Shown: one piece after another, positions 1 through 64,000 of the stretch
Layout of the letters: every line of letters starts with the position of its first letter
How positions within the stretch are numbered: the stretch's first letter is position 1
Assembly: GCA_030747075.1 (NCBI GenBank)
Contig: JASLLL010000008.1
Coordinates: 24,842-88,841, forward strand
Direction of reading: 5' to 3'
From: Gemmatimonadota bacterium
Lineage (GTDB): Bacteria > ARS69
DNA length: 64,000 nucleotides
Notes under the pieces: model-generated
What the model saw: the letters and a program-made list of their open reading frames with translations, nothing else
Told to the model about the DNA's origin: nothing
Database searches by the model: none
Translations under genes and position numbers: made by a program

Positions 1-1
1 C

Positions 2-616
2 GCAGACATCGACCGAATCGAAGAACCGATGGTTCGTGCCGAGATTGTCGTGCCGACGGATTACATCGGGAACATGATGAAGCTCGGACAGGAGCGACGC
101 GGCACCCATGGCGGGATGGAGTACATCGACCCGACGCGTGTGGTGATCCACTTCGAGTTTCCGCTTGCGGAGATCATCTTCGACTTCTACGACAAGCTGA
201 AGTCGATCAGCCGCGGATATGCATCCTTCGACTACGAGTTTTCGGACTACCAGGTCTCTCCAATGGTCAAGCTGGACATCCTGCTGAACGGGGAACCGGT
301 GGACGCGTTGTCGATTATCGTGCACCGGGACAAGGCTTACGAGTGGGGGAAGAGCCTCGTCGAGAAACTGAAGGAAGTCATCCCTCGGCACCAGTTCCAG
401 GTGGCGGTGCAGGCGGCGGTGGGCTCGAAGATCATCGCACGGGAGACCCTGCGCGCGCTTCGCAAGAATGTGACCGCGAAGTGTTATGGCGGGGACATTA
501 CCCGGAAGCGGAAACTCCTGGAGCGGCAGAAGGAAGGGAAGAAGCGGATGAAGCAGGTGGGCACCGTCCGCGTTCCGCAGGAAGCATTTCTCTCGGTGCT
601 GAAGATCGACCGGTAG
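2..616 (+). CDS. lepA: Elongation factor 4 (LepA), C-terminal part
   Basis: The reading frame is open from the left edge, so the gene begins outside the window; about 204 codons are present. LepA/EF4 is a ribosome-bound GTPase that back-translocates or remodels stalled ribosomes. The visible part corresponds to the C-terminal half: the EF-G domain V-like region ([12 protein letters not shown]-type opening, here [14 protein letters not shown]) followed by the LepA-specific C-terminal domain with its basic end ([19 protein letters not shown], then KRMKQVG and the ending FLSVLKIDR). These motifs distinguish it from EF-G and TypA. The GTPase domain is not in the window. The adjacent hemW gene is a common neighbour of lepA in bacteria. 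Confidence 0.96.
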
Positions 617-716
617 CGCTGTCTCCCGTCGATCGCTGCCCCTGCGTGTGCTCAGGCGGACAGCGTGTACTCTTCGAACGGCGGAAGCTGAACGAATCCT
701 GTCGCGGGAGAGGCTC

Positions 717-1880
717 TTGAGCATCGGACTCTACATTCATGTTCCGTTCTGTCGCTCGAAGTGCCCGTATTGCGCGTTCTACTTCGTCGTGGGCCGCGCC
801 GAGCTGCGCGGACGGTATGTGGATGCGCTGGTTGCGGAGATCGGGCGTGCGGCGGACCGCGTGCCGTTCGCGGGGAGGACTCTCTCGTCCGTGTACTTCG
901 GGGGAGGGACGCCCGCCGTGCTGGAACCGGCGGAAGTGGCGCGTGTCGTCCGTGCGGCGGCCGCGGCGTTTGGCCTGGAACCGGATGCAGAGGTGAGCCT
1001 CGAGGCGAACCCCGACCGCCTGGACGCGTCGCGGATCGCGGGGTTCCGCGAAGCCGGGGTGAATCGCCTGACGCTGGGGTTTCAGGCCACCCGTCCCCTT
1101 CGGCTTCGTGCGCTGGGGCGGACGCACTCCCCCGGGGACAGCCTTCGCGCATACGAAGCGGCGCGTGCCGCAGGGTTCGAGAATATCGCAATCGACCTCA
1201 TCTTCGGGACGCCGGGGCAGGATGCCGCGTCGTGGGCGGCCGAAGTGGAGGAGGTGGCCGCGCTCGCCCCGGAGCATGTCAGCGTGTATGAGCTGACACC
1301 GGAGGAAGGAACCCGGCTCGCTCGTCACTTGCGAGAAGAGCGCGTGCGTCTTCCGGATTCAGATACACGAGCGGACATGTTCGACGACGCGGGCGAAGTC
1401 CTCGGCCGGTACGGACTGGAGCGCTACGAAATCTCGAACTTCGCTCGGGCTCACCGCGAGTGCAGACACAACGCCGATGCGTGGCGCGGTCTGGACGCGA
1501 TCGGCGTGGGCGCCAGTGCCGCGTCCCACGCGGGGAACGCGCGCTGGACGAATGTCGCGGATCTCGATGCGTACATTGCGCGAATCGAATCGGGAGAGGA
1601 CGCGACCGCGGAACGGGAGATTCTGGACGAGGGGACCTGGGCTGCCGAGGATCTCTACCTGGGCCTTCGACTCATGGAGGGGATCGACGCCACCGCACGA
1701 CTGGCCCGTCTCCCGGAGCCTGCGCGCGAGCGAATCACCGCCGTGCTGGAAACCGCCCGGGCCGCCGGGTTGCTTGCGACGGGGGGCGGGCGCTTTCGCC
1801 TGACTCAACGCGGACTTCTGCTGGCGGACTCGGTGTTTGAGGACTTGCTGACGGATGTGCGCCCTACGGCAGGACGATGA
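717..1880 (+). CDS. hemW: HemW-like radical SAM protein (heme chaperone type)
   Basis: About 387 aa. HemW proteins are radical-SAM family members that bind heme and deliver it to target enzymes; older annotation calls them oxygen-independent coproporphyrinogen III oxidase. The 4Fe-4S motif is HVPFCRSKCPYC (Cys12, Cys16, Cys19, spacing C-x3-C-x2-C), followed by YFGGGTP and a C-terminal HemN_C-type winged region. I chose the TTG at 717 because the conserved N terminus (IGLYIHVPFC) starts there and GGGAGAGG lies just upstream; an ATG start at 648 would add an unrelated leader. It follows lepA by 100 bp. Its 3' end overlaps the convergent gene at 1864 by 17 bp. True heme-chaperone activity versus another HemN-like role cannot be told from sequence. 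Confidence 0.9.
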   Translation: MSIGLYIHVPFCRSKCPYCAFYFVVGRAELRGRYVDALVAEIGRAADRVPFAGRTLSSVYFGGGTPAVLEPAEVARVVRAAAAAFGLEPDAEVSLEANPDRLDASRIAGFREAGVNRLTLGFQATRPLRLRALGRTHSPGDSLRAYEAARAAGFENIAIDLIFGTPGQDAASWAAEVEEVAALAPEHVSVYELTPEEGTRLARHLREERVRLPDSDTRADMFDDAGEVLGRYGLERYEISNFARAHRECRHNADAWRGLDAIGVGASAASHAGNARWTNVADLDAYIARIESGEDATAEREILDEGTWAAEDLYLGLRLMEGIDATARLARLPEPARERITAVLETARAAGLLATGGGRFRLTQRGLLLADSVFEDLLTDVRPTAGR

Positions 1881-2985
1881 TGCGTCGCGCCGAGGTGGTC
1901 CCGTCCGCACGAAGCCGACAGAAGTAAACGCCCGCGCCCACGGGTCGCCCCGCGTCGTTCCGGCCGTCCCACCGGCTTCGGTGCCGACCGCCGGGAAGTG
2001 TGCCGTCCTCCAGCGTTCTGACCATTCGACCGGACGCGGAGTGGATGCCCAGCACGACTTCTGACGCGCGCGGGAGGTCGTAGCGGATCCATGAACCCCC
2101 TCGGGTCGGGTTGGGGGTGCACCCGCGAATCCCGGCCGCCGGACTCGGCGCGGCTTCGTTTCCGATCGCCGCCCCGACGGAAGGGGAGCACGGGTCCACC
2201 GGATAGCCTCCGTACTGCCACACTTCACCGGCGTCTTCCGCGATAAAGAGGGTTGTCGTCGAATCCCCGGACTCACCGATCAGCGCGACGCCCTCCTGAT
2301 TGTCTCCCGCGAGATCGTACTCACGCAGGAAGGTGCCGTCGGCGAGGGTCTCCACGATGACATCGTGGCTGTCGTGGATGGCGTAGAGGACGCCGGTGCA
2401 GGCGTCGTAGTGCATTCCCGAAAGGTCGTCCCGCCCGTCGTGAGACGCTCGCGTTCCCAGGTGCTGAACGCTCCCGCCCGCCTGCAGGTCGAAGATGAAG
2501 AGGTCCCCGTTGTCCTGGAGACCCGCGTAGAAGAGGCCGTCCACAAAGGTCAGGGCTTCCAGCCCCTGGTTGCCCGGCCCCTGAAGCCAGGGCGTCAGAT
2601 CCCATGCGTTCCCGGTGGGCGCCCCGGTTGCCAAATCGAACTCCACGACTCCGTCCGGGTTTTCGACGCCGACAAAGACGATGGACCCCGCAGGATCCGC
2701 AAGCGTCACGGCCTCCAGGTCCCCGCCCAGATCCCACGACACCAGTCCTCCGGCCGGATTCAGTTCGCAGACGATGCCGCCGTCATCCACCACGATCAGG
2801 CGATTGCGTCCGGCGTGCCAGACCGCGCCGCTGGGCTCGAATCCGCCCGGGAGTCCTCCCGGTTCGCCCATGCGCCCGATCTCGACGCCCGAATCCGCGG
2901 GCCAGTCGGTGGCCCCGCCGGGTGCCGCCGAGGCCGCCTGGAGGAGAACCGCCGTGATGAGTAGTCGATGTGCGGCGCGTTGCAT
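1864..2985 (-). CDS. Secreted SdiA-regulated/YjiK-like beta-propeller protein with C-terminal sorting-type domain
   Basis: About 373 aa. A signal peptide fits the chosen ATG (MQRAAHRLLITAVLLQAASA); longer starts at 3009 and 3075 would put extra polar residues before it. The middle (about residues 30-270) resembles SdiA-regulated/esterase-like propeller proteins: VVDDGGIVCELNP, LEAVTLADPAG, GLEALTFVDGLFYAG, DLSGMHYDACTGVLYAIHD, NQEGVALIG. The last 80 residues form an Ig-like domain with PNPTRGGS, GRMVRTLEDG, WDGRNDAG and GVYFCRLRADG, the pattern of FlgD-Ig or type IX secretion type-A sorting domains, so the protein is probably surface exposed or released. No catalytic function is evident. It lies convergent to hemW, apart from the phosphate genes that follow on the other strand. 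Confidence 0.75.
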   Translation of the reverse strand: MQRAAHRLLITAVLLQAASAAPGGATDWPADSGVEIGRMGEPGGLPGGFEPSGAVWHAGRNRLIVVDDGGIVCELNPAGGLVSWDLGGDLEAVTLADPAGSIVFVGVENPDGVVEFDLATGAPTGNAWDLTPWLQGPGNQGLEALTFVDGLFYAGLQDNGDLFIFDLQAGGSVQHLGTRASHDGRDDLSGMHYDACTGVLYAIHDSHDVIVETLADGTFLREYDLAGDNQEGVALIGESGDSTTTLFIAEDAGEVWQYGGYPVDPCSPSVGAAIGNEAAPSPAAGIRGCTPNPTRGGSWIRYDLPRASEVVLGIHSASGRMVRTLEDGTLPGGRHRSRWDGRNDAGRPVGAGVYFCRLRADGTTSARRIIVLP

Positions 2986-3249
2986 GAGGTCTGAATACTC
3001 CCGGTTCATGGAAGGAGATGTGGAGTGTTGACCTGCCCCCACACATCGTACCATTCCTTGAGCTTCATCCGGCAAGCCTGACTGGCATAGGCTCGACGCC
3101 CTCGGGTGCCCTCCCTCGTGGAGCCCCCCCGAAAAGATCTCTTATCATACAGTCACCGGAACAGTATTGTGGTCCGTCATCGGGGGACATTGCCGTCGCC
3201 CGCCCATTCAGAAACGGGTCGGCTGTGTTTCAGTCGAGGAGTGAAAGCC

Positions 3250-3894
3250 ATGTCGATTCTCTTCAAGCAGACCAGGGAACTGGCCGCGCAGATGGACGAC
3301 TTTCTGGATGCGGTCAGCGAGGGCGCCCTGGTCTTCCAGCAGGGCGTGGCGGACTATCTTTCGGGAGACATGGAGCGGTTCGAGACGCGCTATCAGGCCA
3401 TCGGCGTGCTGGAAAACCGCGCCGATGATCTGCGCAGGTCCATCGAGGGGCACCTCTATCGTCACTCGTTGATACCAGAGTCCCGGGGAGATGTGCTGGG
3501 GCTTCTGGAAACGATGGATGACATCCTCAATATCGCCAAGAACACGCTGAGTCTGTTCCTTGTGGAACGGCCGGAGATGATCCCCGGTCTGACCAGGGAG
3601 TGGACGGACCTCGCGGAGGCGGCGAAGCACACGGCGGAAGCGGTGGTGCTGGCCGCACGAAAGTTCTTCCGGGACCCCCACGGAGTGAACGACCACCTGC
3701 ACAAGGCCTACTTCCACGAGAAGGAAGGCGACCGGCTCGCCATGGATCTCAAACGGAAGATCTTCGTGGCGGATGTCGATCTGGCGCACAAGATCCACCT
3801 GCGCTACTTCGCGCTGAACATCGATCAGGTGTCCGATGCGGCTGAAGATGTGGCCGACCGACTCTCCATCTACGCCATCAAGAGAACCGTCTAG
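3250..3894 (+). CDS. DUF47/PhoU-like phosphate transport accessory protein
   Basis: About 214 aa, all helical in appearance, matching the DUF47 (TIGR00153) PhoU-like family: MSILFKQTRELAAQMDDFLD start, the E-N-R-A-D-D-L-R-R helix near residue 60, the K-A-Y-F-H-E-K-E-G-D-R segment and the C-terminal D-A-A-E-D-V-A-D-R-L-S-I. Acidic E/DxxxD residues in such proteins bind metal clusters. The ATG at 3250 is preceded by GAGGAG. Its stop codon overlaps the GTG start of the PiT permease (TAGTG), so the two are translationally coupled. DUF47-PiT pairs are widespread and the accessory protein is thought to modulate the low-affinity phosphate permease. Confidence 0.92.
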   Translation: MSILFKQTRELAAQMDDFLDAVSEGALVFQQGVADYLSGDMERFETRYQAIGVLENRADDLRRSIEGHLYRHSLIPESRGDVLGLLETMDDILNIAKNTLSLFLVERPEMIPGLTREWTDLAEAAKHTAEAVVLAARKFFRDPHGVNDHLHKAYFHEKEGDRLAMDLKRKIFVADVDLAHKIHLRYFALNIDQVSDAAEDVADRLSIYAIKRTV

Positions 3895-4937
3895 TGCTGC
3901 TGTTTTTTCTCTCCAGCGGGCTCTTTCTCGGCTGGTCTCTGGGGGCGAATGACGCGGCGAATGTGTTCGGCACGGCCGTGGGCACGCGCATGGTCCGGTT
4001 CACGACGGCCGCGTTCATCTGCAGCGCATTCCTGATCGTCGGTGCGGTGGTCGGTGGCGCGGGGGCATCCCATACGCTGGGGAAACTGGGGGCCGTCAAT
4101 GCGCTGGGCGGCGCGTTCATGGTCGCGCTGTCGGCGGGCTTCACCGTCTTCGCGATGACTCGCCTCTCACTGCCGGTCTCCACCTCGCAGGCCATTGTGG
4201 GCGCGATCATCGGGTGGAACTTCTTCTCGGGATCCCCGACGGATACGGGCGCACTCACGCGGATCGTGACGACCTGGGTGGCGTGTCCCCTGCTGGCGGC
4301 CCTGTTCGCCATGCTCTTCCATACCGTGTTCAAGACGCTCTTCCAGCGTTTCCCGATCCATATGCTCTGGGAAGACATGGTCGTCCGGTGGGGGCTGATC
4401 GGGGCAGGCGCGTTCGGGTCGTACAGTCTCGGCGCAAACAACATCGCCAATGTCATGGGGGTCTTCGTGCCGGTGGCGCCGTTCGAGGATCTCACTCTGT
4501 GGGGCGTCTTCACGCTGACCGGTACGCAGCAACTCTTCCTCATCGGCGGGGTGGCCATCTCGGTCGGAGTGTTCACTTACTCGCGGCGCGTGATGGAGAC
4601 CGTGGGCGGCAGCCTGCTGAAGCTGACGCCGCAGATGGCGCTGATCGTCGTGCTGTCCCAGGCGGTTGTGCTCTATCTCTTCTCCAGCGAAGGACTGTCG
4701 GCGTGGCTGATCAGCCATGGGCTTCCGGCGATCCCGCTGGTGCCGGTGTCCAGTTCGCAGGCGGTCATTGGCGCGGTACTCGGGCTGGGGATTCTGCAGG
4801 GCGGACGCGGGATTCGGTACGGCGTACTGGGAGAGATCGCAGCCGGATGGGTGACCACGCCGGTGATCGCGGGGGTGGTCTCGTACATTGCGCTCTTCTT
4901 CCTGCAGAATGTGTTCGCGATTCAGGTCATGCAGTAA
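3894..4937 (+). CDS. pit: PiT-family inorganic phosphate permease
   Basis: About 347 aa, mostly hydrophobic with roughly ten membrane segments. The two PiT signatures are present: GANDAANVFGTAVGTRMV near the N terminus, and the internally repeated GANNIANVMGVF in the middle; the C-terminal PVSSSQAVIGAVLGLG and GEIAAGWVTTP repeats complete the inverted-repeat fold. The family carries phosphate (often as a metal-phosphate complex) with protons or sodium. Start is GTG, overlapping the stop of the PhoU-like gene. At 347 aa it is near the short end for the family, lacking the long central cytoplasmic loop seen in larger members. Confidence 0.93.
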   Translation: MLLFFLSSGLFLGWSLGANDAANVFGTAVGTRMVRFTTAAFICSAFLIVGAVVGGAGASHTLGKLGAVNALGGAFMVALSAGFTVFAMTRLSLPVSTSQAIVGAIIGWNFFSGSPTDTGALTRIVTTWVACPLLAALFAMLFHTVFKTLFQRFPIHMLWEDMVVRWGLIGAGAFGSYSLGANNIANVMGVFVPVAPFEDLTLWGVFTLTGTQQLFLIGGVAISVGVFTYSRRVMETVGGSLLKLTPQMALIVVLSQAVVLYLFSSEGLSAWLISHGLPAIPLVPVSSSQAVIGAVLGLGILQGGRGIRYGVLGEIAAGWVTTPVIAGVVSYIALFFLQNVFAIQVMQ

Positions 4938-4963
4938 AGTCCCGCACAGAAGCGGAGGGTTGC

Positions 4964-6412
4964 ATGGATCGCCGGAAACAACGCAAGGCCCCCCGTCCGT
5001 CTCCTCCTCCTCCGGAGCGCGGAGTCTTCGTCAATCGTACGCTGAACCTGCGCGCCGTTCGGGCTGTCGGTTACGACATGGACTACACGCTCATTCACTA
5101 CCATTCGGAAGAGTGGGAGCGGCAGGCTCACGCCTATACGCGGGAGAAGCTTCTGGCGAAGGGGTGGCCGGTCGGAGAACTGGAGTTCAATCCGGAATCC
5201 GTGACCCGCGGTCTCACCATCGATCTCGAACTCGGCAATCTTGTGAAGGCGAACCGGTTCGGCTATGTCATCCGGGCCGCGCACGGAACGAAGTTCCTCG
5301 ACTTCGACGAGCAACGCCGCACCTACTCCCGCGTCCCGGTGGATCTGTCCGGCTCGCGCTTCAGCTTTCTCAACACGCTGTTCTCGCTGTCGGAAGCGTG
5401 TATTTTCGGCCAGCTTGTGGAGTTGCTGGATGCCGGGCGCCTTCCTCAAGCCATGGGATACGACGATCTCCACGGTATCGTCCGCGCCGCTCTCGACGAG
5501 GCCCACCTGGAAGGGAAGATGAAGGCCGGGATCATTGCGGACCCGGAGCGATATGTCGCGCTCGACGAAGACCTTCCGCTCGCGCTTCTCGATCAGCGCC
5601 ATGCGGGCAAGAAACTCCTGCTCATCACCAACTCCGAGTGGGATTACACTCGTTCGATGATGTCGTGGGCGTTCGACCGCTTCCTTCCGAACGGCACGAC
5701 CTGGCGCGACCTCTTCGACATGGTCATCGTCTGCGCGCGAAAGCCGGAGTTCTTTACCGGACGAAACCCATTGTATGAGGTGGTCGATGAAGATCGCAGC
5801 CTTCTTGCGACGGATGTGCGTACGCTGAACGAGCACGCGGTATTCTTCGGGGGGAACGCGCCGCTGGTCGAGGAGCACCTGGGCCTGGACGGAGACGAGA
5901 TCCTCTATGTCGGGGACCATCTCTTCAGCGATGTCCATGTGTCGAAGGCGGTGCTGCGGTGGCGAACGGCGCTGATACTCAGAGAGCTGGAGAAAGAAGT
6001 CGGGGAACTTCACGAGTTCGGCCCATCGCAGGAGAAGCTGACCGCCATGATGGCGGAAAAGGAGAAGGCCGAAACCGAGTTCTACGGGCTTCGGCTGGCG
6101 GCGCAGCGCGGGAAGAGGAAGTACGGTCCGCCCGGGGCCGCACGGTCCTCCGTGGAGCGCAGGCTCGCGGAGTTGCGCGGGCGAATCGCGGAACTGGATG
6201 AGCAGATCGCGCCGTTGGCGGTGGCGTCGGGGAAGATCGGCGGGTCCAGCTGGGGGCCGCTTCTGCGCGCGGGCAACGACAAGAGCCTCTTCGCCAGGCA
6301 GGTGGAGCGCTACGCGGATGTCTACACGAGCCGCGCGTCCAACTTCCTGTTCCAGACGCCGTTCGGATTCCTGCGGGCCCCGCGCGGGAGCTTGCCGCAC
6401 GACCCTCTCTGA
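4964..6412 (+). CDS. HAD-IG (cN-II-like) 5'-nucleotidase
   Basis: About 482 aa. HAD superfamily phosphohydrolase of the cytosolic purine 5'-nucleotidase type (TIGR02244). The nucleophile motif is GYDMDYTLIHY (Asp38 and Asp40); motif II is around LLLITNSEWDYT; motif III/IV is EILYVGDHLFSDV. FDMVIVCARKPEFF is characteristic of the IG subgroup. These enzymes hydrolyse IMP/GMP-type nucleotides; the exact substrate is unknown here. The ATG at 4964 is preceded by GGAGG; a much longer upstream frame overlaps pit and is not coding. The N-terminal 24 residues are basic and proline-rich. It stands 26 bp after pit and could be co-transcribed with it. Confidence 0.88.
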   Translation: MDRRKQRKAPRPSPPPPERGVFVNRTLNLRAVRAVGYDMDYTLIHYHSEEWERQAHAYTREKLLAKGWPVGELEFNPESVTRGLTIDLELGNLVKANRFGYVIRAAHGTKFLDFDEQRRTYSRVPVDLSGSRFSFLNTLFSLSEACIFGQLVELLDAGRLPQAMGYDDLHGIVRAALDEAHLEGKMKAGIIADPERYVALDEDLPLALLDQRHAGKKLLLITNSEWDYTRSMMSWAFDRFLPNGTTWRDLFDMVIVCARKPEFFTGRNPLYEVVDEDRSLLATDVRTLNEHAVFFGGNAPLVEEHLGLDGDEILYVGDHLFSDVHVSKAVLRWRTALILRELEKEVGELHEFGPSQEKLTAMMAEKEKAETEFYGLRLAAQRGKRKYGPPGAARSSVERRLAELRGRIAELDEQIAPLAVASGKIGGSSWGPLLRAGNDKSLFARQVERYADVYTSRASNFLFQTPFGFLRAPRGSLPHDPL

Positions 6413-6425
6413 GAGCGAGCCATTC

Positions 6426-7898
6426 TCACGGGCCACGCACACGCCTTTCGCGCAGGAGGAGCATCCCGGCGGCCGCGGACGCCACGCAGAGAAGACCGAA
6501 CGCGAACATCGCCACCCGGGAAACTCCGACCAGCGGAAACCAGACCCACCAGAAGTCGGGCATTCTCCTGGTGACGCGGGGGGATCCCTGGAGGATCGGC
6601 GCATAGGGGGCTCCGTCGCGCGAAGGCTCATAGGCGATCATCCTCTCGCGCAGGCTTCGGAAGAAGGTCCACGCAAGCCGCGATTCCACATAGACCTGCG
6701 ACCGAGACGGGGCGAAGTGGATGTCGTCGGCGGTCTCTGTCGCGCCGGTTTGCCTCACCCACTGGTTGTACCAGATGTAGTAGGTCTCGTAGTTGAGAGA
6801 GACCCCCACAAGTTGCACCGCAATTGACAGCGAGACGAGAGGAAGGAGCAGGCTGCGACGGATTCGTCCCGGCTCCAGGAGGGGCAGCGTCGCCAGCGCG
6901 AGTACCGGTACGACAGGCAGAAGGTGGCGTGGCCCCCATGTCCAGTCGCCGCTCCAGACGGTCACAAAGCTTAGGAAGGCGAGATACGCCCCCGCGATCA
7001 GCGGGATGACCGGAGCAAAGCGAGGAGCGGCCCTTCGGAAACCGCGGAAACCGGAGAACGCGAGCACGAGCGCCGGATTGTAGACGAAGAAACTCCGGCC
7101 GGGGCTGGCCACCAGTCCGAAAAACGCCCGGGCTTGCGGCGCAAAGTACCGAAACTCCGTCCGATCGTATCCCACCGAAAGAGCGTCCCCCCATCGAAGG
7201 GCGTTGTATCCGAGAACGACCGCCACTGCGGGTGCGGCTGCGAGTGCGAATGCCCCAGCGCGGCCCCTGCCGTGTGGCCCCGTCGCGATGAGCCACGCAA
7301 GGGCGGGGAGGAAGAGTACAGCGGTGGGCCGGACGAGCAGTGCGGCGCCGAATGCCAGCCCTGCCAGCACGGCACTTCGTCGGCCTTCTCTCAGCGCGAA
7401 GAAGAGCGCGGCGACTCCGGCGGCGGACTCAAGGGGCGCCTCGAAAGTGAACTTCGCATGGGGCCACGCCAGCGTGGCCACGCCGTAAAGGAGGGCGACG
7501 CGAACTCCCGCTCTTTCGGAGAACCCAAGGCGGCCCGCCAGCAAGACGAGCATCGCCGCGGTCAGCGCCGTCGCAAGGAGGTTGATGATGGGGATGAGCG
7601 TGGCGTCGTGCTCTCCGCCAAGTGCCACAAACGGCACCATCAGAAGCGACTGTCCGATTCCGTATACCGCAAAGTGTCGGCCGCCTTGCCCGGGGAAGGA
7701 GCCGACGATGCCGAAAGGAGTCTGCATACGCATCGGCTCGACTGCCGGGGTGCCTTCACGGACCAGGCTGCGCGCGACCTCCAGCCGGACTCCGGTGTCG
7801 ATGGTGTCGATTCGGAACGAAGCCGTGGCCAGGTAGATTCCGGCTAGAACGAGGAACACCCCGAGAGCGCTTCGGCCGAAATGGGATGCAGGCTGCAT
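6426..7898 (-). CDS. Multi-pass membrane protein, GT-C/ArnT-like glycosyltransferase type
   Basis: About 490 aa with about ten to twelve hydrophobic segments spread over the whole length. The N-terminal outside loop after the first helix (FRIDTIDTGVRLEVARSLV, then PYGIGQS-like FAVYGIGQSLLMVPF) resembles the acidic first loop of GT-C family enzymes (PMT/ArnT/GT39-type), which transfer sugars from polyprenyl phosphates. Later motifs such as SVGYDRTEFRYF and WSGDWTWGPRHLLPVVPVLAL are typical of uncharacterised FCB and planctomycete membrane proteins of this type. Donor and acceptor cannot be predicted. It stands alone on the minus strand, convergent with the nucleotidase gene (13 bp apart) and 29 bp downstream of the nitronate monooxygenase-like gene, so the two may be co-transcribed. 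Confidence 0.6.
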   Translation of the reverse strand: MQPASHFGRSALGVFLVLAGIYLATASFRIDTIDTGVRLEVARSLVREGTPAVEPMRMQTPFGIVGSFPGQGGRHFAVYGIGQSLLMVPFVALGGEHDATLIPIINLLATALTAAMLVLLAGRLGFSERAGVRVALLYGVATLAWPHAKFTFEAPLESAAGVAALFFALREGRRSAVLAGLAFGAALLVRPTAVLFLPALAWLIATGPHGRGRAGAFALAAAPAVAVVLGYNALRWGDALSVGYDRTEFRYFAPQARAFFGLVASPGRSFFVYNPALVLAFSGFRGFRRAAPRFAPVIPLIAGAYLAFLSFVTVWSGDWTWGPRHLLPVVPVLALATLPLLEPGRIRRSLLLPLVSLSIAVQLVGVSLNYETYYIWYNQWVRQTGATETADDIHFAPSRSQVYVESRLAWTFFRSLRERMIAYEPSRDGAPYAPILQGSPRVTRRMPDFWWVWFPLVGVSRVAMFAFGLLCVASAAAGMLLLRERRVRGP

Positions 7899-7927
7899 CG
7901 CTCACCACGCTCCGCCGCGGGTTCGGG

Positions 7928-9376
7928 TCAGCCGAGGTCCGGCGTCCTGACCGGCTTCAGGAGTGACTCGATTACTTCTTTGGCGCGGTAGGATTCCGCA
8001 CCCGGCGGGAGGAAGCGCGCAACCGTGGCGACATCGTCTCCGGAGGTGACGAACGGCATCTCCCGGCCGCCATCCGCCCGCAACTGCGCAAGGCCGATGT
8101 TCGCGAAGAGCGCATTGCAGAGACACACGCGACCGTGCGTGTCTGCCGCATCGCCGCCTTTTTGCACATAGTCCTCCACCGGTTCCGCAGGGCATCGCCA
8201 CCCCACGGATCCCCCCGGTGTCTTGTACGCATGGCGCAGGTATCCGAGATCGCATACGCGCGTCCGGTTTTCGTACGCGACTCCGTCCGAAAGCGTGTCT
8301 TCCATCTGCATGACTTTGAAGGGGAAGCCCGTGGGGGAGGCGACCGGGTCCGTGAAGACCTTCGCCTGCCCGGCCCTGCTGGCCGAAAGGACGCGCGCCT
8401 TCAGTTCCGGGTCCAGATCCGACTCCTCCGCGTATGCGAAGGCGGTCCCCACCTGAACTCCGGCGGCGCCTGCCTGACGCGCCTCTGCCACGCTCTCCGG
8501 GTCTGCCCAGGATCCGGCGAGCCAGAACGGCAACCCCAGCGCACCGATGGCCTGAAGATCCGGGACATCGCGCCGGCCATAGACTGGCGCACCCTCCTCG
8601 CACAACTGCATTCGCCCTCGGGGCGGGGCGTTGTGTCCGCCCGCGGTCGGTCCTTCCACCACGAACCCGTCGATGCGCCCGGTGGACTTCTTCGCCAGCA
8701 TCGACGCAAGAGTGGCGGAAGAGACAATGGGGACGAACTTCGGTCGTTCGATCGGCGCCACCGTTCCTTCGGAGAACTCCTGCGGGTCGAATCGGGTGAA
8801 GAAGTCTTCGTCCCGTGCTGCACCTCGAACATCCATCTTGAGCTCGACGGGTTGCCCGTCCGCGAGAAGGTCGATCACGCCGGGGATGGTCTTGGGAATG
8901 CCCGCGCCCATGAGGATCCACGCCGCACCCGCAAGCATGGCTCCGTAGAGTGACGGCAGCGTCGGGAGCTGGACCTTCTCCAGGTAGTTGATCCCCACCG
9001 GGCCCCGATGGCCTTCCCGGGCCAGAAAGATCTCCACGAAGTTGCTGGTGACCAGTAGCTCGGCGAGATGCCTGCCGGGCCGCATGGCTGGCATGGGCTT
9101 GGAACCGAAGGGTCTTTTCTTCTGCAGCCCTTCCGGCACGAAGTGACGGTCGAGGATTCGCTGGGCGACGTCCGGAATCGGGAAGTGCCCCAGCGCCCGG
9201 CGAATGTGACCGCCGGGATCGCCGACCTGAAGCCGCCGCGTCATCACCAGATCCAGGCAGGTCCCGGACACGACACCGAGCTGCCCCGCTTTGGATACCG
9301 CGCGGGCCAGGCGCCAGCCTGAAACGCCGACCCCCATTCCGCCTTGAATAATCGTCGGCAGCGACATGCGAGGCAT
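7928..9376 (-). CDS. Nitronate monooxygenase / 2-nitropropane dioxygenase family FMN enzyme
   Basis: About 482 aa TIM-barrel flavoprotein. The N terminus has PTIIQGGMGVGVSGWRLA, the classic opening of the family; the phosphate-binding part includes GFVVEGPTAGGHN near residue 235 and LPFWLAGSWADP, followed by GAAGVQVGTAFAYAEESD. Nitronate monooxygenases oxidise alkyl nitronates such as propionate 3-nitronate; related enzymes (FabK, PfaD) work in fatty-acid or polyketide synthesis, so substrate is uncertain. At 482 aa it is longer than typical class I NMOs (about 350 aa) and has an extra cysteine-containing C-terminal part (CDLGYLRHAY, WRCPAEPVEDY, RVCLCNALFAN). The ATG at 9376 follows GGGAGA; a second in-frame ATG at 9367 is possible. 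Confidence 0.8.
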   Translation of the reverse strand: MPRMSLPTIIQGGMGVGVSGWRLARAVSKAGQLGVVSGTCLDLVMTRRLQVGDPGGHIRRALGHFPIPDVAQRILDRHFVPEGLQKKRPFGSKPMPAMRPGRHLAELLVTSNFVEIFLAREGHRGPVGINYLEKVQLPTLPSLYGAMLAGAAWILMGAGIPKTIPGVIDLLADGQPVELKMDVRGAARDEDFFTRFDPQEFSEGTVAPIERPKFVPIVSSATLASMLAKKSTGRIDGFVVEGPTAGGHNAPPRGRMQLCEEGAPVYGRRDVPDLQAIGALGLPFWLAGSWADPESVAEARQAGAAGVQVGTAFAYAEESDLDPELKARVLSASRAGQAKVFTDPVASPTGFPFKVMQMEDTLSDGVAYENRTRVCDLGYLRHAYKTPGGSVGWRCPAEPVEDYVQKGGDAADTHGRVCLCNALFANIGLAQLRADGGREMPFVTSGDDVATVARFLPPGAESYRAKEVIESLLKPVRTPDLG

Positions 9377-9570
9377 GCATTCTCCCGGGTAGCGAGAGTG
9401 GACCGGAAAGAGGGATTGCGCAGAGGACGAAGACCCGCCTCCGACCTCGCGCGGAGGCTATCACGGACCGGAAAGGGGCGCCACAAGTCCCCGGATCAAG
9501 CGGGGGGAACGGGAAGCCGCTCGATGTGTAGTGCCGGCTTGCGATCGGAACCGCCACTCTCGAACTCTCC

Positions 9571-9909
<339 letters not shown>

Positions 9910-9916
9910 CTCTCGG

Positions 9917-9944
9917 CTGGCACTCCTACCCTTGGGAGTGCCAG
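9917..9944 (+). promoter_or_regulatory. CIRCE-like operator for HrcA
   Basis: Perfect 10-bp inverted repeat: CTGGCACTCC (9917-9926), an 8-bp gap, GGAGTGCCAG (9935-9944). The core matches the CIRCE consensus (TTAGCACTC...GAGTGCTAA) with GC substitutions at the outer positions; measured between the consensus 9-mers the spacer is 10 rather than the usual 9 bp. It lies between the -10 box and the hrcA start, indicating autoregulation of the heat-shock operon. Confidence 0.8.
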
Positions 9945-9965
9945 ACCGCATGGGGGAGAGGCTTG

Positions 9966-11003
9966 ATGGCCGCTGGAAAGCTCAATCCAAGGCAGAGGAT
10001 CGTCCTTGCGACGATTGTGCGTGGGCACATTGAGTCGGCCCAGCCGGTGGGTTCGCGCTGGGTGGCCCGGCGCTGCGGGCTGGGGCTGTCGCCCGCATCG
10101 ATCCGCAACTGCATGATGGATCTGGAGGAAATGGAGCTTCTCACGCACCTCCACACTTCCGGCGGACGGCTTCCGACGCACGCGGGGTACCGCGTCTTCG
10201 TGGATGAACTCATGGGGCGAGGAACGCTTCCCGGCGCCACGCGGAGACGGGTGGAGGACTCGCTTCGGGAGGGCCGCGCGGGGAGTCTGGAAACGCTGCT
10301 CGATCAGGCGTGTACGCTTCTCGGGCAGATCTCGGAGCAACTGTCGGTGGTCCTGTCCCCACGGTATGACAAGAGCCGCGTGGATCGCATTGAACTGAAC
10401 CAGGTGGACGAGCGGCGCCTCCTGGTGGTATTCCGCATGGCCTCCGGGCTGGAGCGCACCGTCGTTGCGGGAATGCCGGACGACATCGGCGAAGACGATA
10501 TGCGTCAGACGCTTCAGATCATGAACGGCGTCGCCAGGGGCCGGACGCTGGCGGACCTTGTTGCCCTTCGCGATGACGAAGAGGTGCGCGTCATGCTTCG
10601 CGGGTTGCGCGTGGCGTCCTCGGTGTATGCCGGGGCGCGGGAACTGGAGAACGACGAATCCAACGAGCACTTCCACATGTGGGGTGCGTCGAACATGCTG
10701 TCGCAGCCGGAGTTTGAGGATCCGTCGAGGCTGCGCGGAGTCTTCCGCGCGCTGGAACAGAGGCAGACGCTCTACGGGCTCTTTGAACCGACGCGGCACC
10801 GGCGGAGCGTCTCGATCACGATCGGCGAGGAGAACGAAGTGGAGGAACTCCGGGATTGCAGTGTCGTCTCGGTGAGCTATCGGTTTGGTGAGTTCGGCGG
10901 GTCGGTCGGTGTGATCGGACCGGCTCGGATGCCGTACGAGTTCGTGGTGTCCATCGTGGATCATGTGGCGCAGACCGTCGGGCGGATCCTGGTGCCGCAG
11001 TAG
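9966..11003 (+). CDS. hrcA: Heat-inducible transcription repressor HrcA
   Basis: About 345 aa, normal family length. HrcA binds CIRCE elements and represses chaperone operons; GroEL assists its folding. The N-terminal winged helix reads LNPRQRIVLATIVRGHIES and then AQPVGSRWVAR, with the recognition helix LSPASIRNCMMDLEEM and SGGRLPTHAGYRVFVD, all typical. The C-terminal GAF-like dimerisation region has SVSITIGEENEVEEL and SVVSVSYRFGE, ending in VGVIGPARMPYE. ATG 9966 is preceded by GGGGGAGAGG; a TTG lies one codon upstream. It is first in hrcA-grpE-dnaJ and is very likely self-repressed through the upstream inverted repeat. Confidence 0.96.
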   Translation: MAAGKLNPRQRIVLATIVRGHIESAQPVGSRWVARRCGLGLSPASIRNCMMDLEEMELLTHLHTSGGRLPTHAGYRVFVDELMGRGTLPGATRRRVEDSLREGRAGSLETLLDQACTLLGQISEQLSVVLSPRYDKSRVDRIELNQVDERRLLVVFRMASGLERTVVAGMPDDIGEDDMRQTLQIMNGVARGRTLADLVALRDDEEVRVMLRGLRVASSVYAGARELENDESNEHFHMWGASNMLSQPEFEDPSRLRGVFRALEQRQTLYGLFEPTRHRRSVSITIGEENEVEELRDCSVVSVSYRFGEFGGSVGVIGPARMPYEFVVSIVDHVAQTVGRILVPQ

Positions 11004-11031
11004 CCGGATTGCCGGCGGGAAAGAGGAAGAG

Positions 11032-11736
11032 TTGGCGAAGAAGAATGCGGACACTGCACCCGGCGCGAAGGAAGAGCCCGCCGCGGTGGAGACCCCCGCG
11101 AAGAGCGACTCCGCGGAGAATCTCGCGGACGCTCCGGACAGAGAGGATGAGACCCCGGCCGGGGAGGCGCCCCCCGAGACTCCGGAGGAAGCCGTCGCGC
11201 GGTTGGAGGCGGAACTTGCCGAGGCACGCGATCGCTCCCTTCGGACGCTCGCGGAGTTCGACAACTTCCGAAAGCGGACGGAGCGCGATCGCATCGCGAT
11301 TCGGGAGCGGGCTGTTGCGGAGGTGCTCTGTGAGCTGCTCGACATATCGGACAATCTGGAGCGCGCGCTGGACCAGCCGAAAGAGGGAGTGCCCGCCGCC
11401 TTTCTGGAAGGGATGGAACTCATCGCGCGGGGAGTTCGGGATATTCTCGACCGACGCGGGGTGGAACGAATCGTGACCGGGGGAGCACCCTTCGACCCGC
11501 GCGTCCACGAGGCTCTCGCCCAGCAGCCGTCCTCCGATTGTGAACCCAACACGGTGCTCTCCGAAGTCCAGCCGGGGTATCGCGCGGGCGAGCGAGTTCT
11601 TCGGCCCGCCAAGGTGATCGTGGCGCGCGCAAGCACCGAGGCGGACGCGCCGACGGACGGGGCGGCGGACGAGGCGGCAGACGGGGCGGCAGACGCGCCG
11701 GCGGACGCGGCGGCAGACGGGGCGGCAGACGAATGA
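11032..11736 (+). CDS. grpE: Nucleotide exchange factor GrpE
   Basis: About 234 aa. GrpE dimers release ADP from DnaK. The acidic N-terminal extension is followed by the long coiled coil ([20 protein letters not shown]) with the signature [13 protein letters not shown] and the beta-domain motif [14 protein letters not shown] ... [21 protein letters not shown] take TTG at 11032 as start since a strong purine-rich site (GGAAAGAGGAAGAG) precedes it and an upstream frame overlaps hrcA. Unusual: a C-terminal tail of about 30 residues made almost only of Ala and Asp ([18 protein letters not shown]), beyond the normal end of the protein. The stop overlaps the dnaJ start. Confidence 0.93.
11641..11733 (+). 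repeat. Low-complexity GCGGACG/GGCGGCAGACG repeat in the grpE tail
   Basis: Imperfect direct copies of GGGGCGGCAGACG and GCGGACGCG-like units, encoding the Ala-Asp tail of GrpE. Such tracts expand and contract by slippage. Confidence 0.7.
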
Positions 11737-12890
11737 GCCCGACGAAACGCGACTATTACGAAGTACTCGGAGTCGAACGCGGTGCCTCGGTCGAGGAGAT
11801 CAAGAAGGCGTATCGGAAGAAGGCGCTCGAACATCATCCGGACCGGAATCCGGGTGACGCCGGTGCGGAGGAGAAGTTCAAGGAGGCCACCGAGGCGTAC
11901 GAGGTTCTTCACGATCCCGAGAAGAGGCAGCGGTACGACCAGTTCGGGCACGCCAGTGTTTCCGGCCAGCCGGGCGGCGGCGGATTCGGCGGACAGGGCT
12001 TTGATCTGTCCGACGCACTTCGCGCCTTCATGCGTGACTTCGGCGGGTTTGAGGATGGGTCCGGCGGGGGGTTTGGGGATGTGTTCGGCAGGGGTAGTGG
12101 ACCCGGCCGAGGACGGAATCTCCAGGTGCGGATTGTGCTTTCGCTGGAAGATGTCGTGGAGGGCGTGTCGCGCAAGATCCGTTTGAAGCGCATGGGTTCC
12201 TGCTCCGACTGCAATGGGTCCGGCGGGAGAGCCGGTGCCGGCCCCACCGCCTGCGGACAGTGCGGCGGGAGTGGCCAGATTCGTCGCGTTCAGCGCTCAC
12301 TCCTCGGGCAGTTCGTGCAGGTGGCTCCGTGCGGCGCGTGCCGCGGAACCGGTCGCGCCGTCGGAGATCCGTGCCCGGCGTGTCGGGGTGAGGGGCGCCG
12401 CGAAGTTCGGGAGACGATCTCCGTGGAGATTCCTGCCGGAGTCGCCGAGGGGAACTACATCCCCATCCCCGGCAAGGGGAACGCCGGGCGGCATGGCGGG
12501 CCGGCGGGCGATCTCATCGTGGTGATTGAAGAGAAGCCGCACGAACTCTTCGAGCGGCACGGCGACGATGTCGTCTGCGATGTTCCCGTCTCTTTCCCGA
12601 TGGCGGTTCGCGGAGGGCATGTGGAAGTGCCTACGCTGCGCGGAGTGGCCAGTCTCACGATTCCGGCGGGAACACAGTCGCATCAGGTCTTCCGGCTTCG
12701 AGGACAGGGCCTCCCGCACCTGCACTCTTCGCGGAAGGGAGACCAGCATGTGCGCGTTCGCGTCTGGACCCCGAAGAAACTCTCCCGTGAGGAGAAGCTC
12801 ATCCTCGACAAGCTCGGGGAGATCATGAACGAAAAGACACCCGCCCCCTGTGGAGGACTCTTCGATCGGATTCGTGACACCTATTGCTGA
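11733..12890 (+). CDS. dnaJ: Chaperone protein DnaJ
   Basis: About 385 aa, full-length class I J-protein. J domain (residues 6-70) with the HPD motif in [11 protein letters not shown], then the Gly-rich linker ([11 protein letters not shown]), then the zinc-binding domain with four CxxCxGxG repeats: [32 protein letters not shown]. The substrate-binding domain follows ([20 protein letters not shown]). It delivers unfolded clients to DnaK and stimulates its ATPase. Start ATG overlaps the grpE stop (ATGA), so translation is coupled. dnaK is not next to it and must be elsewhere in the genome. The C terminus ends with an unusual [13 protein letters not shown]. Confidence 0.96.
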
Positions 12891-12933
12891 TCCGGCTACG
12901 CTACGCTTCGACACTTCACATGGGAGGAACAGA

Positions 12934-13392
12934 ATGAACACTCGAATCTCTCGCCGCGTCACGGTAGCGGCGGCTCTTCTTGTCACGATGATGTTCGTGA
13001 CCTTCTCTCCCGCGCAGGCGGGGATCACCGAGGTTCGCGAGGGCGACGCCAACCCCATGGTCTCCGTCTTCAAGTCCACCGCGTATGGCGGGCTGGCCGG
13101 GTGGCTTCTCGGGGCTGCCATCGAGCTCATCAGCGAGGACATTCACTCCGACTCCGCGCGATGGGGCTTCATCGGCGGGACGATGTTCGGGTTCGGATAC
13201 GGCGTTTACCACATCATGCACCGGCCGGAACCGGTGGCCCTCCTCGATCTGGAGGATGGACACTGGGCGGTGGCGGTGCCGACCGTGGAACTGGCGGTCG
13301 TGCGGCCGGATTCCGGTACGCCGCTGGCACCTTTCGCGCGTGACGAATCCGTGCGGGAGCTTCGCGTTCCCCTCGTCGGGTTCGCGTTCTAG
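12934..13392 (+). CDS. Exported protein of unknown function
   Basis: About 152 aa. The N terminus is a clear signal peptide (RRVTVAAALLVTMMFVTFSP followed by AQA). The mature part has two glycine-rich hydrophobic stretches (YGGLAGWLLGAAIELI and WGFIGGTMFGFGYGVYHIM) that could be membrane-spanning or outer-membrane associated, then a charged beta-rich C terminus. ATG 12934 is preceded by GGGAGGAAC. I recognise no family. It stands 43 bp after dnaJ and 5 bp before rsmE, so it is likely part of the same transcript. Confidence 0.7.
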   Translation: MNTRISRRVTVAAALLVTMMFVTFSPAQAGITEVREGDANPMVSVFKSTAYGGLAGWLLGAAIELISEDIHSDSARWGFIGGTMFGFGYGVYHIMHRPEPVALLDLEDGHWAVAVPTVELAVVRPDSGTPLAPFARDESVRELRVPLVGFAF

Positions 13393-13397
13393 CCTGC

Positions 13398-14150
13398 GTG
13401 GACCGCGTCTTCGTTCCCGCGTCGGCCATCGACGGCGATCGGGCCTTGCTGGAAGGCGAGGCCCGTCGTCACGCGGGGGGTGCGCTTCGTCTTCGCGCGG
13501 GGGATCGCTTCCTGGCGACGGACGGGGCGGGGCGTGAGTTTCTTCTGGAGACCGAAGACGCCGGGCGGCATCGCCTTTGCGCGCGCGTGGTGGAAACGCG
13601 CACGCCTGTCCCCGGGCCGGGCGCCCTCCTGACGCTGGCGATCTCCCCTCCGAAGGGAAGTCGCATGGACACCGCAGTCGAAAAGGCGGTCGAGTGCGGT
13701 GTGGGCCGTGTGATCCCCATCGAGTGCGAACGGTCGGTGGTGCGCGCGCGTGACGATTCCGCCCGCGCGCGGCGGTGGCAGCGGATCGCGCGCTCCGCCA
13801 CGGTTCAGTCCGGCGGCGTGACGGTCCCCGAAGTGGATCGGTTTCGTTCGTTCGCAGCGGCCCTCGCGGATCTCTCGACCGCCGGGGTGGTTCTTCTGGC
13901 GCACGCTGCCGGGGGGGCGGTTCCCGTGGCCGAGGCGCTGGGTCCGGGGGATGCGGCCGTCGGGGTCGGCATTTTCGTCGGGCCGGAGGGCGGGTTCTCT
14001 CCCGGTGAAGTGGAAGTTGCTGTAGAGCGGGGGGCGACGCTCGTCACGCTGGGAGACACGCGCCTTCGGACGGAGACTGCGGGAATCGTCGCGGTGGCGC
14101 TTGCGGTGGCGGCGCTGGCCCGCGGCGGCCCCCATCACAGGGAGGGTTGA
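13398..14150 (+). CDS. rsmE: 16S rRNA (uracil1498-N3)-methyltransferase RsmE
   Basis: About 250 aa, the usual length. RsmE methylates N3 of U1498 in 16S rRNA using SAM. The N-terminal PUA-like domain includes EARRHAGGALRLRAGD; the SPOUT domain contains PPKGSRMDTAVEKAVECGV and VIPIECERSVV, then the trefoil-knot SAM site: FVGPEGGFSPGEVEVA and TLGDTRLRTETAGI. Start is GTG 13398. It follows the exported gene by 5 bp and the HIT gene follows by 2 bp. Confidence 0.94.
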   Translation: MDRVFVPASAIDGDRALLEGEARRHAGGALRLRAGDRFLATDGAGREFLLETEDAGRHRLCARVVETRTPVPGPGALLTLAISPPKGSRMDTAVEKAVECGVGRVIPIECERSVVRARDDSARARRWQRIARSATVQSGGVTVPEVDRFRSFAAALADLSTAGVVLLAHAAGGAVPVAEALGPGDAAVGVGIFVGPEGGFSPGEVEVAVERGATLVTLGDTRLRTETAGIVAVALAVAALARGGPHHREG

Positions 14151-14152
14151 GC

Positions 14153-14494
14153 ATGGCCGAGTGCATCTTCTGCGAAATCGCCGCGGGGAACATCCCCTCC
14201 ACGAAGCTCCACGAGGATGACCAGTGCGTGGCGTTTAAGGACATCGCTCCCGCCGCGCCGACGCATCTGCTGGTCATCCCCAGAGAGCACCTCGCCAGCC
14301 TGGACGACGCCGATGAAGAGCACGGGGCGCTCCTGGCGCGGATGCTTCTGGTTGCGAAAAGGCTCGCGGGGGAGCGCGGGCTGGACGAGGGGTACCGGGT
14401 CGTGATCAATCGCGGCGTCCACGGCGGGCAGACGGTGGATCACCTGCACATCCATGTGCTGGGCGGCCGCCCGATGACCTGGCCTCCGGGCTAG
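14153..14494 (+). CDS. HIT-family (HinT-like) nucleotide hydrolase
   Basis: About 113 aa. The opening CIFCEIAAGNIPSTKLHED and the histidine triad HLHIHVLGG identify a HinT-type purine nucleoside phosphoramidase. Start ATG 14153 follows GGAGGG. Its stop codon and that of the opposing Rrf2 gene share the palindrome CTAG at 14491-14494. Confidence 0.94.
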   Translation: MAECIFCEIAAGNIPSTKLHEDDQCVAFKDIAPAAPTHLLVIPREHLASLDDADEEHGALLARMLLVAKRLAGERGLDEGYRVVINRGVHGGQTVDHLHIHVLGGRPMTWPPG

Positions 14495-14988
14495 TCCTCC
14501 GACGGCGGTTCCGGGACTCCCGGCTGGACGGACGCGGGCCGATCCCCGCCCTCCTCTGTGGGGGGCAGGTTGCGCTTCATTTCCATGGTGTCCGCCATGT
14601 CGGAAAGCGCGAGTTCCTCCACATTCCCGAGGAAGGTCTCCCGGAAGCGTTTCCAGATGTCGTGCATAGGGCAGTGGGCGTCGTCGCGGCATTCATCCAG
14701 CCCCACGACGCACCGGTTCCGGATGTTGTCGATCCCGTCGATGGCATCCACGATTTCGACCACCCGCACTTCGTGGGGAGGCTTCGTCAGCAGGAACCCC
14801 CCTCCGGGACCTCTGAGCGCCCGCACCATACCCTTGTAGGTCAGTTGATTGAGGATCTTCGCAAGGAAGTGTCGGGGAATGCCCTCCGTCTCCGCGATGT
14901 CCTTCACCTGGACCGGGGCATCCTTCCCGTAGAGGGCCAGATGGGTCAGCGCCCGCAGCGCGTATTCACACGATGTGGAGAAGAACAT
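14491..14988 (-). CDS. Rrf2-family transcription regulator with three-cysteine cluster site
   Basis: About 165 aa. Winged-helix N terminus typical of Rrf2/IscR (CEYALRALTHLALYGKDAPV, then IPRHFLAKILNQLTYKG and the wing RGPGGGFLL). Three cysteines at 93, 100 and 106 (NRCVVGLDECRDDAHC) lie where IscR ligates a 2Fe-2S cluster (C-x6-C-x5-C), so a redox or iron-sulfur sensing role is likely. The targets are unknown. It is divergent from the OPT transporter and has its own promoter. It could regulate either itself or the OPT-selenoprotein pair, but I see no operator that proves this. The C-terminal ~30 residues are proline- and acid-rich and probably disordered. Confidence 0.88.
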   Translation of the reverse strand: MFFSTSCEYALRALTHLALYGKDAPVQVKDIAETEGIPRHFLAKILNQLTYKGMVRALRGPGGGFLLTKPPHEVRVVEIVDAIDGIDNIRNRCVVGLDECRDDAHCPMHDIWKRFRETFLGNVEELALSDMADTMEMKRNLPPTEEGGDRPASVQPGVPEPPSED

Positions 14989-15036
14989 GGGTACCTCACT
15001 GGAGGGGTTGCCGGGGAAGGGCGATTCGATCCGAAG

Positions 15037-15066
15037 ACACTAGTGCCCGGGGGAAGCGGTCGTCAA
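15037..15066 (-). promoter_or_regulatory. Promoter of the Rrf2 gene
   Basis: On the minus strand TTGACG (complement of 15061-15066) and TAGTGT (complement of 15037-15042) are separated by 18 bp, about 50 bp ahead of the Rrf2 start. Confidence 0.55.
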
Positions 15067-15204
15067 GGGTCCTTGACCGGGGGCGGTTACGGGGATCTCG
15101 CGGTGGGCGGAGCGGAAAATCCGGGCTGGCCCGCCTGTCATCGCCCGGGATAGAGTCCCCCGCGAACGGTTTTCCCCGATGCCTCACCCATCAGGAGGAC
15201 ACAG

Positions 15205-17160
15205 ATGCCCGAATCCCCCGCGCCCGAGAGCCGCACGCAGATGACTCTGCCGCCGGAGGCCTACGAGGAACTGCCGGAGGGAGCGTCCTTTCCTTCGGTC
15301 GTCCCGGCTTCGCAGTCGCCCCGGGAGTTCACCGCCAAGGCGGCACTCATCGGTATTCTCGTGGGGATTGTCTTCGGGACCGCGAACGCCTATCTGGGCC
15401 TGAAGGTGGGGCTGACGGTTTCGGCCAGCATCCCGGCCGCAGTGATTGGCGTCGCCGTGTTTGGTGTGCTCCGCCGGGGGACGATCCTGGAGACGAACAT
15501 CGTCCAGACGATCGGCTCCGCCGGGGAGTCGCTGGCGGCGGGGGTGATCTTCACGCTGCCGGTGCTCTTTCTGTGGGGCCTGGCGCCCGGCTTCTGGCCG
15601 ATCTTCCCGCTGGCGCTCCTGGGGGGGCTCCTGGGTGTTCTCTTCATGATCCCGCTGCGTCGGTATCTCATTGTGCGGGAGCACGGGCGGCTCACCTACC
15701 CGGAGGGGACGGCGTGCGCGGAGGTTCTGGTCGCGTCGCAGGCGGGCGGTTCGCAGGCGCGGCAGCTCTTCGCCGGAATGGGGGTCGGAGCGCTCTACAT
15801 GGCCGCGACCAAGTTCCTTCGCCTGTGGCCGGAGGAGCCGGATGTTCAGATCCACGGCTCCGGGTACCGTACCTCCTTCGGCGGCAGCCTCTCCCCTGAA
15901 CTGCTTGGCGTGGGGTTCATCATCGGGCCGAGGATCGCGGCGGTGATGCTGGCGGGCGGGGTGGTCGGGTGGGGAGTGCTGATCCCTCTCATCTACCTGT
16001 TTGGCGATAGCGTGAACGCGCCGGTCGCTCCCGAGACCACGGCCCTCATCCGCGACATGGGCCCCTTCGAGATCTGGAGCCGGTATCTGCGCTACATCGG
16101 CGCGGGCGGGGTGGCGTTCGGGGGTCTCTTTACGCTGGTGAAGTCCTCGCCGGTCATCGTTCGCAGCTTCCGGATGGCGGTCCAGAACCTCCGGTCCAGG
16201 GGATCGGGCGAGGTTCATGTCCCGCGCACGGAACGGGATCTTCCCATCACCTGGGTCGCGGCGGCCGCCGGTGCGATGGCGCTTCTGGCCGCGTTCCTCC
16301 CGCTGAAGGTACTGGGCGGGCATATCGGAATCGTGGCGGGCGTCTGCGTCGTGGTTTTCGGCTTCTTCTTCGTGACCGTCTCCTCGCGCATTGTCGGTCT
16401 GCTGGGATCTTCGTCGAACCCCATTTCCGGCATGACGATCGCCACCGTTTTGGTCTGTGCGCTGCTCTTCGGCGGGACCGCGATCGGACTCGACGCGAAG
16501 ATCACCGTGCTGACGATCGGCTCCCTGGTGTGCATTGCCGCGGCGATCGCGGGCGACACCTCGCAGGATCTGAAGACGGGACATCTCGTCGGGGCGACCC
16601 CCCGGAAGCAGCAGATCGGCGAAGTCATCGGCGTCGTGACCGCCGCGCTGGCGATGTCCACCGTGCTGACGCTCTTCCGCGACGGGATTGTCTCGGGCGC
16701 GTTCAAGGCTCCCCAGGCGAACCTGATCCGGCTCGTGATCGACGGCGTGCTGGAGGGGAGTCTCCCGTGGGGACTCGTCTTCACCGGGATGTTCCTGGCG
16801 TTCTGCGTGGAGATCATGGGGCTGCCGACACTGGCCTTCGCCGTCGGGCTCTATCTTCCTGTGCATCTTGCGGTTCCGATCATCGCGGGGGGGCTCATCC
16901 GGCTGGTCGTGGAAAAGCGTTTCTCCGGGGAGGACCGTGCGGAGCGGCGCGAGCGGGGCGTCCTGTACTCATCGGGACTGATTGCCGGAGGTGCGCTGGT
17001 GGGCGTGCTGGCTGCGGGCTTCGCATTCAAGGAGTTCGTGCCTTTCCCGGGGCTGCATGAGCCAGCGCCCCATGTCTGGCACTGGGCGACGGCGGCGTTC
17101 CTCGGCATGGCCGCGACGCTTGCCGTGCCCGTGCTGCGGTCATCCAGGAAGGGGGGCTGA
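15205..17160 (+). CDS. OPT-family oligopeptide/metal-chelate transporter
   Basis: About 651 aa with some 14-16 hydrophobic segments. OPT family features are visible: EFTAKAALIGILVGIVFG followed by ANAYLGLKVGLTVSASIPAA, ETNIVQTIGSAGESLAAGV, and GTACAEVLVASQAGGSQA. The DLKTGHLVGATPRKQQIGE loop and LPWGLVFTGMFLAFCVEIMG follow in the second half. Bacterial members import peptides or possibly iron-chelate complexes; the substrate is not predictable. ATG 15205 is preceded by AGGAGG. The selenoprotein-like gene starts 1 bp after its stop, so both belong to one transcript. Confidence 0.92.
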   Translation: MPESPAPESRTQMTLPPEAYEELPEGASFPSVVPASQSPREFTAKAALIGILVGIVFGTANAYLGLKVGLTVSASIPAAVIGVAVFGVLRRGTILETNIVQTIGSAGESLAAGVIFTLPVLFLWGLAPGFWPIFPLALLGGLLGVLFMIPLRRYLIVREHGRLTYPEGTACAEVLVASQAGGSQARQLFAGMGVGALYMAATKFLRLWPEEPDVQIHGSGYRTSFGGSLSPELLGVGFIIGPRIAAVMLAGGVVGWGVLIPLIYLFGDSVNAPVAPETTALIRDMGPFEIWSRYLRYIGAGGVAFGGLFTLVKSSPVIVRSFRMAVQNLRSRGSGEVHVPRTERDLPITWVAAAAGAMALLAAFLPLKVLGGHIGIVAGVCVVVFGFFFVTVSSRIVGLLGSSSNPISGMTIATVLVCALLFGGTAIGLDAKITVLTIGSLVCIAAAIAGDTSQDLKTGHLVGATPRKQQIGEVIGVVTAALAMSTVLTLFRDGIVSGAFKAPQANLIRLVIDGVLEGSLPWGLVFTGMFLAFCVEIMGLPTLAFAVGLYLPVHLAVPIIAGGLIRLVVEKRFSGEDRAERRERGVLYSSGLIAGGALVGVLAAGFAFKEFVPFPGLHEPAPHVWHWATAAFLGMAATLAVPVLRSSRKGG

Positions 17161-17161
17161 G

Positions 17162-17764
17162 ATGCCCTGGATCGCCCAGGTGGAGGATGACGAAGCGGCC
17201 GGTCTTCTGAAGAAGGAGTTCGACGACGCACGGCGCCGTTCCGGGCGCGTCTGGAACATCGTCCGGATCATGAGCGCGAACCCCCGCGTGCTCTCCGCCA
17301 GCATTCGCCACTACGCGGCGATCATGCTCGGCTCGTCGCCGCTCTCGCGCGTCCGAAGGGAGATGCTCGCCACGGTGGTCGCGAGCGAAGTGGGCTGCCG
17401 GTACTGAACCCGCGCCCATGCACACGACCTCCGGGCAGAGGTCGCGAAGGAGGGAGTGGCGGAAGGCGAGGCGGAGCGACTTGCGCACGCGGTAGCGCGC
17501 GACTGGCGCGCGGCACCGCTTTCGGAGGCCGACCGGGCGCTGTGCGCTCATGCGGCGAAGCTCACGCACCACATGGCGGCGACGGGGCCCGAAGACCTTG
17601 ACGCGCTGCGAGATGCCGGGTTCGACGATGTCGCCATCCACGACGCCACCCAGGTGATCGCGTACTTTCACTACATCACCCGGATCGCGGAGTCGCTGGG
17701 TGTGGAGCCGGAGAGCGAGATCCCCGCCTACGGAGAAACCACCGACACGCGTGACTCTCCGTGA
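17162..17764 (+). CDS. AhpD-like/carboxymuconolactone-decarboxylase-family peroxidase-related selenoprotein (in-frame TGA = Sec82)
   Basis: One frame of 201 codons encodes a normal-length AhpD-like 'peroxidase-related' protein if the in-frame TGA at 17405-17407 is read through. Sequence before it: MPWIAQVEDDEAAGLLKKEF ... REMLATVVASEVGCRY; after it: TRAHAHDLRAEVAKEGVAEG, then AERLAHAVARDWRAAPLSEA and later DATQVIAYFHYITRIAESLG. The family's active site is E-x3-C-x2-C-x3-H; here Cys79 and His86 are intact and the TGA is exactly at the second Cys, giving C-R-Y-U-T-R-A-H. A hairpin suited as bacterial SECIS lies at 17425-17444. The protein would be a thiol/selenol peroxidase or disulfide reductase. 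Reading it as a pseudogene is less likely because both sides are intact and in the same frame. Confidence 0.87.
17425..17444 (+). promoter_or_regulatory. Candidate bacterial SECIS element
   Basis: Perfect 7-bp stem CGACCTC (17425-17431) / GAGGTCG (17438-17444) with a 6-base loop CGGGCA; a G sits at the second loop position, 26 bases after the TGA. Distance, stem length and loop guanine match what SelB requires in bacterial SECIS elements. It lies inside the coding sequence, as expected. Confidence 0.75.
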
Positions 17765-17782
17765 CCACGATGGCGCGGGGGG

Positions 17783-17819
17783 CTTGACAAGCGGCTCTTT
17801 GCGCCATACCTTTGTCAAG
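17783..17819 (+). promoter_or_regulatory. mutS2 promoter within an inverted repeat
   Basis: TTGACA (17784-17789) and TACCTT (17807-17812) are 17 bp apart. The -35 region is one arm of a perfect inverted repeat, CTTGACAA (17783-17790) and TTGTCAAG (17812-17819), whose second arm overlaps the end of the -10 box. This may be an operator or coincidence. The transcript would lead into mutS2 after about 120 bases; otherwise the 17765-17940 gap shows nothing. Confidence 0.65.
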
Positions 17820-17940
17820 CTCGCGGGTTTCGGGCGGATCGAAACCCCCCAAGCCATTGACCCATAGCAAGTTACCTGACACGCCCGGACCGCCCGTCCT
17901 CGGACCGGCAGCCCGGGTTGTCGTGTCTTCCCCGGGGACC

Positions 17941-20316
17941 ATGAACGCTCATACGCTGCGCATACTGGAGTTTGACCGGATTCGTGCCCTCCTTGCGGGC
18001 ATGGCCCTGTCCGACGGGGGGCGCCGTCTCGCGGGCGCGCTGACTCCTTCCCCGGACCCGGGGGAGGTTGCAGAGCGTCTGGTGTGCGTCACAGAGGTCC
18101 TGCGCCTCATGGCGGACTCGGGGCTTCCGCTGCAGGGGCTGGAGGACATCGAGTCCGTTCTGGAGAGAATCCGCCCGGACGGCGCTGTGCTCACGGGAGA
18201 GGAAGCCGCGCGGGTCGGGAAGAATCTCCATGTCGCGCGCCGAGTGGCCCGCGTTCTGCATGAACGCCGGGAGGACACCCCGCGCCTGGCGGATCGCGCG
18301 GCCCGCCTTTCGCCGCAGGGGCCGCTGCGCGAGGAGATCGACCGATGCGTGGATTCCTCCGGAGAGGTCCTGGACGGGGCCAGCCCGGCGCTTCGCAAGC
18401 TTCGCCGGGAGCAGGAGGTGGTGCGGCAGCGGTTGCTCTCGCGACTGGGGGGGATCGTGCGGTCTCTCACGGGAGCGGGAGATGAACCCGTGGTCACGCT
18501 GCGCAGCGGGCGCTTTGTCCTCAGCGTTCGGAGGGATCGCTCGGGAAAACTGAACGGGGTCATCCACGGCCAGTCGGGCAGCGGGGCTTCAATCTATCTG
18601 GAGCCCTCGGCGGCGGTGGAAATGAACAACGAGCTGGCGGCTCTGCGCGGCTCGGAAGCCCGGGAGGTTCGCCGGATTCTCACCGAGATCACCGTGCGGG
18701 TCCGGGCGGTTCTCCCGGAACTGAAGGAGAACGAGAGCTGCCTCTGTGCTCTGGATCTCATCCACGCGTCGGGTCGCTTCTCGCGGGAGCTGGAATGCGT
18801 CCCCGCGCTGCCGTCTGAGGATGGCGCCCTGGAGGTCGTCCGGGGGGCGCACCCGCTGCTCCTTCTGGCGCTCCGGGAGACAGACGGGGTGGTCGTGCCG
18901 TTGGATTTCGCACTGGGAGGCGGGCACGCCCCGACGCTGGTGATCACCGGGCCCAACACCGGCGGGAAGACCGTTGCGCTGAAGACCGTGGGCCTGTTTG
19001 CGCTCATGAACCAGTCCGGGCTTCCACTTCCTGCCGCCGAAGGGACGAGGTTTCCGGTTTTCCGGCGGATTCATGCGGACATCGGGGACGAGCAGTCGAT
19101 CGAGCGCAGCCTGTCGACATTCTCCTCACACATGGCGCATGTGAACCAGGTTCTGTCGGAGGCGGACGGAGACACGCTGGTGCTGCTGGACGAAATCGGT
19201 GTCGGCACGGACCCGGAAGAAGGCGCGGCCCTCGCGAAGGCGGTTCTCACGCACCTGACGGAGTGCGGCGCACGGACGGTGGTGACCACCCACTATGGAT
19301 CGCTGAAGGCGTTCGCGCACGAGGCGGCGGGGATGGAGAACGCATCGCTGGAGTTCGATCGGGAGAGCCTGACGCCCACTTATCACTTCCTGCAGGGAGT
19401 TCCCGGGTCTTCGGAGGCGCTGTCTGTCGCCCAAAGGCTCGGCTTTCCGGAACCGCTGGTGGATGCGGCACGCCGGATGCTCGGCGAAGAGAAGGAGGCG
19501 GTGGAGGGGCTGCTGCAGGATCTCAGGGATCGGCGGGCGGAACTGGCCCACGCACAGGCGGATCTCGACGCGGAGAAGCAACGCGCGGTCATCGCCCGGG
19601 AGAAAGCGGAGGAGCGGCTTCGGGGGCTTGGGCAGGAGCGTCGGAAACTGGAGCGGGACGCGCTGGACAAGGCTCGCCGTCTGGTGGAGCAGGCAAAAGC
19701 GGAACTGGGCGAAATCCTCGGGGCGGCCCGGACCGACGCCGCGTCGGAGAAGGCTGCCGGACGCGCTCGCACGCGACTGGGGGAGATGGAAGGAGACCTG
19801 GAGCGGCGGCTCTCCCGGCAAGTGGAAGCCGGTCGGGCACCGGAACGCCCGGCGCGCGCAGAGGAGATCACGGAGGGAACGCCGGTGCTCATTTCCCGTG
19901 TGGGGTGGAAGGGGACCGCACTGGGCGCACCCGGTTCGTCGGGAAAGGTGGATGTGGCGGTGGGGTCTCTTCGCGTGGAAGTCCCGCTGGCGGATCTGGA
20001 GCTGCGGGCGCGGACTCGCGCGGAGAAGCGGCAGTCGGTGCCCGTCGTGCGCCGGGAGGATTCGGACAGTGTCTCGGAGATCGACCTTCGGGGAAAGACG
20101 GTGGACGAGGCCGTGGGAGAAGTGGATCGCGTCCTCGACGGACTGGTCGTCTCGGGCGGGTCGTGGGTGAGGATCATCCACGGGAAAGGGACGGGCGCAC
20201 TGCGCTCCGCCATCACGGCGGAACTGGAGCAGGACGCTCGCGTGAAGAGCTTTCGCACGGGAGAACCGGCGGAAGGCGGAACCGGCGTTACCATCGCCGT
20301 ACTGAACGGGGGTTAG
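17941..20316 (+). CDS. mutS2: Endonuclease/ribosome-rescue ATPase MutS2
   Basis: About 791 aa, typical. MutS2 lacks the mismatch-recognition domain of MutS; it has been linked to suppression of recombination and, more recently, to splitting of collided ribosomes. Order: core and clamp helices (1-320), ATPase with Walker A GPNTGGKT at residues 337-344, Walker B LVLLDEIGVGTDPEEGAAL, the long coiled coil (about 510-650), a KOW-like segment (TEGTPVLISRVGWKGTALG), and the C-terminal Smr nuclease domain (SEIDLRGKTVDEAVGEVDR, IIHGKGTGALR). The ATG at 17941 matches the conserved family N terminus (TLRILEFDRIRALLA). dnaG follows after 4 bp. Confidence 0.96.
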   Translation: MNAHTLRILEFDRIRALLAGMALSDGGRRLAGALTPSPDPGEVAERLVCVTEVLRLMADSGLPLQGLEDIESVLERIRPDGAVLTGEEAARVGKNLHVARRVARVLHERREDTPRLADRAARLSPQGPLREEIDRCVDSSGEVLDGASPALRKLRREQEVVRQRLLSRLGGIVRSLTGAGDEPVVTLRSGRFVLSVRRDRSGKLNGVIHGQSGSGASIYLEPSAAVEMNNELAALRGSEAREVRRILTEITVRVRAVLPELKENESCLCALDLIHASGRFSRELECVPALPSEDGALEVVRGAHPLLLLALRETDGVVVPLDFALGGGHAPTLVITGPNTGGKTVALKTVGLFALMNQSGLPLPAAEGTRFPVFRRIHADIGDEQSIERSLSTFSSHMAHVNQVLSEADGDTLVLLDEIGVGTDPEEGAALAKAVLTHLTECGARTVVTTHYGSLKAFAHEAAGMENASLEFDRESLTPTYHFLQGVPGSSEALSVAQRLGFPEPLVDAARRMLGEEKEAVEGLLQDLRDRRAELAHAQADLDAEKQRAVIAREKAEERLRGLGQERRKLERDALDKARRLVEQAKAELGEILGAARTDAASEKAAGRARTRLGEMEGDLERRLSRQVEAGRAPERPARAEEITEGTPVLISRVGWKGTALGAPGSSGKVDVAVGSLRVEVPLADLELRARTRAEKRQSVPVVRREDSDSVSEIDLRGKTVDEAVGEVDRVLDGLVVSGGSWVRIIHGKGTGALRSAITAELEQDARVKSFRTGEPAEGGTGVTIAVLNGG

Positions 20317-20320
20317 CATC

Positions 20321-22105
20321 GTGCCGACCGTGCCGGACCATGTCATCGCAGAGATCCGCGACCGCGTGGATCTTGTCGAGTTCGTGGGCCAGTATGTGGA
20401 CCTCAAGCGTTCCGGGCGGGCGTTTGTCGGGCTGTGCCCGTTCCACTCGGAGAAGACGCCTTCGTTCCATGTGAACCCGGATCGGGGCATCTATCACTGC
20501 TTCGGATGCAATGTCACCGGAGACCTGTTCCAGTTCTACATGGAAGAGGAGTCGTCGTCTTTCCCGGAAGCGCTTCGCGAGATGGCCCGCCGCGCGGGGG
20601 TGGATCTCTCCCGCTACGAGGGGAGACCGGGCAAGCCGGGAGAGCGCGACGCCATGTTCCGGGCACACGAGGTCGCCGCGACGCTCTTCCGGAAGGTGCT
20701 CGCATCTCGCGAGGGCGCACCGGCGCGTGCGGAACTTGAGCGACGGGCGCTGCCCGAGGAAGTCCTCGCGAAGTACCGCGTGGGGGCGTCGTCGGATTCG
20801 TGGGATTGCCTCCTGAAGGCGGCGGCGCGTGAAGGGCTGTCCGGGGATCTTCTGGCGAAGGCCGGGCTGGCGATCGCCCGGGACGGGAAATCCGGCCACT
20901 ACGACCGATTCCGCGACCGGCTCATGTTCCCCATCGAAGCGCCCGGCGGGAAGATCATCGGCTTCGGCGGGCGGGTTCTTGGCGAGGGGGAGCCGAAGTA
21001 CCTCAACACCCCGGAGACCCCGCTCTTCCAGAAGCGGCGCACGCTTTACGGGCTTCCGCAGGCCGCACGCTCCATCCGGGAGTCGCGGGAAGCGGTGCTC
21101 GTGGAGGGGTACACGGATGTTCTCGCGCTGGCGGCGGTCGGTGTCGAGAATGCGGTGGCGTCTCTGGGCACGGCGTTCACGGCGGAGCATGCGAAGGTGC
21201 TGGCGCGAAACGCGGAGCGCGTGACGGTGGTGTTCGACGGAGACGAGGCCGGTCGCCGTGCCGCACACGCGGGCACAGGGCCGCTTCTGGCCGAAGGGCT
21301 GGAGGTCCGCATGGCGGAGATGCCCCCGGGCGAAGACCCGGACAGCATGGTTCGCCAGAGCGGAGTCGGGGAGTTCCGGCGTTGCCTGGAGGAGGCACCC
21401 GGTGCGGTGGAAGCGCTTCTGGGCCAGGACGCCTTTGCGGAGGGTGCTGCCCGGGATCGTGCGGTGCGTCGCGTGCTGGACGCGCTCGACGGCATTGAAG
21501 ACCGTCTTCGCCGCCGCGTGTACCTGCAGGATCTGTCCCGCCGGACGGGGATTCCCGTAGGCCTTCTGGAGTCGCGGCCACGGGATCGCGCCGCCGAGAA
21601 GCGTCGGTCGCGAGAGGCTGCCGAGGCCGCTCCTGTTCGTCGGGAGACTCCGGACGCGCCGCCCTCCCGGCCTTCCCAGCCGGAACGCGCACTGCTCGGG
21701 ATCATGCTTCACGATGTGAGTCTTGCGGAGTCGCTTCTGGAACGACTTGCGCCATCGGACTTTGAAGACGACCTCGTTCGTCATGTGGTGGAAGAGGCCG
21801 GGGAGATCGCCGCGGGCGGGAGGGAACCCTCCGTGGAGAATCTCCTGGACGCCTTGCGGGAGAGCAAGGCCGCAGCGGAGCTTGTGGGGCGGCTGTCCGT
21901 GTCTCCGGAGTACGCCGTGGAAACAAAGCAACAGGCGGAAGATTGCGTGCGCGTTCTGGAACGGCGCTCGCTGAAGAGAGAAGCCTCGGGGCTTCTGGAT
22001 GAAGTGCGCCGCGCAGAGGCTTGCGGGCAGGAAGAGGAGGTCCGCGAAATCATGGGCCGACACGCGGAAGTGAAACGGAGGATTGCAGCGCTGGAGAAGA
22101 GGTAG
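20321..22105 (+). CDS. dnaG: DNA primase DnaG
   Basis: About 594 aa. DnaG makes RNA primers at the replication fork. The CHC2 zinc finger has Cys39, His42, Cys60 and Cys63 ([15 protein letters not shown] and [10 protein letters not shown]). The catalytic core contains [20 protein letters not shown] and [18 protein letters not shown], and the Toprim domain has [13 protein letters not shown] and [14 protein letters not shown]. The C-terminal helicase-interacting helical region (from about 440) is present though weakly conserved. The start is GTG, four bases after the mutS2 stop. mutS2-dnaG-rpoD forms a macromolecular-synthesis type operon. Confidence 0.96.
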
Positions 22106-22226
22106 TGGGGGACCTGGCCGCTTCAGCCGACCGGCTTCGCCGGCGACTGAGCAGCGAGACCGTCAGTGGAGGAGAAGACCGAAGACCCGAACACGAAGTC
22201 GAAACCTACCCGGAGGATATCGGTTG

Positions 22227-23972
22227 ATGGCAACGAAGAAGAAGCGTCAGGCAAAGACCCTGGAGACACTGAAGTCGCTGGGGGGCAAGCAGGGGTTCGT
22301 CACATACGACCAGGTCAACGAAAGCCTGGCTGACGACGCATCCCTGGAGGACATGGACGACATCTACCAGTCGCTCAACAAGCTGAAGCTCTATGTGGCG
22401 GACACCGTGCAGGAAGGGCGGGAGCGCGTCGCCCGGAAGAAGGGTCGCAAGAAGGCGGCGGATACGGTGCTCCCCGCGTCGGCCGTCCGATTCGACGACC
22501 CGGTTCGTATGTACCTGCGTGAGATGGGCCGTGTTCCGCTTCTGGATCGTGCGGGAGAGGTGGAGATTGCGAAGCGTATCGAGAAGGGCCAGATCATGGT
22601 GCTTCAGACCGTGTTCCGAAGCGCGAGTTCCATCAAGGAACTTCAGGCGACCTCCGCCAAGGTCACGCGCGAGAAGATGAAACTGGAGGACTTCGTCCGA
22701 GTGGACGCAGGGTCTTTCGGGGCGGCGGCGATTCCTGGAGAGAAGGAACGCAAGGCGGCGGCCCAGTGTGTGAGGAAGATCGGTCGGGTTCACAACGAAC
22801 TGAGGAAACTGGCGGAGTCTCCGCCTCGCGCATCCTGGACGGAGAAGGAACGGCAAAGATACGACAAGCGCCGCGCGACGCTTCGCGATCGGATGAACCT
22901 GGAACTTCTCGCGCTGCGCCTCAACCCGTTCCAGGCGGAGCGGTTCGCCGAGCGCATGAAGGGGTTGGAGGCACGCGTGCGGGAGTCGGAGGAGGAGATC
23001 CGGCGCGTGGAGGACGCCGTTGGAATCACGGCGGAGGAGATCAATCTTCTGCTGAAGGCGAACGGGGGAAAGAAGTCGCCGTCGAAGAAGAAGGCGCGGT
23101 TGTCGATCGAGGACCTGGACGAATACGCCCGGCAGATCCGCAACGAGAGACGCAAGATCAAACGCGTGGAGCAGGAGGCCATGTGCAAGGCGTCGGACCT
23201 TCACGAACTGCGAGATTCCATCCGGGCCGGCGAGCGCATGACCGATCAGGCGAAGAAGGAAATGATCGAAGCGAATGTGCGCCTCGTGATTTCGATCGCC
23301 AAGCGATACACGAACCGCGGTCTGGAGTTCCTGGATCTTATTCAGGAGGGGAACTCGGGACTCATGCGCGCGGTCGACAAGTTTGACTACAAGCGCGGCT
23401 ACAAGTTCTCTACCTATGCCACATGGTGGATCCGCCAGGCGATCACGCGTGCGATTGCGGATCAGGCGCGGACGATCCGTGTTCCCGTTCACATGATCGA
23501 AGCCATCAACAAGGTGGTGCGTGCCAGCCGTCGGTTGGTGCAGGAGTACGGCCGGGAACCGCTGCCGGAAGAGGTGGCGAAGAAACTCGATATGCCGGTG
23601 GAGAAGGTGAAGTCGGTGTTGAAGGCGGCACAGGAGCCGATCTCGCTGGACCGTCCCATCGGTGAAGACGAGGATTCCAACCTCGGAGACTTCATCGAGG
23701 ATACCGCGGCCATCAATCCTGCGCACTCGGCTGCGTTTGCGATGCTTCAGGAGCAGATGTCGAATGTGCTGTCGACGCTGACACATCGGGAAGAGAAAGT
23801 CGTGCGGCTGCGTTTCGGGCTGGGTGACGGGTGTCCCCGAACGCTGGAGGAGGTCGGCGCCATCTTCAATGTGACACGAGAGCGTGTGAGGCAGATCGAG
23901 TCGAAGGCGCTGCGGAAGTTGCGTCATCCGTCCCGGGCGCGGAAGCTCCAGGGCTATATCGAAATGCCATGA
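22227..23972 (+). CDS. rpoD: Primary sigma factor RpoD (sigma-70)
   Basis: About 581 aa. Region 1.1 is at the N terminus ([20 protein letters not shown]), region 1.2 is [20 protein letters not shown], followed by a long non-conserved region (about 140-310). Region 2 contains [20 protein letters not shown]-like sequence (here [19 protein letters not shown]), [20 protein letters not shown], and [17 protein letters not shown]. Region 3 and region 4.2 ([31 protein letters not shown]) are complete. It recognises TTGACA/TATAAT-type promoters, consistent with the promoters seen in this window. ATG 22227 is preceded by GGAGGATAT. The 121-bp gap after dnaG holds a short CCGGC/GCCGG hairpin near 22133. 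Confidence 0.97.
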
Positions 23973-23982
23973 GGAGGACGCG

Positions 23983-24528
23983 TTGAACTTTCGATCCACG
24001 GAACTGGATGGCGTGCTCCTGGTGGAGCCAAGGGTCTTTCGGGATGACCGCGGTTTCTTCCTGGAGACTTTTCGAGACTCTGCGCTTCGTGAAGCGGGCG
24101 TGGAGGCGGACTTCGTACAGGACAACCACTCCCGGTCAATGAAGGGCACCATCCGTGCGCTTCACTTCCAGATTTCGCCCGGCCAACCGAAACTCGTGCG
24201 CTGCGCCCGCGGTTCGGTCTGGGATGTGGTGGTGGATCTGCGCCGGTCGTCGAGCACCTTCGGAAAGTGGTTCTCGACGGAACTCACCGACGAGAACCAC
24301 CGGCAGATTCTCGTGCCGGTGGGGTTTGCGCACGGGTTCTGCGTGACGAGCGACATCGCGGATGTTGTGTATCGGTGCGGGAGTTACTACGAGCCGTCCA
24401 CCGAGCGGGGCATCGCGTGGGACGACCCCGATCTGGCGATTCCCTGGCCCACGGACGCGCCGGTTCTGTCGGATCGGGACCAGAGCAACCCCCGACTGGC
24501 TGACTACGACGGGCCGCTCTTTCCGTGA
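23983..24528 (+). CDS. rfbC: dTDP-4-dehydrorhamnose 3,5-epimerase
   Basis: About 181 aa cupin enzyme making dTDP-4-dehydro-L-rhamnose in the dTDP-rhamnose pathway. Family motifs: PRVFRDDRGFFLETFRDS, FVQDNHSRSMKGTIRALHFQ (catalytic His in LHFQ), KLVRCARGSVWDVVVDLR, and the closing VPVGFAHGFCVTSD. The start is TTG with GGAGGAC upstream, 10 bp after rpoD. The other rhamnose genes (rfbA, B, D) are not here; the MFS gene overlaps its stop. Confidence 0.95.
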   Translation: MNFRSTELDGVLLVEPRVFRDDRGFFLETFRDSALREAGVEADFVQDNHSRSMKGTIRALHFQISPGQPKLVRCARGSVWDVVVDLRRSSSTFGKWFSTELTDENHRQILVPVGFAHGFCVTSDIADVVYRCGSYYEPSTERGIAWDDPDLAIPWPTDAPVLSDRDQSNPRLADYDGPLFP

Positions 24529-25766
24529 CAGACGCCCCCGGGGAGGGGACCCCCGTCTGGCGGACCAATCTCCGCGTTCTCATGGCGGCCCAGCTTCTCG
24601 CGGTTTCCGCGATGGCGATCGTGATCCCGTTCATCCCGTTTTTCGTGCGGGAGCTGGGGGTCGTGGAGCGGACGGCCGTGGAGCGATGGTCGGGGGTCGT
24701 GTTCTCCGGTCCGTTTCTGATGGCTGGGCTGCTGGCTCCGGTGTGGGGGTTTCTGGGCGACCGATTTGGCCATCGCGCCATGGTGATTCGCGCGATTTCC
24801 GGGCTGGCGCTGGTGAACTTCGCGCTGGCGTTCGTGCGAACGCCGATGGAGTTCTGGGTGCTTCGTCTTGTGCAGGGGGCCGTGTCGGGGTTCATCCCCG
24901 CGGCGCTGGCGATCACCTCGGCGGGGACACCTTCGCGCCACCTCCCGCAGGCACTGGGGACGCTTCAGGCGGCGGCGTCGGCGGGGCGGCTGATCGGGCC
25001 GGCGGTGGGGGGGGTGCTGGCGGCGGTGCTCGCGTTTCGGTCGATCTTTCTCCTGGTCGCGGGGCTGACCGCAGCGGCGGCGGTCATGATTGTGCTCTGG
25101 CTGAAGGAGCCCCCGCGGGCGGAGACGGCAACCCGGGGCACGGCACGGGCGGGCGTGCGGCACATCCTCGGGGACGGTAGGACGCTGGCCGCACTTGCGC
25201 TGCTGCTTCTTCTGATGACAGGCGCCAGCATGACGATGCCCGTATTCCCCCTTTTCGTGGAAGATCTCTTCGGGACGGACGGGGCGACACTCCTGACCGG
25301 GATCGGGTTTGCGGCCGTGGCGCTGGCGACGCTGCTGACGGCGGTTCGTCTGGGGTGGCTGTCGGCGCGGTTCGGGCTGCGCGGTGTGCTGGCGGGGTCG
25401 CTCGGGGTGACAACGGTCGCGCTGGTCGCACATCCGCATGTCGCGGGCATGGGGACGATGCTTGCCGTGCGCGCGCTTCTCGGCGTCGGGGTGGCAGGGA
25501 TTGTCCCGACGCTTCATTCGATCGTCGGGCGGCGCACGCCGGAGGGAATGCGGGGGGCGGTGATGGGGTTCGCTTCGTCCGCAACCATCTTCGGCTTCTT
25601 CCTGGGGCCGCTTGCCGGGGGATGGCTGGCAGGGCATGTGGGCGTGGACGGGGTGTTTCGGGTGGCCGCCGGGTTGACCTTTGCCGGGCTGGTGTGTGTG
25701 CTCTTGATTCGCCGCGGGGGCGGGAGCCGCAGGGTGATCCGGCTGCCGGTGCCGACGCCTCGATAA
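24525..25766 (+). CDS. Major facilitator superfamily transporter
   Basis: About 413 aa with twelve predicted membrane helices. The MFS motif A between helices 2 and 3 reads GFLGDRFGHRAMVIRA, and a related copy follows in the second half (LSARFGLRGVLAG). The profile (two 6-helix halves, central loop near residue 200 with LKEPPRAETATRG) resembles drug:proton antiporters of the DHA1 type, but the substrate is unknown. GTG start overlaps the rfbC stop (GTGA). Confidence 0.88.
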   Translation: MTDAPGEGTPVWRTNLRVLMAAQLLAVSAMAIVIPFIPFFVRELGVVERTAVERWSGVVFSGPFLMAGLLAPVWGFLGDRFGHRAMVIRAISGLALVNFALAFVRTPMEFWVLRLVQGAVSGFIPAALAITSAGTPSRHLPQALGTLQAAASAGRLIGPAVGGVLAAVLAFRSIFLLVAGLTAAAAVMIVLWLKEPPRAETATRGTARAGVRHILGDGRTLAALALLLLLMTGASMTMPVFPLFVEDLFGTDGATLLTGIGFAAVALATLLTAVRLGWLSARFGLRGVLAGSLGVTTVALVAHPHVAGMGTMLAVRALLGVGVAGIVPTLHSIVGRRTPEGMRGAVMGFASSATIFGFFLGPLAGGWLAGHVGVDGVFRVAAGLTFAGLVCVLLIRRGGGSRRVIRLPVPTPR

Positions 25767-25857
25767 GGAGGCGCAGGATCGTCCGCTGGAGTGATCGGGC
25801 TGGCCGGGGGGAGTTCACGAAGCGGGCCCCGGGTTGCGGCGCGGCATTCCCCCGGCA

Positions 25858-25866
25858 TGCTATATT
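25858..25866 (+). promoter_or_regulatory. Extended -10 promoter of the carbonic anhydrase gene
   Basis: TGCTATATT forms an extended -10 (TG-n-TATATT) 23 bp before the ATG; no good -35 is present at the normal distance. Moderate support only. Confidence 0.45.
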
Positions 25867-25888
25867 GCCCGAGCGAGAGGAGACGCTC

Positions 25889-26371
25889 ATGGACCGTGCG
25901 CAGGAAGTGCTGAAGCAACTGAGAGACGGAAACCGGCGCTTCGTCGCGGGTGAAGGGAGGATCGGGTCCGTCATCACTCCGCTGCGGCGTACGGAAGTGG
26001 CCCCGGCGCAGTCCCCGTCCGCCGTCGTTCTGGGGTGCTCGGACTCGCGCGTGCCCCCGGAGGTCGTGTTCGATCAGGGACTGGGTGATCTTTTCGTCGT
26101 GCGCGTGGCCGGGAATGTCGCTGCGCCCTCCGTGATCAAGAGCATCGAGTTTGCGGTCGGGCAGTTTGATGTGCCACTGATCGTTGTCATGGGGCATACG
26201 AACTGCGGGGCCACGCAAACGCCCCGGGCCAACACTTGCGCATCCGCAGAAGAGTTGCGAACGCGCACCGGGCTGCTCGGGGAGCGTGTCAGGCGAGGCG
26301 AACTACTTGTCGCGTGCGCGGAGTATTCGCTTTCCACGGGCGTGGTGGACTTCTTCGACCGATCACTTTGA
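25889..26371 (+). CDS. Beta-carbonic anhydrase, internally shortened
   Basis: About 160 aa. Zinc ligands of beta-carbonic anhydrase are present: Cys50 and Asp52 (GCSDSRVPPEVVFDQGLGD), His103 and Cys106 (MGHTNCGAT). The C-terminal ACAEYSLSTGVVDFF matches the last strand of the family. But between these parts only about 35 residues remain, whereas relatives have about 80-90; the helical segment that usually contains an RxNVRxxxxxL motif is reduced to RANTCASAEELRT. This looks like an in-frame internal deletion of roughly 45 residues in a gene that would otherwise convert CO2 and bicarbonate. Whether the product folds is unclear. ATG 25889 is preceded by GAGAGGAG. Confidence 0.8.
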   Translation: MDRAQEVLKQLRDGNRRFVAGEGRIGSVITPLRRTEVAPAQSPSAVVLGCSDSRVPPEVVFDQGLGDLFVVRVAGNVAAPSVIKSIEFAVGQFDVPLIVVMGHTNCGATQTPRANTCASAEELRTRTGLLGERVRRGELLVACAEYSLSTGVVDFFDRSL

Positions 26372-26403
26372 CGGCAGCCACTCCTTCCTGCGGAGTTCAT
26401 CAC

Positions 26404-27387
26404 ATGCACGCGTTTCTGACAGGCGGCACCGGATTCCTCGGCGGGGAACTCGTTCGCCTTCTTGTGGGGGGCGGCTGGAAGGTGACGGCGCTTCACCGGC
26501 CGTCGTCCGAGATGACGCGGCTTCGCGCAGCTGCCGTCACGCCCGTCGAAGGAACGCTGGAGGACGCGGACTCGCTGCGGCGCGCCATGCCGGAAGGCGT
26601 GGACGCCGTATTCCATGTGGCGGCGGTCGTGAGCTTCTGGTCGCGACGCGATCAGGAACAGACGCGCGCGAATGTGATCGGGACACGAAATGTCGTCGAG
26701 GCGGCGCTGGCCTCCGGCGCGGGCCGCTTCGTCCATACATCGAGCATTGCCGCGTTCGGCCGGCACGCCGGCATCATCACCGAATCGACCCCGTCGAATG
26801 CAGCGTCCAGCGACATCCGGTACCTCCAGACGAAGGCGCTTGCCGAAGAGGAGGTTCGTCGCGGAATGGACCGCGGACTGGATGCCGTCTTCCTGAACCC
26901 GGCGAACATCCTCGGCCCCGGCGATTCCGCTCACTGGGCGAAGCTGCTTCAGATGGTGGACAGGGGGCACCTTCCCGGGCTTCCCCCCGGGCGCGGTTCC
27001 TTCTGTCATGTGCGTGAAGTGGCCCTTGCGCACCTGCGAGCGTTCGAGCGCGGCCGCACCGGGCACCACTATCTTCTGGGGGGCGCGGACGCAGACTATG
27101 CCGTGGTCGCGCGCGAGGCCGCGCGGATTCTCGGCCGGACGATCCCGGAACGCACGCTGCCATTGTGGGCATTTCGGATTCTCGGTCGCGCCCTTGAGTG
27201 GGGATCGCACCTGACCGGAAAGGAACCCGCCATCACACCGGAAAAGGCAAGCCTCGCCTCCACGCACATGGTGTGCAGTTCTGAAAAAGCAAGCCGCGAA
27301 CTCGGATACCGCACGCCCACGCTGACGGAAATGCTGGAAGAGAGCGTCGCCTGGCTTCGTAGTGAGGGATTGCTGTCGTCGATGTGA
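26404..27387 (+). CDS. NAD(P)-dependent epimerase/dehydratase-family (SDR) protein
   Basis: About 327 aa extended SDR. Nucleotide-binding motif GGTGFLGGELVRLL at residues 7-20, D-A-V-F-H-V-A-A-V-V-S mid-domain motif, catalytic Ser in VHTSSIAAFG and the YxxxK pair in YLQTKALAEE. The sequence resembles dihydroflavonol reductase/HpnA-type members, which reduce or epimerise sugar-nucleotide or terpenoid substrates; the substrate is not predictable. It begins 32 bp after the carbonic anhydrase gene. Confidence 0.88.
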   Translation: MHAFLTGGTGFLGGELVRLLVGGGWKVTALHRPSSEMTRLRAAAVTPVEGTLEDADSLRRAMPEGVDAVFHVAAVVSFWSRRDQEQTRANVIGTRNVVEAALASGAGRFVHTSSIAAFGRHAGIITESTPSNAASSDIRYLQTKALAEEEVRRGMDRGLDAVFLNPANILGPGDSAHWAKLLQMVDRGHLPGLPPGRGSFCHVREVALAHLRAFERGRTGHHYLLGGADADYAVVAREAARILGRTIPERTLPLWAFRILGRALEWGSHLTGKEPAITPEKASLASTHMVCSSEKASRELGYRTPTLTEMLEESVAWLRSEGLLSSM

Positions 27388-27442
27388 CAGCGTTGCCGAA
27401 AGCCCCGGCCCGCTCTTGAAGCGGGCGCGACGCGCGTCAAGG

Positions 27443-27472
27443 TTGTGGCACCCCGGTCGGAGTCGGTACACT
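27443..27472 (+). promoter_or_regulatory. Putative promoter of the Asp-box repeat protein gene
   Basis: TTGTGG (27443-27448) and TACACT (27467-27472), 18 bp apart. A start near 27479 excludes translation from codons upstream of it and supports the GTG at 27502. Confidence 0.5.
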
Positions 27473-27501
27473 GGTCACAGTCCGCCTGCCCGGGAGGTGT
27501 T

Positions 27502-29805
27502 GTGGCTTATCGAAGCAGCAAGGTCCTTCGGGCTCGTCTGGTCGCTCTCCTTGTTGTGTGGGCGGGGCTTCTGGCGCCGTCTCCGGCTTCCGCCGAAGTG
27601 CTCACGGAGTTCGAAGGGGCGGGCGCCGCGGCGGACCTTCTCTTGTTGCAGGACATTCCCGACACCGGTCTGGCGTTTCTTCTTCCTTCCGCGGCGACGG
27701 TCAACACGGCCTCCATCGACATTCAAAGCGGCGTGGTGGTCATGGGCGCGGGAGGAACCGGCGCCACCTCCACGGTCTTCGCCGCAGTCGCGGACACGGT
27801 CTACCGAAGCAATGACGCGGGCGTCACCTGGTCGGCGCGTGGCGCGCCCGCGCCCGGTTTGTCCGTCACCGGGTGCGGAGGGTGTGGCGCCACCCACATC
27901 GTGTACGCAGCGGTCGGGTCTCATGTCCATGTGAGCGAGGACGCCGGCACCACCTGGACACTGGCCGGAACGCCGGCTCCCGGAAAGGTCGTCTCCGGAG
28001 TGGGAGGATGCGGCGCGGTGAACATCGTCTACGCAGCCGCTGCCGAGCAGATCTACCGAAGCGGCGACGGAGGCGTGACCTGGGAAGCGCGTGGAGTTCC
28101 GGAGCCCGGGGTGGCGGTGTTCGGGATTGGCGGGTCGGGTGCCATCCAGACCGTGTTTGCCGCAGCCGCCGACACCGTCTACCTGAGCAACGACGGAGCC
28201 TGGACCTTCTCCGCGCGGGGGGCTCCCGTACCGGGTGGGGTCGTGACCGGATGCGGTGGTTCCGGCGCCACATCCACGGTCTTCGCGGCGGTTGCGGACA
28301 CGGTCTATCGAAGCAACGACGCAGGGCTCACCTGGTCGGCGCGCGGCGTGCCCGTCGCGCAGCTTCCGCACGAACTCCGGCTCGACCTGGCTGCCGACGG
28401 CACAAACGAGTGGACCGGGTTCCTCACGACAGGCGTCGCGTTGACGGCGTCAGGGTCGGCACTGGTAGACGGGTTCAACGCCCTTCTTCCCGGTGGCGCG
28501 GGGGACGCGCGTGTTCCTCTCGGCGTTCTGTCCAGCGAGTCTGTCCATGCGCGTCTCTCTGGAGTTGCGGTGGAGTACACACTGCCCGAGCCCATTCCCG
28601 AGGCATCCGGCGACCTTCTTGATGAAGTCGCCGCCATCCGCTCCGCCATGCCCGGCTCCGGCAGCGAAGGGTTCGTGAAGCCCACCGCGTCCGAGCTGGC
28701 CGCATGGCGGCGGATGTTCCGTGCGATGCTCGCCGCAGAGTGGACGCTTGCCGACAGTCTTGCGCGTGTGGACTTCCCCGGCTATCACCTCTGGCGCTAC
28801 ACGGACACGGGGTTCGGGGGTGCGGTTCACTACATTCTTCGCGAAGAGTTCCCGGTGACGCGGGGCTGGGGGACATGGATCGTTGCCGAGTCGCCGCTTC
28901 GTCCGATGGCTGTTGAAGTCCCTCACCCGCGCTACGACTTCAACACACATATCGAAGGTGCCGACATCTATCGACAAGCGGGTGCACGCTTTTTCCTCAT
29001 GGCTGGAACGCATCGTTGCGCCAACGCTGAACTCTCCCCTTGCGACGGTTCCGGCAACTCCTGTGGAGACGGGGCATACCCTGTGTCCGACGCGGCGCAC
29101 TTCGTGGAGACCGCGTTTCAGGCGACACACGAGGAGATCGTGGACGGGTACCCGGGCGTTATCGGGGTCAGCGTGCACGGGCATTCCAGCGCGAGTTGCG
29201 AAGATGTCTTCCTGAGCAACGGTCGATCCGGCCCGTCTCACGCCATGCTCTTCGCGATCCGGGATTCGCTCCTTGCGGGCGGGGACATGGCGGCCGCGGT
29301 CTCCGGAGACAGCACATCCTCCTGCACGCTGACCGGCGGAACGAATGTGCAGGGACGATACACGAATGGTTCGGAAGACCCGTGTGGCACCCCGGCCGCC
29401 ACCACGACGGGGACATTCATTCACATCGAGCAGACCCGCCGTGTTCGGGAGGACCCGGACCTCTACATCCAGGTCGTGGATGCCTTCAAGGCCGCCATCC
29501 CGGAGGCCTCCACCTTTGCCTCTCCGGAGCCGCCGGTGTCTGCTCTGGCTCCGGGACTCAGCGTTCACCCCAATCCGGCGTGGTCCGGCACGACGGTCCG
29601 TGTCACGCTGGCAAGGGTCTCCCGGCTCTCCCTCGGCGTCCATGACATCGCTGGACGACTCGTCCATCCGCTCTTTGACGGGACGCTTCCGGCAGGCTCC
29701 CGGGACTGGACGATCCCCCCGGGGCAACTCACCTCCGGGGTCTACTTTCTGGTTGCAAGGGGAGATCGCGGCATCTGCCTCCGGCGGTTCGTGGTTCTTC
29801 GATGA
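27502..29805 (+). CDS. Secreted multidomain protein: five Asp-box repeats, putative metallohydrolase-like domain, sorting-type C terminus
   Basis: About 767 aa. Signal peptide at the N terminus (VLRARLVALLVVWAGLLAPS, then PASAEV). Residues 80-289 are five tandem 42-residue repeats, each with an Asp-box (SNDAGVTW, SEDAGTTW, SGDGGVTW, SNDGAWTF, SNDAGLTW), as in sialidase-like beta-propellers. A conserved domain follows (about 380-660) with PHPRYDFNTHIEGADIYRQA, FFLMAGTHRCAN, GVSVHGHSSASCEDVF and FIHIEQTRRVRE; the His/Asp/Glu pattern recalls N-formylglutamate amidohydrolase or polyglutamate hydrolase-like metalloenzymes, a tentative link. The C terminus is a PNPAWSG ... GRLVHPLFDG ... SGVYFLVARGD sorting-type Ig domain. 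GTG 27502 follows GGAGGT. Probably cell-surface or released; substrate unknown. Confidence 0.72.
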   Translation: MAYRSSKVLRARLVALLVVWAGLLAPSPASAEVLTEFEGAGAAADLLLLQDIPDTGLAFLLPSAATVNTASIDIQSGVVVMGAGGTGATSTVFAAVADTVYRSNDAGVTWSARGAPAPGLSVTGCGGCGATHIVYAAVGSHVHVSEDAGTTWTLAGTPAPGKVVSGVGGCGAVNIVYAAAAEQIYRSGDGGVTWEARGVPEPGVAVFGIGGSGAIQTVFAAAADTVYLSNDGAWTFSARGAPVPGGVVTGCGGSGATSTVFAAVADTVYRSNDAGLTWSARGVPVAQLPHELRLDLAADGTNEWTGFLTTGVALTASGSALVDGFNALLPGGAGDARVPLGVLSSESVHARLSGVAVEYTLPEPIPEASGDLLDEVAAIRSAMPGSGSEGFVKPTASELAAWRRMFRAMLAAEWTLADSLARVDFPGYHLWRYTDTGFGGAVHYILREEFPVTRGWGTWIVAESPLRPMAVEVPHPRYDFNTHIEGADIYRQAGARFFLMAGTHRCANAELSPCDGSGNSCGDGAYPVSDAAHFVETAFQATHEEIVDGYPGVIGVSVHGHSSASCEDVFLSNGRSGPSHAMLFAIRDSLLAGGDMAAAVSGDSTSSCTLTGGTNVQGRYTNGSEDPCGTPAATTTGTFIHIEQTRRVREDPDLYIQVVDAFKAAIPEASTFASPEPPVSALAPGLSVHPNPAWSGTTVRVTLARVSRLSLGVHDIAGRLVHPLFDGTLPAGSRDWTIPPGQLTSGVYFLVARGDRGICLRRFVVLR
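27739..28368 (+). repeat. Five tandem 126-bp repeats encoding Asp-box units
   Basis: Units start exactly every 126 bp at 27739, 27865, 27991, 28117 and 28243, each beginning with a GTC/GTG codon for V-x-G-x-G-G. There are no indels between copies. Units 1 and 5 are the most alike at the DNA level (both carry GCCACxTCCACGGTCTTCGC), suggesting duplication or gene conversion. Confidence 0.9.
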
Positions 29806-29815
29806 TTCCCCCCGC

Positions 29816-29845
29816 TTGACCCCTCCCTTCCCACCGTGCTAGAAA
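29816..29845 (+). promoter_or_regulatory. Promoter of the tRNA genes
   Basis: TTGACC (29816-29821) and TAGAAA (29840-29845), 18 bp apart, with the expected start about 15 bp before the first tRNA. Confidence 0.6.
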
Positions 29846-29867
29846 CGACGGTTCAGGCTTGAAAGAA

Positions 29868-29941
29868 GGGCCCATAGCTCAGATGGTGAGAGCATCCGGC
29901 TCATAACCGGTTGGTCCCTGGTTCGAGTCCAGGTGGGCCCA
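29868..29941 (+). tRNA. tRNA with CAT anticodon (Met, possibly Ile2)
   Basis: 74-nt cloverleaf: acceptor GGGCCCA/TGGGCCC, D arm AGCTCAGATGGTGAGAGC, anticodon loop CTCATAA, T arm CCTGGTTCGAGTCCAGG. The 1:72 pair is G:C and the anticodon stem lacks the three G:C pairs of initiators, so it is elongator Met or the lysidine-modified Ile2 tRNA. The 3' CCA is not encoded (CCG follows). Confidence 0.93.
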
Positions 29942-30019
29942 CCGGGCCGTGTTTTTCGGCGGTCTAAAGAGAACCGGAAAACGCGGATCGGACCCTTGGT
30001 TCGGAAGTTCGATCTCGGG

Positions 30020-30096
30020 GGCGATTAGCTCAGTTGGTCTAGAGCGCCCGCCTCACACGCGGGAGGTCACTGGTTCAAGTCCAGTATCGCCCACCA
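30020..30096 (+). tRNA. tRNA-Val (CAC)
   Basis: Cloverleaf with acceptor GGGCGAT/ATCGCCC, D arm TAGCTCAGTTGGTCTAGAGC, anticodon stem-loop CCCGC-CTCACAC-GCGGG (anticodon CAC), T arm ACTGGTTCAAGTCCAGT, discriminator A and an encoded CCA at 30094-30096. It lies 78 bp after the first tRNA. Confidence 0.95.
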
Positions 30097-30247
30097 GGTT
30101 CGGGGAAACCCGAGAAGGAGCATTGACTCAGCCGGTAGCCTTGATCCACTCCACGGAATCCCGCTGGCGGATGGCTCTGGCCGGGTGCTCCTTGAACGGG
30201 GGCGCCCTTTTTTCGGTCTCGGCGCGCACGAGGCAGAGGAGGAAACC

Positions 30248-30979
30248 GTGAGACCCGAAGAGGTCAAGGCCCTGCTGGAACTCCAGGAACTGGACAAGAA
30301 ACTTCTCGAATGCGAAGTGCACCGAAGTGTCCTTCCCGCTCGAGTGGCAGCCATCGAGGCCCCCCTTGCCGCCGCTCGCGAAGCGAAGGAGCGCGTGGAC
30401 GAGCAGTTTCGGTCCGCCACGGTGAGCCACCGCCAGTGCGAGCTGGATCTGATGCTCAACAACGAGAAGTTCCGCAAGCTCCAGACGCAGCAGATGATGG
30501 TGCGAAATGCGGTGGAGGCCGAGGCCTACCAGCACGAAATGGATGCGCTCAAGGATCGGGCGGACTCTCTGGAAGAGCGGGGCATCAGCGCGCTCGAGCG
30601 GATCGAAGCGGCGAAGACGGATCTTCCTGAACTGGAGTCCGCGCTGGAGGAGCAGGAGAAGATTGCAGCCGCCGCCCGCGCCACGCTGGACGAGACGACC
30701 CACAGCCTCCAGACCATCCATGACGAAGCGTCGGAATTGCGTGCTCCTCTTCTCGACGCGGTGAGCCGTCCGATCATGTCGTATTACATGCGACTGCGCC
30801 GCTCCGGAAGACCCCCGTTTGTGTCTTCGCTGAGTCGGGGGGCGTGCACCGGGTGCGGGTTCCGTCTTCCTCCGCAGCACCACCAGGAAGTGCGCCTCGG
30901 TCGGAAGCTGGTGACCTGCGAGCAGTGCGGACGGATTCTCATCTGGGTCGAGGAGAAAGAGGAGGCCGTTGATTTCTGA
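30248..30979 (+). CDS. C4-type zinc-ribbon coiled-coil protein (DUF164/zf-RING_7 type)
   Basis: About 243 aa. Long helical coiled coil over residues 1-180 (LLELQELDKKLLECEV, later EAYQHEMDALKDRADSLEER), then a C-terminal zinc ribbon with two CxxC knuckles: ACTGCGFRLPPQHH and VTCEQCGRIL. Proteins of this architecture are widespread and often encoded beside RNase H genes, as here. They are thought to bind nucleic acid or nucleic-acid enzymes, but their role is unproven. GTG 30248 is preceded by GAGGAGGAAA. The end overlaps the RNase H start by 11 bp. Confidence 0.9.
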   Translation: MRPEEVKALLELQELDKKLLECEVHRSVLPARVAAIEAPLAAAREAKERVDEQFRSATVSHRQCELDLMLNNEKFRKLQTQQMMVRNAVEAEAYQHEMDALKDRADSLEERGISALERIEAAKTDLPELESALEEQEKIAAAARATLDETTHSLQTIHDEASELRAPLLDAVSRPIMSYYMRLRRSGRPPFVSSLSRGACTGCGFRLPPQHHQEVRLGRKLVTCEQCGRILIWVEEKEEAVDF

Positions 30980-31550
30980 CAGCGCCCGGCGTCTCCTGAA
31001 CGGGTTGCTTGCCGGGAAGGGACTGGACGAAATGTCTTCGGAGGGCGGCGCGGCCCGGGCGGAGGTGGAGTCGCTGCTGGAAGGGCTTGCGGAGACGATC
31101 GCTCCGGCGCCGACGGGGTCACGCACGGGAAGCGCGGTCGTGTACAGCGACGGCGCGTCCCGCGGGAACCCCGGGGCTGCGGCGATCGGTGTCCGGATTC
31201 TTGCGGATGATGGAACGGAACTTCTCGCGAAGGGCCTCTGCATCGGAAAGACGACCAACAATGTCGCCGAGTACCGGGCAGTCCTCGCGGGGCTGGAGTC
31301 CGCGCGCGAGCTGGGGCTGCGTTCGCTGGAACTGCGGCTCGACAGCGAACTGGTCGTTCGGCAGATCCGCGGCGAGTATCGCGTGCGTCAGCCTGCGCTG
31401 GCCGTGTTGAAGAACAAGGTGGACGGGCTTCTGGTGTCGTTTGACTCGGTGGAAGTTCGCCATATCCCGCGAAAGGAAAACGCGGAGGCCGACCGTCTTG
31501 CAAACCGGGCCCTGGACCGGGCGGCGAAGGCCGCGAAATCGGGGAACTAG
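30969..31550 (+). CDS. rnhA: RNase HI-like protein
   Basis: About 193 aa. An N-terminal ~50-residue extension precedes the RNase H fold. Active-site carboxylates are visible: Asp in VVYSDGASRGNPG, Glu in NNVAEYRAVLAGLE, Asp in LELRLDSELVVRQI, and the late Asp in RKENAEADRLANRALD. It degrades RNA in RNA-DNA hybrids. Lacking the basic protrusion of E. coli RNase HI, it resembles the short archaeal/Sulfolobus and Bacillus YpdQ-type enzymes. TTG 30969 has a strong upstream GAGGAGAAAGAGGAGG. The RNase P RNA starts a few bases after it. Confidence 0.93.
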   Translation: MISDSARRLLNGLLAGKGLDEMSSEGGAARAEVESLLEGLAETIAPAPTGSRTGSAVVYSDGASRGNPGAAAIGVRILADDGTELLAKGLCIGKTTNNVAEYRAVLAGLESARELGLRSLELRLDSELVVRQIRGEYRVRQPALAVLKNKVDGLLVSFDSVEVRHIPRKENAEADRLANRALDRAAKAAKSGN

Positions 31551-31556
31551 ATCTCG

Positions 31557-31921
<365 letters not shown>

Positions 31922-31954
31922 GGTCCTTTACCGGCGCAGGAAGCGAGGCCCGGG

Positions 31955-33661
31955 ATGCAAAAGCACTGGTCGGAACTTCGGGGTCTCGAGGACACAGCCG
32001 TCGTGCGCCTCGAAGAAGCGATCGGATGCGGCCCCGTTCTCGCTCGTGTGCTGGCCGGGCGCGGGATGATAGACCCGACGGATGCGGAGAGCTTCCTCCA
32101 CCCCACGCTGGACACGCTTTCGTCACCCCTTGCTTTTGCCGGGGCCGAGGCCGCGATTGAGCGTCTCCTTGCTGCGGTAGAGAGCGGCGAGCGAATCCTC
32201 GTCTTCGGCGATTTCGATGTGGACGGCGTCACCGGAACTTCGCTGGCGTATCTGGGGCTCCGCGCCGTCGGCGCCAATGTCGACTGGCTCCTCCCGCGCC
32301 GCATGGACCACGGCTACGGCCTCTCCGAGCGTGTCCTCCCGGAGGTGTTGGCGCGGAAACCCGGACTTCTTCTGACAGTGGACTGCGGGATTCGATCTGT
32401 TCAGGAAGTGGCGTCGCTTCGGGAATCGGGCGTGGATGTCGTGGTCACGGACCACCACGAAGCCGGCCCCGAGCTTCCTCCCGCGGTGGCCGTGGTGGAC
32501 CCGAAGCAGCCTGGCTGTCCCTACCCGGACAAGAACCTCGCGGCCGTCGGCGTCGTGTATCAGCTTCTTCGTGGACTGAACTCACGCACGGGCCACTTCA
32601 CAGACCCGACCGCGGATCTGGACCTGGTGGCCCTCGGGACGGTGGCGGATGTGGTGCCGCTGGTTGGCGAGAACCGCGCGCTCGTTCGCGAAGGAATGCG
32701 CGTATTGAACCGTCGCGCGAAGGTCGGCGTTCATACGCTTCTTCAGGAGTCGGGGATCGAAGGTCAGGTGGAACCGTGGCACATTGCGTTCCTTCTCGGC
32801 CCGCGGATCAACGCGGCGGGTCGCCTGGGTGATGCATCGGACGCGGTTCGGCTCTTCACCGCCGAAGACACGACGACGGCTGCGGACCTTGCCCGCAGTC
32901 TGGGCGAAGCCAACCGGGCGCGTCAGGACATCAGCCGGACGACGGTCGAGGACGCGCTGGCTGCCATTGATCGCGGGACGGCGGGAGATCAGCCGGACGG
33001 GATTGTTCTGGCATCCAACTCGTGGCACCCGGGGGTCCTGGGGATTGCCGCATCAAAGGTTGTCGAACGGCATTATCGACCGACCGTTCTCTTCTCCTTC
33101 GACGGATCAGATACCGGGCGCGGTTCCGCACGCTCCATCGCCGGCGTGGATGTTCATGCGGCGCTGGAGGAGTGCGCGGACCTGCTCGTGCAGTTCGGCG
33201 GGCACTCCATGGCCGCCGGGATGACCATTGACCGCGCGCACCTGTCGGACTTTCGCACGCGGTTTGCCGGGGCCATTGGTAGCCAGCTTACGGAGAAGAA
33301 CTCGCGGCCCCTCTTGCGTATCGACACCGACCTGGAAGAAGCGAGCGTCACGCTGGACCTTGCCGAGGAACTGGATCGCATGGGGCCGTTCGGTCTCGGA
33401 AACCCGCGCCCGGTTTTTCTCATGCGAAATGTGGACCCGGTGGATCGGCGTGTGGTGGGCAAGGGGCACCTGAAGCTCCGCCTGTCCGACGGCGCCGAGG
33501 GTGGCCTGGAGTGCATCGGCTTCAATCTCGGAGAAGAAGTCTCCGCGCGGCCCTTTCCTCCCGGACGGGTGGATCTCGTCGGGACGGTCAATGTCAACGA
33601 GTGGAGAGGGCGCCGGACGCCGCAACTGCGCGTCGATGATTTCCGGGAGGCGACCCCGTGA
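31955..33661 (+). CDS. recJ: Single-stranded-DNA exonuclease RecJ
   Basis: About 568 aa. 5'-3' ssDNA exonuclease in recombination and mismatch repair. DHH domain: ILVFGDFDVDGVTGTSLAYL, LLLTVDCGIRS and VVVTDHHEAGPELPPAVAVV; then VALGTVADVVPLVGENR and INAAGRLGDASDAV. The DHHA1 part includes SNSWHPGVLGIAASKVVERH and QFGGHSMAAGMTI, followed by the RecJ OB domain (PFGLGNPRPVF). ATG 31955. Its stop overlaps the GTG start of the relA/spoT gene (GTGA). Confidence 0.97.
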   Translation: MQKHWSELRGLEDTAVVRLEEAIGCGPVLARVLAGRGMIDPTDAESFLHPTLDTLSSPLAFAGAEAAIERLLAAVESGERILVFGDFDVDGVTGTSLAYLGLRAVGANVDWLLPRRMDHGYGLSERVLPEVLARKPGLLLTVDCGIRSVQEVASLRESGVDVVVTDHHEAGPELPPAVAVVDPKQPGCPYPDKNLAAVGVVYQLLRGLNSRTGHFTDPTADLDLVALGTVADVVPLVGENRALVREGMRVLNRRAKVGVHTLLQESGIEGQVEPWHIAFLLGPRINAAGRLGDASDAVRLFTAEDTTTAADLARSLGEANRARQDISRTTVEDALAAIDRGTAGDQPDGIVLASNSWHPGVLGIAASKVVERHYRPTVLFSFDGSDTGRGSARSIAGVDVHAALEECADLLVQFGGHSMAAGMTIDRAHLSDFRTRFAGAIGSQLTEKNSRPLLRIDTDLEEASVTLDLAEELDRMGPFGLGNPRPVFLMRNVDPVDRRVVGKGHLKLRLSDGAEGGLECIGFNLGEEVSARPFPPGRVDLVGTVNVNEWRGRRTPQLRVDDFREATP

Positions 33662-35853
33662 GTACTCACCCCGCGCGGATCCCGCACGACTCGCCTCCCC
33701 CCCCGGAGAAGATCCTCACCTTCGAAGACCTTCTCGCCGCTCTGGACGATCCCTCCCGCTATGACCGGGCGCTTCTTGAACGCGCGTGGGTTTTCTCCCG
33801 CGACAACCACAAAGGCCAGAACCGGCTTTCCGGCAATCCCTACATTCACCATTGCCTGGCCGTGGCGATTGTGCTGGCCGAGCTTCATCTGGACACCGTG
33901 ACGATCGCGGCCGGGCTTCTCCACGACATCGTGGAGGATACGGATCACACAATGGAGAGCATTGCGAAGGAGTTCGGCCCCGAGATTGCGGGCATCGTGG
34001 ACGGCGTGACAAAGGTCGGCGGGTTCGAGTTCAACAGCCCTGCGGAGCAGCATGCGGAAACCTGGCGAAAGATGCTTCTCTCCATTGCCCGGGATGTTCG
34101 GGTCATCCTGATCAAGCTGGCGGACCGGCTTCACAACATGCGTACGCTTCATTTTCTCCGCGAAGACAAGAGGCATCGGATTGCGCGGGAGACTCTGGAG
34201 ATCTATGCACCGCTTGCGCACCGATTCGGGATCGCCGCCATTCGCTGGGAACTGGAGGATCAGGCGCTGAAGCATCTGGAACCGGAGGCATACGCCAGCC
34301 TGGTGGACAAGGTGGTGGCTCGTCGTGACGAAAGGCAGGCGTATCTGGAACGCCTGACGGAGTCGCTTCAGGAGATGTTCGAAAAGGCCGGGATCAAGCC
34401 GGACGACATAGCAGGCCGCCCGAAGCACTTCTACAGCATCTACAACAAGATGAAAAAGCGCGGGAAAGAGTTCGACGAGATTTACGATCTCCTCGCCGTG
34501 CGCGTGATCGTACCCACGCCGACCGACTGCTACGAAGTGCTGGGCATCATCCACGGCCTCTGGACACCGGTTCCGGACAGAATCAAGGACTTCATCGCCA
34601 ACCCCAAGTCGAACCACTATCGCTCCCTGCACACCACCGTGATCGGACCCGACCACGAATGGGTAGAGTTCCAGATCCGTACGCCGGAGATGCACCGCGA
34701 GGCGGAGTATGGGATTGCGGCGCACTGGGCCTACAAGGAAGGCGTGACGGGCGCGCCCGAAGCGATGGCGCGGTTCCCGTGGATCGGGGATCTCGTGAAG
34801 GAGCAGGCGGATCAGGGTGCGGAGGAGTTTCTTGACCTTCTGAAGTCGGATCTGTTTCAGGATGAAGTGTTTGTCTTCACGCCCCGCGGAGAACTGAAGG
34901 TGCTTCCGAAAGGGGGCACGCCGATCGACTTCGCGTATCTGGTTCATACCGAGGTCGGCCACCACTGTGTGGGTGCGCGTGTGAACGGGAAGATCGTGCC
35001 GCTCCGCTCCACGCTTCGCAACGGCGATACCGTGGAGGTCATCACTTCGCCCATGGGCAAACCCAGCCAGGACTGGCTGAAGGTGGTCCGGACTTCGAGC
35101 GCCCGCGGGAAGATTCGCCGCCATTTCCGGCTGGAGCAGATGCAGCACTCCATCTCACTCGGGAAGGAGATGCTCGAACGGGAGGCAAAGCGTCACCGCG
35201 TGGATGCGGACGCGGCTCTCGACCGGAAGTTCGCGGAGTCGCTCGGTTTTGACTCTGTGGAGAAGCTTCGCGCGGCGGTGGGTCAGGGAGATCTCTCCGC
35301 GGTCCATGTGATCCGGCGCCTCTTCCCGGAACTGGCCGATTCGTCGAAGGAACCGTCGGGACTTCGCCGGATTCTCACCTTCACGAGACGACGGGAAGGC
35401 GGCGTGCGCGTTCAGGGACTCAGCAATGTGATGATCCGGTTCGCTCAGTGTTGCCAGCCGGTTCCGGGGGAGAGCATCGTGGGGATTGTGACGACCGGCC
35501 GGGGGATTTCAGTGCATCGGATCGACTGTCCAAGCACATTCCCGGAAAAGGACGGGGTGGACCGTCGGGTCTCCGTGGACTGGGATGTGGCGCAGGACAC
35601 GCACTTCCGTGTGCGGATTCTCGTGGGCGGCGAGAATCGGGCCGGGCTTCTCGCGGACCTGTCCGCCGCCATCACCGAAGCCGAGACGAATATCCTCTCA
35701 GCGACGATGGAAGCCGACGGGTATCGTGCGACCGGCACATTTCTTGTCGAGGTGCTGGATCTCCACCACCTTCGCCTGGCAATCGAAGTCATGCGCAAGG
35801 TGAAGGGCGTCACCGATGTGGTTCGCGAGGACCAGAACCCGGAGCACCTGTGA
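33658..35853 (+). CDS. spoT: Bifunctional (p)ppGpp synthetase/hydrolase RelA/SpoT
   Basis: About 731 aa, the standard Rel length. Hydrolase domain: NPYIHHCLAVAIVLAELHLD, then AAGLLHDIVEDTDHT (the HD pair and the ED motif) and LIKLADRLHNMRTLHFL. Synthetase domain: GRPKHFYSIYNKMKKRGKEF, DLLAVRVIVPTPTDCYEVLG and FIANPKSNHYRSLHTTVIGP. TGS domain: VFVFTPRGELKVLPKGGTPI. Zinc-finger-like CC and ACT domains close the protein (VMIRFAQCCQPVPGESIVG; DLSAAITEAETNI). Both catalytic sites look intact, so it should make and degrade the stringent alarmone. GTG start overlaps recJ; pgeF overlaps its stop. Confidence 0.96.
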   Translation: MSTHPARIPHDSPPPPEKILTFEDLLAALDDPSRYDRALLERAWVFSRDNHKGQNRLSGNPYIHHCLAVAIVLAELHLDTVTIAAGLLHDIVEDTDHTMESIAKEFGPEIAGIVDGVTKVGGFEFNSPAEQHAETWRKMLLSIARDVRVILIKLADRLHNMRTLHFLREDKRHRIARETLEIYAPLAHRFGIAAIRWELEDQALKHLEPEAYASLVDKVVARRDERQAYLERLTESLQEMFEKAGIKPDDIAGRPKHFYSIYNKMKKRGKEFDEIYDLLAVRVIVPTPTDCYEVLGIIHGLWTPVPDRIKDFIANPKSNHYRSLHTTVIGPDHEWVEFQIRTPEMHREAEYGIAAHWAYKEGVTGAPEAMARFPWIGDLVKEQADQGAEEFLDLLKSDLFQDEVFVFTPRGELKVLPKGGTPIDFAYLVHTEVGHHCVGARVNGKIVPLRSTLRNGDTVEVITSPMGKPSQDWLKVVRTSSARGKIRRHFRLEQMQHSISLGKEMLEREAKRHRVDADAALDRKFAESLGFDSVEKLRAAVGQGDLSAVHVIRRLFPELADSSKEPSGLRRILTFTRRREGGVRVQGLSNVMIRFAQCCQPVPGESIVGIVTTGRGISVHRIDCPSTFPEKDGVDRRVSVDWDVAQDTHFRVRILVGGENRAGLLADLSAAITEAETNILSATMEADGYRATGTFLVEVLDLHHLRLAIEVMRKVKGVTDVVREDQNPEHL

Positions 35854-36680
35854 CGACCGGTTCCGCCCCGGGATCCGCAGCCAGATTGACAGGGAACGGC
35901 GGGGCGCTCCGCATCCACGCGCCCGCGCTGAGCCTGCCGGGAGGCGTACTGCACGGAGTCACGCACGCCAGCCTTGGAAACTTCTCGTTGCGAGCCACGG
36001 CGGACGCCGCACGGGTGGAGGCGCGTCGCGAACGCCTGCTTGCCGACGCGGGTCTCTCGGGCGCGCGGGTTGTCGCGCCGCGCCTGGAGCATGGCGCCAC
36101 GGTCGCGGTCATTCGCCCCGGGTGCGCGTGCGAAGAACCGGCGGACGCAGTGATTGCGCAGGAGCACGGAGTCGTGCTTGCCGTCACGGTTGCGGATTGC
36201 GTGCCCGTCTTTGCGGTGGATGTCGGGACAGGCGCATTTGGCGTGGCGCATGCGGGGTGGCGGGGTCTGGTGGCGGGCGTTGTCGGGGAACTGGTGAACG
36301 CGCTTCGCAGCCACTTCGAATCAAAGCCGGGAGAGATTCTGCTGGCCACAGGTCCCGCGATTCGTGGGCAGAAGTACGCGGTCGGTGCGGAAGTGGCCGG
36401 GCTCTTTCCCGAACCGTTCTCCGTTCCCGTGGACCGGGAAGGCCACGCTGCCCCCCCGGGAGATGCGCAAGCGGATCATTACCTGTTGGACCTGCCGTCG
36501 TGCGCGCTGGCCGAGGCTCGCGCGGCGGGCATTCCACCCGACAACCTGGTGGACTTCTCGCTCTGCACAGCGTCCCACCCGGACGATCTCTTCTCGCACC
36601 GTCGCGGAGACCGCGCCCGGCACTGGGCATTCATTGCGCGCCGTCGAGTTCCCGACGAGGCGGGGGAGACTCACCCGTGA
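35850..36680 (+). CDS. pgeF: YfiH-family purine nucleoside phosphorylase/laccase-domain protein
   Basis: About 276 aa. The Cu-oxidase_4 (YfiH/YlmD/LACC1-like) fold is identified by the zinc ligands: His in RLEHGATV, Cys in LAVTVADCVPVFAVD and His in GVAHAGWRGLVAGVV. Characterised members phosphorolyse adenosine and other purine nucleosides; E. coli YfiH edits peptidoglycan precursors. The C-terminal LCTASHPDDLFSHRRGD matches the family (CT..dp..fySyRr). GTG start overlaps the relA/spoT stop (GTGA). A 14-bp gap precedes dtd. Confidence 0.9.
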   Translation: MTTGSAPGSAARLTGNGGALRIHAPALSLPGGVLHGVTHASLGNFSLRATADAARVEARRERLLADAGLSGARVVAPRLEHGATVAVIRPGCACEEPADAVIAQEHGVVLAVTVADCVPVFAVDVGTGAFGVAHAGWRGLVAGVVGELVNALRSHFESKPGEILLATGPAIRGQKYAVGAEVAGLFPEPFSVPVDREGHAAPPGDAQADHYLLDLPSCALAEARAAGIPPDNLVDFSLCTASHPDDLFSHRRGDRARHWAFIARRRVPDEAGETHP

Positions 36681-36693
36681 TAGAGTCCACTCC

Positions 36694-37155
36694 ATGCGCG
36701 CTGTGATCCAGAGAGTGACCCGGGCCGAAGTGTCCGTGGACGGAGAGGTCGTCGGGAGAGTCCCCCCGGAATGCGGAGGACTCCTCGTGCTGGTCGGCGT
36801 TGCAGACGGAGACGACTCCGCCGATGCGGAGTGGATGGCCCGCAAGATCGCGCATCTTCGCGTGATGCCGGATGCCGAAGGGCGCATGAACCGATCCGTG
36901 GTGGAATGCGGGGGCGCGTTGCTTCTGGTGTCGCAGTTCACGCTTCTGGGCGATGCACGCAAGGGCCGCCGTCCGTCGTTTGACCGTGCCGCCCTCCCGG
37001 CGGTCGCGGTCCCCCTTCTCGAAACAGTGCGCCTTCACCTGCTCTCCGAGGGCATCCCGGTCGAGACCGGCCGGTTTGGCGCGCACATGGAAGTGGGTCT
37101 GGTGAACGACGGCCCGGTGACGCTGGTGCTGGATTCCGCGGAGAGGTCCCGATGA
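36694..37155 (+). CDS. dtd: D-aminoacyl-tRNA deacylase
   Basis: About 153 aa. Opening MRAVIQRVTRAEVSVDGEVV, the SQxT motif in LLLVSQFTLLGDARKG and the cross-subunit GP motif in VGLVNDGPVTLVLDS show a normal DTD, which clears D-amino acids (and glycine) from tRNA. The stop overlaps the maf start (ATGA). Confidence 0.96.
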   Translation: MRAVIQRVTRAEVSVDGEVVGRVPPECGGLLVLVGVADGDDSADAEWMARKIAHLRVMPDAEGRMNRSVVECGGALLLVSQFTLLGDARKGRRPSFDRAALPAVAVPLLETVRLHLLSEGIPVETGRFGAHMEVGLVNDGPVTLVLDSAERSR

Positions 37156-37769
37156 ACTGGTTTGCGCTTGTCGGGGCGGAGTCGCCCTTCCGAAGTCGGC
37201 CGCTGGTGCTGGCGTCGTCTTCTCCACGCAGAAAAGACCTGCTGGAGAGCGTGGGGATCCCGCTGGAGATTGTGCCGCCGGAAGTGGATGAGCGGAGCGA
37301 TCTCCCGGAGGACTCCGAGTCGCTGGTGCGAGTGCTTGCCGCACGGAAGGCCCGCGCGGTCGCCCGGACGCGAACCGGCGGAATGGTGCTCGGTGCGGAT
37401 ACGGTGGTCGTGCTTGGCGGGCGGGTTCTCGGAAAGCCTCACGATGAGGCCCAGGCGCAGGAAATGCTCCGCGCGCTGGCCGGAGTCGAACACCGGGTGC
37501 GGACCGGTGTCTGCGTGGAGGATGCCGCGACCGGCCGGTCTGCGGAGTGCGTCGTCTCCACGCGAGTCCGGTTTCGGCCCCTCACCGAAGAGTCGATTGT
37601 CGCCTATGTGGCCTCCGGGGAGCCGTTCGGAAAGGCGGGGGCATATGCCATTCAGGAGCGCGGGCGTCTCTTCGTCGAAGGAATCACGGGCGACTACTCC
37701 AATGTCGTCGGACTCCCTCTCGGGCCGTCACTCGATCTGATTGCGGAAGTGCTTCGGCCGGAACGCTGA
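37152..37769 (+). CDS. maf: Maf-family nucleoside triphosphate pyrophosphatase
   Basis: About 205 aa. Maf signature LVLASSSPRRKDLLESVGI at about residues 18-36, catalytic Asp in GGMVLGADTVVVLGG, and GKAGAYAIQERGRLFVEGI with DYSNVVGLPL near the end. It hydrolyses dTTP/UTP-type or modified nucleotides and can affect septation. ATG overlaps the dtd stop. Last gene of the recJ-spoT-pgeF-dtd-maf run. Confidence 0.95.
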   Translation: MNWFALVGAESPFRSRPLVLASSSPRRKDLLESVGIPLEIVPPEVDERSDLPEDSESLVRVLAARKARAVARTRTGGMVLGADTVVVLGGRVLGKPHDEAQAQEMLRALAGVEHRVRTGVCVEDAATGRSAECVVSTRVRFRPLTEESIVAYVASGEPFGKAGAYAIQERGRLFVEGITGDYSNVVGLPLGPSLDLIAEVLRPER

Positions 37770-37776
37770 CGCGCGT

Positions 37777-38040
37777 TCAGCCTCCCTGTGCCTGCCGCGC
37801 CTCGATCTTCCCGGCGGGCTCTCCATCGCGCAGCGCGGCGCGCGCGGCATCCACCACAAAGGCGTGGACCCCGAATGTGGCGGCGACCGAGTCCGGCGCG
37901 CCTTCCAGCAGGTAGTCCATGCCAAGCGGATGGGTCTTCGCGCTTTCCACGAGGTCTTCGACCTCCGAAGGCGCGGGGGTGAATGCGGGAATCCGGGGTC
38001 GGTCGGCTGTGGGAAAGGGTTCCGGACGGCGGGAGTTCAC
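37777..38040 (-). CDS. Small protein of unknown function
   Basis: About 87 aa on the minus strand, between maf and the lyase gene. GTG 38040 is preceded by a near-perfect AAAGGAGAA at the proper distance, which is why I accept the gene; a GTG start at 38064 is also open but lies upstream of that ribosome site. The protein has a proline-rich front (RRPEPFPTADRPRIPAF) and a helical middle with SAKTHPLGMDYLLEGAPDSV and TFGVHAFVVDAARAAL. No family recognised. It converges with maf (7 bp apart). Confidence 0.6.
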   Translation of the reverse strand: MNSRRPEPFPTADRPRIPAFTPAPSEVEDLVESAKTHPLGMDYLLEGAPDSVAATFGVHAFVVDAARAALRDGEPAGKIEARQAQGG

Positions 38041-38183
38041 GAACTTCTCCTTTTCCGTTTGCACCCGGGCAGGTCGGATTCGTATGGTCTGCCACTATCC
38101 ACTTGGTGGGATGCCTGTCAAGATCGGATCCGGACTGATGTCCGCCCCGCCGTGCGCGACCCCCGGATCGAATGGAGAGCACG

Positions 38184-39152
38184 ATGTCGCTTCCTGAATC
38201 CGTCACCGTTTGTGAGTGCTGGGCCCGTGATGGCCTGCAGTCGATCCCGAAGGTCATCCCCACCGAACACAAGCTGGACATGATCCGGCGCATTCTCGAT
38301 TCCGGCGTGCGCAAGCTGGAGGTCACCAGCTTCTCTCACCCGAAGCTTCTTCCGCAGTTTGCCGACTGCGTGGAAGTGCTGCAATCGGTGGAGCGACGGC
38401 CCGGCGTCTCGTATGTGGTTCTCATGCCGAACGCGAAGGGCTTTGATCGTTTCGAAGTCTGCCAGCGCGAGGGCTTCGGCGCGGACGAGATCATCCTCAT
38501 GATCTCCGCCAGCGAGACTCACAACCGTGTCAACTTCCGCATGACCCACACCGAAGCGATGCGCGCTCACGCGGAGATCATGCGTCGCGCACTCGCACTG
38601 GGCGTGAAGGTGATCGGGTGTCCGGGGACGGTCTACGGTTGTCCTATTGCCGGAGATGTCTCGATGAAGGATGTGATATCGGTGACGCGCTTCTACCTGG
38701 AGGAAGGTGCCGACACGATCATGCTCGGGGACACGACCGGCGCGGCCAACCCTGCCTCTGTTCGCGAACGAGTCGGCGAGCTGCGTACGCTCTTCCCGGA
38801 GGCGGAGTTTATCGCCCACTTCCATGACACGCGCGGGAACGGCATCGTGAACTCGGTGGCGGCACTCGAACTGGGGCTGCGATTCGTCGACACCTCGCTC
38901 GGCGCCATCGGAGGACAACCAGCGACGAGCGCGGGGAAGTATCAGGCGGGATTCACCGGCAACACCTGCACCGAAGACCTGGTGTGCCTCCTGGAAGAGA
39001 TGGGTGTGGATACGGGTTTCGACATCGAGAAGATGATCACCGCCGGTCATCGGGCCGAAGAGGTGATCGGTGAGCGACTCCGCGCGAATGTGATTCGCTC
39101 CGGCCCGGTGAATCACGCACCCCGCGAGTACGACCCGGCCTCCTCCGACTGA
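38184..39152 (+). CDS. HMG-CoA lyase-like DRE-TIM metallolyase
   Basis: About 322 aa TIM-barrel. The opening CECWARDGLQSIPKVIPTE carries the R-D-G-L-Q motif of HMG-CoA lyases (cleaving HMG-CoA or related acyl-CoAs to acetyl-CoA); further motifs are EVTSFSHPKLLPQFAD, GCPIAGDVSMKDV and IMLGDTTGAANPA, then HFHDTRGNGIVNSVAALELG with the metal-binding histidines and GLRFVDTSLGAIGGQP. Canonical enzymes have a Cys in a GCPY-type loop; here IGCPGTVYGCP resembles it. Substrate could be HMG-CoA or another 3-hydroxyacyl-CoA. The ATG at 38184 follows GGAGAGCACG; the ATG four codons upstream is possible. Confidence 0.88.
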   Translation: MSLPESVTVCECWARDGLQSIPKVIPTEHKLDMIRRILDSGVRKLEVTSFSHPKLLPQFADCVEVLQSVERRPGVSYVVLMPNAKGFDRFEVCQREGFGADEIILMISASETHNRVNFRMTHTEAMRAHAEIMRRALALGVKVIGCPGTVYGCPIAGDVSMKDVISVTRFYLEEGADTIMLGDTTGAANPASVRERVGELRTLFPEAEFIAHFHDTRGNGIVNSVAALELGLRFVDTSLGAIGGQPATSAGKYQAGFTGNTCTEDLVCLLEEMGVDTGFDIEKMITAGHRAEEVIGERLRANVIRSGPVNHAPREYDPASSD

Positions 39153-39473
39153 CCCGGCACGCTCCTCCCCATGCGCGCATGGGTTCGCGCGTCGTAATGC
39201 TAAAGCGCCTCTCCGCTTGCTTTGACCGGGCGGGCGGCGCATCCGCGGGCCGGTTCGCTGGCCCCGTCGTTCCCATTGGACTCGGCGTCGGTCACGCTGC
39301 CCGTTCAGGGAATGCCGCCCGTTCCCCGGTGTGCGGGCAGTCTGCGCTGAAACGGCCTCGCCACCGCGTGGACTCCCGGAGCGGCACGATCCCTGCAGAG
39401 ACCCTTGTGCGATTGCGGGAGCGATGGCCCGGGAAGCCTTCCGGGGCCGGGACCGCTCCGGAAAGGAAAGCCC
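39153..39473. other. Intergenic region with a 16-bp palindrome
   Basis: A 321-bp gap without a supportable gene. It holds a perfect 16-bp palindrome CCCATGCGCGCATGGG (39168-39183), 16 bp after the lyase stop, which could act as operator or weak terminator. A TTGACC at about 39228 has no convincing -10 partner. Nothing else is seen. Confidence 0.5.
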
Positions 39474-40490
39474 ATGTCGGCCCGACCCGTTGTCCTCCGT
39501 CTCGTGTGGATGCTCCTGATCGCCTGCGCCGGAACCATGGCCGCGCCGCCTGACGCACGGGCGGCTTCCACTCACGGAAACACCTACCTCCGGGATGTGG
39601 ATCTGGTGGCCCGGGGAGTTCCGCTGTTCCTGTATGGCAACACGCTGGTGAACTTCCGTCTCGTCACACAAAACGACACCATCTTCGTGGTGACGGAGCA
39701 GAACGACTGGGTGCCATTCTCTCCCGCGCAGGACTACACGCCGTACAAACTCCTGACCGAGATTTTCGGATACACGCCGTGGGACCGCCGGAAGAGCACC
39801 CCGGAACGGGTGAGAGAAAGCTCTGTCAGACTGCTGGCGCGCAAGAACGAAGACAAGCCGCTGAAGTTCCAGAAGGCCCAACTGGAGAGTCTTCCAGCGG
39901 TCGTGAAGTGCGAACTGATCCATGTCGACGCCTCATTTGATTCCCAGAGGCCATTGTGGTGGAGAGTCACACTTGAGGACGGGCAGGAGGTGCTCTGTTC
40001 TTCTACTTCGATCGGGGGCCCGGAGGACTGTCGCAAAGGCGGTCCGATAGCGAATGAAACGAGAGAGGAGTCTGTGAAGCGTCGGGCGGAAGAGCAACGG
40101 CCCATGCACGAGAAGATCAGGAACTCGCTTCTCGACACGCTCGTTCAGGCCGTCACGCGCTCGTGGCCGAACAAGGAAGGGCAGCCGGTCTTCATCTATC
40201 GCCCCGGCGACGGCGTGAACTCCTTCTGGTTCCACGAGGACATTCGCGAAAGGGTTCCCGATTACCCGCAGCGGGGACCGGTAGATCCGGCCACCGCGCG
40301 GGAAGTGATCCACATGCTTCCGAGCTTCAGCGGGTGGGACCCGGTGCTAGTGAACATCCTGGAGTCGGATCCGGAGTCTCTGTGGGAACTGAGGTGGAAC
40401 ATGCTGGTCGACCTTCCACCTTACCCGAACGGCTGGCGGAAGGTCCTCCTCAGCCGAGTACCCTACGACCTCTCCCGTTTCCGGAGGTAA
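39474..40490 (+). CDS. Exported protein of unknown function
   Basis: About 338 aa. The ATG at 39474 gives a good signal peptide (VVLRLVWMLLIACAGTMAAP ending PDARA) and has GGAAAG upstream. The mature protein is rich in Trp, Pro and charged residues (WVPFSPAQDYTPYKLL, EIFGYTPWDRRKSTPERVRE, PLWWRVTLEDGQEVLCSSTS). Two cysteines in the middle could form a disulfide. No family is recognised. It is followed after 5 bp by the large secreted clan-CD-like gene, whose SD (GGAGG) overlaps its end, so the two are co-transcribed and probably functionally linked. Confidence 0.75.
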   Translation: MSARPVVLRLVWMLLIACAGTMAAPPDARAASTHGNTYLRDVDLVARGVPLFLYGNTLVNFRLVTQNDTIFVVTEQNDWVPFSPAQDYTPYKLLTEIFGYTPWDRRKSTPERVRESSVRLLARKNEDKPLKFQKAQLESLPAVVKCELIHVDASFDSQRPLWWRVTLEDGQEVLCSSTSIGGPEDCRKGGPIANETREESVKRRAEEQRPMHEKIRNSLLDTLVQAVTRSWPNKEGQPVFIYRPGDGVNSFWFHEDIRERVPDYPQRGPVDPATAREVIHMLPSFSGWDPVLVNILESDPESLWELRWNMLVDLPPYPNGWRKVLLSRVPYDLSRFRR

Positions 40491-40495
40491 ACGCC

Positions 40496-43432
40496 ATGCA
40501 CGCATCGAGGTGGCTTCGACTGGCCGTACTTCTCGTTCTGGCGTTCCCGGCGCCCTCTCTTCCGGTCAACACCTGTCCAATCCGGAATGAGGCCTTCTTT
40601 CTCGATCCCTTTCAGGATCAGTTCGGTGCGGACACGGACCCCTTTGAGCTTCGCCTGGCGCTGGAGGCCGAGGGTTACAGAGCATGGGAGCCCCCCGGAG
40701 AAGAGGAACACTGGGCGGCCGACAGCGTAGCCACCAGCACACCGTCCGTGAATCTGAGGAAGCTCATAGAGGCACTGGGGAATTCCGGGATCCTCAAGAT
40801 CTCCACACATGGAGAACTGGACAAGATGTTGCTGGAGCACACTTGCGGGATTCCGGAGTCGGCAATGGAGGCCACGGTGGCCAACTACCGAACCACTTAC
40901 GGCTTCGCACACAACGAGATCGGCTATCTGCCGGATCCGTCGGATTGGGGCACGACCGACTGCTATACCCTCTGGGTTACAGGAGATGTTGTCGCTTGGT
41001 TTGCGGTCGACCACCATACCTACTTCCACAATGCGTCGTGCTGGTCGACCTCCTACGCGAACAAACTCCCGTATGAAGTTGTCGGCGGACACACGCTGCC
41101 GGTGAACAACCCGGACGCCGTCATGGTGATTCGCGAGGTGTTTGACGGTCTTCTGGGTCGGCGAACATTGGAGGACCGCAACCTGCAGAACACATGGAAC
41201 TGGAACACGGTTCTCCCCTCCTCGTACGGCCCGGGTTACTTTCGGCTGAACAGCAGTACGGACTTGGAGGTCACGCCGCATGTCACGGACTATCATCCTC
41301 CCTCGGGGGCCGTTCTCGATACGGCGACCGTTGCGGGGTGGGTGGAGTTCAGCGCGCGAATGGACATTTCGTGGCCGGGGCGCGTCATTGACGGGAGCGC
41401 CCGGGTGCATATCGACCGGGTGAAGTGGGTGTCGGACCATCGGATTGAGTTCGACATCCATCCGGTCGACACGGGTTCGGTCGTCATTCGGGTGGACGCA
41501 TCGGATACGCACCCGCTCTGGAACGACGAGCTTTCTCTCAATGGCGATGGCGCTCCGCCGGGCAAGGACGACTTCGAGTGGTTGCTCTACTCGACGGTAT
41601 CGGCAAGCAACACCGCGTGCGCGTTCGAGAGTGCTCATGCGTGGCGGGATCCGAAGACGGGGAATGTGCGCCTGGGGTTCGTGACGGATCGGGAGTGGGG
41701 GTCGTCCGCGTTTTCCATTCTGGACGCGAAGTCGGAACACCCGCTGGTTCGCATTCCGGCCGAGGGAGGAGAGCGCCCGCACTTCTACGAGGTGGCCCTT
41801 CCGGAACCCGGGAGCGGCGAGTACATCGTGCGGGAGCATCCCGGAGATGGTTCGGCCCCGGACCGGACGAGGCCGATCCGCCTGGCGGAAACCCCGCCGA
41901 TGCTCTCGAGCCTGCGAAATCTGAACGACGCCGCCGCGAGCTGGGGACCGTATCCGCCCGGGCGGGATCCCTCCCCGGCGGTGTTCCCGCGTGTGTCCTC
42001 CGGATCGGCGGCGCGGATCGTGTTCTATTCGTCGCGGGGAGATTTCATGGACGCGCTCGGCCCGGAGATCGACTGGTACGAGTCGCAGGGTCTCTCCTGC
42101 ACGAAGGTCATAGGGTCCTCGGATCCGGACGACGCGCGGGCGGCGGCACAGTCGGCCTGGGCGGCGGCGGGCGGCGCGTCCGCGGAACACCTGCCGGTCT
42201 TCGTGATCGTGGGAGAGGCCAACGAGGGTTCGGTTCCGGAGTACGACATCGTGGGCACTTACTACCCGACGGACGACCCCGGGGGAGAGTCGTACTGGGG
42301 CACCGCCTCCGACGCGCTCATTGTTGACTTTGACGGAGACGAAATCCCCGACACGCCCTGGATGCGAATTCAGGGGCACACCGTGGAGCAGGTGACTCAC
42401 GGGGTGCAGAGCGCGCTGGACTATCTGCACGGGGACTGGATTTCCCCGGACAGGGTGCTCCAGATCGTGGGCGACATGACCGGGTGCTCTCCCGCATCGG
42501 ACGGGGAACCCGCCGGCACGATGGCCGGGATCGCCGCGTCCTACGGTGCGGAGGGAATCCCCGTCGACACGATTCTCGACAGCGACTTCATCGACTGCGG
42601 AGACTACGCGGCCCGAAGGCAGGCGGTCGCCGCCGCCATCAACGCGGGCGTTACCTCGCTTCAGGTGATGGCGAATGTCAGCAACCGGTCGAACTTCGGG
42701 TTCCTTCTCCAGAAGGTGTTCGGAGGAACGGCGGCCTATTTCACGATGGCCGATGTTCCGGTTCGTCAGCGGATCGTGGTCGAGGCGCCCGGATGCGGCA
42801 TGGGAGACACGGATCGGAACAACCCGTCGTACTACCCGTCGTACGCATGGGACTTCCAGACGGCAGACCCCGCGTTGGGAACAACGGCGGTCGTCTGGTT
42901 TTCGCACAAGCGCGGCGGTCTGAAGCCCCGGCATCTGGATCTTGCGCGTCGCTACCATGAGCTTCGCCTTCACGACGACTCGTGGATTCTGTGGCCGGAA
43001 CTGTTCTTTCGTGCGGTTCGGGAGATGGCGCTCGATACGCCCGAAGCCGTCAAGTGGTTGCGATACGCGGCGGCCGAGGGGCATCCGGTCATTCGTCCGG
43101 AACTGCGCGGTGCGTCCACCTCGGTGCGGCCGGGTGGGGCGGCCGGGCCGCTCGGGCCCTTCGGACTGGGCATCGCCCCGAACCCTACCGCAGGAGAGAC
43201 GGCGGTCCTGTTCGCGCTCGCCCGCGGGCAGGAAATCTCCGCACGCATCCACGATGTGGGTGGGCGTCTCGTGCGGACGCTGGCGACTCCGCATCACCGG
43301 GAGGCGGGGGAGCACGCGCTCGTGTGGGACGGTCACGATCACGCGGGCGGGCCGGTGGCGTCGGGCGTGTACTTCGTTCGCGTGACGGGAGAGGGGGGGA
43401 CGGCCGTCGCCAAAGTCATCATGACGCGATAG
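40496..43432 (+). CDS. Large secreted protein, C25/clan-CD peptidase-like, with C-terminal sorting-type domain
   Basis: About 978 aa. Signal peptide WLRLAVLLVLAFPAPSLP. Around residue 105 is SGILKISTHGELD and around residue 182 is YFHNASCWSTSYANKL: a His then Cys after hydrophobic strands, the layout of clan CD (caspase/gingipain-fold) cysteine peptidases. Further on, SRGDFMDALGPEIDWYESQG, LPVFVIVGEANEGSVPEYDI and ALIVDFDGDEIPDTPWMRIQ resemble gingipain (C25) propeptide/catalytic-domain sequence that describes a displayed site and a 'D.DGD..PD...gR' strand. The C terminus (PNPTAGETAVLF, GGRLVRTLATP, WDGHDHAGGPVASGVYFVRV) is the sorting-type Ig domain. Peptidase assignment is inference from pattern, not established. 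SD is GGAGG; a Cys-rich exported gene follows. Confidence 0.65.
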   Translation: MHASRWLRLAVLLVLAFPAPSLPVNTCPIRNEAFFLDPFQDQFGADTDPFELRLALEAEGYRAWEPPGEEEHWAADSVATSTPSVNLRKLIEALGNSGILKISTHGELDKMLLEHTCGIPESAMEATVANYRTTYGFAHNEIGYLPDPSDWGTTDCYTLWVTGDVVAWFAVDHHTYFHNASCWSTSYANKLPYEVVGGHTLPVNNPDAVMVIREVFDGLLGRRTLEDRNLQNTWNWNTVLPSSYGPGYFRLNSSTDLEVTPHVTDYHPPSGAVLDTATVAGWVEFSARMDISWPGRVIDGSARVHIDRVKWVSDHRIEFDIHPVDTGSVVIRVDASDTHPLWNDELSLNGDGAPPGKDDFEWLLYSTVSASNTACAFESAHAWRDPKTGNVRLGFVTDREWGSSAFSILDAKSEHPLVRIPAEGGERPHFYEVALPEPGSGEYIVREHPGDGSAPDRTRPIRLAETPPMLSSLRNLNDAAASWGPYPPGRDPSPAVFPRVSSGSAARIVFYSSRGDFMDALGPEIDWYESQGLSCTKVIGSSDPDDARAAAQSAWAAAGGASAEHLPVFVIVGEANEGSVPEYDIVGTYYPTDDPGGESYWGTASDALIVDFDGDEIPDTPWMRIQGHTVEQVTHGVQSALDYLHGDWISPDRVLQIVGDMTGCSPASDGEPAGTMAGIAASYGAEGIPVDTILDSDFIDCGDYAARRQAVAAAINAGVTSLQVMANVSNRSNFGFLLQKVFGGTAAYFTMADVPVRQRIVVEAPGCGMGDTDRNNPSYYPSYAWDFQTADPALGTTAVVWFSHKRGGLKPRHLDLARRYHELRLHDDSWILWPELFFRAVREMALDTPEAVKWLRYAAAEGHPVIRPELRGASTSVRPGGAAGPLGPFGLGIAPNPTAGETAVLFALARGQEISARIHDVGGRLVRTLATPHHREAGEHALVWDGHDHAGGPVASGVYFVRVTGEGGTAVAKVIMTR

Positions 43433-43530
43433 ACGACAGACACAGGTGCGCCGCCTGTTGGCGGCGTCAGGGATCTCCCCGAAGCTCCCCGATGTTGTCG
43501 GAACACAAACGCACAAGGGAGGATTCCACC

Positions 43531-44052
43531 ATGTTGAACCATCGGAAGTTCCGCTTCACGGACCTGCTGCGCATTCTGCCGCTGGTTGCACTCCTTCTCG
43601 CGGGGTCGTCCGTCCCCGCGCTGGCGACCACGATCCCGGCGACGAGTTGGGGTTGCATCAAGGCGTGCTACCACGACAACGCCCCGAAAGAGTGCATCAA
43701 CCGGTACTGCAGCAAGCAGGGCGGAGGGAATGCGCTCCTCATGGATCACTCGGAGGTTCCCGTCCCGGAATCGGATGGCGTCCTTTTCGGCGCGGCACTC
43801 GGAGAGGCATACCTGGCGGAAGCTGTGGGTGCGCGGGGGTCGGTCGTGGGGTCGGAGGTGATCGTCGGGGAGGACCTGGGGCTTGGAGGCGCGACCGGTG
43901 CGTTCTGGTCGATTCGCGCGGAGGCCGGTTTCATCCGGGAGGTTCGTTTCTCGCGGTTCCCGGCCGGAGATGTGGCGGTGGCCGCGTCGCCTCCCGCCGC
44001 GACCGGCATGGAGTCCGCCAGCTGGGGACGCGCCAAGGCACGATACCGGTAG
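43531..44052 (+). CDS. Small exported cysteine-containing protein
   Basis: About 173 aa. Signal peptide LLRILPLVALLLAGSSVPAL then ATT. The first mature part has four regularly spaced cysteines in WGCIKACYHDNAPKECINRY and then C-S-K-Q-G-G-G (C-x3-C-x8-C-x4-C), suggesting a disulfide-bonded knot; the remainder is Gly/Ala-rich with no known domain. ATG 43531 follows GGGAGGA. It comes 98 bp after the large secreted gene and may be its partner. No family recognised. Confidence 0.7.
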   Translation: MLNHRKFRFTDLLRILPLVALLLAGSSVPALATTIPATSWGCIKACYHDNAPKECINRYCSKQGGGNALLMDHSEVPVPESDGVLFGAALGEAYLAEAVGARGSVVGSEVIVGEDLGLGGATGAFWSIRAEAGFIREVRFSRFPAGDVAVAASPPAATGMESASWGRAKARYR

Positions 44053-44057
44053 TGTGC

Positions 44058-44091
44058 GGAAAGGGGTGGGGCAAGCGCTCCGCCCCTTTCC
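44058..44091 (+). terminator. Strong hairpin after the small exported gene
   Basis: GGAAAGGGG (44058-44066) pairs with CCCCTTTCC (44083-44091), and the stem can extend inward to a total of about 14 pairs. It starts 5 bp after the stop codon, so a terminator role is likely, but no U-tract follows. Confidence 0.5.
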
Positions 44092-44106
44092 CGGTGGCGG
44101 GCGGGA

Positions 44107-44134
44107 GGCCTGGCCGCTATCTTCCGGCCAGGCC
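44107..44134 (+). other. Perfect 9-bp inverted repeat ahead of mtnA
   Basis: GGCCTGGCC (44107-44115), 10-base loop, GGCCAGGCC (44126-44134), ending 12 bp before the mtnA ribosome site. It could be a second terminator or an mRNA element in the mtnA leader. Confidence 0.5.
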
Positions 44135-44161
44135 GCCCCTCCCACAGGAGAGTTCTAGATC

Positions 44162-45241
44162 ATGACGGAACATTCCCCGCCGGGCGCACCCTTCTCCACC
44201 GTCCGCTGGGAGGACGGGGTGGTTCATCTTCTGGAGCAGACGCTCCTTCCCGAGCGCGAGGAGGAGCTGCCCTGTCGCACGCCGGAGGAGATCGCGGACG
44301 CCATCCGCCGGCTCGCGGTGCGCGGGGCACCCGCCATCGGGGTGGCGGCGGGTTACGGTGCCGCCCTGGCCGCACACCACTCCCGCGCGACGGACCCGGC
44401 TGCGTTCGTCGCGGAAGTGGAGGCTGCACTGGCGCTTCTCCGGGCGGCGCGCCCGACCGCCGTGAACCTGCCGTGGGCCGTGGACCGCATGAGGGCATCG
44501 CTCCAGGCATCGGAGGGGGGCTCGATCGAGGAGCGGAAGGCCGCGCTCCTGGACGAAGCCCGGCGCATCCATGCCGAAGATGCAGCATCCTGCCGGGCGA
44601 TGGGCCGCCTCGGCGCGGCGCTGCTTCCGACGAAAGGGACCGTCCTCACGCACTGCAACGCGGGCGCACTGGCCACGGGCGGCCGGGGAACCGCGCTGGC
44701 GGTCATCTATGCCGCCGTGGAGGACGGGAAAGCCATCCGGGTGCTGGCGGACGAAACGCGCCCCCTTCTTCAGGGGGCCCGCCTCACCGCGTGGGAGCTC
44801 GCCCGGTTCGGCGTTCCGGTCACCCTCCTGTGCGACAATGCGGCCGGATCGGCCCTTTCCCGGGGGATGGTGGACTGCGTGGTCGTCGGATCGGATCGGA
44901 TTGCCGCCAACGGGGATGTCGCGAACAAGATCGGAACCTATCCGCTGGCGGTACTCGCGCGGGAACATGACATTCCGTTTTTCGTGGTGGCGCCGCTTTC
45001 CACCGTGGATCCGGCCACTCCCTCCGGCGAAGGCATCCCCATCGAGGAGAGAGCGCCGGAAGAGGTGACCGAGCCTCGTGGGGTTCGATTCGCGCCTCTG
45101 GGGGTGAACGCCTTCAACCCGGCGTTTGATGTCACCCCTGCCCGCTTCGTCACGGCCATCGTGACCGATCGCGGGATCGCGCGCGCGCCTTACGGGAAGG
45201 CCCTCCGGGCGCTGGCCGAAGCTCCGCCTCCGGTGGGATAA
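44162..45241 (+). CDS. mtnA: S-methyl-5-thioribose-1-phosphate isomerase
   Basis: About 359 aa. Methionine salvage enzyme converting MTR-1-P to MTRu-1-P. Motifs: AIRRLAVRGAPAIGVAAGYG, catalytic Cys in TVLTHCNAGALATGGRGTAL, and catalytic Asp in VVVGSDRIAANGDVANKIGT; also DETRPLLQGARLTAWEL. The C-terminal FNPAFDVTPARFVTAIVTDR is the family's end motif. It stands alone, between two hairpins upstream and the ribosomal operon promoter downstream; other salvage genes are not in the window. Related eIF2B-like ribose-1,5-bisphosphate isomerases lack this exact catalytic set. Confidence 0.95.
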   Translation: MTEHSPPGAPFSTVRWEDGVVHLLEQTLLPEREEELPCRTPEEIADAIRRLAVRGAPAIGVAAGYGAALAAHHSRATDPAAFVAEVEAALALLRAARPTAVNLPWAVDRMRASLQASEGGSIEERKAALLDEARRIHAEDAASCRAMGRLGAALLPTKGTVLTHCNAGALATGGRGTALAVIYAAVEDGKAIRVLADETRPLLQGARLTAWELARFGVPVTLLCDNAAGSALSRGMVDCVVVGSDRIAANGDVANKIGTYPLAVLAREHDIPFFVVAPLSTVDPATPSGEGIPIEERAPEEVTEPRGVRFAPLGVNAFNPAFDVTPARFVTAIVTDRGIARAPYGKALRALAEAPPPVG

Positions 45242-45255
45242 CCCCCATACGGATC

Positions 45256-45285
45256 TTGACGGGCCATCCGGCACCCTGCTAGTCT
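45256..45285 (+). promoter_or_regulatory. Promoter of the rplM operon
   Basis: TTGACG (45256-45261) and TAGTCT (45280-45285), 18 bp apart, just after mtnA. It predicts a leader of about 85 bases before rplM. Confidence 0.6.
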
Positions 45286-45351
45286 GTCCGCCCTTTGTGT
45301 CCGCAGCGGAATGCTGTGGATGGGCAGGAACGCCCGACAAGCCACTTGGGA

Positions 45352-45365
45352 CCCCCGCACGGGGG
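45352..45365 (+). promoter_or_regulatory. Hairpin overlapping the rplM ribosome binding site
   Basis: CCCCC (45352-45356), loop GCAC, GGGGG (45361-45365). The 3' arm merges into the purine tract GGGGGGAGGA that serves the TTG start at 45378, so folding would partly hide the SD; possible L13 autoregulatory leader. Confidence 0.45.
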
Positions 45366-45377
45366 GAGGATGAGCCG

Positions 45378-45830
45378 TTGAGAACGCATGTTACCCGGGG
45401 ATCCGAGATCGACCGGAAGTGGCACATTGTCGATGCCGAGGGACTCGTCCTCGGTCGTCTTGCCACTCGGGTCGCCACTCTCCTCAGAGGGAAGCACAAA
45501 CCCAACTATTCCACCCACCTGGACAACGGGGATCATGTTGTGATCGTCAATGCCTCCAAGGTGGTTCTTACCGGCGACAAGCTGGACAAGAAAGTGCAAT
45601 ACACCCATTCGGGGTATCCCGGCGGCCTGAAGGCCAGAGGCTACCGTGACCTGATGGAGACCCGCCCGGAAGAAGTGGTCCGGAAGGCGGTCCGCGGGAT
45701 GCTCCCGAAGACCCGCCTCGGGCGGAAGATGCTGACGAAAGTACGGATCTACGCGGGGCCGGATCACGAGCACGCCGCGCAGGACCCGAAGCCGTTTGAG
45801 ATTGAGGATGCCCGGTACATCGTCCGGTAG
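45378..45830 (+). CDS. rplM: Ribosomal protein L13
   Basis: About 150 aa. Family motifs: RKWHIVDAEGLVLGRLATRV, GDHVVIVNASKVVLTGDKLD, THSGYPGGLKARGYRDLMET, RKAVRGMLPKTRLGRKM and LTKVRIYAGPDHEHAAQDPK. TTG 45378 matches the conserved N terminus and has GGGGGAGGATG upstream. First gene of the rplM-rpsI-rpsB-tsf-pyrH-frr-uppS-cdsA-dxr-rseP series. Confidence 0.97.
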   Translation: MRTHVTRGSEIDRKWHIVDAEGLVLGRLATRVATLLRGKHKPNYSTHLDNGDHVVIVNASKVVLTGDKLDKKVQYTHSGYPGGLKARGYRDLMETRPEEVVRKAVRGMLPKTRLGRKMLTKVRIYAGPDHEHAAQDPKPFEIEDARYIVR

Positions 45831-45898
45831 ATCCTGAAGAGGATCCGGCGAAGCCGCCGGGGCCCGCGTGTCGGGTCGGTCAACGAAGGAGAGAATAG

Positions 45899-46291
45899 AT
45901 GTCGGAAGGTCCGTTCTGCGCTACCGGTCGGAGGAAGACTGCGGTCGCGAAGGTCCGACTGGTTCCCGGTGGCGGAGAGCACACGGTCAACGGGCGGAAT
46001 GCCGCGGAGTACTTCCCCCGCAAGGCGCTGGTCGACCACGCCGAGAAGCCTCTCGACGCGACAGGAAACAAGACTCGCTTTGATGTGCTCGTCTCCGTTC
46101 GCGGCGGCGGCACGACAGGGCAGGCAGGGGCCATCAGTCTGGGCATCGCCCGGGCGCTCCTGAAGCTGGATGAAGAACTTCGCAGGCCGCTCCGGGCCGC
46201 CGGGCTTCTGACCCGGGACTCCCGGATGGTCGAGCGAAAGAAGTACGGGCAGCCTGGCGCACGCAAGCGGTTCCAGTTCAGCAAGCGCTAG
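45899..46291 (+). CDS. rpsI: Ribosomal protein S9
   Basis: About 130 aa. Opening [17 protein letters not shown], central [20 protein letters not shown], and C-terminal [20 protein letters not shown] then FQFSKR, the tail that reaches the P-site tRNA. ATG 45899 is preceded by AAGGAGAG. Confidence 0.97.
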
Positions 46292-46319
46292 AAGCTCGAA
46301 ATCCTGCACGCTGTCGGAC

Positions 46320-46356
46320 CGGACCGGGGGTCCGTGGCGGCGCGAGAGCGTCGCGC
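46320..46356 (+). promoter_or_regulatory. Tandem hairpins in the rpsB leader
   Basis: CGGACC (46320-46325)/GGTCCG (46329-46334) and GCGCGA (46340-46345)/TCGCGC (46351-46356) are two 6-bp stems in the rpsI-rpsB gap. They may attenuate or regulate rpsB, as S2 leaders do elsewhere; no known leader consensus was recognised. Confidence 0.35.
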
Positions 46357-46410
46357 GGCCCGGCCGGGTGGATGGCAGCGGAAGACAAACCACTGAGCCG
46401 GAGGAAGATC

Positions 46411-47268
46411 TTGTCGGATGTTTCCCTGAGGACTCTGCTTGAGGCAGGCGTCCACTTCGGGCACCAGACACAGCGCTGGAACCCGAAGATGAAGAAGTAC
46501 ATCTTCATGGAGCGCAGCGGGATTTACATCCTGGACCTCCAGAAGACCCTCTCTCTCGTCGAAAAGGCCCGGAGCATGACCCGCGAGGTCGTCAAGGGCG
46601 GCGGCTGCGTGCTCTTCGTCGGCACGAAGAAGCAGGCACAGGACACCATTCGGGACATGGCCATCGACTGCGGTCAGCACTATGTCACGGAACGCTGGCT
46701 TGGCGGCATGCTCACCAACTTCCAGACGGTTCGCAAGTCCATCGCGCGCCTGAAGGATCTGGAGAGCATGGCCGCGGACAGTTCCTACGAGTCTCTCGCC
46801 AAGAAGGAGCGGCTCGGACTCGACAAAGAGCGGATGAAGCTCGACAAGGTCTTCTGTGGGATCAAGGACATGGACCGCACCCCTTCCGCCATCTTCATCG
46901 TGGATACGCAGCGGGAGAAGATTGCACTGTCCGAGGCCATCAAGCTGGGGATTCCGGTTGTTGGAATCGTGGATACGAACTGCGACCCGACGGGTGTGTC
47001 CCACCCGATCCCTGGAAACGACGATGCCATCCGGTCCATTCAGCTTCTGACGGGGGCCATTGCGTCGGCCGTGAAGGAAGGCTCCGCGCACGCCAAGGAA
47101 GAGGCCGGAAAGCGAGAGAAGGAAGCCGCAGAGAAGGCATCGGAAGCCGCAGATGCGGCGAAGAAGCACCTGGCCAGCGCCGACAAGGTGGACACCACCG
47201 AGAAGGCCCCAGCCCCGAAGCCTGAGAGCGGGACTTCCCAGGAGGCGCCGACCGCAGCCGGAGAATAG
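46411..47268 (+). CDS. rpsB: Ribosomal protein S2
   Basis: About 285 aa. The usual S2 core starts here with [20 protein letters not shown], then [54 protein letters not shown] and [21 protein letters not shown] prefer the TTG at 46411: it fits the family N terminus and follows GGAGGAAG, whereas the ATG at 46372 would add 13 residues. The C-terminal extension (about residues 225-285) is Lys/Ala/Glu-rich ([20 protein letters not shown]) and low-complexity. Confidence 0.95.
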
Positions 47269-47354
47269 CAACCGGCGAGGCGAATGCACGGCAACAACGG
47301 GAACAGATGGGGTGAACCGCCCCCCAGGGGCGGACGACCCGAGGAAAGGGAATC

Positions 47355-47948
47355 ATGTCGATCGACGCACAGACGGTGAAGGAGCTCCGCGAGAAGACCG
47401 GAGCCGGAATCATGGATTGCAAGAGGGCTCTCTCAGAGTCCGAGGGGAGCCTGGAGGAAGCGGTCGCCTTTCTCCGCAAGAAGGGGCTGGCCACCGCAGC
47501 GAAGAAGGCCGGTCGTGCCACGAAAGAGGGCCTGATCGGGTCCTACATGCACTCAAACGGCAAGATCGGCGTGATGATCGAAGTGGCCTGCGAAACGGAC
47601 TTCGTCGCGCGGACAGATGACTTTGGCGGATTCGTCCGAGATCTGGCGATGCAGGTGGCGGCGTCCAGTCCCCTTGCGGTGGATCGCGACGGACTGGACC
47701 CGGCCCTCGTCGCCGGCGAGCGGGAGATGATGGCCGCCCAGGTTGCCGAGATGGGCAAGCCGCCCGAGATTGTCGAGAAGATCGTCGAGGGGAAAATCGA
47801 GAAGTGGTACCGTGAGGTCACCCTGCTGGAGCAGCCTTTCGTGAAGGATCCGGACCAGCAGGTGAGCCAGCTCGTCCAGGATGCCATTGCGCGACTTGGC
47901 GAGAATATCCAGGTTCGCCGGTTCACCAGGTTCGTTCTCGGCGAATAA
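47355..47948 (+). CDS. tsf: Translation elongation factor Ts
   Basis: About 197 aa, the short form of EF-Ts. UBA-like N terminus with [20 protein letters not shown], then [20 protein letters not shown]-like sequence ([20 protein letters not shown]) and [20 protein letters not shown]; it ends with [20 protein letters not shown]. It recycles EF-Tu-GDP. Like other short forms it lacks the second coiled-coil half of the E. coli protein. Confidence 0.96.
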
Positions 47949-48012
47949 GTCTCCTGATCCCCACCGCCTCCGGCTCTCTCAACCGGGACCGGAGGTTCGC
48001 CGGGAGGATGCC

Positions 48013-48738
48013 GTGAGCTCTCCGAAGTTCGACAGAATCCTCCTGAAGCTGTCGGGGGAGATTCTTGCGGGAGGGGAGGGGTTCGGCATCTCTCCGCCCG
48101 TGATTGGCGGGATTGCCGCGCAGATCCGGGGCATTCATCAGCTGGGCGTGGAGATGGCGGTCGTGATCGGCGGCGGCAACATCTTCCGGGGACTCGCCGC
48201 CAGCCATCTGGGGATGGACCGCGTCAACGCGGACAACATGGGCATGCTGGCCACCATCATCAACGGGCTGGCGCTTCAGGACTGCCTGGAGAATGCGGGC
48301 GTTCCCACACGCGTCATGACCGCCGTGGCGATCGCCGAAGTCGCGGAGCCCTACATTCGCCGCCGTGCGGTGCGCCACCTTGAAAAGGGGCGTGTCATTA
48401 TCCTCGCCGGCGGGACGGGAAACCCCTTCTTCACGACAGATACGGCGGCCGCCCTTCGCGCGGCGGAGATCAACGCCGAGATCATCCTCAAGGGGACCAA
48501 GGTGCGTGGGGTCTTCACCGCGGATCCGGAGAAGGACCCGTCCGCGGAGTTCCTCCCGACGATCAGTTTCCGGGAAGTCTTGACGCAGGGACTTCGCGTG
48601 ATGGATGCCACCGCTGTTTCGATGTGCATGGAAAACAACACTCCCATCCTCGTCTTCTCCATGGGAGACGACTCCAATCTCAAGGGAGCGGTGATGGGGG
48701 AAGATGTCGGAACCATGGTCGGGGAGACACAGGGATGA
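48013..48738 (+). CDS. pyrH: UMP kinase
   Basis: About 241 aa. Amino-acid-kinase fold: [80 protein letters not shown] and the C-terminal [15 protein letters not shown]. It phosphorylates UMP to UDP. GTG 48013 follows GGGAGGATG. The stop overlaps the frr start (ATGA). Confidence 0.97.
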
Positions 48739-49292
48739 GCGAAGAGATCTTCAAGGCTTGCCAGGGGAAGATGAAGGACGCCGTGGATGCCACGCAACGG
48801 GAACTTTCCAAACTTCGTGCGGGGCGTGCGACGACGGCCATTCTGGACGGGATTCTCGTGGATGCGTACGGGTCGCAGACACCCATCAATCAGGTGGGGA
48901 CCGTTGGCGTTCCGGAGCCGCGGTTGCTCGTCATCCAGCCGTGGGACAAGGGGCTGATCGGCCCGATTGAAAAGGCCATCCAGAGCGCGGACCTGGGGCT
49001 CAACCCGGCCAATGACGGCCAGGTCATTCGCATACCCATTCCTGCGCTGACGGAGGAGCGTCGGAAGGAGATCGTGAAAGGCGCCGGTGGGCAGGTTGAG
49101 GACGGCCGCGTCGCCGTGAGGATCGCGCGCCGGGAGGCAAACGATGCGCTGAAGAAGGCCCGCAAGGACGGGACCCTGTCCGAAGACGAGGAGCACCGCG
49201 CCCATGACCGGATTCAGGAACTGACGAACCAGTTCGTAAAGGAACTCGACGAGGTCTTCGCCAAGAAGGAAGCGGAGATCCTCGAAATCTAA
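48735..49292 (+). CDS. frr: Ribosome recycling factor
   Basis: About 185 aa. Signature segments: [57 protein letters not shown] and the C-terminal [18 protein letters not shown]. Splits post-termination ribosomes with EF-G. Overlaps pyrH by four bases. Confidence 0.97.
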
Positions 49293-49315
49293 GGAACTCC
49301 CCTGTCGGAGTCGCC

Positions 49316-50116
49316 ATGACGAACCGCGAGCAACAGCTTGAGCAGGAGATCCGGGCGAAGGGGGGGATCCCCCGGCACATCGCCGTGATCATGGACGGGA
49401 ATGGCCGCTGGGCCAGATCCCGGACGCTTCCTCGCCTCGACGGGCACGCCGCGGGAGTGACATCGGTGCGGGAGACGGTGCGCGGTTCTGCGGAACTCGG
49501 CGTGGAATTCCTGACGCTGTACGCCTTCTCCGTGGAGAACTGGAATCGCCCGAAGGTGGAAGTCGCCGGTCTCATGCGCGTCTTGAAGGACACGCTCCGC
49601 GGAGAGCGGGAAGAGCTGAACCGGAACAATGTCCAGCTCCGCATCATCGGGCATGAAGAAGACCTTCCCGCGGATGTCCGTTCCACCATCGACGAAACCC
49701 GGGATGCGCTGGCCTCGAACACGGGGCTTGTCCTGCTCCTGGCACTCTCCTACGGAGGGCGGCCGGAGATCGTGGATGCCGCGCGCTGTGCCGCCCGCCG
49801 CGTGAAGGAAGGGACGCTGGACCCGGACCAGATCACGGTGGAGTCGTTTGGGCAGATGCTCTCCACGGCCGAAGTCCCGGATCCGGACCTTCTCATTCGA
49901 ACGAGCGGGGAGATGCGCATCTCCAACTTCCTTCTCTGGCAGATCGCGTACTCGGAGATCTGGGTTACCCGGACGCACTGGCCGGACTTCCGGCGCGTCC
50001 ATCTCTACGAGGGCATCCGGGAATACCAGAAGCGGGATCGGCGTTTCGGTCGGGTCGAGAGCGCCGGGGAGAGTCCGGGGTCGGACCTCATGCCGTCGCT
50101 GGATCCCGGCGAGTAG
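49316..50116 (+). CDS. uppS: Undecaprenyl diphosphate synthase
   Basis: About 266 aa cis-prenyltransferase making the C55 carrier lipid. Motifs: HIAVIMDGNGRWARSR, GHAAGVTSVRETVRGSAELG, YAFSVENWNRPKVEV, LALSYGGRPEIVDA, and the C-terminal DLLIRTSGEMRISNFLLWQI followed by SEIWVTRTHWPDF. Catalytic Asp is in IMDGNG. Confidence 0.96.
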   Translation: MTNREQQLEQEIRAKGGIPRHIAVIMDGNGRWARSRTLPRLDGHAAGVTSVRETVRGSAELGVEFLTLYAFSVENWNRPKVEVAGLMRVLKDTLRGEREELNRNNVQLRIIGHEEDLPADVRSTIDETRDALASNTGLVLLLALSYGGRPEIVDAARCAARRVKEGTLDPDQITVESFGQMLSTAEVPDPDLLIRTSGEMRISNFLLWQIAYSEIWVTRTHWPDFRRVHLYEGIREYQKRDRRFGRVESAGESPGSDLMPSLDPGE

Positions 50117-50122
50117 GCGGCC

Positions 50123-50959
50123 GTGCGTCTCCGCTGGTTGAGCGGGATCGTCTTCGTTCCGGTGCTGATCTGGATTTCGCGCACCGGCGGGGCTCCGTTT
50201 CTGTTCCTCATCTACGCCACCGTCATCATGGGCCTCCACGAGTTCTACTCTCTGATGGAGGCCAAGGAGATCAACCCGTCTCGCAAGCTGGGGATTGCCG
50301 CAGTGCTCGTACTGACGACCCTGGTGTTTGTGTCCGGCACGGCGCATCTGGGGCTGTTTCTGGCGGCGTTTCTGCTGGTGCTTACCGTTCGAGAACTCTT
50401 CCGGGAGACGATGACTTTTCCCATCTACGACATCGCCACCACATTCTTCGGGGTGGCGTATGTCGGATGGCTGGTGTTGCATCTGCTTCTGCTCCGGCAG
50501 CTTCCCGCTTCGATCGGACTCCACGATTCCATGGGCGGCCACTTCGTGCTCATGACCTTCTTCTGCGTCTGGAGCTGCGACACGGCGGCGTTTTTCGTCG
50601 GGACCACCCTCGGGAAACACAAGCTTCTGCCGCGTGTGAGTCCGAAGAAGTCGGTGGAGGGCGCGGTCGGCGGGTTTGCCGCGTCGGTGGGATGCGCTCT
50701 GCTGGCGCGCGTCTGGTTCGCGCAGCACCCGGGAGGGGAGCCGCTTCTTTCGGTCGGTCAGGCGGTGATCTTCGGGTCGCTGCTCGGCATCCTGGGGCAA
50801 CTCGGAGATCTCGTGGAGTCCCTGATCAAGCGAGACGCGGATGTGAAGGACTCTTCCGACACCATTCCCGGGCATGGCGGCATTCTCGACCGACTGGACA
50901 GTCTCGTCTTCTCTGCACCCATGGCGTTCTACTTCCTCAAGCTGGTGGTGTTCCGATGA
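50123..50959 (+). CDS. cdsA: Phosphatidate cytidylyltransferase
   Basis: About 278 aa with about eight membrane segments. It makes CDP-diacylglycerol for phospholipid synthesis. The signature near the C terminus is intact: GDLVESLIKRDADVKDSSDT followed by IPGHGGILDRLDSLVFSAP. SPKKSVEGAVGGFAAS is the typical preceding motif. GTG start 50123, 6 bp after uppS; the stop overlaps the dxr start. Confidence 0.95.
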   Translation: MRLRWLSGIVFVPVLIWISRTGGAPFLFLIYATVIMGLHEFYSLMEAKEINPSRKLGIAAVLVLTTLVFVSGTAHLGLFLAAFLLVLTVRELFRETMTFPIYDIATTFFGVAYVGWLVLHLLLLRQLPASIGLHDSMGGHFVLMTFFCVWSCDTAAFFVGTTLGKHKLLPRVSPKKSVEGAVGGFAASVGCALLARVWFAQHPGGEPLLSVGQAVIFGSLLGILGQLGDLVESLIKRDADVKDSSDTIPGHGGILDRLDSLVFSAPMAFYFLKLVVFR

Positions 50960-52158
50960 GCGCGGGGCGCAGGTCGGTGGCCATTCTGGGTTCCACCGGG
51001 TCCATCGGGCAGAGCACGCTGGATGTCATTCGTGCGTTTCCCGGAGAGTTCGAGGTTGTCGGGCTCGCAGCCGGGCGGAGCGCGGATGTTCTTCTCGCTC
51101 AGGCGCGGGAGTTTCGTCCGCAGGTGGTGGGGTTGGCGGACCCGACCGCCGCGGAACGCTTCCGATCGGAGTGGACCGGCGCAGACTGCCCGGAGATGGT
51201 CGTCGGGGAGGAGGCCGCCCGGGAGCTTGCGTCGCAAGTGAGTGCGGACATTGTCGTGAACGGCATTGTGGGGAGCTGCGGGCTTCTGCCCACGCTCGCG
51301 GCGCTGGAATCCGGGAAGACCGTGGCGATCGCGAACAAGGAGCCACTCGTTGTCGCAGGCGAAGTCGTTATGGAGGCGGCTCGGCGCGGGGAGGGTTCGC
51401 TTATCCCGCTCGACAGCGAGCTTTCCGCCATTCACCAGTGTCTGGGAACGGCGCCTGCGGAGTCAATCGCGCGGGTTGTGCTGACCGCTTCCGGCGGGCC
51501 GTTTCGCACACGCCCCGCGGGATCATTTGACACGATCACCCTGGAGCAGGCGCTCGACCATCCGACATGGAGCATGGGGCCCAAGATCACCGTGGACTCC
51601 GCGACCCTCATGAACAAGGGGCTGGAGATCATTGAGACGCGGTGGTACTTCGATCTGCCGTATGAACGGATTGCGGTCGTGGTGCACCCGCAGTCGCTCG
51701 TCCATTCGGTGGTGGAGTTTCGAGACGGTTCGCTCCTGGCGCAACTCTCAGAGCCGGACATGCGCCTTCCGATCCAGTACGCGCTGACCTGGCCGGAGCG
51801 TTTCGCCGGCGCGGTCCCGCCGCTTGATCTGGCGCGTGTCGGGCAGCTCACTTTTGAGGAGCCCGATCTCGGGAAGTTCCCCTGTCTCGCCCTGGCCCGG
51901 GAAGCCGGTGCCGCCGGAGGGACCGCGCCCGCCGTGCTCAATGCGGCCAATGAGGTCGCCGTGGCGGCCTTTCTTGCGCGACAGATTCGATTTGTGGACA
52001 TTCCCGCAGTGATTCAGGACTGCCTCGACCGATGTGCCGGGGAGTCCGGCGGAGATCTGGAGGAACTTCTGGCGGCGGACCGTGTTGCACGCCGCGAAGC
52101 CCAAACCGCGATCCACCGGATTGCGGGACGCACCCACACACCGGAGCGCGCCACTTGA
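50956..52158 (+). CDS. dxr: 1-deoxy-D-xylulose 5-phosphate reductoisomerase
   Basis: About 400 aa. MEP isoprenoid pathway enzyme (DXP to MEP, NADPH, Mn/Mg). Motifs: SVAILGSTGSIGQSTLDVI, VAIANKEPLVVAGEVVMEA, LIPLDSELSAIHQCLG, VLTASGGPFR, and MGPKITVDSATLMNKGLEII. The metal and substrate loops look complete. It links directly to uppS, which uses the isoprenoid product. ATG overlaps the cdsA stop; the stop overlaps the rseP TTG start. Confidence 0.97.
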   Translation: MSAGRRSVAILGSTGSIGQSTLDVIRAFPGEFEVVGLAAGRSADVLLAQAREFRPQVVGLADPTAAERFRSEWTGADCPEMVVGEEAARELASQVSADIVVNGIVGSCGLLPTLAALESGKTVAIANKEPLVVAGEVVMEAARRGEGSLIPLDSELSAIHQCLGTAPAESIARVVLTASGGPFRTRPAGSFDTITLEQALDHPTWSMGPKITVDSATLMNKGLEIIETRWYFDLPYERIAVVVHPQSLVHSVVEFRDGSLLAQLSEPDMRLPIQYALTWPERFAGAVPPLDLARVGQLTFEEPDLGKFPCLALAREAGAAGGTAPAVLNAANEVAVAAFLARQIRFVDIPAVIQDCLDRCAGESGGDLEELLAADRVARREAQTAIHRIAGRTHTPERAT

Positions 52159-53471
52159 GCAGTGTCCTTTCGTTCCTCATCCTTCTTTCGATTCTCGTCA
52201 TCGCGCACGAGTGGGGACATTTCATCGTCGCCCGCCGGGCCGGGGTGAGAGTTCTTCGCTTCTCTGTGGGAATCGGGCCGGAGTTGTTCGGTATGACGCG
52301 GGGGGACACGCGCTGGGCCGTGGCGGCCATCCCGTTCGGCGGGTATGTGAAGTTCGCGGGAGAGGATCCCGAAGAGGACGCCGATGGCGCTTCCGACGAG
52401 TTTCTGAACAAGTCCGTGGGTGCACGGGCGGCCATCGTCCTGGCCGGTCCGCTGATGAACTACCTGCTTGCCATCGTGATCTATGCGGTCGTGCTTTTCG
52501 TGCAGGGAGAAGTCGTCATCGGGACGACCCGGATCGGAGCGGTGGAACCCGGTTCCCCCGCGGAAATCTCGGGTGTTCTTCCAGGTGATCGGATTGAGGC
52601 GGTGAACGGCCTGGAGGTCGAGGACTGGCACGGTTTTGCGGAGGCGCTTTCTCTCGTGGAGTCCGGAGAGGAGTTGACTCTTCGTCTGGGGCGCGACGGG
52701 AGAGAGACGGCGCTGGCCGTTCCCGTTCCGGAGGAGGGCGGGTTTGCGAAGAACCCGCTGGGTGTCGCGCCATTCATGGATCCGGTCGTCGGGTTCGTGA
52801 AGAAGGACGGGCCTGCCTGGAGGGCGGGGATTCGATCCGGGGATCGGATTGTGGAAGTGGACGGCGTGCCCGTGGACCGGTGGACGGGCATGCGGGAGGT
52901 CGTGCAGACGCATCCGGGGAGCGAGCTGTCAATCCGCTGGGAACGCGACGGCGTCGGTCACGACGCGAGGGTCGTGCCCGATCCGCTGCCGGTTCTCGCG
53001 GAAGCCGGGGGGGCGGCTCCGCCTGATACGGTCGGAGTCATCGGCGTGCAGCGGATTGTCGAGACGCGCCGAATCGGTCCGCTGGCCGCGCTGGGGGGCG
53101 GATGGCGACAGACACGCTGGCTCACCGAGCAGGTCCTGGGCTTCCTCTGGCAGATGGTGACGGGCGGCTTCTCGATGGACATGCTGGGCGGCCCTGTGCG
53201 AATGGCGCAGCTCTCCGGGGAGTCGGTCCGCTGGGGCATCGCCGCGTACTTCAACTACATGGCGTTGATCTCGGTGCAGCTGGCCATCTTCAACCTGCTG
53301 CCCATTCCCGTGCTGGACGGCGGACAGTTGACGCTCTTTGGGATCGAGGCTGTGCGCCGCCGACCGCTCTCGGTTCGTCAGCGCATGATTCTTCAGCAGG
53401 CCGGGTTTGCGCTTCTTGTGACGCTGCTGCTTGCGGTCACCGTGATGGATGTGGGCCGGCTCTTCGGCTGA
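52155..53471 (+). CDS. rseP: RseP-type site-2 intramembrane zinc protease
   Basis: About 438 aa. Site-2 protease that cleaves anti-sigma factors and signal peptides in the inner membrane. Helix 1 carries the zinc motif in ILVIAHEWGHFIVARRAGV, FGGYVKFAGEDPEED follows, and the second metal ligand lies in NLLPIPVLDGGQLTLFG. Two PDZ domains are between (about residues 120-290), marked by VEPGSPAEISGVLPGDRIEA and DGPAWRAGIRSGDRIVEVDG. TTG 52155 overlaps the dxr stop (TTGA). Last gene of the conserved block; in many bacteria bamA follows directly, here the metal cassette does. Confidence 0.95.
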   Translation: MSSVLSFLILLSILVIAHEWGHFIVARRAGVRVLRFSVGIGPELFGMTRGDTRWAVAAIPFGGYVKFAGEDPEEDADGASDEFLNKSVGARAAIVLAGPLMNYLLAIVIYAVVLFVQGEVVIGTTRIGAVEPGSPAEISGVLPGDRIEAVNGLEVEDWHGFAEALSLVESGEELTLRLGRDGRETALAVPVPEEGGFAKNPLGVAPFMDPVVGFVKKDGPAWRAGIRSGDRIVEVDGVPVDRWTGMREVVQTHPGSELSIRWERDGVGHDARVVPDPLPVLAEAGGAAPPDTVGVIGVQRIVETRRIGPLAALGGGWRQTRWLTEQVLGFLWQMVTGGFSMDMLGGPVRMAQLSGESVRWGIAAYFNYMALISVQLAIFNLLPIPVLDGGQLTLFGIEAVRRRPLSVRQRMILQQAGFALLVTLLLAVTVMDVGRLFG

Positions 53472-53481
53472 GCCAAACCCC

Positions 53482-53510
53482 TTGCGGAGGGTGAATCGAT
53501 CTTCTACCAT
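53482..53510 (+). promoter_or_regulatory. Putative promoter of the metal-efflux cassette
   Basis: TTGCGG (53482-53487) and TACCAT (53505-53510), 17 bp apart, right after rseP and 45 bp before the first cassette gene. No MerR-type dyad is evident between the boxes. Confidence 0.5.
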
Positions 53511-53555
53511 CATTGCCGTGGCACCCCCCCCGAGACGCTGCCCCGCGGAGGCCAG

Positions 53556-53921
53556 ATGCGTGCCGTACGCAAACTTGGCATATCTGTCCGCGTGTTTGCC
53601 ATCACCCTGGCCGTGGCTTCCATTCCGTCTGCCGCCCTCTGTGAGACTGGGGAGCAGGGCGCGGGTGACACCTGCTGCATTCCCGACGGCACTCATGGGG
53701 TGCAGGAGACCGGGGACAACTCCGGCGTTCCCGCGGACGACGACTGCTGCCCGGGGGGCTGTCATCCTTGCTTCCTGCCATGTTGTGCCGGTCCGGTCTC
53801 GTTGTGCCCCCCGACCTTCCTCCCGGATCCCAATCCCGGCCTGACCGCTTTCGTCGCCCACTACGAGAGCCGCCTCTCTTCGGCCCACCCCGGAGAGATT
53901 TTCCACCCCCCACGCGCCTGA
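53556..53921 (+). CDS. Small exported cysteine-rich protein of the metal cassette
   Basis: About 121 aa. Signal peptide (RVFAITLAVASIPSAALC). The mature part has cysteine pairs and triplets: DTCCIPDGTH, then DDDCCPGGCHPCFLPCCAGP and SLC, about nine cysteines within fifty residues, plus acidic residues; this suits metal binding in the periplasm. The last 40 residues are Pro-rich and contain HP/H motifs (SAHPGEIFHPPRA). ATG 53556 follows GGAGG. First in the cassette, 83 bp before the channel gene. No family is recognised with certainty; a periplasmic metal chaperone or sensor is a reasonable inference. Confidence 0.7.
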   Translation: MRAVRKLGISVRVFAITLAVASIPSAALCETGEQGAGDTCCIPDGTHGVQETGDNSGVPADDDCCPGGCHPCFLPCCAGPVSLCPPTFLPDPNPGLTAFVAHYESRLSSAHPGEIFHPPRA

Positions 53922-54004
53922 AAAGCTCCACCCTGTCATCGCGGCCATCATGACGACGGCAGACACCGGTCTGCTGCGCCGATTCGTCTATGGAGGGGTT
54001 CTGT

Positions 54005-55303
54005 ATGGTGCGGAAGCCACTTGTATTCTGGTTCATTCTCTTGCTTGCCTGGGCTCGAGCCGCCCCCGCACAGCAGGGTGCTGGTGAAGACGCCGGCGAA
54101 GAGATCCGTGCGATCATCGAGCAGCAACAGATTGCGCTGGTGGACCTGTTTCGACTCGCGGATCTGACCAATCCCACGCTCGCATTGGTCCGTGGTGGCG
54201 TCCGGGCCCATGCAGGCCGGACCCGACAGGCGGCCCTGCACCCCAATCCGACCCTCGAATTCGAGGTCGAGGACATCTCCCCGGATGATCCCGATGACCG
54301 CACGGAGAAGGTGGCGCTCGTTCAAGATCTGATCCTCAGCGGGCGCCGCGAGGCTGCCGTTGCGGCTGCCCGTGCCGAGGAGGAGGCGGCGGCCCACGAG
54401 TTCGACCAGGCCCGCAGAGATCTCCATGTGCAGATTCACACCCTCTGGGCCGGGCAACTCTACTTCCGCGAAGCCGAGGCGGCGTTTGCAGAACTCCTGC
54501 GTGACGCGAACCACACGCTGGAGATTGCCCGGACGCGATTCGAGGCTCGGGCGGCTCCGGAGGCACAGGTCACCAAGGCTCTCCTGGAGGTCTATGAGCT
54601 GGAGGTGGCCCGGCAGCGTCTGGTGCAGCAGCGGGCCGGGGGGGGAGCGGAGCTGTCGGCTCTGTTCGGAGGCATTCGCGTTCCATTCGACCGGCTGGCA
54701 GGAACGCTCGAATCCGCCGACACTCCACCCGATGAGAACCTGCTCACTGCCGGCGCGGAACACCACCCGGCCTGGCAAGCGGCCCGGCGAGGCATCGCCG
54801 CCGCGGAGGCATCGCTGCGTGAAGCCCGGGCGGCTCGAATCCCCGACCTCGAACTCTTCGTCGCTTACGGGAGGTCCCGGGCCTCAGACGAGGGCTTCGT
54901 CGAGGCCGGAATGGGTATGCCGCTCCCGATCTTCGACCGCAACCAGGGGCGGGTGGCCGAGACCCGGGCGACGGTTGCGCAGGCTCGAGCCCGCGCGCGC
55001 ATCGTGCAGGGCGACCTCGAGGTCGCACTCGCAGTCGCTCGCCAGAGCTATCTCACCACTCGTGACCAGCTCAATGCATCAGCCAATCTCATCCTGCCGG
55101 CGGCGGAGCGCGGGCTGATCCAGGCGCGGGAGGGTTATCGTGCCGGAAACCTGCCGATCCTGGAACTCGTTGACGCGCAGCGCACTCTTGCCACCGTTCG
55201 GCTGCGAACTCTTGAACTGAGAAAGGACCTCATCGTTTCCGGGGCGGAGCTGGCGAGCCTGGTCCGTACAGATCCCGGCGAAGAGAGGGGGAAAGACCAA
55301 TGA
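54005..55303 (+). CDS. TolC-family outer-membrane efflux channel of a metal RND system
   Basis: About 432 aa. Signal peptide RKPLVFWFILLLAWARAAPA. Two TolC/OEP repeats of long helices with NPTLALVRGGVRAHAGRTRQ and ALHPNPTLEFEVEDI, later HPAWQAARRGIAAAEASLRE and PLPIFDRNQGRVAETRATVA, the usual CusC/CzcC pattern. Forms the exit duct for the pump. I chose ATG 54005 (GGAGGGG eight bases ahead) over 53990, which would overlap that site. Its stop overlaps the adaptor gene start (ATGA). Confidence 0.9.
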   Translation: MVRKPLVFWFILLLAWARAAPAQQGAGEDAGEEIRAIIEQQQIALVDLFRLADLTNPTLALVRGGVRAHAGRTRQAALHPNPTLEFEVEDISPDDPDDRTEKVALVQDLILSGRREAAVAAARAEEEAAAHEFDQARRDLHVQIHTLWAGQLYFREAEAAFAELLRDANHTLEIARTRFEARAAPEAQVTKALLEVYELEVARQRLVQQRAGGGAELSALFGGIRVPFDRLAGTLESADTPPDENLLTAGAEHHPAWQAARRGIAAAEASLREARAARIPDLELFVAYGRSRASDEGFVEAGMGMPLPIFDRNQGRVAETRATVAQARARARIVQGDLEVALAVARQSYLTTRDQLNASANLILPAAERGLIQAREGYRAGNLPILELVDAQRTLATVRLRTLELRKDLIVSGAELASLVRTDPGEERGKDQ

Positions 55304-56850
55304 GCAAGAAAGGTTTTCTGACCGTACTCCTGGTCGCGTTGATCGGTCTTGGCGGCCCCGGTTGTGGACCGGGTGCCCCCGACGATGCCGCGCAGGCCGG
55401 GAAGGCCGCCGCCTTCTGCGAGGAGCACCGGATCGCACAGGCGCAGTGTCCGTACTGCGACCCGAGTCTCATCGAGTCATTGGGCTTCTGTCACGGCCAC
55501 GGTGTTCCCGAGGCCTTCTGCTACCTGTGCAACCCGGCCCTGATTCCCGCCTTCCAGGCCGTCGGGGATTGGTGCGCCGGACACGATCGACCGGAGTCGC
55601 AGTGCTACATCTGCAACCCCGAGCTGGATCCCGCCCGCAAGGAGCCGCAGGCCACCGCCGCATCGGAGGACTCGGGGCAGTCGGATGCTTCTCCGGTGGC
55701 AAGTGCCGCGGAGAGTGGCTACATCCCGCGGAGGCAGCAGCCGCCTTCGGTCTACTGCGCGACACAGAGTCTCGTCGTGAGCTTCGATAGTCCTGAGATC
55801 GCCGATCGTGCGGGATTCGAATACGCCACTGTCGAGGCGCGTCCGCTGACCGAGATCGTCAGGTGCCATGCCGAGGTCGCCTATGATGGCAACCGTTACG
55901 CGCAGATCTCGGCCCAGGTCCCGGGCATTGTCTCCGAGGTTCACAAGGACTTCGGCGACACCGTCGACTCCGGAGACGCCCTTGTCACCATCACCTCGAC
56001 TCATCTCGGCGCCGCCAAGGCATCCTACTTGCAGGCTACGGCCGCGGTCGAACTCTGGCAGCGGAACCACGCACGCGAGGCAGTCCTCCTGGACCGCGGG
56101 GCTTCGACGGAGAGGGGCCTGCTCGAGGCGGGGACGAGTCTGGCGGAGAGTCGAATCTCGCTGTCGGCGGCGGAGCAGGCGCTGTTGAGCTTCGGGCTTT
56201 CGAAGCCGCAGGTCGACGCGCTGCGGCGCAACGAGGACACGAGTGCGCGCTATGTCGTCACCGCTCCGTTTGCCGGGATCGTCGTGGACCGTCAAGCCAC
56301 CGCGGGAGAGGTGGTGGATTCCTCCAGGCCCCTCTTCGCCGTCGCTGATGTCTCCCGCATGTGGGCACTCATCGATGTCTACGAATCGAACCTGCGGCAC
56401 ATCGAGATCGGGCAGCCGGTGGTTCTTCAGGTCGAGGGCCTGCCGGGTGAGTCATTTGGCGGCCGTATCACCTGGGTGAGCTCGCAGCTCGATCCCCGGA
56501 CCCGGACTCTCCGGGCCCACGCCGACTTCGACAACTCCGGCGGCATGCTCCGCGCCCACATGTTCGCCAGTGCCAGCGTTTCGGTCCGGGATCGCCGGCC
56601 GTCCCTGGTGGTGCCGGCGGCATCGGTGCAGTGGGAGGGGTGCTGCAACGTGGTCTTCATCAAGAAGTCCGCCACGGAGTACCAACCCCGAAAGGTCCAC
56701 CTGGGCATTGCCACCGGCACGGTCTACGAGGTTCTCGGTGGACTGGATGCGGGTGATGAGGTGGTCACACAGGGCAGCTTCCTGCTCAAGACGGAGATTC
56801 TCAAGGGCAGCATTGGAGCGGGCTGCTGCGAAATCGATCCAGGAGCCTAG
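55300..56850 (+). CDS. RND periplasmic adaptor (CusB/CzcB-like) with three N-terminal Cys/His metal-site repeats
   Basis: About 516 aa. A hydrophobic leader with Cys22 (GLGGPGC) could be a weak lipobox. Then three repeats of identical spacing C-x2-H-x6-C-x2-C: residues 40-53 (CEEHRIAQAQCPYC), 64-77 (CHGHGVPEAFCYLC) and 92-105 (CAGHDRPESQCYIC), each followed by a D/N-P. From about residue 180 the HlyD-type adaptor begins: barrel-sandwich IVRCHAEVAYDGNRYAQISA, QVPGIVSEVHKDFGDTVDSG, hairpin helices, then APFAGIVVDRQATAGEVVDS. CCNVVF and a final GCCEID add more cysteines. It bridges pump and channel; the repeats probably bind or hand over metal ions. Stop is 10 bp before the pump gene. Confidence 0.88.
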   Translation: MSKKGFLTVLLVALIGLGGPGCGPGAPDDAAQAGKAAAFCEEHRIAQAQCPYCDPSLIESLGFCHGHGVPEAFCYLCNPALIPAFQAVGDWCAGHDRPESQCYICNPELDPARKEPQATAASEDSGQSDASPVASAAESGYIPRRQQPPSVYCATQSLVVSFDSPEIADRAGFEYATVEARPLTEIVRCHAEVAYDGNRYAQISAQVPGIVSEVHKDFGDTVDSGDALVTITSTHLGAAKASYLQATAAVELWQRNHAREAVLLDRGASTERGLLEAGTSLAESRISLSAAEQALLSFGLSKPQVDALRRNEDTSARYVVTAPFAGIVVDRQATAGEVVDSSRPLFAVADVSRMWALIDVYESNLRHIEIGQPVVLQVEGLPGESFGGRITWVSSQLDPRTRTLRAHADFDNSGGMLRAHMFASASVSVRDRRPSLVVPAASVQWEGCCNVVFIKKSATEYQPRKVHLGIATGTVYEVLGGLDAGDEVVTQGSFLLKTEILKGSIGAGCCEIDPGA

Positions 56851-56860
56851 GGGGATTCCG

Positions 56861-59944
<3,084 letters not shown>

Positions 59945-60194
59945 GACCCGTCCGGGATTCACCGGTCGACCGACGGAGAAGCCCGGGCCGCAATCTGCCC
60001 GGAAACTCCCCACCCCGGCGTTCTTGCGTCGGATTCCTGGCGGCGTCAGCCACGGCCGGACCCGCATAACCTCCGACCCAGATGGAAGTTAGACCAATGG
60101 AGAGACGCTGGCCGGGACGCCAGAGAAAAACAACAATCTTCGGGACACAACCAACCGGATTCAGGACACTCTCCATCGGCTGATCGGGGGGCGA

Positions 60195-61097
60195 ATGGCG
60201 ACCGCAGGCGGATGCATGCAACTGGCGCTGGACTCCGGAGTGCGCGGACTGGCCGGACTTCGGCGCGGCCTTTCCGGCGGTGGGGAACCTGCCGGATCGG
60301 GAGGCCCGCTCCCGGGCGCTCAGGCGCACCAGGACTGCCGGGTGCTCGGGCAGGGCGAGGATGCGCTTCTCCGGCTGGGCCGCGTCTACCAGTCGCTCTG
60401 GCGAACGGTGGAGTGGCGCCTCATGCGAGAGGCGTGTCATGACCTGCCGCGGCCTGTCGCGGATCTTGGGTGCGGGGACGGTGCCTTCGGGGCATTGCTT
60501 CGCGACAAGATTGACCACGGGTTCGACGGAGACGCGGAGATCCTCCCGCACTGCGACCTGAGCGTGTACGAAGCGGTGGCGGCCGTGGACCTCCGCGAGA
60601 CGCTGCCGCTTCCGGACGGGTCGCTGGCGTCCGTCTTCTCCAACTCCACCTTCGAGCACATTGTCCCTGTGGAACGGGCGCTGGCGTCGGTGGCCCGCGC
60701 ACTGAAGCCGGGAGGGACATTCGTCATCTCCGTCCCGACCGTGGGGCTTGTCCATGCCTTCGAGTCCCGCTACACACGGGCGTTCGCCAATCGGCTGAAC
60801 ACGATCCTCGGGCACCACAATCTCTGGTCCTGGGCGGAGTGGGAGACACGACTCCGGGATGTCGGATTCGTGGGGGTGAACATGCGAGGCTACCTGACGG
60901 TCGACGCAGCCCGGTGGTTTGCGTCGCGGCAGCTTGCTCCGTGGGAACCGCTGGAGAGACGCTTTCCGGAGTACGCGTGGAAGCGTTCCGTTCGCGACAT
61001 CCGGCGGCATGTTCGCGACTCCCTGACGATCACGGACGAAAAGGCCACGACCTGCGTGCTGGTGGAGGCGGTTCGCGGAGGGGAAGCGGTCGTATGA
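60195..61097 (+). CDS. SAM-dependent class I methyltransferase
   Basis: About 300 aa. SAM-binding motif PVADLGCGDGAFGALLRD near residue 90, acidic loop and post-motif PLPDGSLASVFSNSTFEHIV, then RALKPGGTFVISVPTVGLVH, the usual Methyltransf_11 layout. The substrate is unknown; position beside a flippase suggests a sugar or lipid in surface polysaccharide synthesis. The exact start is uncertain: the first 60 residues are Gly/Ala/Arg-rich and poorly convincing, and a start nearer residue 60 is possible. The 250-bp gap upstream shows no gene. The stop overlaps the next gene. Confidence 0.8.
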   Translation: MATAGGCMQLALDSGVRGLAGLRRGLSGGGEPAGSGGPLPGAQAHQDCRVLGQGEDALLRLGRVYQSLWRTVEWRLMREACHDLPRPVADLGCGDGAFGALLRDKIDHGFDGDAEILPHCDLSVYEAVAAVDLRETLPLPDGSLASVFSNSTFEHIVPVERALASVARALKPGGTFVISVPTVGLVHAFESRYTRAFANRLNTILGHHNLWSWAEWETRLRDVGFVGVNMRGYLTVDAARWFASRQLAPWEPLERRFPEYAWKRSVRDIRRHVRDSLTITDEKATTCVLVEAVRGGEAVV

Positions 61098-62671
61098 GCG
61101 GGTCCGACTCCAGCGCCCCATTCCCCGCGCGGGAACTTGCCCGGGGAACGGGGCTTATTCTGGCGGGGGGGATCGCCTATCAGGTTCTGGAGTACCTGTA
61201 CCGATTCACGCTGGCACGCGGGCTTGGGGTAGACGGGTTCGGCACCTTCAATCAGGCGCGCTCGGTTCTTCTTCTGCTGGTTCCCCTGGCGGCGCTGGGT
61301 CTCGGTCCGGGCATGAAGCGATTCGTCGCGCTGTTGCGTGGCGCGGGTCGGGCCGACGAAATCCCGGCGCTGTTGCGCGGCGGCACGCGGGTCCTTGGCG
61401 GATCCGTGCTCGTGGGCGCGGGGACGCTGGCGATGCTCGCTCGCCCACTGGCCGTCTTCTTCCATAACGACGCACTGGCCGCGCCGCTTCTCGTGCTGGC
61501 GGCGGGCGTTCCGGCCTTTGTCGGGCTGATGTACACGACAAGAGTCGGCGAAGCGTTCCGGAGTTTTCGCCCGGCGGTGATTGCCCGGCAGATCCTCAAT
61601 CCTCTCCTGCGTCTGCTCACGGGTGTCGCCCTGGTACTGGCCGGGGCCAGCCTCCCCGTGCTCATGGGCGGTTTCGTCGCGTCGCTCTACGGCGCGTTCG
61701 CGGTGGCGGTCATTCTCGTGCTTCGGATTCTCCCGGACGCGGGGAAGCAGACAGTCGTTCCGGACGGTCGGGCTCCCGAGATCGATTCCAGTCTGCGGTC
61801 GCTGGTGCGGTATTCGATCCCGGTCGCGTTCGGCGGGATCATCTTCAACGTCGCCGACCGGATTGACATCCTCATGCTGGGGTATTACCTGAACGAGACG
61901 AGCGTCGGGATCTACAGCGCGGCGTCACCACTGGCGCGAACGCTGCTCATTCTGGGGTCGAGCGTCCTGCCGGTCATGGGGACGCTGTCCGCCGAATGCG
62001 CCGGGCGGGGTGATCTGGCGGGGATCGCCCGGCTTCGGCGGCGGGCGTCGCGCTGGACTCTCCTCTACACGGCTCCGTTTGCAGTGGGGCTGGCCATGTT
62101 TCCGGATCCTGTGGTCACGCTGTTCTTCGGCGAACAGTATGCCGGGGGGGCGGTTGCGCTGCGCATCCTCGTCCCCGGGTATCTGGCGTTTGTGATCCTG
62201 GGTCCGCTGACGGTTCTCGTCAACGCGATGGGTCGATCCGGATGGTCGTTCTGGAATGTCGTCGTGCGGACCGTGCTGAATGTTGCACTGAACGCCGTTC
62301 TCATTCCCCGTTACGGTATTCCGGGAGCGGCCGTGGCGACCGGGATTGCGCTGGTCGCCTCCACGACCGTCGCGTGGTTCATGCTGGGCGCTCTTGTGCC
62401 GCTGGGGAATCCGTTCTCCGGGTGGCTGCGTCCCGCGGGAGTGCTGGCGGGAGCGGCAGGGGCCGCGTGGGGCACGAGCGCAGTCGCGCTGGCGGCTGGC
62501 GCGTCCGATCTGCAGGCGGCGCTGGGGGGCGGCGTGTTTCTGCTGCTGCTGTTTGCCGCAGGGATCCGGTTCATCCCGGGGTGCATGGAGGAGGGGGATC
62601 TGGACCTTCCCCGAATGCTCGGTGCCCGGATGAAGCGCGGAGACGGGAAGCGCCACCGACTCAACGCCTGA
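61094..62671 (+). CDS. Polysaccharide flippase (Wzx/MOP superfamily)
   Basis: About 525 aa with about 14 membrane helices. The sequence ELARGTGLILAGGIAYQVLE, YRFTLARGLGVDGFGTFNQA, PLAALGLGPGMKRFVALLRG is characteristic of oligosaccharide flippases that move lipid-linked sugars; a second-half copy includes FNVADRIDILMLGYYLNETS and VGIYSAASPLARTLLI. ATG overlaps the methyltransferase stop (ATGA), so the two work together, probably in an exopolysaccharide or O-antigen pathway. Its 3' end overlaps the minus-strand lipoprotein gene by 11 bp. Confidence 0.9.
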   Translation: MSGSDSSAPFPARELARGTGLILAGGIAYQVLEYLYRFTLARGLGVDGFGTFNQARSVLLLLVPLAALGLGPGMKRFVALLRGAGRADEIPALLRGGTRVLGGSVLVGAGTLAMLARPLAVFFHNDALAAPLLVLAAGVPAFVGLMYTTRVGEAFRSFRPAVIARQILNPLLRLLTGVALVLAGASLPVLMGGFVASLYGAFAVAVILVLRILPDAGKQTVVPDGRAPEIDSSLRSLVRYSIPVAFGGIIFNVADRIDILMLGYYLNETSVGIYSAASPLARTLLILGSSVLPVMGTLSAECAGRGDLAGIARLRRRASRWTLLYTAPFAVGLAMFPDPVVTLFFGEQYAGGAVALRILVPGYLAFVILGPLTVLVNAMGRSGWSFWNVVVRTVLNVALNAVLIPRYGIPGAAVATGIALVASTTVAWFMLGALVPLGNPFSGWLRPAGVLAGAAGAAWGTSAVALAAGASDLQAALGGGVFLLLLFAAGIRFIPGCMEEGDLDLPRMLGARMKRGDGKRHRLNA

Positions 62672-63002
62672 GCGAGAGCTCCTCCAGAACTTCTTCGAAG
62701 TCTGCCGCAAGCAGGTCGGGCCGGTCGAGACAGGGAGCGGTCCACGCAGCCCACTCCTCTTCGCTGAGATGGGAGCCGGGGAAGAAGCGCAGCGCCATTC
62801 GGAAGGAATCCGGCGAGGCCGGGTGTCGCCTTGAGATTCGCAAGACCTCGGCATAGTAGTCGGCGAATGTCCCGATGGCGGCTTCCAGCCTCAAGGTCTC
62901 CGGAGGTTTGACCGGCGGCGGCAGTTCCTTCTCCGGCGCGCATCCCGCCAGCAGCGACAGCGAGACCCATGCAGCCGTGGAGAGAATCATGCGCGAGTTC
63001 AT
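62661..63002 (-). CDS. Small lipoprotein of unknown function
   Basis: About 113 aa. Signal peptide with lipobox LLAGC (MILSTAAWVSLSLLAGCAPE), giving an acylated Cys20. The mature part has a Pro-rich linker (PEKELPPPVKPPE) and a helical stretch with FADYYAEVLRISRRHP and LSEEEWAAWTAPCLDRPDLL. No family is recognised. The ATG at 63002 lies divergent to the bamA-like gene, with about 160 bp between them. Confidence 0.75.
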   Translation of the reverse strand: MNSRMILSTAAWVSLSLLAGCAPEKELPPPVKPPETLRLEAAIGTFADYYAEVLRISRRHPASPDSFRMALRFFPGSHLSEEEWAAWTAPCLDRPDLLAADFEEVLEELSLRR

Positions 63003-63077
63003 GGCGGCTCCGGTTGACAGTCTGCGCGAAAGGTAGCCCGGAAAGGCACGGGGATGCCACCGGGAAAGGGGGTCGCG

Positions 63078-63106
63078 TTGACACGATCAGTCGCCTTTGA
63101 TAGCGT
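63078..63106 (+). promoter_or_regulatory. Promoter of the bamA-like gene
   Basis: Consensus TTGACA (63078-63083) and TAGCGT (63101-63106), 17 bp apart; the start near 63113 gives a leader of about 50 bases. Confidence 0.6.
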
Positions 63107-63161
63107 CCCCCACCGGCCTGCAGATCCCGGCAGGCCCTGCTGCGGCCCTGGAGTCGAGCGG

Positions 63162-64000
63162 ATGCGGATCCACCGAAATCTCCTCCCCCTTCTTCTCTCG
63201 CACCTGATTGCACCGCCGAGCGCGTCCGCGTCTCCCGTCTGGACGGAGGACTGCCCCGAAGACCTCTCGGCCTTCAGCCTTGAGAAGATCCTCTTCGAGG
63301 GGAACGCCGCGCTCTCCGAGGACGAACTGCGCGGCGTCATCCGGTCCTCGACCTCGGGCATCCTCCGCTTCCGGCCCATGAACCTCGAGCGCCTCCTCGG
63401 CGATGTCCACCGGCTCCGCCGGCATTACCGCCGCGAGGGATTCTGGGATGTGGCCGTGCAGGTCGACATTCTCTACGACGCGGATCGTCGGCGGGCGCTT
63501 CCCGCGTTTCGAATCGTGGAGGGGGCGCGGCGGCGTGTCGGCTCCATTCGGGTGGAGGGCAACGAGACCTTCTCCAACGCGGAAGTATTCACATGGACGA
63601 AACTGGTTTCCGGCGACCCGTTCGACCTCTCCCGCACCGACCTCGACCGCGAGTCCATCGAGAACACCTATGCGAACCGCGGATTCCACCTGGTGCAGGT
63701 GACGGCGGACCTCCAGGCGCAGCGGTCCGGGCGCGGTGAAGAGGTGGTTCACGACCTGATCCACCGAATCGAGGAAGGTCCGCGGCTTCATGTGGGGAAG
63801 ATCCGTGTGGAAGGAAACGAGGTCACCGCCGGTTCGATCATCCGGCGGGAGTTGATGATCGAGTCGGGAGATGTGCTCAGCAGAGAGCGACTGATCGGGA
63901 GTCGACGAAGGCTCTACGCGACCGGCTTTTTCTCTCGTGTGGAACTGATTCCTGAACTGAGAGGCGAAGAGGAACACGATGTAGATGTCGTCGTGAAGGT
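63162..64000 (+). CDS. POTRA-domain outer-membrane assembly protein (BamA/TamA-like), N-terminal part
   Basis: Open to the right edge; about 279 codons are visible. A basic, Leu-rich N terminus (MRIHRNLLPLLLSHLIAPPS then ASA) acts as signal peptide. At least three POTRA repeats follow: FSLEKILFEGNAALSEDELR with YRREGFWDVAVQVDI; VGSIRVEGNETFSNAEVFTW with YANRGFHLVQVTADL; VGKIRVEGNEVTAGSIIRRE with LYATGFFSRVELIPE. These are the G-N and G-F/Y hallmarks of BamA-type proteins that fold beta-barrels into the outer membrane. Its place a few genes after rseP fits bamA, but a TamA homologue is possible while the barrel is unseen. Confidence 0.87.
   Translation, partial: MRIHRNLLPLLLSHLIAPPSASASPVWTEDCPEDLSAFSLEKILFEGNAALSEDELRGVIRSSTSGILRFRPMNLERLLGDVHRLRRHYRREGFWDVAVQVDILYDADRRRALPAFRIVEGARRRVGSIRVEGNETFSNAEVFTWTKLVSGDPFDLSRTDLDRESIENTYANRGFHLVQVTADLQAQRSGRGEEVVHDLIHRIEEGPRLHVGKIRVEGNEVTAGSIIRRELMIESGDVLSRERLIGSRRRLYATGFFSRVELIPELRGEEEHDVDVVVK

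Follow-up and report, generated by a model that had tools for sequence, protein, structure and literature searches.

A predicted AhpD-like (TIGR01926) selenoprotein with a CxxU active site, encoded directly behind an OPT transporter gene in a Gemmatimonadota bacterium

AhpD-like proteins that carry selenocysteine (Sec) in a CxxU redox pair are known from metagenome surveys, as the original prediction stated: they were first reported from the Sargasso Sea in 2005 (27 sequences; PMC1088965), the GOS survey listed 299 AhpD-like selenoproteins of type 1 (PMC2398784), and a 2026 review names TIGR01926 with CxxU as a selenoprotein family (PMC13188914). The gene described here lies in a window of 64,000 nucleotides (the whole stretch of DNA that was analysed) from a Gemmatimonadota contig, and is a further member of this already catalogued family. 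It has in common with the described members (COG2128 / TIGR01926) the NCBIfam model, the CxxU motif, and a bSECIS element directly after the UGA; it differs in belonging to a new species and in sitting behind a gene for an OPT transporter. We conclude that it almost certainly encodes a Sec-containing AhpD-like (TIGR01926) thiol/selenol redox protein, for which decoding through SelB and the hairpin, and Sec82-Cys79 chemistry, are proposed. Its features, and those of its neighbour, are as follows.

15205..17160, forward strand: OPT-family oligopeptide transporter (TIGR00733); PF03169 350 bits, TIGR00733 392.8 bits
17162..17764, forward strand: predicted AhpD-like (TIGR01926, peroxidase-related) selenoprotein gene; 200 aa, ATG start, TGA final stop
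17360..17362, forward strand: Glu67 codon, equivalent to Glu118 in the proton relay of M. tuberculosis AhpD; invariant
17396..17398, forward strand: Cys79 codon TGC, the CxxU partner; conserved in homologue alignments
17405..17407, forward strand: predicted Sec82 codon TGA, second residue of the C-x-x-U redox pair; Cys/TGA alignment of homologues
17417..17419, forward strand: His86 codon, counterpart of AhpD His137; invariant in alignments
17425..17444, forward strand: predicted bSECIS hairpin CGACCTC-CGGGCA-GAGGTCG; 7-bp stem with covariation and biased codons across 82 sequences

The protein scores 120.7 bits against TIGR01926 (cut-off 81.8) over residues 2-185, and no other gene in the host genome belongs to that family. 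NF041238, the AhpD-related (seleno)protein CFYUT family, has the CxYUT motif and the AhpD-like domain in common with it, but is longer (357 positions), and the window protein falls far below its cut-off (50.6 vs 175 bits). The active site follows the pattern E-x11-C-x2-[C/U]-x3-H, with TGA in the position of the second Cys; on translation, the placement of that codon at 17405-17407 by the original prediction, along with Glu67, Cys79, U82, and His86, is exact. This spacing equals that of Glu118-Cys130-Cys133-His137 in M. tuberculosis AhpD (PMC3141380), a protein absent from the sequence matches at E 0.01; its Cys133 is replaced by Sec82, and its fifth relay residue, His132, by Tyr81, as in PA0269 (PMC3141380). 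An AlphaFold model built from the homologue alignment (pLDDT 95.3) has the all-helical AhpD fold with the E/C/(C,U)/H residues in a helical hairpin. Its best PDB matches are the peroxidase-related AhpD-like structures 2pfx, 6k40, and 3c1l, and the Bmp8 debrominase is also among the fold matches. The structure 6k40 (TM 0.83/0.89, 35% identity) was also found by sequence match, and represents D. radiodurans DR1765, the nearest tested relative, which is 35% identical over its full length (fold TMt 0.89) and shares the E/C/C/H residues but has Cys where the window protein has Sec. Selenocysteine coding, the SECIS element, the fold family, and the active-site residues can all be read from the sequence.

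The chemistry is proposed by analogy. In the all-helical fold, Sec82 occupies the position that the second Cys has in the CxxC pair of AhpD, and would probably attack a peroxide (or disulfide) substrate; Cys79, probably the resolving Cys, would then form a selenenylsulfide with Sec82, while Glu67 and His86 would serve as a proton relay. Some donor (lipoamide, thioredoxin, or a small thiol) would restore the reduced form. The assignment of Sec82 as the peroxidatic and Cys79 as the resolving residue is carried over from AhpD, and we infer both peroxide as the substrate and the donor. Loss of DR1765 leads to higher H2O2 sensitivity in D. radiodurans, and DR1765 needs its CxxC to rescue the defect (PMC8945050). 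In the distant relative PA0269, a His-to-Tyr change next to the CxxC has been suggested to weaken peroxidase activity (PMC3141380); the same change, present here as Tyr81, was counted against a peroxidase role. Five peroxiredoxin-type genes without internal stops occur in the host genome, and are possible partners of the AhpD-like protein.

Selenocysteine coding could be right and the enzyme nevertheless have no link to peroxide, acting instead as an OPT-linked peptide or thiol disulfide reductase or in some other reaction of the AhpD fold, e.g. the reductive debromination by Bmp8. The presence of Bmp8 among the fold matches speaks for such a role, as do OppC-type permease matches upstream at 7 homologous loci and the position of the OPT gene, which was predicted to lie directly upstream with a 1-base gap and does so: its stop is TGA 17158-17160 and the ATG follows at 17162. 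Because the gap is a single base, the two genes are probably co-transcribed here. Against it, the active-site residues match the AhpD proton relay, and the OPT gene is absent near 82 of 82 homologues, with no conserved neighbour of any kind. We regard a non-peroxide role as unlikely, and retain the peroxide-linked reading as the proposal.

The survey of neighbours used tblastn with the OPT query at 82 homologous loci, most of which reach several kb to either side; no OPT gene was found at any of them, while the positive control was found. A Pfam tally of the upstream and downstream ORFs at the homologous loci likewise gave no conserved neighbour, and a conserved operon with OPT was ruled out for the homologues on these two results. 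The original prediction had called a case beside an OPT transporter less familiar. From the absence of OPT at all 82 loci the adjacency looks lineage-specific; it appears to be particular to the genome of the window or its close kin. A more elaborate picture, in which a TIGR01926 subclade that keeps Sec (with no Cys version among the 82 tallied) has here been recruited together with OPT for imported peptide or thiol substrates, seems to us very doubtful.

Two recurrent neighbours were seen in the Pfam tally. Seven upstream ORFs match OppC/DppC-type peptide ABC permeases, apparently at Chloroflexota loci (e.g. L088, L092, L096, L102, L107, L113, L114), which is loosely reminiscent of the OPT gene next to the AhpD-like gene of the window. 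Another seven upstream ORFs carry MmeI-type restriction-modification methylase domains (L074, L081, L083, L095, L100, L101, and others), and probably belong to closely related BD2-11-like loci, the Pfam tally being without member names.

Automatic annotation would turn the AhpD-like gene into a truncated ORF or a pair of them, and the mechanical ORF list does report 17456-17764 as a GTG ORF of its own, as would be expected if TGA 17405-17407 were a true stop in a decaying gene or between two separate short genes. Such an arrangement is hardly credible given the pattern of conservation. Protein identity to homologues is similar on each side of the TGA (56-65%), and silent changes exceed replacement changes in like ratio before and after it, which indicates purifying selection on both sides. 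Conservation is also strong between the TGA and 17456, where the catalytic His lies. Both flanks were described from the start as staying in one frame, and translation bears this out: the terminal stop is TGA 17762-17764, the single internal stop is TGA 17405-17407, and no other stop or frameshift was found in 17162-17764. The start codon is ATG in 79 of 81 homologues, at the same start as the gene at 17162. The reading of 17162-17764 as a real selenoprotein gene, with UGA read as Sec, is very well supported. A window-wide filter that required a TGA codon to have open flanks, a Cys close by, and a stem resembling a bSECIS passed three sites, of which TGA 17405-17407 is the sole one in a recognised protein. 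The two further sites were considered for a second selenoprotein in the window, and rejected; the filter is loose and their flanks are not protein-like.

The hairpin predicted alongside the TGA, a perfect 7-bp stem with a G in its 6-base loop at 17425-17444, is exact in its coordinates, and its spacing, described there as the one that SelB needs, agrees with the published bSECIS model (PMC13188914). That model allows a loop of 3-9 nt, a stem of 4-16 bp, G within the first two loop positions, a UGA-to-loop distance of 16-37 nt, and an MFE of -7.5 kcal/mol or lower (PMC13188914). The hairpin has the 6-nt loop CGGGCA with G at position 2 and 7 bp, and begins at the 18th base past TGA 17405-17407, for a UGA-to-loop distance of 24 nt; by folding, its isolated stem comes to -10.4 kcal/mol. 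When 46 nt are folded alone, another structure is preferred over the SECIS stem (-14.6 kcal/mol, z -1.05); comparative data favour the SECIS stem. Alone, the hairpin is moderate evidence only: of all the TGA triplets in the window, about 2% have one of comparable quality behind them, and 7% of synonymous recodings of the protein produce such a stem.

Comparison across homologues indicates that the hairpin is selected as RNA. Stem pairing holds in 96.7% of pair cells, vs 24-44% for slid partners. Codon choice within the hairpin is nearly fixed (Leu CTC in 80/81, Arg CGG/CGT in 81/81, Glu GAG in 81/81). In the rest of these genes the corresponding shares are 29% of Leu, 40% of Arg, and 60% of Glu codons. 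Val is changed to Ile (GTC to ATC) in 14 of the 16 sequences in which Asp GAC has become GAT, vs 0 of 65 otherwise, and Ile ATC never occurs together with Asp GAC in the hairpin. Together the two changes turn the fourth stem pair of these 14 sequences from C-G into U-A; the one at Asp is silent, and the Val-to-Ile replacement is seen although it alters the protein. On the tree, each side of the fourth pair has changed about 6-7 times, in both Chloroflexota and Gemmatimonadota. A covariation test on independent lineages found 2 supported pairs, too few for a useful p-value.

Homologues were collected by a scan of genome contigs with patterns drawn from outside the active site, and the 80 nearest, 52-65% identical, were fetched, mostly from Chloroflexota and Gemmatimonadota but also from Planctomycetota and others. 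All 80 have TGA at the Sec82 codon and a matching hairpin, which is decisive evidence for a real Sec site. That 80 further contigs produced by many projects share this TGA also excludes in practice a sequencing or assembly error for TGC or TGT in an ordinary Cys protein, an explanation for which the draft state of the assembly (61 contigs) could be cited and which the selection on the hairpin and the presence of Sec machinery make extremely improbable as well. In a separate search of 200 genomes from the phylum to which the Longimicrobiales locus belongs (given as Gemmatimonadota), 34 of the 34 best places, and nearly all weaker places too, have an in-frame TGA. Sec82 aligns with Cys in four sequences (L011, L015, L016, L018) and with TGA in the remaining aligned sequences; the alignment with Cys homologues that had been proposed as a check thus runs through TGA 17405-17407. 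Three of four other same-phylum genomes hold TGA-bearing relatives, and SelB was found in 3/3 searched of those four. In this wider sample the subfamily consistently holds Sec rather than Cys across Chloroflexota and Gemmatimonadota, and the window gene is a clear example of a little-studied lineage using Sec.

One same-phylum genome holds two variant copies. An AhpD-like paralogue (L022, G004:C780:9493-9957, reverse strand) reads G-S-R-Y-U, with the partner Cys changed to Ser (SxxU) and the TGA and hairpin intact. The other copy, which is TIGR01926-like (L020/L021, G004:C191:9801-10279, reverse strand), shows a frame change and is without the active-site stretch, through either decay of the gene or faulty assembly.

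The host genome (2.67 Mb, 61 contigs in draft, completeness 100) was searched for selA, selB, selD, and tRNA-Sec, as the original prediction had advised, and all four are present; each of the computational checks advised there came out in its favour. SelA scores 535 bits, selB 329.5 bits (357 bits with its neighbour), and selD 364 bits. The one tRNA-Sec (G000:C8:22144-22241; Rfam 73 bits; ARAGORN anticodon TCA, i.e. UCA) lies on the contig of the window, 2.6 kb before it. In the proposed mechanism SelB binds the hairpin, with its loop 24 nt past the UGA, and together with GTP and Sec-tRNA(UCA) reads UGA 17405-17407 as Sec; the sequence evidence as a whole supports such decoding. The chance that UGA is reassigned genome-wide, e.g. 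to Trp or Gly, is negligible: we found no support for it in the host genome, where the OPT, DnaJ, RpoD, RfbC, and AhpD-like genes all end in TGA and a tRNA-Sec with UCA anticodon stands beside SelA, SelB, and SelD. The SelD gene, outside the window (L024, G000:C4:62873-63799, reverse strand), has an in-frame TGA of its own in a C-A-G-U motif with a stable 10-11 bp hairpin directly downstream, and the host SelD is itself a candidate selenoprotein.
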